This document shows, piece by piece, positions 1 through 64,000 of a DNA stretch of 64,000 nucleotides. The DNA comes from Albula goreensis (Eukaryota > Chordata > Actinopteri > Albuliformes > Albulidae). Location of the stretch: assembly GCA_022829145.1 (NCBI GenBank), contig CM040750.1, positions 5,394,255-5,458,254 of the forward strand, read 5' to 3'. The position numbers and the translations under genes are program-made. The notes beneath the pieces are model-generated. The model had not been told where the DNA came from. It saw only the letters and a program-made list of their open reading frames with translations, and did not search any database. Within the stretch, counting starts at the first letter, position 1. Each line of letters starts with the position of its first letter.

Positions 1-375
1 TCAGGTTTTCTTCAGCAGGCCAGCCAGCAGTTGGAGACTGTGCTGTGGTGCCTGCAGCATCACCAGCAGGACTGGCCCCTCTGGGAGAGAATGACCTGCC
101 CCTATAGGATGAGGCAGAATGAGTTAGCCTGTAGGAAATTCCCAAAGGGTTTTGTAAAGGATGAAATGCACCTATCAGTAATATTGGAACTGCTGGACCC
201 AGCCACGGCCCAAGAGCAGGTTCCCCTAGGGATGCCCTCCACCTCTGGCCTGGAGGTATTGTGCTGGAGCCTAGGATCCTCAGCAGGAGTGAAGCCTGGA
301 CTTGCTGCTCCGCCATGTTACTGGAATATACAACTACAACGCCTACTAAACCAGAGGTTACGCTACGGGAATTAA
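1..375 (+). other. Open reading frame running in from the window edge, unrecognised
   Basis: One frame stays open from base 1 to a TAA at about 373-375, roughly 124 codons, with no ATG before the window begins. The peptide is rich in Gln, Leu, Trp and Cys and shows no domain I recognise. It could be the last exon of a gene or a transposon ORF cut by the window edge, or simply chance. No poly(A) signal follows closely. Whether it codes cannot be decided without the sequence to the left. Confidence 0.2.
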
Positions 376-805
376 AGAATTGCTTTAAGAAAGTATTGTG
401 CAAGTCTCATTCATGAAAGGAGTGTGATCCTGTTTGCGATGTGAGATTTTAATTCCCCTTACAGCAGAGGAGGTAGTTGTAGTTATCCTGGATAATGTAA
501 TTCTGGATTGAATAATCAAATCACTATCCATGTTCGTGAAACCAAGTAAGACAGAGCATAGTTGATTAAAAAACACGATCCGGCTCTCCTCAACTTATTC
601 TGGATTGTTTAAGCAACGTAAGTGTAACGGTGGCCAGAACTGAAGTTTGACAACCTGCATTTACATAGCTCTGTGTGATGTACATACCCAATACATTACA
701 AAGCCAATGGCAGGGAATATTCACGTTTCATGTCCCTAGCCAGCTAATTATGACACGTACCATGGCGAGTAGGGCTATCAATGGCCAACTATTATCATTC
801 ATTGG
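376..805. other. Gene-free stretch
   Basis: No coding frame, RNA gene or repeat is recognised between the edge ORF and the inverted-repeat element. Confidence 0.5.
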
Positions 806-2426
806 CTGTGTTCCAATCCGAAATAAAAGCCTCCCTTCACTTCTTCCCTCCAATCGAGTGAGCCCTCCAGTGACGTAGCAGGCGAGGGAGCCCTTCCTGA
901 GTGAGGGGGAGCAATCTGCGTTCCAATCCGAAATAAAATCCTCCCTTCACTTCTTCCCTCCAATCGAGTGAGCCCTCCAGTGACGTAGCAGGCGAGGGAG
1001 CCCTTCCTGAGCGAGGGGGAGCAATGGAGGGGAAGGGTCGTGGCTTTTCGAATTGGAATGACCCTCGCGGTTCTTCCTCACTTTGCGTTCCTTCGCAAGG
1101 ATTGGATTGCCGTGATGTGTCCCTTGCAGGTTGCAGCACCTGTTCCAGTTCAACTCTCCACCGCAAAACCAATGTAAAGACAGAGAGAGTTCTCTCTAGA
1201 CTACATTATGCAACTTAACTATTAATATAGTTAGACAGTGAAGATGCATGTTGGCTAGATATGCCTACATATCTAGCATATTCCCCATGCCAAAATCCTT
1301 ATATTTTCCATGAGCATAAAATTATTTTAAATCGATTTTTTTATTTACTATTAATAGATGTGATGTTATTTTCAATAAAGTTGCCAAGCTTTTCCAATGT
1401 GAAACCACTTATTTGTATGCACAATTTAATAATCATATTGAATAATTATCACAATCATAACAATAGTTACTATAATTATTTGTGTAGCACCTTTTGAGCA
1501 GGGTGTGAAGTGATTCCCATAGACAAGTAAAGATAATTAATAAAATCGGTAACGATAAAATATGGTAAAACAGATCAGTAACTAACTGCAACAGTAACCA
1601 AGTAATGATAAATAAGTGTGAGGTGTAACAGGGTTTAAAAGTACATATGTGTAGAGACAGGTAAAATGATGAACAAAAAATAAAAATCAATATCAGAAGA
1701 ATTAACCCGAAATTATGCTGCCATATACACAGGCAATTATACCGGTATGTTTAAATGGCAATTTAAAAATAATTCGTGCTCAACAGAAGATTCTATTTCA
1801 TGCTGTGTGAATAATTGAAGCTTAAGGTAGCATAACTGTTACATTTAAAGATTCAGAAAATGTAGGTTATTCTTAACAAAATGCATGGCTACGGCAGCTA
1901 TGCCTCCACCAGCATATGAGAGCTTATGATTAAAACTTCATGGCCAAAACGTATATTTTATCAATGAACTTGATAAGCGGCTATTGAGTGTTGAGCATTT
2001 CCTTTGAATCTGTTAGATTTAAATAACGACCACCACCAACAACATAGCATTTTCGCGAATGGTTTGTATAATCAATCGGCAACAGAGGTCTGTGAACTTG
2101 GTAAACTTTTTTAAATGTGCTTGTTCTTTGCTAGCAAGAGCATAATATTCAAATAAAGTTTAACACGTGGGCAAGCGAGAGGCATCGCCGTGCATTCTGG
2201 GCAATATCAACGCTTGGAGGGATGATTTTTGTTGGTTCCGTTGGAGGGAGTGAAACCGAGGGCTTGAGCAAATGAAAATTCGCCCTTCCCTCAACAAATC
2301 TGGATTGGAATCGCCCTCACGGTGGCATCCATCTTACATACGGGACTTTTTGAGGATTCCCTCCTTGATTGAAGGGAAGTGAGCACGAAGAAGCAAGCAT
2401 TTTTTCGGATTGGAACGCAGCCAATA
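801..2426. mobile_element. Non-autonomous inverted-repeat DNA element, about 1.6 kb
   Basis: The ends are inverted copies. The left begins ATTGGCTGTGTTCCAATCCG at 801 and the right, read on the other strand from 2426, begins ATTGGCTGCGTTCCAATCCG, one mismatch in 20. Inner portions also resemble each other loosely: both ends carry a second CCAATC or GATTGG motif and CCCTCxCGG, giving an extended imperfect foldback. The interior is AT-rich with no transposase. This is how deletion derivatives or MITEs of cut-and-paste transposons look. I could not find a clean target-site duplication, so the superfamily is left open. Confidence 0.6.
806..1025 (+). repeat. 110-bp tandem duplication of the element's left end
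   Basis: Two nearly identical units start at about 806 and 916. Each contains the terminal GTTCCAATCCG motif, a CTTCCCTCCAATCGAG core and ends in GGGGGAGCAAT. The terminal inverted repeat is therefore present twice on the left side of the element. Confidence 0.8.
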
Positions 2427-2979
2427 ATGTCTCTGGTAACAACATAGCAGTTGTCTTCCATTTCCACCTTAACTGAAAAGTCAGCATTCTCAACAGAATT
2501 AACCAATAAAAGCATGGAAAAATACATCTGAGTTGTAAATGTACGTAGACAAAGATTGTTTTCAACAAGATGGTTCAATTCCCGTTAAAGCCTTTAAATT
2601 CTTAAACTGAACTGCCTTGTCACATAGTTGGGTGGTTCCACACCACAGAAGAAGAGCTTTTTTTAGTTAACCATCGGACTCACAATGGCGATTCTGTCTG
2701 TGACATGACAGAGTGTAGTGGAACATTAAACACGTTAATTTTGGTTTCCCTGAAGTGACAACTTACTTTTAAGCATCTCAGACTTCCCTCACTGTCTCCC
2801 AGGAACTATGCCCTTGGTGCCTGATTCTGGCAGTTAATGTACCATGAACCACTGTGAAGCTAGCCTAGCCTAACTATAACTATAGTAATAGTTATTTAGG
2901 AATATTATTATTAGATTATATTATTGTTGTTGTTATTATTATTATTATTAGCCTCTATTATTATTATCATCATTCCGAC
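2427..2979. other. Gene-free stretch ending in an ATT-rich simple repeat
   Basis: No gene is seen. An impure (ATT)n tract lies at about 2899-2972 and directly abuts the end of recognisable transposase homology, so expansion or slippage there may have erased the transposase C-terminus. Confidence 0.6.
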
Positions 2980-3900
2980 GAATGCATCCCCTTTGTCAGC
3001 TAGAAGATGCTGAAATCTCGGCCTTGCAAAGACAAGTACTGAGCCTGTCAAATACGCCGACTAAATACGACAAGGAAGTTAGCCACAAGGATTTGTCGAA
3101 GTGTTTGGCAAGTTCCGATTTGCTCTCTGCCAAAAACAATTTCACCAATTCGTAAAGGCGCTGTACACTCTCCCTCTGGAAAACCAGCGTAGCACTGTGT
3201 GAAAGAGGAACTGCTCATGTTCAGAGCTTTATTGTAATTTATTATCTGAACCGCATTATGAAGGACAGACTTTAAGGGCTTCGGCATTATTTATTTATTT
3301 ATTCATTTTTTGCTGCGAGTGCCTCACGATGGATCATGCAATGAGTCTATCTTGCCAGCGGAGCTACCTGCTGGACGCGTGAGACCAGGCCACTCAAACG
3401 TCCCGTAATGGATCGCGCCCCATCGGTACAAATTCCTACATATCTGTCCCAGCAAAAGTCAGCATCTTTGACACTTGTGTCAACCACATTAAAAATCGCC
3501 TCACCAGGTTTGAAGAGGACGACAAAACAGAACACCCTCTTCAATCCCCTGGTCTTTGAGAAGGCAAAGGAAGTCTTACATAGGCAAGGAACTGGGCTTG
3601 CCCAGCTGTATCAGTGGTCTCATCTAGTTGCAGTGCATAATATGGACTCTGCCTCATACTATAGCAAGTGCTCTTCCACGTCATTTGCCAGATACAAAAT
3701 CCTGCGACCCATCGTGTCATTCGAAATCGGAATGGCACTGAGTTGAGTGGCAGCGCTTTCCCCAGGCATGATTCTGCACATTTCTCTTGTGCAGCAGGCA
3801 AAACCAGTGTCTCGGCTATAGTATGTGGCTTCCCAAGGGCATCACGTTTTCAAAGAGATAAGATTCTGCTTTTTCGAAACAATTATTTGAAATGTAGTCT
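2980..3900 (-). pseudogene. hAT/ZBED-type transposase, catalytic part, broken
   Basis: Reading leftwards from about 3,900, minus-strand frames give segments typical of the hAT transposases related to ZBED5 and SCAND3: KPHTIAETLVLPAA, then ALQLDETTDTAGQAQFLAYV (3,640-3,590), then CTDGARSITGRLSG (3,420-3,370), then LKSVLHNAVQIINY (3,270-3,230) and a degenerate LNLSLQGRD-like end near 3,000. LDETTD and CTDGA are hallmark motifs around the catalytic acidic residues. The segments sit in different frames, at least one in-frame stop is present, and the region around 3,660-3,740 is frameshifted, so no intact enzyme can be made. It is collinear with the BED-finger piece at 5,740-5,953, with only some 20-30 residues missing between them. 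It is therefore read as one element split by the CARD-gene segment. Confidence 0.8.
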
Positions 3901-4099
3901 AACATCTCTGATAAAAATTTAGTATGGAATATTAAGATGGACATAAGGACAATCTGTATAATTGTAACTTGACGCAGCTTTGGTCCGTTCACTAACCCGG
4001 ACGGACAGAAAAGAAAATTAAAATAAGAAAAAGGAAAAAAACAGATAGAGAGAGCGAAAAATAGACCCGCGCGAAAAGAATGACATCACTGAAAACTTA

Positions 4100-4273
4100 C
4101 ACCCACTCGCTGCTGGCAGAGCAAAGGCTAGTCTAGGCTACGGCCTGCTGCCACGCGAAGTGTGTATCCATTTTCTTTGCATACAAAGTTTTCTTTACAT
4201 ACAGTTTCTTCATACTCGTGCTTAATTTGTTGAAAGGAAACTGCGAATCACATCGAATTATCAGCGATATACA
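4100..4273 (+). promoter_or_regulatory. 5' flank and likely 5'UTR of the CARD gene
   Basis: This sequence precedes the predicted ATG. GAAAGGAAACT at 4232-4242 resembles an interferon-stimulated response element (GAAANNGAAACT) with the spacer one base short. No clear TATA box sits at a convincing distance. Assignment as promoter or 5'UTR rests only on position next to a well-supported gene. Confidence 0.3.
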
Positions 4274-5449
4274 ATGGCAGGTAAGATGCAGACAATCGTC
4301 TTAAGAAAAAAAATTGTCTTTAAAAATATGTGCAGACTATAGACTTTAAACATGCAAGTAAACAATTGCTTTGTTAAAAGTTAAAAACTTTGTGAGAACT
4401 AGTCTGATAAAAATCAGTTCAGTGGCAGAGAGCCACCTACACCTATGTGTATACATGTTTTATTGACAATTTTAGGTAAAATGTTTTAAATAGCCTTTAA
4501 TATCTTTAAATGTATAGAAGTACTCGTGGCATAGTTACTTTCGCTTTCAACTTGTTTCATTCAGGTTGCTAGAAGTTGCATAGATTATAGTTACGTAATG
4601 AAACAACGCTGTAATTAACTAAACGCCTTTAAGCATACTTAAAATGAATACCAATGACATCAAAAAAGCAAGGTCAAATTGTTTTTCACCATTTACATTT
4701 ATTGCGATGAAATATGAACTAATAATCAAATACTAATCAACACAGAAGATTAATTATTATTATTATTATTATTATTAAGAAGAAATTTGATGACAAAATA
4801 AAAGGCGGCTTGAAAGGGCGCATTGAACACTTTTTTAAGTTATGATTTTATAAGTAAGCTATTAGTAAAATAAGCAGCAGTAGCTCAAGTAACAGAACTA
4901 GTAGAAGGGGTAGTAATTAATAGTTATAAGAAGAATCATTAGTTGTAATTTAGTAGTAATAGTAGCAGTTGTCGCAGTTCAAGTAGTAGTGGTAATAGTA
5001 CAAGTTGTAGTTGTGAAAAGTAGTAAAAGTAGGCCTATAAGAAGTCACTTTGAACCTTAAAAGTTACTCATGATGATTGTGATGTGTATTATTTTATAAA
5101 CCTTTCAAGTGGAACATAAGGACATGTTTACGTAAATTAAGAAGAAAATAACATTACCCTTTCAATCTCTTAAACTGTTTTAACAGATGCTAAACTAACT
5201 GCTGCGAGGAGTATGTTTGTGAACAAAGTATCGATCCCTGTCATCAAGGGGTTACTTGATGACCTTTATGAAGATCGGGTACTGAACGACGGGGAAAGGG
5301 AAGAGGTGCTTGAAGTACACATGACGCGAATGGATAAAGCACGCAGTCTCATAGATATGGTGCGGAGGAAAGGTGCCAGAGCCAGCGAAATATCCTCCAG
5401 GCTGGAGGAACGAGACTCCAACCTCCATGAAGAGCTGGCACTTGGCTGA
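4274..5449 (+). CDS. CARD-only protein, caspase-1-CARD/ICEBERG-like, two exons
   Basis: Exon 1 contributes only ATG GCA G (4274-4280) followed by GTAAGA. Exon 2 begins at 5187 after TTTTAACAG and runs to TGA at 5447-5449, giving 89 residues. The protein starts MADAKL and is a single CARD: FVNKVSIPVIKGLLDDL (helices 1-2), then RVLND, then MDKARSLIDMVRRKGARA and a C-terminal EELALG. The start, the VLN block, the MDKxRxLID helix and the end match the caspase-1 CARD and the roughly 90-residue CARD-only proteins (CARD18/ICEBERG, CARD16), and teleost CARDs of this type. As I recall it, a minute first coding exon in the same phase is also the CASP1-family layout. No caspase domain follows; the stop is directly after the CARD. 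Known family members tune inflammasome or caspase-1 assembly through CARD-CARD contacts in the cytosol. That role is inference here. The gene lies antisense within a broken hAT transposase. Confidence 0.8.
4752..4776 (+). repeat. (ATT)n microsatellite in the CARD-gene intron
   Basis: A short pure ATT run lies in the 906-bp intron. Confidence 0.85.
4861..5035 (+). repeat. Cryptically simple AGT-rich tract in the intron
   Basis: The tract is dominated by AGT, AGC and GTA triplets with interruptions. It looks like decayed slippage DNA with no coding signal. Confidence 0.6.
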
Positions 5450-5713
5450 GTGTGACTTGCCTCCTGGGATGGTGAAAACATCCCTCAATAGTATTGTGTA
5501 AAACCAACAGTTTACTTGAAGCAATGGCTGTAAACAGTGGGGAAACTTATAGTTCTGTCCTGTCTTTATGTACTTATGTACTAAGGAAGCATACATCGTT
5601 GGGGGGGTGGATGATGAGGAACTGACTCACGGTGGATGATTTTGGTCATTTTTGTTAACATAACGCTTGTATTGGCACTTGTATTTGCCACTTGCTCCCA
5701 AAGACATTCATAC

Positions 5714-5734
5714 AATAAACACCTGCCAATAAAC
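5714..5734 (+). terminator. Two poly(A) signals for the CARD gene
   Basis: AATAAA occurs at 5714-5719 and again at 5729-5734, about 265 bp past the CARD stop codon. They lie just before hAT homology resumes on the other strand, so the interrupting segment appears to hold a full transcription unit. Confidence 0.6.
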
Positions 5735-5739
5735 ACATT

Positions 5740-5953
5740 TTCTTTTAAAGAAGTCAATCGGTTTGTCTTTTATTTCGGGGTGCTTGGTGTCCAAGCGTCG
5801 CTTTAATTTGCAAGGTTTCATTCTTTCGCTGGCAAGTACCTCCGCACAAATTAAACACTGTGGACGTGGTTCTGATGTGCTAGTTACCGAAAAACCGAAC
5901 TGCAAATAATTCTTATCGTATTTGCGGAGTTTTGTTTTTTCGGGAACTGGCAA
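5740..5953 (-). pseudogene. hAT/ZBED-type transposase, N-terminal BED-finger part
   Basis: A minus-strand frame starting near 5953 reads KYDKNYLQFGFSV, then CLICAEVLASERMKPCKLKR, then DTKHPEIKDKPIDFFKRK. This is the N-terminal region and BED zinc finger of ZBED5/SCAND3-like hAT transposases. The CxxC pair is present. The first histidine of the usual RRHLxTKHP motif is replaced by Arg (KRRLDTKHP), so zinc binding is probably lost. Homology stops after FFKRK at about 5740, exactly where the CARD-gene 3' end lies. It resumes at about 3900 with the next part of the same protein. Confidence 0.75.
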
Positions 5954-7149
5954 GGCATCCAGACGGAGCAGCTCTTTTCCCGCAAGTAAAAAATGTATCC
6001 ATAGTGTGCTAGCCTATGCTTCCCAAATTGAAAGTAGGCCTATTGGTTTTGGTTGATGTTTTGAGTGTATGTGTCGGTGTTGTACTTGTGATATGAAGAA
6101 GTACATGATAAAGGCAAGAGGCTATTACTCAGTAGGCTATTCGGAGGGCGATTGCAATGCTAGAACCTTAAAGATGGTAATGATACGACCACAAACCTGA
6201 GAAGGTGGGAAACAGCAACGATTAGCTCAGAAAGCAGAGTTAACTTGTTTAACTTGTTAGCTATGTTTATCGCGCAATACGAAACCAGTGTTGTTGACCT
6301 CAAGGCTAAGCTCAGTAGGAAGAGAAAAGAGATGGAAAGATGAAAGATTAGGATGTACTGCAGCGGAGACTGCAAAACAGAAACAAGAGAGGAGGGGCTG
6401 TTTAAAGAATACTGCTATAGCAGAGTCGTAAGGGCAAGGTTACGTTTTGAAACCGAAACGAGGAGATATAGAATAGCCTTTAAAAAGGCGGTTAACACTA
6501 TTGAAAAGCTGCAAAACTGATCAAAGCACAAAACACTATCGATATGCAAGTGGTATGTTTCCGATGACTGAACTGGTTTATATACTTGTGGACATCTGCT
6601 TAAGTTCGTTGTTGAGATTTCAAATGATAACTTTCAGTTTTCATTGGCCACGCTGAAGACAAACGTGTCTGATTTGTTGGTACAACTGTAGTCCTTGCCT
6701 CTTGCATTTTGCGAAGGACAGGTCTGTGACCATACGCCCCACAAGTAACATAATTTACTATTAGAGTGTTGTGTGAACATGGACTACAATCCCTACAGTT
6801 TTGTTGATAAACTGTTTACGTTAGCATTTCCGCCGCTTAATGTACAGCAGGGAAGCCTCTGGGCTGCCAAAAAAGATGGCAACGTCCACAAAAAATGTCT
6901 GCCTCATTATGTACCCTGCATTTTATTGGAGATTTGCAGCCTCTCTGATTTGATCCTTCATAAGAACAACCAATGGTAAGCTATCATTATCCAGTATAAA
7001 TCCACCTCATTTTCTTAATGACCTGTAGGGCCAGCTGGAAAAGGAGAATTTTCCTGAATGCAGGCAGGAGGACAGCAAAAACATAGTCTCCATCAAGAAA
7101 AGCCTTCAGTATGGTTGTTTTTCAGTGAATAAATACACTGTTAACCCAA
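5954..7149. other. Gene-free stretch
   Basis: No further transposase homology, convincing hAT terminal inverted repeat or gene is seen. The short frames here lack recognisable domains. Confidence 0.5.
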
Positions 7150-8195
7150 GTTATCACCTGCCTAACATGCTTTTGGTCCTCCTTGTGCTGCCAAAACAGC
7201 TCCGACCTGCCAAGGTATGGGCTCTACAAGACCTCTGAAGTTACCCTGAGGTATCTGGCACCATGATGTTAGCAGTAGATCCTCCCTGTAAGTTGGGAGG
7301 TTGAGCTTCTTGCTCTCCAGAAAATCCCACCGATGCTCAATCGGATTAAGACCTGGGGAATTTGGAGGCCAGGACAACATTTTGAGTCCTTTGCCATGTT
7401 CCTCATTCCGAATAATGTATGCAGCGTGGCTGGGCACATTATCTTGCTGAAAGAGGCCACTGTCATCAGGGAATACCATTGCGATGAATGTACCTGGTCT
7501 GAAATGATGTTTAGGTAGGTGGCACATGTCAAATTAGCATCCACGTGAATGCCCCGACCCAGGGTTTCCCAGCAGAATATTGCCCCAGATCATCACACTC
7601 CTTCCCCCACCCTGTCTTCTTCCCACAGTGCATCCTGGTGCCATCACCTCCCCAGGTAAACATTCCACATGATGTAAAAGAAAACGGTACTCATCGGACC
7701 AGCCGACCTTCTTTCATTGATCTTAGACCCAGTTCTGAGACACAAATGCCCATTGTAGGCATTTTCGGCGGAGGGCAGTGGTCAGCTTGTGCATTCTAAC
7801 GGGTCTGCAGCTGTGCAGACCCATACACAGCAGGGTGTGACGCACCTTGTTGTAACACATTCCTTTTTCTGTGACTTCTGCCACAGTGGCCCTTCCATCG
7901 GATCAGACCACATGGGATAGCCTTTGTCGCCCTTGTGCATTGATGAGCCTTGGGTGCCCAACACCCTGTCTCTGGTTCATTGTTTGTCCGCCCTCGGACC
8001 AGCGTCGATAGATACTCACCACTGCTGACCAGGACCACCGCACTAGCCTTTCCATGCCCGGGTTGCACCATCCCATCGGTGTACATTCCAATTCTGTAGC
8101 AGCTGACGCTATAGCAGCAGAAGCTTTGGCAGCGTTGACGGTAACTTCCACGCCGAAAACAATCTTAATTGCTGCCACAGGTGCACTTCATTGTC
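7150..8195 (-). pseudogene. Tc1/mariner-like transposase, degenerate
   Basis: On the minus strand the order is that of a teleost Tc1 transposase. The DNA-binding region ends VVSIYRRWSEGGQT then NQRQGVGHPRLINA (8,060-7,920). A decayed linker follows. The catalytic part has FPDDSGLFQQDNVPSHAA (7,470-7,420) then WPPNSPGLNPIEHRWDFL (7,370-7,320) and ends LLLTSWCQIPQGNFRGLV with VLAAQGGP. QQDN and the NPIEHxWD block are signature Tc1 motifs. Reading needs several frame changes, and the start and linker are damaged, so it is dead. Terminal repeats were not identified; the borders are approximate. Confidence 0.85.
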
Positions 8196-12260
<4,065 letters not shown>

Positions 12261-12716
12261 CAGGGGCATATCAAGCATTATTAAACTGGGGGGGGGGGCA
12301 AGCTGTGAGTAGCTCACTGTTCGCCGACTCTTTGCATACTTGACCCACACAAACACGGATGCTATAACTAGCCTAGCCTACATGTTATAAAATGTATCTC
12401 AAGGAACAAACAAGGAATTGCACGAGTATTTTTATATCGATCGTTTTATATTGAAATATAGTAACTTCCCTTTCCGAATGAAGAAATGAGTACAAAAATA
12501 TATAGCCTACAGCTGTAAACCTCTGTCGTGACACTTCAAGGATCATGCTAGCCAACAAACAGTGCTTCACAATTTTAGCTTAGCGCGTTCGAACCCTTGA
12601 CCCGACGCTGCAGGTTCGAATCCTGATGCAGATGGAACGTTAGCAAGACAGCTGTATGGGCGTAGGGTGGGTTAGATGATGATCCAGAAAAAGTGCGGGG
12701 GACACGTCCCCCTGTG
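12261..12716. mobile_element. Possible short non-autonomous DNA element with a tRNA-like internal motif
   Basis: The left end starts CAGGGGCATA with a G-run close by at about 12,289. The right end closes GGGGGACACGTCCCCCTGTG, which inverts to a CAGGGGG-type end. Flanks ACAATGGC (12,253-12,260) and ACAATGGT (12,717-12,724) match at 7 of 8 positions and could be an 8-bp target duplication, as hAT elements make. Inside, TAGCTTAGCGCG at about 12,577 and GGTTCGAATCC at about 12,613 look like Pol III A and B boxes. No complete tRNA cloverleaf forms. Confidence 0.35.
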
Positions 12717-15509
12717 ACAATGGTTCACTGTGTGCTCAGCTTTTTTCTAAATCAAAATGGTAGTTTCATATCAGTGTGATATTAGCGTTGCCTTGTCTGT
12801 AACCATCAGCGACTCCAACGTCGTCCTCACAGTGGGACTCCCAGTCTGAGTCAGTGAGCTGTGCTCTGTGACAGCGTTGTGTGTGATGTATCACAGCCCC
12901 CCATCCCACCTCCCAGCCCCGACCCCTCGTTGCTGGCCTACCCACTCATGCACAGTGAGTTGCTTTACGTTCAGAACAAGGGGGTGGAGGGTGGGGGGGA
13001 AAGGAGGGGGTGGGGAAAGAAGCAGTCACATTAGACCAATTTCGTCCATGCATTTCAAGCAATGAAGAGGAGCAGAAATTTGGACAAATGCTGTGCATGA
13101 AGCATTTAGTGACTGTTCTAGGAGTGTCTGATATGTTCATGAAATGCTGTTTCATGCACTGAATTGAACATCTTGGTTGCTGGTGAATCCGTGGTTTCAC
13201 TATTGTTTGGGGGTGCAGGTGGCGTAGCGGTGACTCAGAAGACACAACTGCTGATTCCAATTGTGGGTGACAAAAAGAAAATTATTTGAAAAAGATCCAG
13301 CGCTCTCATTGCTACATGATGCGCTGTGAGAAGTAGAGACAGGTATATGTCAGGATCGAAATCTCTCTCTCTGCCTTAAGCCCACAGATGCACTGAATGG
13401 GCGCTGAGGAGATGTGGGAAGTGTGAAGGCGTTTCTGAGACAACATGCTGAGAAGGCTCTCTTGAGGAAAAACAGAATCCCTGTCTGTCTCTATCACACC
13501 ATCCATCTCATCGTTCTTACTTTAATCTGTTCAATCGGTCTTAGTCTCTGCCTCCGCTAATGTGTGGTGAGCTCTCAGGTGCTTACAGGATGACATGATG
13601 GTGTGAGAACCTCACAGTCCAACAAGCCCAGAGATAATGTTGCTTCTGACATGAATGTTATTGTTTTTGATTTTCTATAACCCAGGAACACCCTCGGCAA
13701 GGGTAAAAAAAAAAAATAAAAATCCAAATTGTTCTGGTTTTTCTGGAGCTCTTGGTTGTGCAAAAACAAGGGCCAATCATGTAGCAGAGTTTGTGTAATG
13801 AGAACTGTGACACAGTTAAATTCTGTCATTGAGTCCTATGCAGTCCCAGTTAGATGTTAAATCAGGTTCAGACGCACTCCGACTCCATCAAACAGGTAAA
13901 AACTTCAGGATCCCTAAACTGCGTTTGTGTCTGCCGGGTTGCTGAGGCAGAGCTGTTTCCTCGGTAGACCACGGCAGCTTTGAGCGAAAAAAGGCTTTCA
14001 TTAGGAGCTCCTCTCTGACCTCCACGTGTCCCTGGTGCTGCTCACCTGGGCCTCGGGACAGCAGGAAAGGCGCGCTGTTCCGATGCGGGCCGACACTGAG
14101 ACACAGCTCGTCTCCCTCGTGGATGACAGCGCTATTAAAATTTACAGGCTTAGGTAAATTTGCTCAGGCAGTGCCGAGACAGAAGCTGCAAAGCGCCGTC
14201 TGGGACCTGTTATTTTGGACAGAGGATAGATGATGCCGCGTTCTTCCTCCAGAATGAAAATGAACTGCTATGATCCCTGTAGGTGGGACTGGTAAGAATT
14301 AAGCTTAGAGCAGATAGCATCAGATTCTAGCGTCTCTGTGTAAATAAATGGGTGGTAATGGCAGCACACCAAAAACATTGAGGGTTAAAGATGATGATGA
14401 GGAAGATGATTATAGTGAAGATTCCAATCACATCAGTTATTTGCCTTTTTTGGGCAGGGATTTTATGTTTTTTTTTTTTGGGGGATTTGAGTCCCGTGCA
14501 CAAAGCAATAAAGCAAATACACCACAGTGATTAATTCCCTTCCCTCACCCCAAGTGCAGTGTGAGAGACTTAACATATAGTTTCTTAAATATTAATCAGG
14601 ATAGCTGTCAAATTGTCCTGCTGGTAAAATGGGCCTCGTATAAGACTGAAAATTGCAAGGACTTAACACTTTGCCCCTTTCCCTTGCAAAGGCGCATTAG
14701 AAACGTCACTGCTCAGAGTTATTAGGTTAGATTCTTTGTGCTTTGCTTTCTTTATACTCCAGAAATCCAGGGATCAGTTGTCTCGGCAACAGCTTTGGCT
14801 ACTGTTCCTTCCTTGCAGTCGCCAGATTTGGGGTAAAAGTGCTGGGATATGCAAATAAGGTACGATAAGAATCTCAGCTGGCAGGACGCATTTCATCGTT
14901 CATGGGACAGAACTCAACATCTGTTGGTTAAATCTGACACAGAATGCACGGTGTGTGAATCCAGGACTTTTTGTTTTGTTTTTGTGTTTGAGATTACGGG
15001 TGATTAGGTTCTTTTTTTCCCCCACAGATCATGCTAAATCTTGTACGAGCCAAACCTCCTTTTTTATTTTAAATCCTGGTGCATGTCAGTGGATTACACA
15101 GTATCTGTATGTGGGAACCGGTGCCATGTTATTTATGAAAGGATCAAGCTTGTTTATCTCTTAACAATAGAATGAATTGGATTTTTGGTGTGGGATGGGG
15201 GGTGGTTTGAGGGTGTCGCTTTTCTTTCCTCTCTGGAATGCAGATTGTATGAAATGAAACCTCCCCCCCCCCCCACCACCCCCTCAATTTCCTCTGCTGG
15301 ATAGAGGAGAACCACTGGAATCCACCCATAACCTCTCACATGGCACATAGGATTGAACTAGTTTGGGAGAAACTAAGCCCTTTGGAAAATCCCTATGTGA
15401 ACACACGACAATGTTAATACCTTGCCTCAGCTAATAGCTGCCGTTAGCTTTTGCTCGCTCTGTAGCAGAAGCTTGTGAGACAGCTATGTTGGGGGCATAA
15501 TGCAGCCCA
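12717..15509. other. Gene-free desert
   Basis: No gene is supported. Around 13,210-13,260 a GGTGGCGTAGCGGT string resembles a tRNA A box, perhaps a SINE relic. The 14,100-14,250 stretch is less AT-biased and might be conserved noncoding DNA. A C-run of 13 lies near 15,262. Confidence 0.45.
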
Positions 15510-15825
15510 CAATGAACAGCCAAAGACCCAGTCACAGGACCCACCCGCACCACGAACAGCCAAACAACCAGTCACGGGACCCAGAGCTGCAGCATGAACA
15601 GTTAAACACCCAGTCACAGGACCCAGAGCTTCCCACCACGAACAGCCAAACACCCGGCCACAGGACCCAGAGCCGCCCACGACGAACAGCCAAACACCCA
15701 GTCGCAGGACCCAGAGCTGCACTCCAAACAGCCAAACACCCAGTCACAGGACACACCCGCACCACAAACAGTCAAGCACCCTGTCACATGATGCACCCAC
15801 ACCATGAACAGCCAAACACCTAGTA
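15510..15825 (+). repeat. Minisatellite, about 7.5 units of 40-44 bp
   Basis: Units carry the core GAACAGCCAAACACCCAGTC followed by ACAGGACCC and a variable CCGCACCAC or AGAGCTGC tail. Unit length varies between 40 and 44 bp. The array leaves overlapping open frames on both strands that share no known domain. Confidence 0.92.
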
Positions 15826-17326
15826 CTTTATGAAAAACTGCAAGTTCCTTCTGGACAAGAACATCTGCAAAATTCCTTAAATTTCATATTGAAAAAATGT
15901 TTAATGGTATAGATCTAATCTTGTCAGATCTGGAAATCTGACCCTGGGTGCATATTACAAAGTACAAAATATGTTTTACAGAATGTGTCTAATATATCAA
16001 TACATATTCATTTGATACTGATGACAGTATCATATTGTATACATGTAGGTCTCTACCAGCTAGTGACAGTGATATAATAACAGCTAGTCAATAAGTCACT
16101 CAGAAAATTCAAGCAATACATACCCTGTTGTTGAAAATATCTGGCCACTATGATTGTGCCTCGTCAAATATCTTCAGCTATGCCAAAGCATAAAGTATTT
16201 CATGATAATTGCAGACTGATTATTTGGTGTGTGTGTCAAGTGAAGAGTGAATAATTATTGGACAAAAGCACAATGGTGGCATCTGAATAAAAATTATGGT
16301 CTTGTCACTGAAAAACCCTTTTCAGTTTCCAGAAACTTCTGGAGGGGGGATGTCAGGCCTCAGCTCTTGTTCTGCGGTCTGAAACAATACTGCTGTCGAG
16401 AGACGTTTAATAAGTCCACCAGACACACGGAGCGAACAGCCGTAACACCAGCGACAAAAAATAATTAGATTCCACTGTATGGCTTTCGGTATCTAAATGA
16501 CCTGCCAGGCTTTACAACCTTCACCTTGTTATCATTGATTAAAGATGCCTGATTATCTGAAATAAGCTTAACATGAAATATTTAAGAATGGGCAAGTCAA
16601 ACCAATGAAGTCAAATGAGGATATATTTCACTAAAACCCTCAGGACATGAAGGTGTAGGACCACATGGCTGTGGAAGGAGTCCCGATAAGTGACACACTG
16701 TAGGCTACTAACTGGCATGTTAAAAAATGCAAATGTCAATCCCGTCTGTCTTTGACTACACAAATGATCTAGACATGCCTGCATGAGAGGGCTATTTGCA
16801 CCTGACACTGTGTCTGTTTTTATTCAAACCTGCCTGATCATGTGAAGATATTTCAGTTCATGTACACTCCTTGCCACTGTGTCACTTTGTCAGCCAGTTG
16901 CCTCCTTCCCTTCAAAGACCCATAACCCGGCTTTTTTAATTGCGCCATCTAATCATCCAACGTTTAATTGGCTTAAGAACACTCACCCTTATCTGAGGAG
17001 TGGGTCACGTTCTGGTTCAACATGGCTGCCACACACAACCCAGTCTTACAATGTTACACATTGATTATGCTTGAGGTCCATCCCCCACCACTGTAACACA
17101 AAAAGACAAACAACTGAGTGAAAGACTTGGTTAAAACAAAAATGTATTTTAAAAGCACAAACTTAGTGGCGCTCCTTCCATTCTTCCCTCTCCTTATCCA
17201 CTGCCACTTTTATGTTCTAGGAACACACCTGGTTCCAATCAGACACAGGTGTTGCCAATTTAACTGGTTACTATTAACAGATTAACTGTCCAACAATGGT
17301 ATTATTGTCAGGGAAAGGCCACTCCT
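15826..17326. other. Gene-free stretch
   Basis: No gene or repeat recognised. Confidence 0.5.
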
Positions 17327-18118
17327 TCACATACACTTTGAGATCACAAAATATAATGTGTAATATACATACACTCCATTACCATCATTCTTCATTATCC
17401 ATGCTATATAAACAGCACACAACAATGTCCAGGAGCATAGTAAGAATAAAGTTTTTTTAAAGCTCTTTATAAATTCAGTCAGGCTTGGCCAGTGTGATCC
17501 CACCACAAGAATAACCTGAAACACCATTAGCCACAGGAGCTCTTTGATGTCTGAAAACACCAGCAGCTTCCTTTCACAAAATACCACAATCCCTGCACCA
17601 ACTGGGCTGGACTGGACTCGATCTGACCCCTGCACGTGCCCAGCAAAAACAAACACACCCTGTTTTTTCACAACATCATCAAGACGGATGATTATCTCCA
17701 CGAGGAGTATGGCTCCTGATATAACGGAATCATATTGGTATCTCTTTTTGTCGTACAGGGTTTTCACAACAACAGATGATTGTTAGCCAGTTAATTCATT
17801 TGTTGCAATCCATTTGAGTTAGTGGCATTGTCTACATCGTCTCTGCAGTCATCCTGTGCAATTATTGTATTTGGACTAATGTCTTCAGATGTCTTCAGAA
17901 CATACCCTACAGATTCACTCCCTCTTGTATGGAGCAGTTCTGTCAGGTATTTTCTGTAAATATTTCTGTGCCAAACCTTGCTGCTGAAAACCTCTGTTTG
18001 GGGAGCCCTGTTAGGTTATTCAACTCTATCTACATTTTTAACCAGCAGGCTTTCTCCTTTGCTGCTTTGTGGTGCATCCTGTTCGACCTGTTCCAGTATT
18101 TGTGTTGGCCCCATGGCC
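17327..18118 (-). pseudogene. Interrupted ORF of unknown identity with hydrophobic segments
   Basis: Read leftwards, a frame opens after an acceptor-like TTCAATATCAG near 18,119 with MGPTQILEQVEQ. It meets a TAA, continues about 70 codons to another stop, and after an apparent frameshift near 17,785 continues as a 146-residue frame ending at 17,327. That last part contains VKTLYDKKRYQYDSVISG, a leucine-rich stretch LLWLMVFQVILVVG and a probable membrane segment LFLLCSWTLLCAVYIAW. One stop and one shift in 790 bp is more openness than expected by chance in AT-rich DNA. I do not recognise the family. It may be a decayed gene, transposon cargo or chance. Confidence 0.35.
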
Positions 18119-18204
18119 TGATATTGAAATCAGAATATATCAGTGCCAACAGAAAAAACAAAACCAACAAAGGCCAAAAAAATCTCTATGCCTCTTTTAG
18201 AGAC

Positions 18205-18390
18205 AGCCTGTACATGACTGGGATGCCTGAGGTTGGTGGCTCTAGCCACAGCAAGAACACCGCCATCATTGGGCCCCTCAGTAAGGCCCCCAACCTCACA
18301 TTGCTCTCATGTGGGGGATTGGCCCTTGCCCAGCATAATCGACTGTAAGCCACCTTGGATAAAAACATCAGTTAAATAAATATAATATAC
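18205..18390 (+). mobile_element. tRNA-derived SINE (family A), 5'-truncated
   Basis: From TACATGACTGGG through GAGGTTGGTGG, GCCACAGCAAGAACACC and GGGGGATTGGCCCTTG to the tail GTAAGCCACCTTGGATAAAA it matches the copy at 62,193-62,415 read on the opposite strand. The tail resembles the widespread teleost GTCGCTTTGGATAAA 3' end shared by SINEs and their partner LINEs. The head with Pol III boxes is missing or decayed. Confidence 0.8.
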
Positions 18391-20639
18391 CTTGTAACCA
18401 AATAATGGCCAAGAACAGCTTTTACCAGAGACAAACAATCCCCTTGACCAGCACAGTTATGCTCCTTCTGAAATGTTCCGATAAGCCTTTGGCTATGGTC
18501 CCATTGACCAGAGTCCCCGTTGTCTCTTCCCTTCCTCCGCATGCCGCAGTCCCCTGGATATCCACAGTCTCTTTCATCTTTGCTCCAAGGCCCATTCACA
18601 AAGCTTGTTTTGCTGCTGTTTCATTTTGTATGACATGAGGGTTTTAAAACCACCTAAGAGGGCTTTTGTTTTCCCTCCAACCTGTAGTAAAGCGGTAGCT
18701 GTCACACATGAAGGTGATTGTAGAAAAGGATCCTTGTCCATGGGGGGGTTGTGGAGGTGGGCCGTGGTGCATGCTGGGTGGCTGGTTGATGGGGAGGGGG
18801 TCATGTTTCTCTGCTCAGTAAAACTTGTGGGAGTTTATCAAAGCTACATTTTCTCTGCTCCATTACCCGGAAAATAGCGCTGGCTGTGACGTCCAGAAAC
18901 AGCCATGCTCGACGAGAAAAAAGCTCATAATTTACATGTGTCAGAAGTTTTTGAGATCTGCTGGAATTCAGCAGCACTGTTTATGTTTTCATACCCTGTG
19001 ACTGTCCTTGTAAGTTGTTTCCATCACTTGTCACTCAGCCTCAGTTGTGTGTTTGAATATTCCTATCAAGTGTGTCTCTTTTCCAGTACTGCAATATGCA
19101 GCAGTGTCTGTAAATGCTAACCAAACTTAAGAAACCAAAAACCTTGTCAAAGACAGAGGATTATCTCAAAGGACTTGTGTGGGGACTTGAATGATCCTTC
19201 AGTCCACACAGCACATACTCTGTTGAAAAAATGTGTGGCTTCAATTTCCCTGTTAATGTTTTCTTAAACATGGGGTGCTTTTTCTTGTCTTCTTTTCCTC
19301 CACTCTCCTCCTACCTCCTGTCTCCTACCCTGGAAGTATGTGGGGGAAAGGAGGGGAGGAAACGAGTGGAAGAGTGGAGATAACAAAGTGGAGGAGAGGA
19401 GGAAACAAACGATGAAATGAAAATTGGACCAGCTAATCCGATTCACCTGTCATCAAAGTTGACCAAAGCTATCGATGAAGTTATAACTTCGACAGATTCC
19501 AAGGATACCTAAGCCAATCAGAATATTCTGCAGGGTGGTCTTATAATTTGACTGGTCGTGAGCACAGTGTTGTCAGCCAGAAATCTGAAAAGACTTCCGC
19601 GGTAGGATATATTGATGTATCCTTCGTTTGGGGGAGACGAGGAGGTGAGTGAATGATGCTAAATCTCATCTCCTACCTATTTGGAACAGTGGAGGGAGGG
19701 AGGGAGGACACATAGATCAGTTTCTGGGGGCAGACGGAGATGAGGAGACAAGTGGAGGCGACGAGGAGATGAAATTTGAGTATTGGAACACACCCATGGG
19801 TTCACAGCCACATCCTATGCACTTGGAAGTATTTGACTGCTCTGCACATGCCCAGGACAACTTAGAGTGCATTCTTTCAGAGCTCAGTAAAATGTAAGAT
19901 GTAAAATCGATATTTGCAGCGAAGCTACATTGAGATCTGGTGAGTTCAGGTTCTGTGACAGTACAAGTATCAGTCAATGGATGATTTTGGTATGCAAACA
20001 CCACCATTGTATGTGCTGTATGTATGTTTTCATCTGAGAGCTGGGGGCATTAAAATAGTCCCTGGAAATAATAAGCAATATAATTATTGTTTATTGAAAT
20101 GCTGTAAGAAAAAATTTGAAGCTGCAGGTCAAACTTGAAACCAGCAAAAATACAAAATGAAATTGCAAACAATTCAGTGATATAGAAATACTTCCACATT
20201 CCATCCACCTCTGAAAATGTTCCTAATCATTACTGGCACCTCTTGGCCTTCATTCTGGTTCTTAGATGGAGGTAGTTTCCATTTTAGTCATAGTGATTGC
20301 ACAGGTTTCTGTCCTTAGTCGACAGTTTTTTTTAATGTACCAGCCTCCCTTTGGCCAGATCATTCAGAGACATAATTTAAATTTTCAGAGCCATGATGAT
20401 GACACACGGCTTCCACACAGCCTCCCTACCTGCCCCTCAAATTCCAACCTGTCTTCACAATAAAAAAGACTCAACTGCAATGAAGGAGAGATCCTGGCTC
20501 TGGCACCCAAGATCAGTGACATTGACGGCTGTTCCATCTTCCCTTCCTCTCAGGTGAGAAACCTGGGGCTGAATTTCACTGTAAATAATCTTTCCATTTT
20601 CCAGCCTATCTTCAGGTTAGAAATGGAAATTTGTCCACC
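18391..20639. other. Gene-free desert, possible inverted-repeat element at 19.26-19.80 kb
   Basis: No gene is supported. A stretch rich in CTCCTCC motifs at 19,290-19,330 faces GAGGAG motifs at 19,740-19,770. The right side, inverted, starts GGGTGTGTTCCAATACTC, reminiscent of the GTGTTCCAATCC ends at 801-2,426. The left end is too degraded to confirm. Confidence 0.3.
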
Positions 20640-20814
20640 ATCTTAGATAGTATATCCATCTATTTGCCTTAATACCATTAATACATATGGGCTTTGGAGT
20701 TACAGTATACCTACTTATTAGTCTTATAATCATTAATGCGTATGGGCTTTGGAGTTGAAGCCTGCCCACCTCCTCAGTCAGTATACTTACCCATTAGTCT
20801 TATAATCATTAATA
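20640..20814 (+). repeat. 55-bp repeat array, left part
   Basis: Units starting near 20,684 and 20,739 share ATGGGCTTTGGAGTT and then CCCACCT or similar plus AGTCTTATAATCATTAAT. The array stops at TAATA (20,810-20,814), where a LINE fragment has inserted, and picks up again after 21,436. The same family occurs inverted at 51,180-51,345. Confidence 0.85.
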
Positions 20815-21436
20815 GATAGATAGATAGATAGATGACTTTTTCAGCCTATCCGAAGGGAAATTAGGTTGAGAAGGTTAGATAAATGGAAAAAAAAAATAAT
20901 AAAAATAAATAAAATAATACAATATAAAATAAAATAAAAATAAAATAAAAATAGATAAATAAACTTGAGGTCGAGAGAATAAAAACAAAACAAGATATAA
21001 ACAAGATGTACACACCCATCATAGAATTAGATAGGATATATCCATGATATATAATATCAATGTGGCCTTAATATGTCCATAGTAAATTAATACATATGTT
21101 ATATGGCAGAAGGTGACAGGTAGAATTTCCAGATGTGTGATCATGGCTCTGACAGAGGTAGATGAGTTGTAAAGTCTGACGGGTAGGAATGATTAGTCTT
21201 ATAAGTCTGTTGCTGAAGCTGCTCTTTAGCTTGTCCAGTGTTTTGTGGAGGGGATGATGGGCTTTGGAGTTGAGGTGACCAGTTTAGAGCCAATGACAGA
21301 CTCTGCCTTCCTCAATTTGTTCAGTCTGTTGGCGTCCTTTGTCTTGATGCCCGCACCCCAGGACACCACAGCAAAGAAGATGGTCTTATAATAAAACATC
21401 TAGCATGCAGACAGGACCTGAGCTTAGGAAGTAAAG
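20815..21436 (-). mobile_element. Non-LTR retrotransposon (LINE) 3' fragment with target duplication
   Basis: The element reads leftwards and ends in (TATC)n at 20,815-20,832 after the teleost LINE tail motif CCCTTCGG near 20,855. Inner sequence (for example AGCTTGTCCAGTGTTTTGTG and CAGCAAAGAAGATGG) resembles the 3' coding and tail region of a common fish LINE. A-rich slippage DNA lies at 20,885-20,960. TAATA at 20,810-20,814 is repeated at 21,437-21,441, a 5-bp target-site duplication that restores the host repeat unit precisely. Confidence 0.75.
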
Positions 21437-21520
21437 TAATACATATGGGCTTTGGTGTTACAGTTGGCCCACGTCTTTAGACAGTCAGCTCACCTCCTCT
21501 GGTACTACTTCACTTGAGCT
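21437..21520 (+). repeat. 55-bp repeat array, right part
   Basis: TAATACATATGGGCTTTGG at 21,437 continues the unit cut at 20,814. The downstream flank (GACAGTCAGCTCACCTCCTC) matches the flank of the inverted copy near 51,200. Confidence 0.75.
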
Positions 21521-24500
21521 CTTGCCAATGTGAGGACGAGAGGAGGAGTTTAATGCTCTTAACTTTGTCCCATATGGACTTTTCACCCCGTCACAAAGGG
21601 CCACAGACTGGGGGTGAACACTGACAGGCAGTGTGAAGCAGCGGCTCCAACCTGCAAGCAGACTCCTCCTTAACAAATTATACCTTAAAACTGCGCGCTG
21701 TAAACCTCAATGCCACAGCCTTACGTTAAACTATGAGTCTGGAAAGTTCCTTCATAATACGATCCCACAAGGAAAATTACACCACCACGGTCTGCCTCTC
21801 ACAAATTACAGCAATGCATTTTCAGTATTGTCCTGTTTAGTATCAGGGTATTTACAAACCCACACACTTCTGGTGAGGCCAGCTATAATTACCTCTGCTT
21901 GAGAGACACTGATTCACCATTAGCATACGTTTCACTCTGGACAGGACGAAATGAAGGGAAACTGGTACATCTAATCCGTCGCTTTGAATGTGAGACTATT
22001 TTCAGTGACAGTGACTGACAGAGCCCTGCTGTTTCAGAGCTCAGGCTTAATTTGGTGTCATATTACTGTCACAGCAGTAAACAGAGGGAGACGGTTTGTG
22101 AAGGGGGTCATTGCCTTACACGCTCACACACACAACTTATCACTGGATGAAGCTGAAGGCTGCTTGACCATAAAGGTGCTCTCTCTCTCCTCTCCTGGCC
22201 TCTCATTGCTCTCATTCATCCTCATCCTTAATGCTATTATCCTCCCAAGTTGTCGGTGTTGAGTGCATCAGGCAGAGCACCTCTCAGCTTTAACGATTCG
22301 ATCAATCAGTTTTATTTTTATGTAGTTCCCACACACATTTGTTCTCGTCTGTTAGAAACTGGTTGAGCTACAGTGGGGTGAAATTAGCCCGTCACCAGCA
22401 CTGGTTTACAGCTGGGTGTTTGGGATGCTGTTTTCACATCTACTATATTAGCCATGGCCATAGCCAGGGTGCATTTGTCATCAGTGTTTTTTTATTATTA
22501 TTATTTTTAGCATTGCTAGTCTGGTTTCACACCAAATTCACACAATGCAAATTCAGCCAATGTTTGCCTGCATGATCCATTTTCAAAGCAGCAGCATCTT
22601 GCATGTTTTGTAACTGGAGACAAAATGTGTGCTCTTTGTTTCGGTAATCATTATTTAGCATCTCTGCCAAAATGTAGAATATAATTACAGACAAGGGACA
22701 AGGCTGGAGGTGAAGAATCATTGACCATAGTGTCACTGCTGTCATCAGGAAAATTCCTTTTGGTTGGAAAAAGGCTTCAACATCTATGAATTGAATGTAG
22801 AGGGTAAACATACTGGAGTTCAGAAAAAAGCCTCCAAATGAAGCAAGCTACCCAAGATGAATGAATTTAAAAGCCACCGAGGATGACCAAATGTGATAAT
22901 CAATGATCAAATTATGTTAACCAAACATTGGTACAGAATAACAATTAGTCGCATGTAACTGAAGAGCACCTCACTCAAAGGAACGATGCTGGACCATTCT
23001 TTTTTGCCTTTTTGGTTGCGAATGGGTAATCCTAGTATTGGCCAACATTAGGCCACATGGGTCATAGTTGCTGGGCACATCGGATATGTAGTGCATGACT
23101 CCACTGGAACAATTTTATTTTTATACCTTTAAAGTTAATATTCAATCTCTTACCATGTGAAATAATGGAGCCTGCACTTTTTGTTACGTCTCTGTACTTT
23201 TATTTGCTAAGCATGTTAACTGACATTCTCTCAAGCAAAGCCTGCTGATTTGTGTCTATTTGAACAATCAAATAAATTATCTGCACAAGCCCACAACTGA
23301 CAGTGACAGCTCTTGTAGCATGAATGTCTGCATTGGAATAAGCCAGCCATTTGTCAAGGTTTCTCTGTCTAACCAATGGAGTCATGGTCTGCTCAGGTTA
23401 GACAAAGTGCTGATAAGCCAGTCCTGTATATCTGTTTTATTTTCCCAGTCTGCAGTCAGTTTAGGCCTTGGGAAAGAACTGTGTGGACTCTTCCGCCAAC
23501 CAATGACTTAAGCACTTAAGGGCTATAGCAGACCTAAAGCCAGCATATACAATAGGCTTCCAGCCCTGCATTAGGCTGTCAGCAAAATGACAAGTGTGAA
23601 TGGGTTGAGTGGCCTGTTCTCACTGGCAGGTTTCTCCATTCTGCCAACTCAGAATGGACTGATAATTTAAACAGAGTTGAGTCCACCCATTTTGGAGTTC
23701 TGTTTTATCGCTGTTCAGCTATGCGAAGCAACTTCAAATCCTAACCTTCAACAAGGTGCCATCGATCACTGTATGGATGAATGTCAAAGGTCCCATTTGA
23801 TTAACAGCGCCCATTAGCGTCAGAGACAAATGCAGGGAGGCTCATGCAATGCTGCAGATGGGCCAGCAGGATAACACAGACGCCAGCGGGGCCCAGGCAT
23901 CAGCATACCCTTTCAGCAGCAGAACCCTGAGCTTTACGCTCTGTTGAGTTCAGCGCTCCTCAAAACGCGCCACATCAAAATAACACCCCGAGTCCCGGTT
24001 ACACGTTATTAGCTGGATGTTTCCAGAAATTCGATCCAAATATTCGGCGGGCCTGCTGAGATCCAGCGCGCTCAGTATATTTCATATATAATTGCATGTC
24101 TCGCCCCTTCATAAAAGGATTCAAGCATTTCAAGCTCGCTTGTGAGTGTAACAGTTAATGGCTTTTTATTATGTCTTCAGATTCATTCCTTGTAGCTTAG
24201 TTTTTATCCATGGGAAAAGACAATGACTACGAGGGGACATTGGGGCTGGGGGGAAGCGGGTAGGCGGAGCCGCAGGAAGCACTAATAACGTTACTTAAGG
24301 GCGGCTTGACTGGGCTTTGCACAGTAGTTCTAGGTTCTTCGTCACGGAGCACATCAATGGTGTCTAAGTGGGTCCCAAATGAGGCGGAGGACAAACTGTG
24401 TAGGAGCAGACAGCTGGGCCTCTGTTCAGGAGAGGATTAGGCAGGACCTGACACAGAGGGGATGAGTGTCACAGACAGAAGGAAAAGCTACTGATGGATT

Positions 24501-25848
24501 AAGGAGGCTGCCGACACTCATTAAGGCCTGTACTGGGCCATGGATCTCATGAATGAACAGCAGAGCGCTTTTTTTTTTACCCACAATTCAACACAAACAG
24601 GATGTACATGCAGTAACCACTTCAAAGAGGAGAAAAGTCTCTGCACGGCGCATAGTTTTTGAGCACGTCACCTTGCACATGATAATTAGGCCCATTGAGC
24701 CCCCTGGTAAACACAGCTTATGGTGCTTTACCCTGGAAAACGGGGTCAATAAATGCAAAATGCCATCAACGTGATTTTCATAATGTTTAATTTTACTTTG
24801 TAAAACCTGAAAAGCTGGTTTCTGAAGTTTGAGATCCTCAGCATGAACTCAGAGCCACACAGGACGTCAGCCTTATCAAGGGAGCTCCCACATTCCGCTT
24901 CAAAAGTTTTCATTGTTAGTTGCAGGGGAGTTTTTTTTTGTGTGTGGTGCCTCTAAGATGAAAGAGAAAATAGAAAGCAGATAAATGCTTTATAATGGCA
25001 GTGAAGCATAAAGATATCAGGATGTGAATGAAATAACTACAATGTTACTCAAGTTATTACCCAAGGGAGCGACAGTAACGCAATGAAGATGTTGCACAAA
25101 GCCACTGGAGGAAACTTACCATTGCATTCTGTAACCTCTGCAGCATTTTCGCTTTCAGCACTATTCAGGGTATGGCTTTAAATACACTCCCTTATCAGTG
25201 ACACCAACAGATACCCTGGACTGTGGTCACTGCTAATTAGCAGTTAATAAATAAACAGCCAGGTATGCTTCACTAAGGGTCCTATGTTTTTGTATAAACG
25301 TATTGGGCATACATTTTCACTGCAGAGTGAAAAGGCAGAATCTTACCTGCTACTAAAAGTTTAAAAGCTCTGACTCAGCCACTGAGGGGAGTCGAGTCCA
25401 GTTTGCTTTGATGAAATAAACCAGCTGCTTTAAAGCAGTTCCAGGACTAATTACAGGTGAATGTTTCCCCAAGCAGGTTATCTAACGTCAACAGAAAGTA
25501 TACAAAATAAAGCAGTATTCGATGCAAAATATATTAAGATTGCATATACTGTTTATATAATTAACTCTTCCTAAAACTGATAATATAGGCTGTGCAAGAT
25601 TAGCCAAAAAAACATTAATGTTTTTATTAAAAACGGGTTATCATAACTGTGTATTCAAATCCATTTGTTTAGGAAAAAAGATTCAATTTTCATGAATATT
25701 TCTTAAATAAAATATGTGTGTAAATTATTGACACCTTTTGTTGCAAAGATAATTGAATATTTAGTAAATTATTTTTTGGACAATTTCCAAGCCTGAAATG
25801 CAGTCTTAGATGGCTTGAGTGCATGATGTAGGAATTAGGAGTCAAGCA
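21521..25848. other. Gene-free desert with a candidate conserved noncoding block
   Basis: No gene is supported. The 23,780-24,200 stretch is locally GC-richer, repeat-free and non-coding, and is the best-looking candidate enhancer block here. That is only a composition-based impression. Confidence 0.3.
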
Positions 25849-25882
25849 TGATGATGACGATGATGATGATGATGATGATGAC

Positions 25883-25930
<48 letters not shown>
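25849..25930 (+). repeat. (GAT)n microsatellite
   Basis: About 27 GAT triplets with a few GAC variants. The poly-Ser and poly-Ile frames on the other strand are artefacts. Confidence 0.97.
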
Positions 25931-28581
25931 ATTTTCACAACAATAGATCTTTTCTGGTGTTATTCCCTGTACACTTAGGCAGCATGTGGTTGCTGCACAG
26001 ATAGTTTGTTTCAAACTGCCGTAGAATAAGAGTGCACGTTGATGTGGGAGTGTTTGTGCGCAGAGTGGCCCTGCTGACGGTAAGAGGTGGGGCCTAGTGG
26101 CATGGCCCATGGCCCCCTGTGTGCTGAGACAGTGAGCCTGGCTGATAAGCATGGCTGGGAGAGGACAGGAGCCTGTGCTGGCATTAAACCCATCCAAACA
26201 GCTAGTTCAAAGACTCATTTTGGCAGAATCAGACCTTAAGAAAAAGTAAACAGCTGTAATCTGAATGCCCTGAAAGCACGGATATCCTGGAAGTTTCTCA
26301 GACATCTGATAAGCAGAAATTTTCAAGTGTGAGGCTTTCCAGAAGCTTCGCCAACAGCAAGCAGTTTTATACTTCAAAAGATTCACAATGAAAACATACA
26401 CTGGACTAATACAATTATTTTCTGAAGCCAGGAAATTATTTTTAGGAAAAAACATAGTCTTTGTTTAAAAGTATCTGTTTGAAAATTGAACCTTTGTAGC
26501 CTAAACAGGATATTTTCCAAATTATAATTGCATTATAATTCTCATATAATTATAATTTAAAGTATTAAAAGTAGCATCAGGGCATTAGGATATAAACTAC
26601 ATAAATAATACATAATTGCATGAATATCATGTACTACGTTGCTAGGAATCCAGGATTCCAATGTATTTATGACTTAATGATAATTATCATAAATTGAAAG
26701 TTTGAAAAAAGCATCAGCATAACTTTCATGAACTTTCAGCTGATTTCATGAATTAAATCCTACAGACTGGTCCAGGTACACCAAAGTTACAAAGAATGTT
26801 TTCTGGCACATTGATGAGTGTGGAGACACCTACTTCTACTGTCTTTGCTTTTCACTATTTACGCATTGCACATAAGTATTGCATATTTATTATTTCCTAA
26901 TGCATCTACACGCCGGAATTTTATAATATACCATTGGAACCATTGGAAATTTCAGTTATTTTGACAAATAAGCATACAGGCTCACTTATCTGCATTCAAT
27001 AATTTCATTGTCACAGGTATTATAGTATACCTCTCCAGAATTGCTGCACCCTCTTCTGTCTGAGCTGTATGGTCACACTGTGGTAGTATCTACCATGGTG
27101 ATGGAAGAAAACTACTTGTGTCCATGAGAGTTCAGAATGAAAATACCTCTTATGTAAACCACAAACAATGTCAACTACAAACAAATTTTGGCCCTCAAAA
27201 ACTTTTACTTATAGTTGATCTGAGAGTCATTTGCATGTCCAAGAGAGTGCTGTGTTGAGAATGGATATGAGGCCTATATAGACCACGAGTATACATTTTT
27301 AAGGAAGAATCCTCTCATAATTGAATGCTGGTAATGGATCTGAATGGCACTGGCTATTTTAAATCAACCAGTAACAGCTCTGAATAAAGTGGTAAGTAAC
27401 CATATATTGTTAGTATTTGTAGTTTTTAAGCTTAGGTCCCAGGGACATGTTGGATTTGTGTGCCAGAAGAATCACTTTCATGCAATAACATGGGGGAAAC
27501 TGTAATGACTTAAGACCTTCCTTCATGAGTCAGCTATGGTATGGCCAGCTATGTGCTGCTCAGTGCTGGCCATAGCTACCATCAAAGTCTAAACTACATG
27601 TATTACTATATTCGCTATATTATTTTTCACAAAATTTATTGCAACAGTCTATAAAAACATAAACATTTGCACTTTAAATAAGATTCTTATTTGCATCCAA
27701 ATTAAACTTCAATTGCACCCTTCTGATGAGAAACAAAGCAGCTCACAGCGAGATCCACGTAAGTTCACATTTGCATAGTCTTTTTTTCCTCTGCCCTGTG
27801 GGGAAACACATCTATCCCAGGTAATGCTGCCTGACTAGCTAGAGCTAGTGACACAACATTTTTTACTACTGTGGTCTCAGGAAGTCACAAGAACATTGCC
27901 TTCATCTTTCAGAGACTGCACACACTTGTATACAGCTGCATGTCTGTTATATGTATATAGTCTGTAGGTATGCACATGCAGTAGCTTCCCTGGCCGATGG
28001 TTCTCAACAGTCATTAGCATTCTGCCCTTTCATGCGGGCTCTGTGTCACAGTAACAACAACAACAAGAACGGCGGGGCAGAATGCTAATGGCCGTAGGGT
28101 CAATATGTACTGTGGTGCAGTGGCAGGCATGACTACTGGGCCGTGTGGTGAGTGGAAGAAAGATGAAGAAAAGCACGAAGAAATGACGGAACCAAAATAA
28201 GCCAGTGGCTCTTTCATTTTACCCTTTTTAAGGAGAGAGGCAGAATTAACCAAACGAAAGAAACACCAACAATATTCAAACTAAGACTTTAACACAATAT
28301 CAGCAAAGACAAATGCCACCATCAGAGGGGCCTGATCCTGCCCCTTCTCCTGGAGCTACAGTATAAACCTCAGCATCAAAGAGCCCTGCAGTTTCCCAGA
28401 GCAGCCATACTTCACATAGACCCTTTTGTCTCTCTATCACTGCAGTAATTTCTGAGTTGCTCTGGCCATCATGTTATTGAATGCATTTATTTTTTGCTGC
28501 CTTTTTCTTTCATTTCTTTATGTTTGTGCAATGCTGTCTGCAGCATCAGTTAGAAAATTCATTACATATACTTTTTAAAGA
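25931..28581. other. Gene-free desert
   Basis: No gene is seen. An imperfect hairpin lies at 27,531-27,582, where ATGGCCAGC pairs with GCTGGCCAT across a loop of about 18 bases. Confidence 0.45.
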
Positions 28582-28715
28582 GTTTAACTAACCATGAGGA
28601 GAGAGGGTTTAACTAACCATGAGGAGAGACAGTTTAACTAACCACGAGGAGAGAGAGTTTAACTAACCATGAGGAGAGAGAGTTTAACTAACCATGGGGA
28701 GAGAGAGTTTAACTA
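28582..28715 (+). repeat. 25-26-bp minisatellite, about 5 units
   Basis: Units of GTTTAACTAACCATGAGGAG plus GAGAGA are directly adjacent with only point differences, so there are no spacers. Confidence 0.95.
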
Positions 28716-31700
28716 GGGCTCAAGAGGACCGTGACTGAGACCGTGACCAAGGTGCTTCAACCATGGATTGGACTCACTGGCTATCTGGCTAACATTCATA
28801 CATATTGTAAAAAAATGTGTTATTTTTAATGTCAATGTGCCAAGCTCTAAATTATTCTAATATGCTTGAAATGCACAATGACAGGTTATTACTGTGTATT
28901 TGGTATTTTTATTTCGGTGTGTTTACTAAAGACAGCCAGTTTGGTACACTCCAGAGATGTGTATGACTGCTCTGGGACTGCAGGGAGATTATGTCGAAGC
29001 TGCTGGGCAAGGCCTGCTGACACTTTGTCCTCTCTTTCCCTTCTGACGCTGCGAGGACTCTGGGTTGGGTGGCTCGATGTCCTTTTAAGATGCTCATTTA
29101 GTCTGCTTAATCACATGCTCTCCCGTCCTGCCGAGCGCACCTGCATCCTCTTCTGAACACTGCTTTCCAGGCCTTGCCCTCCATTGTCCAGAAAACTCCC
29201 AGGGGGCCGTGCAGCAGGGTGCGGGTCCTCCATCAGCGCTGTCTGATGTTTGTCTTCTCTGATCAACACTGCAGCCTGCTGCTTCACTACTTCAATGCAA
29301 ACATAGCACTAATAATACACAATAATAAAACAGTAATAAATAAAATGTAATGCAAGAATGTTTAAAAATTCTTTCACCTACACTTAAACTGTTAGGCGCC
29401 CTGTTGCTGCATATTTATGTTTATGTTTTATGTTTATGTTATGTTTCACCATGATGATTCATTCAAATTAAAGACATCAGTTGTGGTGATTGTAATCTCA
29501 CTTTATTTAGGAAATTTAAATGTAAGTGTGTGAAGATTTTTTTTGCTCCCGCATTGGCCTAGTTTCGCTTAGTAAGGAGGTTTGATTTAATCCGACTGTA
29601 ACTGGCAATAGAGGGCTGATTGCCATTGCGCGTGTAATAAATCGGCATAATTACTCCAACACAGAGGATAATAAACAGCATTCAACACGGGCAATGAAAT
29701 CTTTTGTATGCTGTAGTAATTGTGTTTGGGAACGGAGTGGTATGTGATGTATTCTCCTTTTAATCGACAGACATTTTTGGCAGTGGGTGGGCTGGGCGTT
29801 TTATTCTCTGAGAAGGATGTGTTACGCCCCAGGTTTAGAGTCTTTTTCTGCAGGCAGGGCTGGACCTGCAGGGTTAATGAGCAACTGAGGAACGCTGTCC
29901 ATGCAAAGGCGGCCAAGTGTATCTCTCCCCAGCCAGCGTATCCTCCGTGAGCCGTCAAATAAATCACCATCTCACTCCAGTGGCATCGTAGTGTTGTAGA
30001 CGTGGGGACGTACGTGACCAGGGCCATGCTCATATTGACATGATAGCTTGTGAAAAACGTCCTTGCCTTCAACTTTTTCGGGGGTTTCTTTCCTTAGCAT
30101 TGCCAGTGCAAGTCACAGATTAGTGTGCTATAGGTTTTGTAAAACTAGCTGGTATTATACCATACCGTTAAGAGAGTCCAAACAAGAAAGAGAACATTAT
30201 TTTTCTCCCACATAGCCTACTTTTTCAGGTGTTGTTGCCAGTCTGTATGTCCAGCTTAAAGCAAGCTGTGGCCTACATGTGCTTTCCATCATGCAAACCC
30301 CTTCCTATGCACGAATCAATGAAGGAAGGCAGAAGGAGCAGTTTCTTTCCTCGCACCGTGCGCGATGAAATCTCAGCTTGCCCTTCAATTAACTCTGAAT
30401 CAAACCGTCGTCCTCACGGTGTCATTTTGACGGGACGTGTTCACCTCCGCGAGCACCTGGTGTCTGGAGGCAGCCGATGGTGCAGCAATGCTGGCAGGAG
30501 AAATGAAAGAGCAGTTTTATACCTCAGCTGTGCCGACTTACCTCAATGACACCTTGACACATTCTCACATTTACTCTAATATAGCAGATACCGGCACCTA
30601 ATTGTTAACATAACTACTAATTCTTGAATTTCTGTCGAATTATTTCCTTTCTGGCATGTGACCAGACTCCTGTGTTGGAGAAGGACAGATTTATGTGACA
30701 AAGCTGGATCATCTAGATATTTAGTAATCTGTTACTAATATGTGGAAGTACACTATGCAATTTTATGCGATTAGATTTTGCAATTAACCCATCTGTTATT
30801 TAATGTCACTGAATATTAGTACATTGGTTCACATGGGTGCCTGTGAATCCCCATCAACAGACAAAAAAGTAAACAAATAAATTAATTAACTTCCACTATG
30901 TATGTTTAAGCCCCAAGCCTTTTGTAATTGTACATACAACATATTTAGTGTGTGTTATATTAATCATACAAATGTGCAGTGATTTTTTTTCATATGACAC
31001 CATTTGTTTGACGAGCACACTTGCTTGGGGAAGGTAATTGCTCTCCACTGCATTACAGTGCTTTAAAAAGGTACACAACAAAATCATGCTATTGTTTAAA
31101 ATCCAGACTGCCAATTTCATTCTTCAAAGTCTAATTTCAAAGGGCAATAATGATGCTGTGGTTTTGAATATTGATTAATTTGTGAAGCTCTTCAGGGGAA
31201 TTGGAATCCATACATATGGTGAATAGATGGTAAATAATTTTACATCACTATTTATTACTATTTATTTGCAGTCATGTTTTAAACTGCATGAACCAGACAT
31301 TAGCAGAGTGACCACACATGTATGACATGCTAAAGCATGATTTATGATTTGAAGTATGATTTTAATGCAGTGTGGGTTTGCCATTGCCCTGAAACTGGGA
31401 ACCCATTGACTCTCTTCACAGTTTTCGAATTGGAATTCGTTAAAACAAAAGTTCGGGAGACTATTTTTCAACCCCTCACCCAATCTACATAACCAGCCAA
31501 TCCAGAATATACCTCGTTCACTTAAACGCCACGTACCTCCCTTTCCTTTGTGCTAATCGCTTCCGGCATCCCATCTCCACCCCTTTCAAATGTTGTTCTC
31601 TCACATTTTCCCCCTTTTATTTCACAGCTCAACGACCCACACAGCATTGCCCCTGCTGTCTCCAAGCCCAAGACCTAACTCAGAGCCAGATAACCTACAC

Positions 31701-34589
31701 TTGCTCTCAATAAACCCTATCAAACACATTCTGTTGTCTAAAAAATTCATTCTACTGAATACTGTTTGCTCCATTTCCACCTGTGCCTGTGATACAATAT
31801 GTGGGGTGAACTTTCAACTGTGAAATGGCTGACTTGTAAAACTCTGTTTCTCGCTTTGATATTGGATGTGGGTATCCTTTGTCATTGGGAATTAAGTTAA
31901 AGTGGCAATCGGGAGACCATGAGTGAAACCAAATGGGCTCAGGTGTGAGGGCTAGGTGAGTTGTTTCACCAGTTTCCTCTGCCATTTGCATTCTAAAGCA
32001 GCAATAAAATAAGAGGAATGTACAAAATTATCCTGGATCTGCAAGACAGGGTACAAAACTGCTGGACTCAGAGTATGATGCGCACACAAGAGGGCTGTAT
32101 TCCTCTGTAACTGTTCAGTTCTTCTCATTTTATAGCACTATATATTATAGAATATCACTAAGTAGATCTAAATGTTTGTGTTCAGTGTACATTCACTAAA
32201 GAGACAAAAGGCAGTTCTTTGAAATGAGTTCACAAAAAGTTAAACTGAAACCAGCTCTAATCGTGTTTCTCTTGAGTGATAGACAGTAAGATGTGAAAAC
32301 TCAATGTAATTTACATCTAAATTTGTGATGTTACTCTTCTCACCTGTTTAATAATTGAGATGGGGAAAGAAATTAATTAATATTCCCTAACATGATCCAA
32401 TTCTAACTTGTGTTCCTAATTAATCTAGTAAAAATACAGTAAACAGCCACAGTGTGTGGAGTAAATTGACTCTCGCTCTAATGTTTGTTTTAACAGTGGT
32501 TATTTATGCTGTCCGGAGTTTTGTCTGCAGGCCCTATAAACTGTGAGATTTTGCATGGCTTTGATTGGCCCAGCAGGGAGTCACTGTCATACTGCCTACC
32601 TGCCAGGGCCGTAGCTGTTCTGAAGGCATAATAGGATTTCCGGCAGGGGGGACAGAGTGATCAAAACACATTTATAACCTTAAACGTTTTGCTTCCCCTG
32701 GCAGGCGACAGCCATGAAAATGACAGGCTTGCCTAACTGTTGGGACGGCCTCTTTTGCTGTGTAAAAAATGTGTGCAAACACACTGAACGCCTGACGTTT
32801 TACGGTGTCGCAATCTTGCGGGGGCCACATAATGAGCCTGCCTGTCGGCCTTTGTCCATGTGTTTGAGTTTGTTCCTGCGTTACATGAAGGGAGCCTGTT
32901 GACTCAGTGGTCAAATATCAACCCGATACCACCCTGACTAATGCCCAACATCCCATCTCTGGTGGTGGTAACAGCCAGGAACAATTCAACCCAAACAATA
33001 AGATCAGTGATTGGACATTGACTGAAATGTGCTTTGATCAAAAAACACATAGACTTACAATCATTTTACAGAAAAAAAAATTATGTATAGATGAAAGTTA
33101 GAGAGGAGAGCGAGAACAAAGACAGGCTTTCTTATTCAATGGACATCCTGAATTGCACAGAAGGCAGAGGCAACAGCCGTGAAAGCTTATTAATTCTAAA
33201 TAAGATCCTATCCAGAGATTATCACTGCTATTACCAGGTGAATCTGGAGCACTTAGAGCAAATCCACATTGAAAGAGAAAGGTTGAAGTATCCGTCAGCA
33301 ATGCAATTACAAGAGACAAGTACCAGGTGGACAATATGACTTCATTGTATTCCTCTGTGATAGAGCCTTTCTTTTCAGAATTGGGGCTCTTCTCTCATAC
33401 ACCTAATACATTTAGGAATGTTCTGCATACTCCTTGTTGGTTTATATTCGGAGTTTGTCATTTGCATTACAGAGGGGAAGCAGTAAATGTTGATGTTTTT
33501 TTTGTGGAAGAGGAAAAGATAATGGTCCACAATAAAAATGAGAAAACCAAAAATACACGATGGAGGTGTGAAGGGAAATGTAGTTTTTGGAATGTAGTTT
33601 GTCACTGTCACAGATCAATTTCTTAACTTTACATATCACTTAACTGTGAGATGGGAGGTGGGGTGGGGGCTTAAATGTAGCATTGGATATAATTCAATGA
33701 CGATTAGCAAATACATTGTTTATCAATTGAATAGGTGAATTCATGGATAAAACAATCTGCCAGATAAACCTCAGCCAAACCTCTTTGTGAGACTAAAAGT
33801 TACACTTAAGACACCTTGTCTAATCTACAAGATGAGCATTGTATAAACTTCAAACATGGCTGTGCTGAGTTTGAGAGAGAAAATATTGGTGATTTTGTTT
33901 GTACTCCATGCTGAGAAACAAGCAAAAGTAATCAATAGCCAGGTGTAGTTGTAGGGCAGTTGTAAAACTCTGGCCTCAGCTTATCTCTGGTACAACTCGA
34001 CTGAAATGGAGACAAACACTATAGACACATATATATGCCAAAAGGTTCAAGGTATCTGCCCTCTGGTTTGTTCTCTGGTCTATTCCTCTACTTTTTGAAA
34101 ATCCACAAGCCCCAATGGTGTCATGTAGGACCTCACAGGACAGTTGACTGTGTCACTGTAAGTTAGACCATTCTGAATGTTCTCCAGGGGAATGATGAAA
34201 GGTTTCAGCCCATTTTTGTTGTTTATTTGACTTTCACCTATTTGGAGCTCATACTTATTACCAAACTGCAGTAACTTTCATCAGTTCAGGAGAGTGCCAA
34301 CGCACACATGCAGTCCAAAGAGCTGACTGCCGGTGAGGGTCTCCTCTCTGTCAGAGGACATCATTGTATGTGTAGCTGGTGTGGGGAGGCTGCAGGCCGT
34401 GCAGAGACCAGCGATGACGCTCTTGTGCCGTGAGATGGAACAGACCCCTCTCTCTTTAAAAGCGCTCTTCCCCAGCAGTGGCAGAAGCAAGATTAGAAAT
34501 GTAAATTTAAAGCTAAGGGTTAAGAGTTTGAAAATGGAATCAATAGGAAATAGCACGTTTTTAGCTGAGAATTGATTGCATTTTGCACT
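28716..34589. other. Gene-free desert
   Basis: No gene is supported. A 161-codon minus-strand frame at 29,587-30,072 has no start context, domain or splice support. The stretches at 29,560-30,075 and 32,650-32,900 are relatively GC-rich and complex, so they could be conserved noncoding DNA. Confidence 0.4.
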
Positions 34590-34745
34590 CCATTGTGTTT
34601 TGCTAGTTCTCTTTGTCTTTGTCCTCTTTTGTATGTTTCTGTGTTGTCTTGTCTGAAATTGTATGTGCTACCCTTCTTGGCCAGGTCTTTCTTATAAAAG
34701 AGATGTTAATCTCACTGGGATAAACTTGGATCGTAAAAAATAATC
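34590..34745 (+). mobile_element. LINE 3'-end fragment
   Basis: TTGTATGTGCTACCCTTCTT, CTTGGCCAGGTC, AAAAGAGATGTTAATCTCA and TGGGATAAACTTGG occur in the order seen in the 3' ends of a common vertebrate non-LTR family (consensus as I recall: CTTGGCCAGG, AAAAGAG, TTAATCTCAATGGGA). A run of A follows at about 34,736. Confidence 0.55.
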
Positions 34746-35387
34746 AAATGCAACTATTTTACTGTTCACAAATCAGTCCACCATTGCAATGTATAAAGGT
34801 TAATAACAAAATAAAGAAAACGTGTCACAAGACAGATCTTCACTGCCAGCTCCTGGCTTACAGTCAAATCCTGTCTGCTGACAGCAGATACAGTGACATC
34901 ACAGAGCTCAAGCACACACCTGAGAGGAATGCTTCATTGAAAAGTCATTAGTAATCGACATGGTGCCTGGCCTGTAATATGATTTATGTCTATTCAAAGG
35001 TTTTATGATTACATTATCATGTTTGTCGCCAGACATTTGTGATGCAATCCTGTCTGAGCCATATCAAAGTCCTTAATCATGTCATTCACTTCCTCTGCTT
35101 TGAATTCGAATCACCAAAAAGCCCTTCGTTTTACCTGTTGATTTCCCAAAATAGAGAAAATCCCCCATAAATACTGCCTTCCAGTACTGAACGCCTTCAT
35201 TGCAGTCTGCAAACTAAGGGGATATCATTCTAATGCAGTACATGTCAACGTTTAATAGATCACAGCGCTGATAAGTCCTTGAACTGTAGGCACTGGAATG
35301 CTTGGGCCTTTTACACTAAATTATAATGTTAAGAATGATTTCACTGCATAAAGAGAATAGGCAGAATTTTGGACTGGGTCCAGAGTC
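34746..35387. other. Gene-free stretch
   Basis: No gene or repeat recognised. Confidence 0.5.
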
Positions 35388-35607
35388 AGCAGGTTCTGTG
35401 GTTCTGATCTCCCAGATGCACCAGATTCATTGGTTCTGTGGTACAGATTTCCCACATGCAGAAGGTTCTGTGGTTTAATGATTCTGATCTTCCAGATGCA
35501 GAAGGTTCTGTGGTTTTATGGTTCTGATCTTCCAGATGCAGATGGTTCTGTGGTTCTGAGCACTCATATGCAGAAGGTTCTGTGGTTCTGATCTCCTGGG
35601 TTAGTCA
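35388..35607 (+). repeat. Minisatellite built on GGTTCTGTGGTTCTGATCT
   Basis: About six diverged units of 30-45 bp carry GGTTCTGTGG, GATCTCCCAGATGCA and AGAAGGTTCTG. Length variation comes from small insertions such as TTTAATG. Confidence 0.9.
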
Positions 35608-35783
35608 CTGGCTTTAGTATGGCATGCTGGGACACACCCCTGTGAATCACATACAACGCACAAGGATACAGGATCTCAAGGCAGATTTTGGCATTGGTGT
35701 GGTTTACAGACGGGGAGAGGTCATCCAATCATCCGAATTATCCGATGACTGGGCCCTGCCCAAATGCCATTACCCACCTAACC

Positions 35784-35784
<1 letters not shown>

Positions 35785-35863
<79 letters not shown>

Positions 35864-35960
35864 CATATACTCACACACACACACAAACATATACTCACAC
35901 ACACACTTACAAACACACACCCAAACACACATATATGCACACACATGCACACTACTTGTG

Positions 35961-36020
<60 letters not shown>

Positions 36021-36052
36021 TTGACCATGCACACATGGACACACACACACAC
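35785..36052 (+). repeat. Compound (CA)n/(CT)n microsatellite
   Basis: Pure (AC)n spans about 35,785-35,860, followed by interrupted CACA motifs with ATATACTCACA blocks, a (CT)n run at about 35,960-35,990, another (CA)n to about 36,018 and a final short CA run. The long open frames here on both strands are artefacts. Confidence 0.97.
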
Positions 36053-38359
36053 AGCCCTACTGATCTGAGGACAGAAAATGCAGTAGGAGTTAAAAGGATG
36101 TACTTTGCTCCAATTGAAGTGTGAGTAACATATCAACACTGTTCACTGCTCAGTATGGGAGTGATGACAGGAAATGACATTGTGTTTCTATCACATCTTG
36201 TTCCCGCATACCTTAGAGAATAACCTTTATTTACAACACAGTAGCCAAAGATTCATTCTAAATCATTTTTATGCTGTGAAAAATACAAAAGTACTCTTCA
36301 GTACACAGTAGGAAAACCTCCCCCTAAACTCCAACGCCCACAAACACACTCTGCACTGCTGCTGTCACACTGCTGGCTCTTTTTTGCATACTGGGATAAA
36401 TTCACAACGCAAACTGTTTTCTGAAATGCATGAAACCTTTGTTAACTACTGGCATTAAAACATTCTCGTGTTATATTGGTACACTTGGAGAACTTCCATA
36501 CTGTTTTTAAATTGATAATGTTGACAGTTTTTTGAGGCTGGATGGAATAGGGATAGGGGGTTACAGGTACATGAGTATGGAAAATATGTTTGTGAATTAT
36601 GATTTTGTTTACTTAATTGCAAATGCTGGTTTTTATATACAGGACTGGGATTTACTCAGGCCTTGTATTGATTTTTTCCTCACAGCGTTTTAGCTAATGC
36701 TATCCTGATGCTGTCCCTGTGGAATACTGGACAAAAATGACCAGAATTATAGTTACTCAATTATATTCGGCATAATAATATGGGCATTTATGACACTTAC
36801 CTTCGGTAAACAGTTATTTTACAAAACCAAAGGAAGACAAACTTTTCTTAAAGTTGGCCACAAATAATGCAGAGAATCTCCATTCAGGGCAGGCTAAGCT
36901 GTCCGCGCTTAAGCCTGTGGGACTGAGCATGTGCAGAAGGCTTTCAGGGTTGCCAGCTTGGGGGATAATAGACCAAATGTAGAGGTTAGTGAAAAATGGA
37001 TGGGGGAGGGTTCCAGTGTAATTATGTAATGGAATCAATGGGAGATGGTAGATTTAAAAAAAAATATATGGGTAGCAGTCTTAAAAATTGGCATGGGAGG
37101 TGAACGAAGAATATTCAGAAGGATGGAAATATAAGCATCTGGCAATACTGCAACCCAGATGAGGAAATGGCTGCTCATTCAAAGTAAAAGCACAACCTGC
37201 CCAGCAGGGGTTGGAAACTCAGGCCTCAGAAAGTGGAAGTACTTCCATGTATTTGCTCCATCCATGCATTAAAACAGCTAATTCTAATTAGAGCAACCCT
37301 TCAGGCAGATAGATGTCATATTCAGTGAAATCACCAGTTTTATTGCACAGGTAGAACAAATATATGTTGTTAATTTTCTGAGGCTGAAGGTTTCCACCTG
37401 TGCTGCATGGCATTCTGGGACACTGCACGCTATTCCTGTCACACTCCAAGTGGGCACATCAGCATGGAGCCAAAGCTCCTCTTCAGTCATGGATGCTAAT
37501 GGCATCCACAGAAAAAAGGCTAGAGAGTTCTGGACTTTAAAAGGCCTTTCATGTTGTCGTTTTAAAAGCCATGGGAATTGTCTTTACTGCACTCTGACTA
37601 TCAACAGTTTTCAAACGGTTTTAACTGGCTTTAAGCCTGGTAAGCATTGCAACTGCAAAAGTTTATAAATTACCCACCATTTCCTTTGTTTTGTTTTGTT
37701 TTTTTTTGTGGCATTGAATACATGATACATTTTTTGTGTCAGGAAAGAGGAAGTTGTAATCTCAGCAGTTTCACAAACACTGACAAGATATTAGTGTTCA
37801 AATATCACTCTTTTGTTGTAGTCTTAAAGTAACGCTAACACAAACTCTAACACTACTACTACAAACAACAACAACAAACAACAACAACAACAACAACAAC
37901 AACAATCTGCGGACACTGGAAGGGCCAGTAGAATCAGCAGGTCAGAGAGTTTCTCTCATATATTGAGCCAACTGACAGCCACTTGCTCTGTTAGTTCAAA
38001 CACCCTGCCCATTTCCGTGGGACTGGAGCCACAGGGAGCCGAGCCATTGTAAGGCTAACATAACAATCTTCCCGCCAGAGAACATATTTCTGAAAAGCCA
38101 GATTAAAGAAAACAGTGCGGACTGTGTAAACCAGGACTCTGCTACATTTTCCCACCCTACACTGTAAGGGGAAAAATGATGGTTGGTTCTCAGACTGCCT
38201 GGATAATGACCCTTGGATAAGCATTACATAAGCTATTGTGTTGCCCTGGATTGACTTTAGTGATCACAAGTGAGATTACTCTGATATTGCACCACAATCA
38301 GGTTTACACTTGAGCAGTGTTTTAATATCTAGTGACCCTGCTCAGGAAGGAGACATAGG
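36053..38359. other. Gene-free stretch with a (CAA)n tract
   Basis: No gene is supported. An interrupted (ACA)n tract lies at 37,861-37,906. Confidence 0.5.
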
Positions 38360-38650
38360 CCCTGCTATTTGGGTGTACGAGCCCCAGTCATGCCATTACG
38401 GGTGATGGATGGAGATCCAGGTCAGAAACAACTGGCCCAGACTTGCCAGGGAAAATAGGGGTTAAAGCAGGTAAGATTTTTTGTCACACCACTTTCTAAC
38501 GGCCTCCCCTGATTGACCAGGGGCCTGCAGGTACCCGAATCAAGTACATGGCCAGACAGAGGGGAGCGCTAGCTGTCGCACATTCATGGCAACCTGAGTT
38601 GGCGGGAGAGGGTCACTGTGGGGATTCACTTAAGTTCAGGGTGGGAAAAA
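38360..38650 (+). mobile_element. SINE-like interspersed repeat (family B), diverged copy
   Basis: GTCATGCCATTAC, GGAGATCCAG, a GTTAAAGCAGGTAAG-like stretch, GCGCTAGCTGTC and TGAGTTGGCGGGAGA align in order with the copy at 56,895-57,295. Divergence is high, so the borders are approximate. Confidence 0.5.
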
Positions 38651-40350
38651 AAGGGGGGAAGATAAAACAAAGCAAATTCACCCAACCGTAGGGGAAGCAG
38701 GTAAGGCTAATTGTACAGCAGTAAACTAGTGCATGCTCCAGCAATTACTGTGGCCTACAGAGCATCCCTCACCAGACATTTAAAAAGTTTAACTCTGAAC
38801 CATTAGCAAAGTACTCCAATTTCAGTTATGACTGGAATGAAAGCCTATGTACACAGAGGCTCCGAAAGATCAAGTCTGAGAATTCTGTTATAATGTCTTT
38901 TATAAAATGTTTTAGCAGAACTACATATTATGGAGCTATTAGCTGAACTACATTTCCCAGTAGCATGTGGTAGCTTAAATTCTTTTAAAAACAATTAGTA
39001 GTTAAACAAGTGGTAATTTTTGTATAGTTAACAAGTAGGGAGGTAGCCTGGAAAAAGTAAAATTTCCCCTGGGGTTAAACTACTGTAGCAAGTTCAGCTT
39101 TTTAAAATTAATTTAAATGGCAAAAAGGCCTCTTGGACAGAGCAGCTGTCTCTAGTTTGCTAACATTGCCTGCGCTCTTTAGCCTCTTGGTGAAGTCGAT
39201 GCATGTTGCCAATGTTTCCTACCCAGATTCATTCCCCTCAGCAGTACCATGACCTCTACTCTCATCTTTCTCTCAGTGCATTTGAGTTAGCTGATGTACT
39301 CTAGTCAGTGTTTTGTATTTTGGAGAGGGACAGAGCAAAGAGGCAGCAGTGTTTGCCAGTGTCTGGCATGGTTAACTGTTGACTTGTGTTTTAATGATGG
39401 CGCTGGAGTTTGATTATTTATGCTGTAGCATGAAGTCACTTCAATGTAGTTAGACAGTTTCCTCTTATTTGTAACTACTGTAATACAATTACAGAACTAT
39501 AGCCATTTCTAACATTGAGTAATTGGTAGCTGATTTATTTATATTAGAGTATATATAATATTATATTTATATTCAGAGTAGCTTCCCCAGCACTGCTTAT
39601 AAAAGGATTCAAATACATGTCCATTTTTCACCCGCTTCACGATAATGAGTGTAGAGACTTGTACATTATGCAGAGTACAGTGCTATAGCGTTTTGGCAGT
39701 CTCTGGTGGTGGCTTGTTTTTGAAACACTCAGGCTGTGCACATAGTGTGGACATTGCAACCCCTGCAATGCGTTGTGTTAGCAGGGTTTGCACTGCTGTA
39801 CAATACGAACACTGCTCTGAGTTCAATACATTTCACATCAACATTAACTTTGCATTCTATGTTTATACTCAGTGAATTTTCAAAAACCTCCTTGTATGTT
39901 GCAGTTGAGTTTTGGAACAGTAGTAGATATGTCCAGAACATGCCCATTCTAGTATGCCCACTAGATCATGGAAGACTTCACATTTAAACATGAATTTGCA
40001 GCACCCCCTTATCAAACGCTCCTAATTTCTGTCCTCTGGGCAATTTAACAGGCTTCAGGTTGAACTCAAACTGTTAAACATGGCTGCTATGACTATGTTG
40101 TTACAGTGCGGAAATTAACCTGCTGCAGCAACTTTCAGATCATAACCTGAAACTACGCATCCTACAAATGTCACATAAAATGTCCCCTCCATGTATCCAG
40201 TTCATCTGAAAGTGTAAACAAACTCAAACTTTCTTTTTGGAAAAGACAACCGGCCAACAGACATCACAGAAAACAGAAAACGTCTCTCTGCAGTAGCCTA
40301 CATCTCTTTGAAGGTTTACACACAAATAATGTAATGCTTGATAATGACTT
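38651..40350. other. Gene-free stretch
   Basis: No gene or repeat recognised. Confidence 0.5.
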
Positions 40351-40625
40351 TCAGAAAGCAACATGAGTCCTTGCTAACACTCATCCACTATGATTTAACA
40401 CTGGCCCCTGTGTGGTGTGCAGGACACCATAGACTATATGAAATTATGGGTTTACCACAGACAATAGAATAGGCCAACCAAAAAACAGCCAACCGGTTAC
40501 CTTATAACAGACAGTTATCAGAAAGCAACATGACAGCATTGCATCCACTATGATTTAAAATTTGCAGGACACCATAGACATTATGGGTTTACCACAGCTG
40601 TTACCTTATAACTCAGACAGCATTG
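40351..40625 (+). repeat. Diverged tandem duplication, about 167-bp period
   Basis: TCAGAAAGCAACATGA begins both units (40,351 and 40,518). Both continue with ATCCACTATGATTTAA, GCAGGACACCATAGAC and ATTATGGGTTTACCACAG. Unit 2 has lost about 60 bp. Confidence 0.85.
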
Positions 40626-43600
40626 TCATTTCCAAATGCTGTACTTCCAAGGCTATATTTATAAATGAATTGCCTCCTTCTTATTATCCACAAGCATTTT
40701 AATACAATTCTAAATCAGAGACAGAGTACTGTGATAATCATCTGTTTTAGGGAAGAAGTCACATAATGTCTCCATTAGAACAGGTAATTACTTGGGCTGT
40801 CGACCCATTTAATGTCAACATCCGTAATATCTGTGCAAGCAGGAAACCTGCAGTTTGTAAATGCGGAACTACCATTAACTGAAGTACTTCCTTCTTTATC
40901 TCAAATTTTTCAGCAAGTTTCAAAACCATCACTGGAGACCTGAGAGATGTAAAATCACAGGCACTGAATAGCATGCAGTGAGGAATGGCAAAGATTCTCT
41001 GAATGCTAAGTGATTCCCTTCTAGCTCTAGCGAATGTAGGGGAACAGATAATGTTTGAATACAGTAAAAAAATATATTTTTGTATTTTTTTACAGTAAAA
41101 CACAAAACATGGTGAAAATATAAAATCTTAAAACTTTATGACCAGCAGGAGTACATATGTACCAATCCCTCGTCAACTGGGGACAGGGTTAATCACTCTG
41201 AAATGTGGGCTGTGATTAGTTCCTCTGAAATGAAGTCTGGGGTTAGTCACTGAAATGCAGTGCTAAATGAACAGCAGAAAGAAAGACTGCAGTTCAAAAT
41301 ACCCAAATTTAAAATCTGTAGGAATCACAAGAGACTATTTCACAGCATATACACTGCAATAATTACCCTGATTATTTTACAACCCAGTACATATTTTACA
41401 AAACTGACATATGAGATAATCCTATGTCCTAACAAAATACTCTATTTTTCAGAGATCAGGGAAATAACTACACATTTTGCACATTTTTCGGTACGTTATA
41501 CGAGGACATTTTTGAATAGTTGTGTCCAAATCCAGAAAAAAATTTTCATTTAAAATGAAATCATTAAAATTGTGCTAATTGGAGTTCAGATTTAATCAAT
41601 GTAAATATTTTCTCATTTTCAAAAAATAAACCAGTACTTCAACAGCAGCAAATTAGCCTTTCTGTTTATTGACTGTGAGGCTAATTAAAGACAAGTCTTT
41701 ATCATTATCTTTCCAAACATCTTATCTGGCAAACACAAACTATCCCAACAGCAATGAACAAATCCCTTGATTCCGGCACCAACCAGCCAGTGCTCTTATC
41801 ACATCTTTTAAGATGTCTCAAGACAGCCACACTCGACAGAGACTTTGCATGCAGGAAACTAGATAAGGGTGCAACCCATCTTCCCTTCCTGGGGTGCTCA
41901 ACTGTTACCCAGTTTGGGGATATGAGGTACAACTGAACAGGGACTCTGAACAGGAACTCTGGATTATTTCCAGATCTAAGGTGGAACTCTATGGTTCCTC
42001 AGAGCAGAGTCTCTCTATCCTGGACCTAAGGGATTACCTGGAGAGCTGGGTAATTGGGAATGTGACTGTTTCCTTGGGTTACCACATTCAGGATCTGACG
42101 ACTCAGGTCTCACACAAACGGACAGATTCAGCAATCTGCTGTCTGGAGGCGAAGCAGCTTGGCCTCAAACACAATGAAGTGCAACAGGCGCAAACACTTA
42201 AATCTTAATTTTTTTTTGCATTTAATTGTGCCGGAGAGCACCGTATTGATTTTGACTTGCAGCAGTCTGTTGAAATATGAAGGACAGACAGAGGTTTACT
42301 GATTTCTTGATCTGAAGCACACTGACAGAATACTGTTCATGCAAAAATAAATGTTCAGTTTAACATCTAGCCATCTTGTTGAACTATGTGGAATGAATGC
42401 ATGACTGTTTACTGACAAGCACAATGACTCCTCTCCTCAGGCACTAAGCAGAGATTCACAGATCTATTCCAGCGCACCTCCTCAATAATTCTTTCATGTT
42501 TGTGTATGTTAAAAATAATTAAAGCCATGACCAACCAGCACATGAGCTGTTATAAACAATATGAAAGCTATCTCTACAAAGTGCATTTCTCACAGTCCTG
42601 GACAGGACTGGGAACATACTGAGCTTAGACTTGTCAGAGATAATAAAAATGACCTTGAGAACAGAACAGATATAGTTACAGTGGAGTACAATGTTTATGC
42701 AAAAGATTACTGGACTTTTAGAGATCCAACCCTCTACTCAGCAACATCATTCAATCTCCAATTAAGTGGTTCTTCAGTTAGAACCACTCCCTGACTAAAC
42801 ATTTTGAAATATAGAAATATACATATTTATTTCTGGAATAGGTACATATATATATTGCTGTTTTTGGAATTATATACTCCAGAAACAGCAATGCTGTAAA
42901 AAACTATTTTGTCAATATCTTACCTGAAAATGTTCTCTTTCAATTCCTCTCCAGTTACCATGTGAATACATTTTTAAGTAAAAAAAAAAGTTTGGCATCA
43001 CTATCACCAGTCACTGATGATGGCAGTATGCTGGACTCTTTTAACGTTTAGCTCATCCAACTGAAAAATATTGAAATATTTTCGTGAATGTAAATACAGG
43101 ACACTGGACCTAAAGGCACCAGAGGTAATAGGGTTTCTGGCCATGTAGAACTGTAACACTGGCTACAGGGGCCACTTCCAGCCTAATGTCTTCACAAGGA
43201 GTTGCCTCAGATAAACAAAGTCTTACAACAAACATGATCACAGAAAGACACCAGGGGAAAGAGAATACCCTGCATGTCACAGATTATTCAAACAGGATCT
43301 CCATATGAAGCTGTAGCAATAAAGTTATAAAAGGAGGCCCTGGATTCACAGTTACAGGTCAACTTTATGCTAAAATGCTCCACACTGACAGTGTTGGGGT
43401 GCTGGACAGATACCACACTTGTAATTGTGGCATGTCTCCAAGGCAGAGTAGTCCAAAAACTGGTGTTTTCTGGATCAAGCACTGATTTACATGAATATAC
43501 TTATTCTATTCAGTTTGATAGCCCTAATGCAAAATGTCCAATAATGGATATTTACCTTTATTACATTAACATCTATTCCAAAGTGAAAGCAAGTGTCTGT

Positions 43601-44699
43601 GCTATTTGATTGGTTGGTTTAATGATTGCAACAGAACAGTAGAAAAACAATACAACTTCATAGCATGAAATTAACTGTAGGCTAATACTCTACCAGCTCT
43701 GTTTTTCACGGTTTGAAACTGGACGTTGTCCTTTTGGTCACAAAAGCGAAGATAGGTTTTTCTTGTCCTTCCCATTTTCTAACACACAGTCAGAGAAGTG
43801 AAGGTTGTAGTTTATGAGAAGCTCGTATTTCAACCCTGTGGCAGAAACCAATCAGATGAGATGTAAACAAGATAAAGTAGTAAACCAATTCTGAATAACT
43901 GCCTCAATCTCTGCAATATTAATTCTGTCCGTCTACTCCAGAAATATTGGGTTTGGTTCTGCACTGAGCAGTTTAACGTCCTGAGGAATTAGGTTAGAGC
44001 AAGAGCAGCTTGTTAAAAAGATGATTATGTACTCCAGGATTGCTCAGAAACTTATTTTTCTACTGCAATGTTTTGAATACAACCACAAAAAAAGTGTTTC
44101 AAGCAGACCGTGTTTTACATTTTAAGTCGATTCTCTGGGTAATTAGCAAGAATGAAACATTCGGCTCCTTAAAATTCTTGTTTGCCCATTTTATACTGAC
44201 AATAAAATACCAAAAAAAAAAAAAAACATTACCGTCGCTGTCCAGTGCTTTCATTCAACACTTTTTACTTGCATTTTAAAAGGCTTGATGTCTGATTTAT
44301 GACATTGATTTCTTTTTCTACATAATTTATTGTAACTATCAAAATAACTCCTCAGATAAGTGGACATGGCTGACTAAAACATGATATAAATGCACCATTA
44401 AGACAGCAATTTAGTAAATTCAGAGTCTGTGGAAATTAACCAACATTGGAGTGTATTAGCACAGCAGTCTGCACTTGCAGATAAATCACACATCTCAGTG
44501 CTTTATCATGAGTCTTTCATGTTCTGCATTTTCTATTGTAGGAAAATTATGATCCACCACCTTCGATGTACATATAAAGCTCCCTTTAAAATGGAAGAAA
44601 ATGTGTTTTTAGTTTATTACCTTCAAGTAACAAATCATTAGAGCAGTTCTGACGTGATGGCACAACAAAGGAGCCTAATTACTTCCCTGTGACTCACAC
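40626..44699. other. Gene-free desert downstream of lratd2
   Basis: No gene is supported. Several 80-100-codon frames exist but none shows a domain, splice context or composition bias. Confidence 0.45.
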
Positions 44700-44830
44700 T
44701 GAATGAGATAAAAGTGCCTTTTTTTCTCTACCACAGCGAAGCACTTCCAGAACACTCTGATGAAGCTTATAGACCGAAACGTTAATGCCAATAAAAGTCA
44801 TATTTGTGAGTAATGACAAAAGTGTGTAGA
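44700..44830 (+). mobile_element. Possible Penelope-like or related retroelement end with hammerhead-like motif
   Basis: CTGATGA at 44,757 and CCGAAAC at 44,774-44,780 are separated by a short stem-like segment and followed by GTTAATG. CTGATGA and GAAA are the conserved core boxes of hammerhead ribozymes, which Penelope-like elements carry. The stem between them pairs poorly here, so the copy is probably decayed. Confidence 0.35.
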
Positions 44831-45064
44831 AATTCATCCTTTATAACACTCACTGAATAGGTTCCACTCCAATGGACCTGTGCTTCATTAAATTTCCCTG
44901 CAGTGCATTTTTTAAAAAACTGGATTATCCACATTTGAAATCATAGCATACATAACTTCATTCCACCCTCCAACCAGAGCAAATTACGAAATTTTCTCAG
45001 TTTTGTAGATCAAAAAGGCATTTTATTATGATATTACCCTCCATTAATAATATATTCCAAAAAT

Positions 45065-45782
45065 TGTTAAAACAAATAATTTATTAGTCGATTTAAAGTG
45101 CTTGAAGCAGTGATGGTGGAAAATAAACAAAAAAAAAAAAAAAAGGAAAATTTATGAAGAGCTGGAAAACATAGTATCTTGAGACAAAAATATTTATAGA
45201 ACATAATGAATTCACCTTTAAAATTCTGTCGTTTTGTGCCTGAAGCCTGAATTGCACAATCAGCAATAAGCACAAAACTTTTTAAGGAGCAGGGAGCTCA
45301 GCTTAAAAAGAGGACAGCGCTGATGGCCTCTCCACCAGTAACCCTTTCCTTCTTTGAAGGGCTGACAGAAGAGGTGACCGGGGGCTTCATTCAAAAATGC
45401 TCAAACACCCAACCCCTCCAACATTATGCATAATACATCCACTTACTCACACACATGCGCGCGCGCAAACTCCCCGTCATACATTTATAACTTGATTAAG
45501 AGGATTAAAAATATATATGAACTTTGACGGTGCCAAATATATCGTTACTACTTAAGATGGACAAAGTGAATTCCAAAGCTCTAACCGCAGGCGTATCCGT
45601 GTAATCGCTTAATTATTGACCAATTCCAAACAATCCAATCAGCGTGGCTGGTCTCGAGCACTACTGTATATAATCTTCCAGGTGACTGGTAGAAATGGTG
45701 CCTTTAACGCTTGGCGAAGTCACGCATGCCTCTCACTAGCTGATTATGATAACTCCATATTCAAAGCCATAATTTTAATCCA
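45065..45782 (-). other. lratd2: Probable 3'UTR of lratd2
   Basis: On the minus strand downstream of the lratd2 stop, the first usable AATAAA is at 45,085-45,080, about 700 bp away. A second lies at 45,027-45,022. An ATTAAA only 4 bp after the stop is too close to be used. The extent is inferred from these signals only. Confidence 0.4.
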
Positions 45783-47001
<1,219 letters not shown>

Positions 47002-47008
47002 CTGCCGG

Positions 47009-47290
47009 AGTTCATATTACATCGTCGATTACAAACAGCCGACCGTTGATTACAAAAAATACAAAGAGGCAGCTTACTTTTTCCCTCGCAGGCAACCTAA
47101 TACATTATTCCAACAGTTAGACGGGTACACAAGAGCTCTGTGCAACTGCGAATCCCCGAAGCAGCGAAACTCACCACAGCAGTAATTACACACGGCGTGT
47201 CGTTTAAAGAGACAGTGCTCGTTTTATTACATCAACTCACACTTCCCCTGACGTCGTTTCCCCCACGTTCTGAGACACTGAGGAATTATT
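47009..47290 (-). promoter_or_regulatory. lratd2: Likely lratd2 promoter and first exon region
   Basis: This lies upstream of the best donor. It contains a CRE-like TGACGTCG at 47,249-47,256 and several CpGs in otherwise CpG-poor DNA. No TATA box is evident. Confidence 0.3.
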
Positions 47291-49915
47291 AACAGGGGAA
47301 ACAAGGTAAAACAAGGTTCTCCCTTTTCATAAAATGGCGTCTAGTACAGCATAACCTGTTACATATAATGTAACTGCCATATATTTAATTACCCCAGATA
47401 AATTCATAAGCATTTTAGGCCTGCCTTCCAGTGTTTTAACAGAGTTAATGCTTTATTGATTTTGCTCTGATAACATTTGTTTAAATGAACTCATATCGGC
47501 TTCCACATAACTCCTGGGAGTGGTACATCTAGCACACAATAGCCATAGACTAGTATTGCTCGATCTGTCTGTAGTTCAGTTACAAAATACGCAGCAGATT
47601 TTGTATGTTCTATAGCAAATCACAGCACAAAAATACCTTAAAGTGATTTAGTTATGGAAAATAATCATTGGTCTTGTTTTTGTTTCAACAAGCACAATAA
47701 TTGTGGGAACAGATTTTTTGTGGTGTCAGTCCAACAAACAAATCATGAACTGGTGAAAAATAACAGTTTCCATAAGGTTAATCATTACTGGACATTTTTA
47801 TCTTAATAGGGACACTGTCTTTACAAGTGCATCCATGCGCTGTGTTGTATATACATTCATAACCAGCTCTATGTGACGACTATTCGAGTACATTCTTAAA
47901 GCCTTTATGATAGTTTTTTTTATTTCCAGCATTTCATTGTAGGACTTGCATTGTACATATACTGAGAAAGCAAAGATAAAACAAATTAAACCAGACTGTA
48001 GGATGCACGTCACTGACAGCCTGACACCCCATATAACAGTTGTAACTTGTTTATTTCCTCTGTTGAGAGTTGTGGTTCCATTGGTAATGGAGAAAAAGTG
48101 TGGGTAGAAAAGCCAATAGGTATCATGCCAATCTCCAATTGTTATCAAAAGGTGTTTTTTTACAGTTGTCTAGCTTTTACTGAACTGAAATCAGCGGTAA
48201 GATGAAAGCACCCGGCTTTGAGGGGAAACAGGAAACCGCAGAAGTCTATTGCTTTCAGCACTGACATCAGACTTTGTGGGCGTGTTTTAATAAGACACTT
48301 GTTCGGGAGAGCACAAACTACCCAGCTACAATGTGATTTTGATTACAGCAAATTCTAAGTGCCTGTAGGAGCGTTTTCACAATTACCATATTAGAGAGTG
48401 TTCCCAGGTTTACACAATAAATTAAAGACGCGAGTGGGACTTGCTGTATGGGCACCCGCTCCTCTGCACAGGAAGTGACAGGAATGAGTGCTGCAGGAGC
48501 AGCCATCTTAACCACATCAGATTTATGCATGACTCATGACTCTCATTCTTACAATTATACTGGTTGATTGATCTCTTACTAGAAGTGCAGGCACCCTGGC
48601 TCCTGCATAGCTACAGTTTTGTTGTTTTCAGTCCGCTGTGTCTCCTCAGAGTTTCCTCACAGCGGTCTGTGGCCCTGTGGGGTAACTTAAACGGCAGTTC
48701 TCAGAGGAAACAACATTTGCTCTCAGTCCCAAGTGAAATGTCTAATTTGTTGCCAGGATATCAGTCAGTGGGGTATGGCAGATGATTAATGATTTTTGAA
48801 ATGTAGAGCTATGATTATTTTGTGCTTGACCCAGAGATTTTGCTACAGATTTGTAGTGGTGCCATTAATCAATGTTCATTTAAATGTTATTACATGAAAA
48901 TGATTTCAGGAGCAAGATAACACAAGTCTTACACTGGTTACATTTCACACATGAGCCCTGGTGCTCAGTTACTTCAGGTTTGATTTATTATACATCCCAC
49001 TGCATTATGTATTTGTATCTATGTCTTAACTGGAAACTGTAGCCATCTTTTGGAAATATCAAATGGGACCTTCTGACAGAAGAAAATCGGACCTTCTCAC
49101 ATTGCATTTCAGTTCTGAAAACAGTTTTAAAGAATAAATTCTGGTGAAACAAGGTCAAAGCAGCCGGAAGTTTATCATGTAAATGGTTCTTATTAGCACA
49201 TTTTACTGACCACGGCTACTAATGGTTACTTCCTGTGTGAATCCCTTATAAACATGAAGTGTGATACAAGGTGTATTTACTTGGTGTGGTACATGTTTAA
49301 TAAATTCTTAAATGAATAATATAATGAAAAAGGTTCTGGAGTCTGTAATGTGCACATCAGGAGTCTCAAAACATGAATTCATTATTCAGCATTGACTGCC
49401 TGTGAGCTTATTGGTGCCCTGATATTTCTGAAGGTAAGTTTTGTCGGCTCAGAAAAGTTTGCTCATGTTTACCCTTGTTATAGAAGAAGCATGAGAGAAT
49501 TTTCTGGCTCAGGATAGCTGTTTAAATTGCAGTCCCACCTGTACAAGCTTTTGATTGGTCAGAAGTGGTTTATCAGCACGGAGCCTCCCTGTCATTGGCT
49601 AGTGCTTTGCCCCAGTGCAGTTGGTGGTTTAGGGTCACACTTATGAGCCTGTGGCCTGTGAGGTTAGCAGATCAACAGCTCACCAATCCCACCCTGAAGT
49701 GGAAAACAAAGCCACGTGTCACACAACCAGCCAAACTGCGTCTTACAGCCCTAATGCCTCACAATCTGTACTGCGTGTCAGCTGGCAGCGTTTCCGTTGA
49801 GTTGTGCAGTAGGGTATTAACGAACAGAGAGAATCAGTCTTCGAACAGCTCATTGTGTGAGAGAGCATTAAAGTGCACCGTATGGTTCAGGGTGTGTCAC
49901 AGGGCAGTATGGCTC
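47291..49915. other. Gene-free stretch upstream of lratd2
   Basis: No gene is supported. Minus-strand frames at 47,798-48,148 and 48,318-48,530 show no domain. Confidence 0.45.
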
Positions 49916-49984
49916 TGGCCCTGTGGCCCTGTTGCCCCATGGCCCTGCGGCCCTGTTACCCTGTGGCCCCATGACCCTGCTGTC
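49916..49984 (+). repeat. Short GC-rich minisatellite, 8-9-bp core
   Basis: Repeated GGCCCTGTG, GCCCTGTTG and GGCCCCATG variants are packed head to tail, about eight units. Confidence 0.9.
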
Positions 49985-50108
49985 CCAGTCAAAGCTCACA
50001 CTTCACTGCAGTGAGAAATTAGCTTGTGGTCTATCTGTCTGTCACTTTCAGTGTCAAAGTTCCTTTCCAGTGAGAAAGTGTGAGAGCTTTTAATTACCTC
50101 TCTGCAAC

Positions 50109-50320
50109 AGATAGATAGAGAGATGACTTTATTCATCCCCGAAGGGAAATTAGATTGTCATAGCAGTCCGTTAAATTTGAATACGATAAAAATACAATGG
50201 AATAAAATCAAATAAAGTACTGAAGTCGAGAGAATAAGAAACAAGATATAAACAAGATATACACATACTTTAAATAATATACTATGAATATGTACATAGG
50301 ATGTGCAATAGGATGTGACA
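50109..50320 (-). mobile_element. LINE 3'-tail fragment
   Basis: GATAGATAGAGAGATGACTT followed by CCCCGAAGGGAAATTAGATT is, inverted, the same tail-plus-(TATC)n structure as at 20,815-21,436. Downstream CGAGAGAATAA, CAAGATATAAACAAGAT and ATAGGATGTGC motifs also match that copy (20,970-21,050). It is truncated at its far end by a (TG)n tract. Confidence 0.75.
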
Positions 50321-50329
50321 GCTGGCCTG

Positions 50330-50438
<109 letters not shown>

Positions 50439-50797
50439 TAGGTGAAGTATTTGCACAGTGTAAGTATGCTTGGTGTGTGTGCAAGTAAAGTGTTTTAGTT
50501 ACAGTGTGTGTTCATTCCTCCACCAGGGTGAACAGTGTGTGTGTGTGTGTGTATGCATTCCTCTACCAGTGTGAACAGTGCTAGTTTGTCTCACTGGCTC
50601 TCATTAGCATGTTACAGTCAATCCACCTACCCTTAAACACTCTGGTTAGCCCTGTGCATGGACACATCTTAATCCTGCTTTAAATAAAGAGCTAACAGGA
50701 CTTCTCACATTAAAATCTGCCATTGTGCAAATCAGGACATTTGTCCAAATACTGCTTGGAAAGGGCTGGATAATCATTTCAGATACTATTTCAATAA

Positions 50798-50900
50798 TAG
50801 AATAGAATGCCTTTATTGAAATTGTACATAAAATATACAACGAAACAAGGAGAGCTACTCCTGATCAGTGCAAAAACAAGTTTAAAAAACGCAATCAATA
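50798..50900 (-). mobile_element. Second type of retroelement 3' tail
   Basis: AATAGAATAGAATGCCTTTA then TTGAAATTGTACA and CAACGAAACAAGGAGAGC. This (AGAAT)n plus GCCTTTATTG arrangement is a common 3' end of a fish non-LTR element in reverse orientation. The body is not recognisable. Confidence 0.5.
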
Positions 50901-51179
50901 CATGGTTGAATACCTATTCAATATATAATAAAAGAACAGAATAATACACTTAAAATGTAATACATACTTTAAATACCTTTACTTCTAAAGTGATAATGAG
51001 GTGGCTCGTTGGGTAGCAGAATTCCTCATGGTAGGGAATTTACAGTTCTGTTTCAAATGTTTAGCCTTCAATGCCTGTACTATAATATATAATGTAATAT
51101 AACGCTATGGAGACTGGAGTATCTTGGAGATAATGTTGATATGATGAAAATCAGTAGAAAGTGGAGAGGTTTCCTCAGT

Positions 51180-51345
51180 AGTGTGATGGTGTCGAGGGGG
51201 TGAGTATCCTGTCTGAGGAGGTGGGCATACTGTAACTCCAAAGCCCATATGTATTAATGGTAATGAGAAAATAGGTGGGCATATTGTAACTCCAAAGCCC
51301 ATATGTATCAATAGTAATAAGGCTAATAGGCGGGTATAAAGTGTA
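51180..51345 (-). repeat. 54-55-bp repeat array, inverted relative to the 20.6-kb array
   Basis: AACTCCAAAGCCCATATGTAT occurs at 51,235 and 51,289, a 54-bp period. On the minus strand this is ATGGGCTTTGGAGTT followed by CCCACCTCCTCAG, the unit seen at 20,640-20,814. Flanking sequence on both sides also matches the 20-21-kb locus. Confidence 0.85.
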
Positions 51346-54300
51346 TCCCCAGGAGTTTAGATGGGCCACATATTCAAGTAAACCCTTTACTGCATTGCTG
51401 TGGTTTTCTGCTGTAAGATTCTACAATGTTGTGGCAATATGCACAGAAACTGTCAGAACAAGCACAACTAAAGCTTTCCCCTTTAAAGGCCTCCTGTAGT
51501 CACTGCACTGCACCTGTGTGTATGATGCAACGTTAGAGCCGTACATTAATCCCACGAGTGGGGAAAAAAAATCTATTTCACCAACAGAAACAAACCTGCA
51601 TCACAGACATCAGCTGTGCGGCGTATTCATGAGTAATATTTCAGGAGCTCTCATGAATGTCAAAGGCCGCTTCTGGAAAAGAGATGTCTGGCAAGGCCGG
51701 CAAGGAGCCAACAAAATACATTCACCACAGAGCTCTTTTTGTTTCCAATGGGGGTGCACTTTGGTTACATCAGAAGAATTTTAAGCAGCTAAGAGTAAGC
51801 CCCTTAAGACCCCTTTCTCTGTGGATTTCTGCAGGGACTGCTCTCCATCAATGTTGGATTACGTCCTCTCAGTATTTGGCATGTATCTCTTTGTGCCGGC
51901 CTGGGGAACCGTACCCGTGTAAAGCGGACAAAGGGAAGTGGTAGGAAATGGGGGTGGAGATGATTATCTGCTGATCAGGGGGTTCCCTGCTGCTGCCTGC
52001 CCAGTAATGAAGTGCTTGGATCGCCAGAAGGTCCAGCACAGCCGTCGCCCCGCAGAGCCTCTTATTGGCCTTGGCATTGGCCCCCTGCAGAGGGAGAGGG
52101 TGGGGGGGCTGAAAGGGACGGTCCCCCAGAACCGCATGAGACCCGCACCCCACAGGGAGAAAACCCCACTACCCCCTGCCCCTAATCCCCACCCAAAAAA
52201 CAGACCTTCCTTGTCCGAACCCGAATTCGCTGTGCACACACCCTGCTACTCTGGTCTCCTTCTTGTTTTGGTTGCCTCTTTCTATATGAGAAGAGGAAGT
52301 GCGCTTCAATCAATTTTCCAAATCCCTTGTTCAATTAAAATTTCAGTGAGATTTGGGCTGAGGGTTAGGATGGTGTTTTGATTGGAATTCTCTTGGACAT
52401 ACTGGGATTACCATATATTAGCGCAGAATCGTTACAGGGCAATTTACCAAAACGTGCACAGGGAATTGCGCTGTGCAGAGCGAGGCTGCAGGCTCAGGTC
52501 TTGGTGCTAAACATGCCTGTTGGCGCTCCATAGCACTGTGAGATACAACTGCAAGGCCAAAGAGGGCATTAACACTTTAAGCACTTTGCACTGTGTTTGA
52601 CTGACACCTAGTGGAGCTTGGCCCAGTCATCCTCCATATTTGTTGTCGGATGGCACCGTTGGGAGAGGTGTAACTTTTCTCTGCCTGTGTGTTGTTTTTT
52701 TCCGAATTAATCAGCCTGGGATTCTGCATCCTGTGTTTGTGCTGAGTGTCTGGGCTCCCTCTGTGCTCCAGCGCCGCGGTAGCGCGGCGCCCCGGCCCCA
52801 CAGCGGAAGGGGGAACCCTGGAGACCTGCCCCCGCATCAGGGGTGAGGACACACTGCTGAGAGGGATGTCGGGGGGTGGGACAGGCCGCGGTGTGTGCTA
52901 ATGAGGATCATCTGGGGCTGATCTCCCCTCAGGGTGCCTTCTGATGGAGTCTGTGGGTTTCATCCATTGGAGTCCACACAATGTTGAGCTAATGATAGTC
53001 ACATTTAATGGTCTGCAGTGACTCAAGCTCTACTTCAGGGCAGGGGAGGACAGAAACTTTCACTGAGTACAAATCACTGAATACAAAATGTAACATAATA
53101 ATTCAAAAGCAGTTCACAAGCGTACACTTCTATCTTACACCGCGCAAGCTTACACCCTCTTAAAAATCAATCCAGCAATATATATATGGGTCTCTTGTGC
53201 CCAAACCCAAATATTCCAGCAGTGCTAAAGAGGAAGACTGTGGCTCGATCTTTATAGACATAAGCAATTCAGTCAAAATAGACTTTGCATCACAATCTAA
53301 GTTTCTTTGATTATTTTTTTTATTGGAGACAATCATATCCTGTTGGAGTGTGATCTGTTCACTCTTATAGGGTAGCTTATACCTATAAAAAGACTTAAGT
53401 TCATTTTGATACACCCTTAAAGAGATTAAGTTTTACTGGGTACAGGCTAACAGAACCATCTTTCCTCGTTCCAGAGGAGCATAAAACCGATCCCCCCATC
53501 CACACATGTTTAAACTCCTTTTGAAAGAGGACATTTTTCAGACAGACGGTGTGATGACTCATGCTAGCTGGTATCATTCTCAGCTGTGGTAAGTGCAATC
53601 GATGAAACTAGATGCTAGCCATGTTTGTAGAATCTTAAATTCAGAAGACACCTGTGCTGTACAATGTTTTTAACCACAGGAACGTGACGCTAGAGTATGA
53701 CAGGGGGTTCTACAGGCAGGCGTCTCACCACTGTCACGCTCGAGCACAGCTAGAGAAACAATTTCAGCTTTGTTTGGGCCTGCTCAGGCTTACGAGAAAA
53801 ACAATATTACATAACAGAGTTTGTTCATAGGACGATTTACAAAGCAGGAAAATGAAACAGAGAACTCAGTTACTTTGCTCCTTTATTTTTCATTACGAAC
53901 TGCAAACAGCTTCATGGTCTGCTGTGATTGTACGCATACTTGATGCGATCATACCGATATGTTCTGTAGCTCCATTTCTGAAAACACACCAACGTGTTAA
54001 AAAAGTACAGTATTTTTTCCAATATAGTTAACCTTCCAGTACAAATATGTACTTAATTATTAAAATTCTGATTAAAATGTCTCCTGAATTTGACTGAATT
54101 TATGTACCCATTCGCCTCTTTGTCTGCCATGCCAGTTTCCTGCCACAGCGGCAAAAGCTAAATATAATTCACTTTATTTACACCAACATACTAGGTTTAC
54201 AAAATTTAGAAATATAATAGTTATATAAAATATAAAACTATAATGTAGTTATACATTAAAAGTCCAATAGCTTCTCATTGATTGATGAAATTCTCCATTT

Positions 54301-55040
54301 TGAGACTGGTCCACCGTCAATACGGCATCAACATTAAGACTGAAGTCATAGGGATGCATCTTTAATTCATAAATCAAGCAATCACATGCAACAACAAGGG
54401 GTTTACCGAGGTGAACTGGCTGTGTTTTGTAGGCCTAAATCTTTGTCATCAATAAAACTTTATTAACCTGTGATTAACCTGTTATGTATGGCCACCATAT
54501 AAATTTGTGTTTAGTTCATATTTTTATTTTTGTAATATAATATTGTTTTTAATTATTACAGGCATGGCTGGGGGACTGATTATTTTTTGTTCATTTACCC
54601 TTTCTTTGACATTTGAAGTTACCATTAAGCTTCGTAACTCCACAATCCATATGTGCAAGGTTGTCCAACCCACCCAATACATCCAACACAGACAAAACCA
54701 GCCAGAACCAGGCCTGATGGCCTGATGTTTTTGTGACGCCAAGCAGAGACGGAGCGGAGGACAGGATAGGCTTCTGTGCCCACAAAACTGTTCAAACAGC
54801 AGAGTAAGCACAGTACCGTCAAAGCCGATCCTGAGGACAAAAACTCAAGACAAGAGCTGAGGGATGAATCTCCACGACCTCCTGACCACACAAAAGGCAA
54901 ACATAAATTTACAGATACAGAGAAAATCCAGACTCACTGCCGAGAAGGTCTTTTGAGCATTGTTTTGAAAGTTCAAGAGACAGTTTTAGCATTGAGCTGA
55001 AGTAAAGTAAGTGAAGAGACACAGAGTCCTCCTGCAGTCA
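51346..55040. other. Gene-free desert with a small CpG-rich patch
   Basis: No gene is supported. At 52,765-52,800 a dense GCGCCGCGGTAGCGCGGCGC stretch stands out as CpG-rich against the surrounding DNA. 52,080-52,200 is C-rich. Confidence 0.4.
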
Positions 55041-55375
55041 CACTGTTTTTTGGCTCCCTATAGACAATCCTACCGTAACACTGGTTTTTGGCTACCTATA
55101 GATAATCCTAAAGTAACACTGTATTTTGCTCCCTATAGAAAATCCTACAGTAACACTGGTTTTTGGCTACCTATAGATGATCCTAAAGTAACACTGTATT
55201 TTGCTCCCTATAGACAATCCTACAGTAACACTGGTTTTTGGCTACCTGTAGATGATCCTAAAGTAACACTGTATTTTGCTCCCTATTGACAATCCTACAG
55301 TAACACTGGTTTTTGGCTGTCTATTGGTGATTTTACAGTAACGCTGGTTTTTCCTGCCTTTAGATGATCCTGCAG
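55041..55375 (+). repeat. Higher-order repeat: 75-bp dimers of two 37-38-bp monomers
   Basis: Monomer A (TTTTGCTCCCTATAGACAAT plus CCTACAGTAACACTG) alternates with monomer B (TTTTTGGCTACCTATAGATG plus ATCCTAAAGTAACACTG) for about four dimers, then decays. Because the dimer is 75 bp, one plus-strand frame stays open across it and encodes a 25-residue repeat. No start context or flanking exon supports translation. Confidence 0.92.
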
Positions 55376-55929
55376 AAGAGAGGAGGGCGTCGCCTTACTG
55401 CAGACATTAACAGATGGGCAGAAAGTAGATGAAGAGGAGCAGGAGGTTTCAGTGATGAAGGTGTTGTGAGCGCGTTAAAATAGACAGACTGCTCCACCTG
55501 CTGAATACCAACCTCAAGACTCTCTTTACCATCCAAACAGCTTACAGCACCAAAAAATGACAGCATTTGTTTTTATCTTCATCTGTATATACTTGTTAAT
55601 GTCAAACCGGCCAGGTCTGAGTTTCTATCTCCGGCTCTGCTGTAGCAGCTGTTATTGATCAAGTTTGAAATCCTTTGACCAATCACAGCCTGCACCCAAG
55701 GCAAAGTCTGTAATGAGATTGGTTTACTCAGTCGTCAAGGCCCATGAGCTGGTCCAGTCACGCACTCACAGACTAAAGCAGTGTGAAGCACATTCATTCT
55801 CTGCATCACCTTGGAAAAGTATGAGATTCACAACATGTCAGCGGATTCTTGCATTTACTTATAGATTTTTATGGGAAAAAATCATTCAATGTATATAACT
55901 TCTGCAAAAAGTTTTGCAACAAAGGCAAA
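55376..55929. other. Gene-free stretch
   Basis: No gene or repeat recognised. Confidence 0.5.
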
Positions 55930-56600
55930 ACTATATTTCTAGTCCCACTGAAACAGTGACCTTGAAAATATATCTGGTATACAGGACTAGATAAAATAAC
56001 CAACCAATTTGCAAATATTTCTTTGAATAATGAGGCCACACTTTGCATGTACAACAACTTCTGTTTCGGTCCTTGGATTGCTGTTATATCATTTTGAATG
56101 GTTTTTATATGGATATTGGACCATTCAAGGAGGATTACCTCCAGGTCTCTGACAGACGAAGGAGCTGAAGTCCACACTGCGCTTGTATATCTCAGACAGT
56201 CCCATAATGATTCAGTGAGATTTACATCTGGCGATTGGGGAGGCCCGTGGAGGGATTTTGACTTCTACTCCTGAATGTATTCATGAGTGTGAAGGGGGCA
56301 TTATCCTCTGGCAAAATATGCAAAAATCTGCACCTGGTTACTCAAAATGACTCCACATTCCGTGACTGTAATTCTGCCATGCAGTGTAATAATTGCACCT
56401 AATGACTCTCTTGAGTAGCCAGAGGAGCAGGCTATTGATCTCATAGAGCAGCCGTGTATAGCAGGCAATGTAATTTGGAGGCTTTCTCCACACATCGCAT
56501 CCAGATGTAGGAAAAAGAATAAAGAGGACTTTTTGTTCACTGCATAGAATCCAGGTTTGTGCTCATTCTACCAGGTTATGGATTATTATGCACAATAAAT
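55930..56600 (-). pseudogene. Tc1/mariner-like transposase remnant
   Basis: On the minus strand near 56,240-56,180 a frame reads like the SPDLNPIExLWD block of Tc1 enzymes (here SPDVNLTESLWDCL), followed by SAPSSVRDLEVILLEW. On the plus strand the matching text GATTGGGGAGGCCCGTGG and GGCATTATCCTCTGGCAAAA resembles Tc1 noncoding-strand sequence. Upstream motifs are eroded and several frame changes are needed. It is a different, more decayed copy than that at 7,150-8,195. Confidence 0.5.
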
Positions 56601-56894
56601 ATCTGCTCTGTGAAATGTATAACAGTTATACAGTTATTGTCAAGTTTGAATTATGGAGGCGTAGATTTGGTTTTGTGGCTTTTTGAAAATTTTTGAAACC
56701 TCAGTTTTATGATTAACTTGGAGTTATGATCGCTTGTGATGAAATGTTAGACCTCTCGTTTTTGTTGGGATGCTAGCACATTATTAAAGTGCCAGTTTTC
56801 AGAAAGGAAACAGAATTTTACTTACTGTCAGTGTTAAAATGAAAAACTTGGTCCTCTGGTTGGCTCACACAATTAATATTCATTTGTGAAGCAG

Positions 56895-57295
56895 ATGTGA
56901 GTCCTGTGAATGGGTGTTCGAGTTCCAGCCACGCCATTACTTACCATGGCTGGAGGTCCAGACGGGAGAGGCAACGACAGGTTCAGACTCACTGGAGAAT
57001 GACAGAGGGTATAAGCTGGTTAAGTTTGTTAGTGTCATCGCTCTCCAGCAGCTGCTCTTGGTCTGACAGGCGCCTATCAATGCATGAACTGAGGATACAC
57101 CTGACTCTGTCATACTCCAACAACACAGGCAGCAAGGCAACAAGTAGCAGAGTGTTGATAGTGTGGCCAAAAGCGAGGGCTAGTTGTCACGTGAATCACA
57201 AATGTGGAATGTCATGGCATCCTCCTCCTGAGTTGGTGAGAACAGGTCATAGCAGTGAGCTAAACAGTTTAGCTGAGTTCAGGGAGAGAAAAACG
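56895..57295 (+). mobile_element. SINE-like interspersed repeat (family B), best copy
   Basis: It begins near TGGGTGTTCGAGTTCCAGCC, where GGTGTTCGAGTTCC resembles a Pol III B box. It continues with GGAGGTCCAGACGGGAGAGG, GCTCTCCAGCAGCTGCTC, CAATGCATGAAC, GAGGGCTAGTTGTCACGTG and CATCCTCCTCCTGAGTTGG. It aligns in order with 38,360-38,650 and 61,571-61,850, all in the same orientation. An A-run and ATATAT tail follow at about 57,300. Confidence 0.6.
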
Positions 57296-57416
57296 GAAAA
57301 TTAAAAAAAAATATATATGTAGACCTTTATAATTGCAATTTGGTCTCATGATAATATGAGTCATCTTTTATTTATATCTAATATTTAGTCTAGGTTAAAC
57401 ACAGAGGTGAGAACTG

Positions 57417-57418
<2 letters not shown>

Positions 57419-57450
<32 letters not shown>
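57419..57450 (+). repeat. (CA)n microsatellite
   Basis: A short pure CA run. A second, of about 22 bases, lies at 58,073-58,094. Confidence 0.95.
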
Positions 57451-57455
<5 letters not shown>

Positions 57456-59046
57456 AGGCACACAGTCATATTTGTGCAGCCTGGGGAATTATATTTTATC
57501 TCAGTGCCACACTGAGGACTGAAATGGGTAGAAGCCAACTCCCTCTATGGCTGAAAGCACTCACAAAGCTCTAGACCTCTCGCACAGCTCCTCTGTGTAG
57601 CCTCTACAACCTGAGCAAAACCACAAGGAGAACAACTTTGAGAGAACAAATCTTATTTACATATGTCAGCTTAGCTATGGTTGTCTGCCAGATAAAGAAT
57701 ACTGCACTTTATGCTGTAAAGTGATAATTTCCCCTTGCTTCTGAAGGATCTGTGGAAAATTTTAACAGACTTTGATGCTTTGAAAGTGACTGACTCATTG
57801 TAGAATATTATGATTTCAGCTCACAGTCTGTTCATCAATTAACATAAAAGTAAATGGCAACAACAAAGGAAAACACACAGCTAAGAAAAAGTGATCTTTG
57901 GTGTTGAGCAGGTTTTTTTTTGTTTACCCTGGTTTCACTCATTTTTCCCAATCTGAACTCATTGATCTCCCATGGCAACCCCTTCTGTTGATTCCAGGAG
58001 GAGATGGCTGTGAGCATGTGACCCTTCCAATTCATTTGATGACCATCCCTCTCCTTTGCTTCTTTTCATACTGCACACACACACACACACACAGTCCATG
58101 TCATCATAGGAATACAAGGCTTGAATAGTCTTAATTTGTGTATCCACAGGCACATAGCCTGACTGATAAAGAGGAATGAGACCAACAGAAGCCTGATTAC
58201 TCCTATTGTGTCCTGGCCAGTTGTCGCTTTGCCTGTGTTGATTTCTAGCCATAGCTGGAAATGGTGTGACCAGAACTTGAACCCCTGACCACAAGTTTCA
58301 CACACAGGTCCTCTGAACAAACTACTTCACAGGGTGTCCAACCTGGAGGCCCCTGAACTGGTGGTTATTTATTCATTGTTTTTTTTTTTTGCAGTCTTGA
58401 TAAAAAAAAAAAAATAAACAGAAAAAATTCCAAACGTCTTGAAAAATAGCTGCTCTTGTATCAATTCACAGGTTTCGGTCATGTTATTTTCAAGCACACT
58501 TCTCCGTAAGGATAACACAGAGGTGACAATAAGTAAACAGTGAGAGAAATAATTTATATCTGACACAACCCTTTTCTACCCTGTGCTTCCATTTGAAGCA
58601 CATTTGACATTTGTTACCTTGTGAGATAAAATAAGCTGTACTGCCACTCTCTCATACACATCAACAAAATGACTGGCTACCTAGCATGCTTTCAATATAG
58701 TTTGTTTAAATCTCAAGTGTTGCTTGAATATTCAAGGTAATATTCATATGTTAAGATGATGCATTTTCAATACATGTTCATTAAGTATACTAAATGGATT
58801 CATTCACAAAATTAATGTGGCACCACTTCCATTATGAAATGGTTATCCTGTCCATCATTGTCTAGTGTTAACTTCACACACTGTTCCGTTTACTGTCTCT
58901 AAGCCTCATAATGCACAGCACTGTCACTGAGCACAAGAAAAGTAAATTAAAGAATGCAATCTAACAAGAGACAATTATCTGGGTATGGAAAAATCAGTTG
59001 AAGCATGGCTTTGGGTGGGCTGGTTCCTCTTCATAATGGACATATT
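57451..59046. other. Gene-free stretch with a possible SINE relic
   Basis: No gene is supported. At 58,150-58,330 the minus strand holds GGGGTTCAAGTTCTGG, a B-box-like motif near one end of a patch that could be a tRNA-derived SINE. T-run and A-run tracts lie at 58,379-58,390 and 58,402-58,413. Confidence 0.4.
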
Positions 59047-59130
59047 GGGAAAAGGGAGGGGCTTATACACTAGTCAATGACCAATCCTGGGAAGAGGGTG
59101 GGGCTTAGCTACTTGTCAATAGCCAATCCT
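59047..59130 (+). repeat. Exact 42-bp tandem duplication with GC-box and CCAAT motifs
   Basis: Two 42-bp units (59,047-59,088 and 59,089-59,130) each hold GGGAGGGGC or GGGTGGGGC and end in CCAATCCT. The two units differ at several positions, so the duplication is not recent. Confidence 0.85.
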
Positions 59131-61570
59131 GAGCAGCAGCTGGAACTCAGACGGGGGCACACCAGCCTGTGATGGAGACTGCTCTGCCCTTCTTTTCTCC
59201 ACTGTGGGTCTCCCACCTATAGACACCATGAAATCTCACACTGTGAACACAGTACACACCCACTGGGGCCAGATATAAATTATTCAACACCAATACAGAT
59301 GAAGCACTCACCAGGGAATATCTGCCAATTTGTCTGCGGACTGGTTTTTGGATGTCCTGAAAATCTCAAATAACTGGTATGGATTGAAATATTTAATGGA
59401 ATAGCAAATATGTTAAACAGTAATGGATAGATACTGGTGCAATACATGGACACTCATATACATACACATTTGACTTCTTAAATATTCTGTAATGAATGAA
59501 TAATTAGGTCAGGTAAAGTAGAGATATTTTCTGAGTTAAAGCTTTAAGGTTCAAAGGGAAGTAGACAGAAACATATCCCTTTGTAAGTCCTGAGAAGCTC
59601 CTTTGACTGTCTTTGTTCTTATCATTTATGAACTGGGAGTGGAAGAGGAGAATACTCTTACCTGGAATAAGTGAACAAAGCCCAGAACTTTCAAGGACAG
59701 GTTTCTGACTGGAATGTAACAGCTTCTGAAGGTTGGTATGTGATGGGGGAATGCTTGGTGCTGTAATGGCTTTTTATTTGAAAACAACAGACTTTTGGCA
59801 TTTTCCCTACAGACATAGGCTTGGAGAGTAAATGATAACTCCTTAAACAATTCTGAAAAGGCTTTCTTTGTTATTTGTGTGAAGAGTGAAAATAAAGAAA
59901 AAAAATAAAGGACTGTCATGCCTTTACTGTCCCAGTCCTGGTCCCTCTGAGCCTCTGAGAGTTTGCCTTTCTACACACCTTGTGAAGCACTCACAGTGCC
60001 TCTGACAAAGGTGTCGTCGCACAGTGATGACCTCACTCCAGACCTGGCACAGGGGAAGGGCTACTTTTCTCTCAGCAGTCCATGAGCTGAGCTGTGCAGT
60101 TACTTGCACAGTTACTATGCAGGGCTGCACAAATGGTGCAGCTAGCACAGACAGGTTCAGGTGTTCCACAAACCAGATGAGTCATTGTAAAAGAGATACC
60201 CAGGAAATTTTGGTCATCAAGCCCTTTTGTCTACTTACCAAGTGTAGTCCATCCCACCAGTAACTGTTACATTTTCAGTGCTTAAATTAGGGAGATATCT
60301 ACACAAAAACACACTGGATGGCACTTAATGTTAGCACAATGATTGGAAGTCTATGTGATGTTCTGGGAACTCTGCCTAGTTCCAATCAAAAGTGAGGTAG
60401 GCCAAAGGAGGAGACCTCCAGTTTCAGGAAACACAAATGACCATCTGTGATGCTGCTTTAGAGGCTGTGCTAATGACTGGCTGTGCTGCTACTTTTGAGG
60501 CTGTGGCTGTGTGTACATTAATGTATACATACACCTGTGCATTAGGTCCATTCCAAATCAATACTGCGGCTTCAGTATCTCATATCAGAACCATAGGTTT
60601 GTTTCCAGTTCTTGGTTCGCACTGAGTTACCATGGCAACATGTTATATCAATTGATTAATAAAAGTAGAGGCTAAGGTTAAATCTGCAAAGCTTGTATAT
60701 GGCAAAGTAGTTGAAAAAACGTTGATCTGAGAAGCAATCATTTTCTTATAACCATACGCTTTGTTGTGCATTATCCATTACTTAGTATATACAGTCAATC
60801 ACTCACTTTTAGGGTAGCTAGAAGGTGTATATTTAAAGTTTTGACTGGAGCAATGTAGATCTCTCAGAACTTTACATAGATTTTCAGGCATTGTGCTAAT
60901 GCTAAGTGTACTGTGGTGTATCGTTCCTAGGGGTATTTCTGTAAATGCAAGCACAAAGTTTAGAACAGTACCTGCTCTACTCGATAATTCCTCTGGTAAA
61001 TAGACAAAGGGGCTTAACTGTCGAAACGAGACTATACCTTTAACATTACTGAGATGATAAGCTGTGCTATTGTAAATTAGTTGTTACTTAGAGGGCTGGG
61101 CAGCACTGGTGAAGATATGATTCAGTTCGTTGTTCTTGTAACATGTTCCTCAGCTGGTTATACCACACAGGAGGCTCAGACACCTACATCACTGAGTAAT
61201 AATAGATAGAGAGAAGTGCACACAGTATTAGCAGAAAATATACCTTGCCTCTTTGATGAACTGCTGGGTTCAGCTTTTCTGTTCAGCAGAAAAGAGCAGA
61301 GACAAAGCACCTCCCATATAACATTTCAGCTTGATGCTTCAGTCTGTCAGCATTTGTGTGTGTTGTCCTCTGCTGTGGGTCAAGCCAAACACCCAACAAG
61401 CCCATGTCCGTAGTGACAATGGGTATGTCGCTTTTTTTTGTTCCGGATTTATTTTTCACCTTGAAGATGAAGTCTATAGGGATGACGCAGAACTCAGAGC
61501 TCTGAAAACACTAAATACTGAAACCCTATCAACTACAGCATGCATTTTCATAGAGGCAATACCTTACTAA
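59131..61570. other. Gene-free stretch
   Basis: No gene or clear repeat recognised. Confidence 0.5.
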
Positions 61571-61850
61571 AGAGGGATAGCTGTTAAGCTGGATAAGGTC
61601 AAATAAGGTAATAGTCTTGCTCTCAAGCAGCTACTCCAGTTCAGCCGGTTCTTGCACATGCATGAACCAAGCATATTTCATTGTTGGTGCATCTGCAGTG
61701 TGGAAAGAAGTGAGGGATAGCCATCATGCAAATCAAAAGAATCAGATGTTCATGGCCTCCCCCTCCTCCTGAGTCGGGGGATCGGGTTGCTAGCTCCTCT
61801 TCGGTGTGTCGTTTAGTTAGTCGTGCAGAATAAACAACCAAAGGTCCACA
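61571..61850 (+). mobile_element. SINE-like interspersed repeat (family B), 5'-truncated copy
   Basis: TTGCTCTCAAGCAGCTACTC, GCACATGCATGAACCAAG, GGGATAGCCATCATGC and CCCCCTCCTCCTGAGTCGGG match the second half of the 57-kb copy in order. Confidence 0.55.
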
Positions 61851-62192
61851 GGTAAATTCATCAAAGGACTACAGCTGCATAGGTGCAGACGAAATGTTGA
61901 AAATTATTTTCGTTTGGTGATCTTACATAATGTAGAGAAAAAAAGGATATACTGGGAATAAAATGTGATAATTAAACAGCACCAGGCCTGCAGCCCTGTG
62001 ACTCCTGGATTCTTCCAGCTGTCAGGTTTTCTTTGCAGTCTAATGAAAGACATCATGTGAGGTTCTTCTCCATCTACACCATATCAGTCCTCAACTGACT
62101 CCACTGACTGATTTTAAACGTCTTTGTCAGACTCAGAACTCTGAGAGCTCTCAGTGCATGTGACCATTGTGCTATACCATCATTTATCTTCA

Positions 62193-62415
62193 TAAATAAA
62201 TAAATAAATATTGTCATTTAGCTGACGCCTTTATCCAAAGCGACTTACAGTTGCTTAGGCTAACCAAGGGCCAATCCCCCCTGGGAGCAATGTGGGGTTA
62301 AGGGCCTTGCTCAGGGGCCCAACAGCAATGGTGTTCTTGCTGTGGCTGGACTGGGACTTGAACCACCAACCTCAGGGGTCCCAGTCATGTACCTTAGCCA
62401 CTAGACTATAGGCTG
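62193..62415 (-). mobile_element. tRNA-derived SINE (family A), near full length
   Basis: Minus-strand order: head TAGTCTAGTGGCTAAGG (A box), GTTGGTGGTTCAAGTCCC (B box), body GCCACAGCAAGAACACC and GGGCCCCTGAGCAAGG, tail GTCGCTTTGGATAAAGGCG and a terminal (ATTT)n at 62,193-62,210. The Pol III boxes, body and tail identify it as a teleost tRNA-SINE. The truncated sister copy lies on the plus strand at 18,205-18,390. Confidence 0.88.
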
Positions 62416-64000
62416 TTTGAAGGCATCGACGATTCCCATTCTTAGTTTAACTGGGAGTCATTCTGGCTAATTTTGAACCTTTTTGGCCCTTCTTGGCACC
62501 CGTTGCTCATCCGGAGGAGCCTGTGGGTAGCACTAATCCACCCAACCACAATCGGATGTTCTCAGGGGCTTTGCATTATAGAAGTCTGGATAGGGTACTT
62601 ATTCAGCTGTGTGGCCTGGAAGGAACCTGACAATGATGTCACTCAGCATCATGGCAAAAGCGCAAGTGATTTTGCTGGAGATGCCGAACGCGAGCCCATG
62701 CACCGTGGCATCGCGGAGCTCATGTTGTCGAAGAAGGACGAGGCACTGGCAATGCTGTCTGCGACCGGGGGCACAGCTGCGCTGCAGACAGGCAGTTCAG
62801 TCACGTCTTCGCTGAAGTGCACATTTTGAGATTCAGTGTGTAATTCATGATGCTCCGTTTGATGTGTCTTGGCAAATTAAATTGATCTTATTTCATTTAG
62901 TGCATCAGAAAAAAAGAGACCGGTCTACTCTAAATTATGCATGTAGAAAAAAAATCCCCTTCCACTTTAAAGTTAATGAAGCGGTGGTGAAAATGTGAAC
63001 CATGAAATGCAGGGGTTGCTGCAGACTGAGCGGCAGAATTTCAGAGGCTCATTCACAGGATGCCCACTTTATGGCACAAATCTGGACTGCCCATCTGACA
63101 CTGGAGAGAGGAAAGGAAAACACATGAAAGGTATGTAAATGTGCCGCTGTGATGTTTACTTTCCCTGATGGAGACTCCCGTTTGCTTCTGCTTATGCTGA
63201 TCTCTGCTTATGAACCTGTTTCGGGCACTGAATGCAAATCATACAGACATACAGACACGTTTGGCCTACTGAATTCAGAATCTATGATGACATTATCCCA
63301 GTGCAATCAAAATTCACCTTTTACCCACAACAAGATATCGCAATGCATTCAAGCGTTGCATGTACCATTTTATTTTCAATGATGTCATCCTGTTTTTTTC
63401 ATTTATTCTCACATTTGGTGTGGGATTTTCACAAGCAGAATGTGTTATCAGCTTGTTACATGTTGAGACACCAAATATAAGAATTAAAGCCAACCTTTCA
63501 CAGAAATAGAGGTAAAAAAAAACACATCAGTGTTCAAAATAAACCATAAAACTCAACTGAAAGCCTTCCTCACAACAGGGCTGAGCAGCACACTATCCTG
63601 TTGCTGCCTTTTTTCTACTCCATGTTAGGCCTTATTTTCTCCTTTTCCAGAGTGAAAGTTGATGCTGCTCCATGAAGAGACAGGGAATATACTGCTGACC
63701 GAAACCCTCACCTTCAGGACGATGCCTCAGCACTCCTTGCCTGGTTGTTACTCATCAGTATTCAGTTTGGACCTTGGGAGCCATAATCACTGCACTGAGC
63801 AGAGGTGTTCTTCTGGGTCACCCTTAATCACTGCACTGAAAATAGGGGCCTGCAGCTAGGTCATGCAGGGAGCTTCTCCCCCACCCCAGTGTTTTCTGCA
63901 GGTAATCATGCCGCCTAAATGTATAATTGAAAAACTGATGGCTCATGTCTCATGGTTCATTTATATTGGAGAAGATTATTTAGTTGATAAGTGGTCTTCA
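62416..64000. other. Gene-free stretch with a GC-rich open patch at 62,640-62,830
   Basis: No recognised gene. At 62,650-62,830 both strands carry an open frame with a high share of G or C at third positions, unlike the surrounding AT-rich DNA. Plus reads GDAEREPMHRGIAELMLSKK; minus reads ADSIASASSFFDNMSSAMPR. A lone exon or transposon gene piece is possible; neither peptide is recognised. Confidence 0.4.

Follow-up and report, generated by a model that had tools for sequence, protein, structure and literature searches.

In Albula goreensis, a 1,886-bp DNA segment holding a complete CARD-only gene (together with its 5′ flank, intron and poly(A) signals) was inserted once on contig C10. The gene lies antisense between two minus-strand parts of one BED/hAT-like transposase relic. 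The account presented here comprises a single DNA insertion, an origin in the neighbourhood of caspase-1, a CARD kept by selection and a likely role as a decoy, and taken as a whole it is considered reasonably probable. The gene was identified within a stretch of 64,000 nucleotides at C10:5394255-5458254 (hereafter the window), the first 9,000 bases of which are without any N, and the genome searched was that of Albula goreensis (932 Mb).

The plus-strand gene consists of two exons and encodes 89 aa, and its model is identical to the deposited protein P0001 (AGOR_G00113000). PF00619 (CARD) was matched over residues 5-87 with an E value of 1.2e-16 and the remaining Pfam match was sub-threshold, leaving a single CARD and no second domain, as is the rule for COPs. 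The best PDB sequence matches were to caspase-1 (E 2.2e-11), with ICEBERG (E 1.4e-8) following after further caspase-1 chains. A structure model generated from two sequences was weak (pLDDT 71.2, pTM 0.53; five models spanned 47.5-71.2); when this weak model was submitted to Foldseek, the caspase-1 CARD ranked first (E 0.011) and ICEBERG second (E 0.030), with zero matches at E 0.001 or better. A comparison of the CARD with a plasmid collection, of little use for a fish gene, gave no match. More than 400 bp of the insert lie upstream of the ATG, and the two AATAAA signals end 18 and 4 nt before the end of the insert; for points chosen at random in the window, the frequency of AATAAA in the preceding 30 nt is 0.027. 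A first-pass annotation of this DNA had described a plus-strand CARD gene nested in a minus-strand transposase, having an intron with consensus ends and two poly(A) signals at the junction. All of this was confirmed, by the Pfam match and a contiguous transposase copy on C5 for the nesting, and by the GT-AG ends and the signals at 5714 and 5728 for the gene parts.

Table 1. Coordinates, in window positions, of the inserted segment, the CARD-only gene and the surrounding transposase relic
Feature	Position	Strand	Remarks
Next part of the same transposase relic	2996..3851	-	Frameshifted; ~31-residue deletion near 3,840
Left copy of target duplication	3847..3851	+	TTTTC, 5 bp
Inserted segment	3852..5737	+	Ends from L051 empty site
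Exon 1, coding part	4274..4280	+	ATGGCAG; phase 1 donor GTAAG
Intron	4281..5186	+	GT-AG, 906 bp; read from sequence
Intron piece matching C11	4954..5075	+	76% over 122 columns to C11:25357087-25357200, E ~1e-18
Exon 2, CARD and stop codon	5187..5449	+	TGA at 5447-5449
Two AATAAA signals	5714-5719 and 5728-5733	+
Right copy of target duplication	5738..5742	+	TTTTC, 5 bp
N-terminal/upstream part of BED/hAT-like relic	5738..6742	-	BED-finger piece 5738-5938

In order to set the limits of the insert, the window was compared with the nearest relative of the relic, a copy of the same subfamily on C5 (loci L051 and L027, which are one place) that carries the empty site and in which both relic parts are contiguous. 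In the L051 alignment the left side of the window ends at base 1729 and the right side starts at base 1725; because the two sides overlap by five bases on L051, TTTTC is doubled around the insert, which measures 1,886 bp in plus-strand reading. The duplication is perfect and zero transposase sequence was lost at the insertion point, while a match of at least 5 at two random window breakpoints has a frequency of 0.0015. The segment entered the relic in the orientation opposite to the transposase, and 5 bp of target were duplicated while none were lost. The first-pass annotation had placed the resumption of the transposase at ~3,900, about 50 bp off the actual position of 3851, and had suggested looking for target duplications at ~3,900 and 5,740; the right one was found as TTTTC at 5738-5742, and the left copy lies instead at 3847-3851. 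Bases 3852-3910 are part of the insert and not of the transposase. A left edge at 3909/3910 without duplication, based on a short R-D-V match, was ruled out by a KRDAL match in the C5 copy. No inverted repeats were present as termini at the ends of the insert.

Within the Albula genome the insert is single-copy, the exceptions being the CARD exon, one piece of the intron, stretches resembling simple repeats and a weak match of 73 bp. Searching with insert DNA from position 3900 returned the insert itself, the caspase-1 exon on C11, a second piece on C11 and 30 short matches (69-79%) confined to a simple-repeat-like intron stretch. The 5′ flank is single-copy except for one 74% match on C8.

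Contig C11 carries a full caspase-1 gene, AGOR_G00126440 (CARD and Peptidase_C14), which has the same exon 1 ATGGCAG, donor GTAAG and phase as the window gene. The two CARD exons are 76% identical in DNA and 67% in protein. The intron piece listed in Table 1 has its counterpart on C11 on the same strand as caspase-1, upstream of the CARD exon (by 3.7 kb) and of exon 1 (by 2.7 kb); at three control loci there was either no match or a 27-bp one at E 0.021. Since this piece is found at just one other place in the genome, and that place is near caspase-1, it points to DNA-level copying from there, and derivation of the gene from the C11 caspase-1 neighbourhood, through copying at the DNA level of a CARD gene of caspase-1 type, is supported by sequence comparison. 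The introns, 5′ flank and 3′ region aligned with C11 no better than shuffles did, which may mean that the copying is old or indirect. The order of parts also differs: exon 1 lies between the piece and exon 2 on C11 and before the piece in the window. A 40-bp portion (5036-5075) is 95% identical to C11:25357161-25357200, matches nowhere else in the genome and is far better kept than the exons; it is possibly a regulatory element common to both genes.

The Albula caspase-1 gene has a protease domain and a longer CARD exon that runs on to a GTGAGT splice donor, whereas the frame of the window gene stops with TGA at TGAGTG. Loss of the donor could have created the CARD-only form; direct alignment of the C11 donor site with the window stop site was no better than chance. 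A tree was calculated from 25 chosen CARD rows, two of them the same Albula caspase-1, and in it the window gene pairs with Albula caspase-1 at a support of 85/92 (below the program's 95/80 mark), with branch lengths of 0.36 for the window gene and 0.21 for caspase-1. Descent from a caspase-1 CARD, the second character of COPs, is indicated by this pairing at below-mark support, the 67% protein identity and the same exon 1.

A CARD-only protein of caspase-1-type sequence (99 aa) is likewise encoded by AAFF_G00036870 of Aldrovandia affinis, which apparently adjoins the caspase-1 gene of that species, as judged by neighbouring locus tags on contigs of equal length. Orthology with the window gene was dropped on account of the 96% identity between the Aldrovandia gene and the caspase-1 of that species; the tree agrees, pairing these two, and 0 of 200 bootstrap trees unite both CARD-only proteins. 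The Aldrovandia pair P0002/P0018 is in itself either a further CARD-only gene of recent birth or the product of a truncated gene model.

An older CARD-only gene beside caspase-1 on C11, in the arrangement known from primates, later moved or copied to C10 with the intron piece left behind, would fit the position of that piece (C11:25357087-25357200) outside the caspase-1 gene and on its strand, as well as the adjoining locus tag in Aldrovandia. However, the surroundings of the C11 piece yielded no CARD exon, the piece could be a regulatory element kept by both genes, and the 96% identity in Aldrovandia suggests an independent, recent birth. This older gene is regarded as unlikely, though it is the strongest of the alternatives, and copying of a caspase-1-type gene from the C11 neighbourhood is preferred.

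Constraint on the window CARD was assessed by using a panel of 20 caspase-1 sequences chosen from fish; several of these sequences share a species. The majority residue is kept at all 25 of the sites conserved at 90% or more in this panel, and the 11 private states occur at variable positions (mean conservation 0.45 vs 0.68 expected, P 0.0006). Given that the 25 conserved sites are all kept, the gene is probably functional; dN/dS between the two Albula CARD exons is less clear (0.42 by NG86, 0.88 by YN00). Neutral simulations with 64 substitutions kept an open frame in 22% of cases and reached the observed protein identity in 4%. The frame might alternatively belong to a decaying pseudogene that is open by chance, as the YN00 value, the share of simulated frames still open at this divergence and the branch longer than that of caspase-1 would allow. 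Against this stand the retention of every highly conserved site, the restriction of private changes to variable ones, the rarity of the observed protein identity under neutrality and the presence of splice sites, start, stop and poly(A) signals, and a pseudogene is held to be improbable. Selection to keep the CARD fold is thus the favoured reading, supported though not proved.

Provided that the gene works, its likeliest role, at roughly even odds, would be that of a decoy: a protease-less CARD able to bind caspase-1 or its adaptor and thereby to cap filaments or block their growth. The nearest parallels are CARD16, CARD17 and CARD18 (COP/Pseudo-ICE, INCA and ICEBERG), which are, like the window gene, lone caspase-1-derived CARDs of ~90 aa. 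Passages of PMC3775265 and PMC7555848 describe COPs in humans and higher primates, near the caspase cluster, and these two sources together with PMC11383037 place the primate CARD-only genes beside caspase-1. The latter source reports duplication and gene conversion at the primate caspase-1/COP locus and inhibition of caspase-1 by CARD16/17/18 through competitive binding. Unlike these genes, the window gene stands on another contig than caspase-1 (C10 vs C11), inside a transposon relic, and the tree indicates that it arose independently; a position beside the caspase-1 cluster is not essential to the kind of protein. An iridovirus protein of 91 aa, GIV-CARD, is described in PMC4457926 as similar to ICEBERG. 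It is also a lone CARD in fish biology, but it is a viral gene, likened by description only, whereas the window gene groups with Albula caspase-1 in the tree. Among open-licence papers, no title on a fish CARD-only gene was found.

Somewhat short of an even chance, and put forward tentatively, is the fuller proposal that an ICEBERG-like regulator of the inflammasome, of the CARD-only type, evolved independently in bonefish, a lineage outside the primates, and at a site other than the caspase-1 locus. On this view, a DNA copy from the caspase-1 neighbourhood would have come to rest in a dead transposon, bringing along its own promoter and poly(A) signals as well as a 40-bp element that it still has in common with caspase-1. 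If the gene is expressed and its product binds caspase-1, decoys of the CARD-only type had a separate origin in a bony fish, and such an origin, if true, would run against the restriction to primates expressed in those reviews.

The segment may have been cut in when a staggered break was repaired with a piece of genomic DNA, or through an integrase; either would fit the 5-bp duplication, the lack of poly(A), the kept intron and the unique ends. The first-pass annotation had argued from the intron against a spliced retrocopy, and this holds, as the 906-bp GT-AG intron is kept. With regard to the features of processed retrocopies, the intron was not lost and no poly(A) tail is present, while a target duplication (5 bp) is. 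An unspliced transcript that was reverse-transcribed and inserted with its intron keeps some weight, because the AATAAA signals, 4 and 18 nt before the insert end at a chance frequency of 0.027, suit such a transcript; a short duplication is likewise present. The junction itself, however, has no poly(A) tail, AATAAACACA running directly into TTTTC, and the order of the target appears unfit for poly(A)-primed insertion. Furthermore, more than 400 bp upstream of the ATG were carried along with the intron, and on C11 the counterpart of the intron piece lies upstream of caspase-1 exon 1. An intron-retaining retrocopy is therefore rated as quite improbable, and insertion of a DNA fragment is retained.

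In order to determine whether the transposon carried the gene, match numbers of the two were compared across the Albula genome. Of 4 candidates scored with the CARD protein, 2 were matches, namely the window gene and C11 caspase-1; this search reaches close relatives only, and the CARD genes of ASC and NLR type were unmatched by it. The transposase family (query P0003) gave 142 matches at E 0.001 or better, with 150 of 239 candidates scored. Thirty transposase loci were fetched, one of them the window; 25 of the 29 others cross the junction uninterrupted and four stop short. No second CARD-bearing transposase copy was found in the Albula genome, and with 2 CARD matches vs 142 transposase matches, one insertion is therefore concluded. 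The transposon looks like a landing site and not a carrier.

Capture of the CARD gene by a hAT element, with carriage as cargo, was suggested by the gene lying wholly and in one piece inside the transposase, between two parts of one element. It is rejected as highly improbable on the match counts in the Albula genome and the loci crossing the junction, and also because the insert ends have their own target duplication, the insert breaks the transposase and the element is truncated. Repeated element copies sharing one host segment, the mark of hAT cargo or Pack-type elements, were not seen, the CARD matches being two with caspase-1 included. Of the possibilities left by the first-pass annotation (captured by, inserted into or cargo of a hAT element), insertion into the relic thus stands on the 5-bp duplication, the related empty site and the unique ends; capture and cargo do not. 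Its idea of a transposon spreading death-fold domains was not borne out here, nor were other CARD copies with flanking hAT sequence found in the same genome, where only C11 caspase-1 matched. It had reasoned that intact copies without the segment and a CARD found only here would favour a single insertion, and the comparison came out so. An immune regulator would here have arisen through a single insertion of DNA that brought its own gene parts, the transposon relic being mere landing ground.

That the two transposase pieces come from different elements, the nesting being an illusion, is negligibly probable: the decay of the relic and the end of a deposited copy (C14) at window position 5834 speak for it, but one C5 copy is continuous across both sides with the 5-base overlap, as expected of pieces from a single element.

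On the minus strand the BED-finger piece reaches to 5738, and the transposase resumes at 3851. Just past the insertion ~31 residues (counted against P0003) are absent, with KRDAL running straight into GKPHT; this loss is a deletion separate from the insertion, with CTTG microhomology. P0003 and P0007, short proteins from other sources, span the junction and match the relic, which is by comparison a frameshifted fragment, with nothing of the transposase recognised below ~2,990. The C14 copy is 83% identical over window 5834-6036 and 73% out to ~6684, with a further piece to 6742, and is cut at 5834; a second C5 copy (L052) is without the junction region. Homology of the transposase copies stops at 6742 on one side and the other end of the element is missing. 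We take the relic for hAT from transposase signatures, and its family is presumably a BED/hAT-like transposase of the ZBED5/SCAND3 type. Pfam scanning of the relic and the relatives scanned recovered no hAT domain and only sub-threshold zinc-finger matches (zf-BED on P0003, E 0.021, below cut-off), and a PDB sequence search with a 410-aa transposase relative found nothing.

Additional mobile-element sequence was observed around the relic and its relatives. Window positions 796-826 and 2400-2429 form inverted ends (90% over 31 nt) bounding an element of ~1.6 kb, and an ORF inside this element is also present at ~9478-9813 of locus L015, ~4 kb from the C14 transposase relative. Minus-strand ORFs at window 7162-8164 resemble what we take to be a decayed Tc1/mariner transposase. 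At L054:2617-5529 (C10:4.04 Mb) a 970-aa open frame, presumably of Ty1/copia type, lies near a BED/hAT-like copy. Several transposase matches stand close together, as if clustered, at C1:31.5-34.0 Mb and C5:40.5-42.1 Mb.
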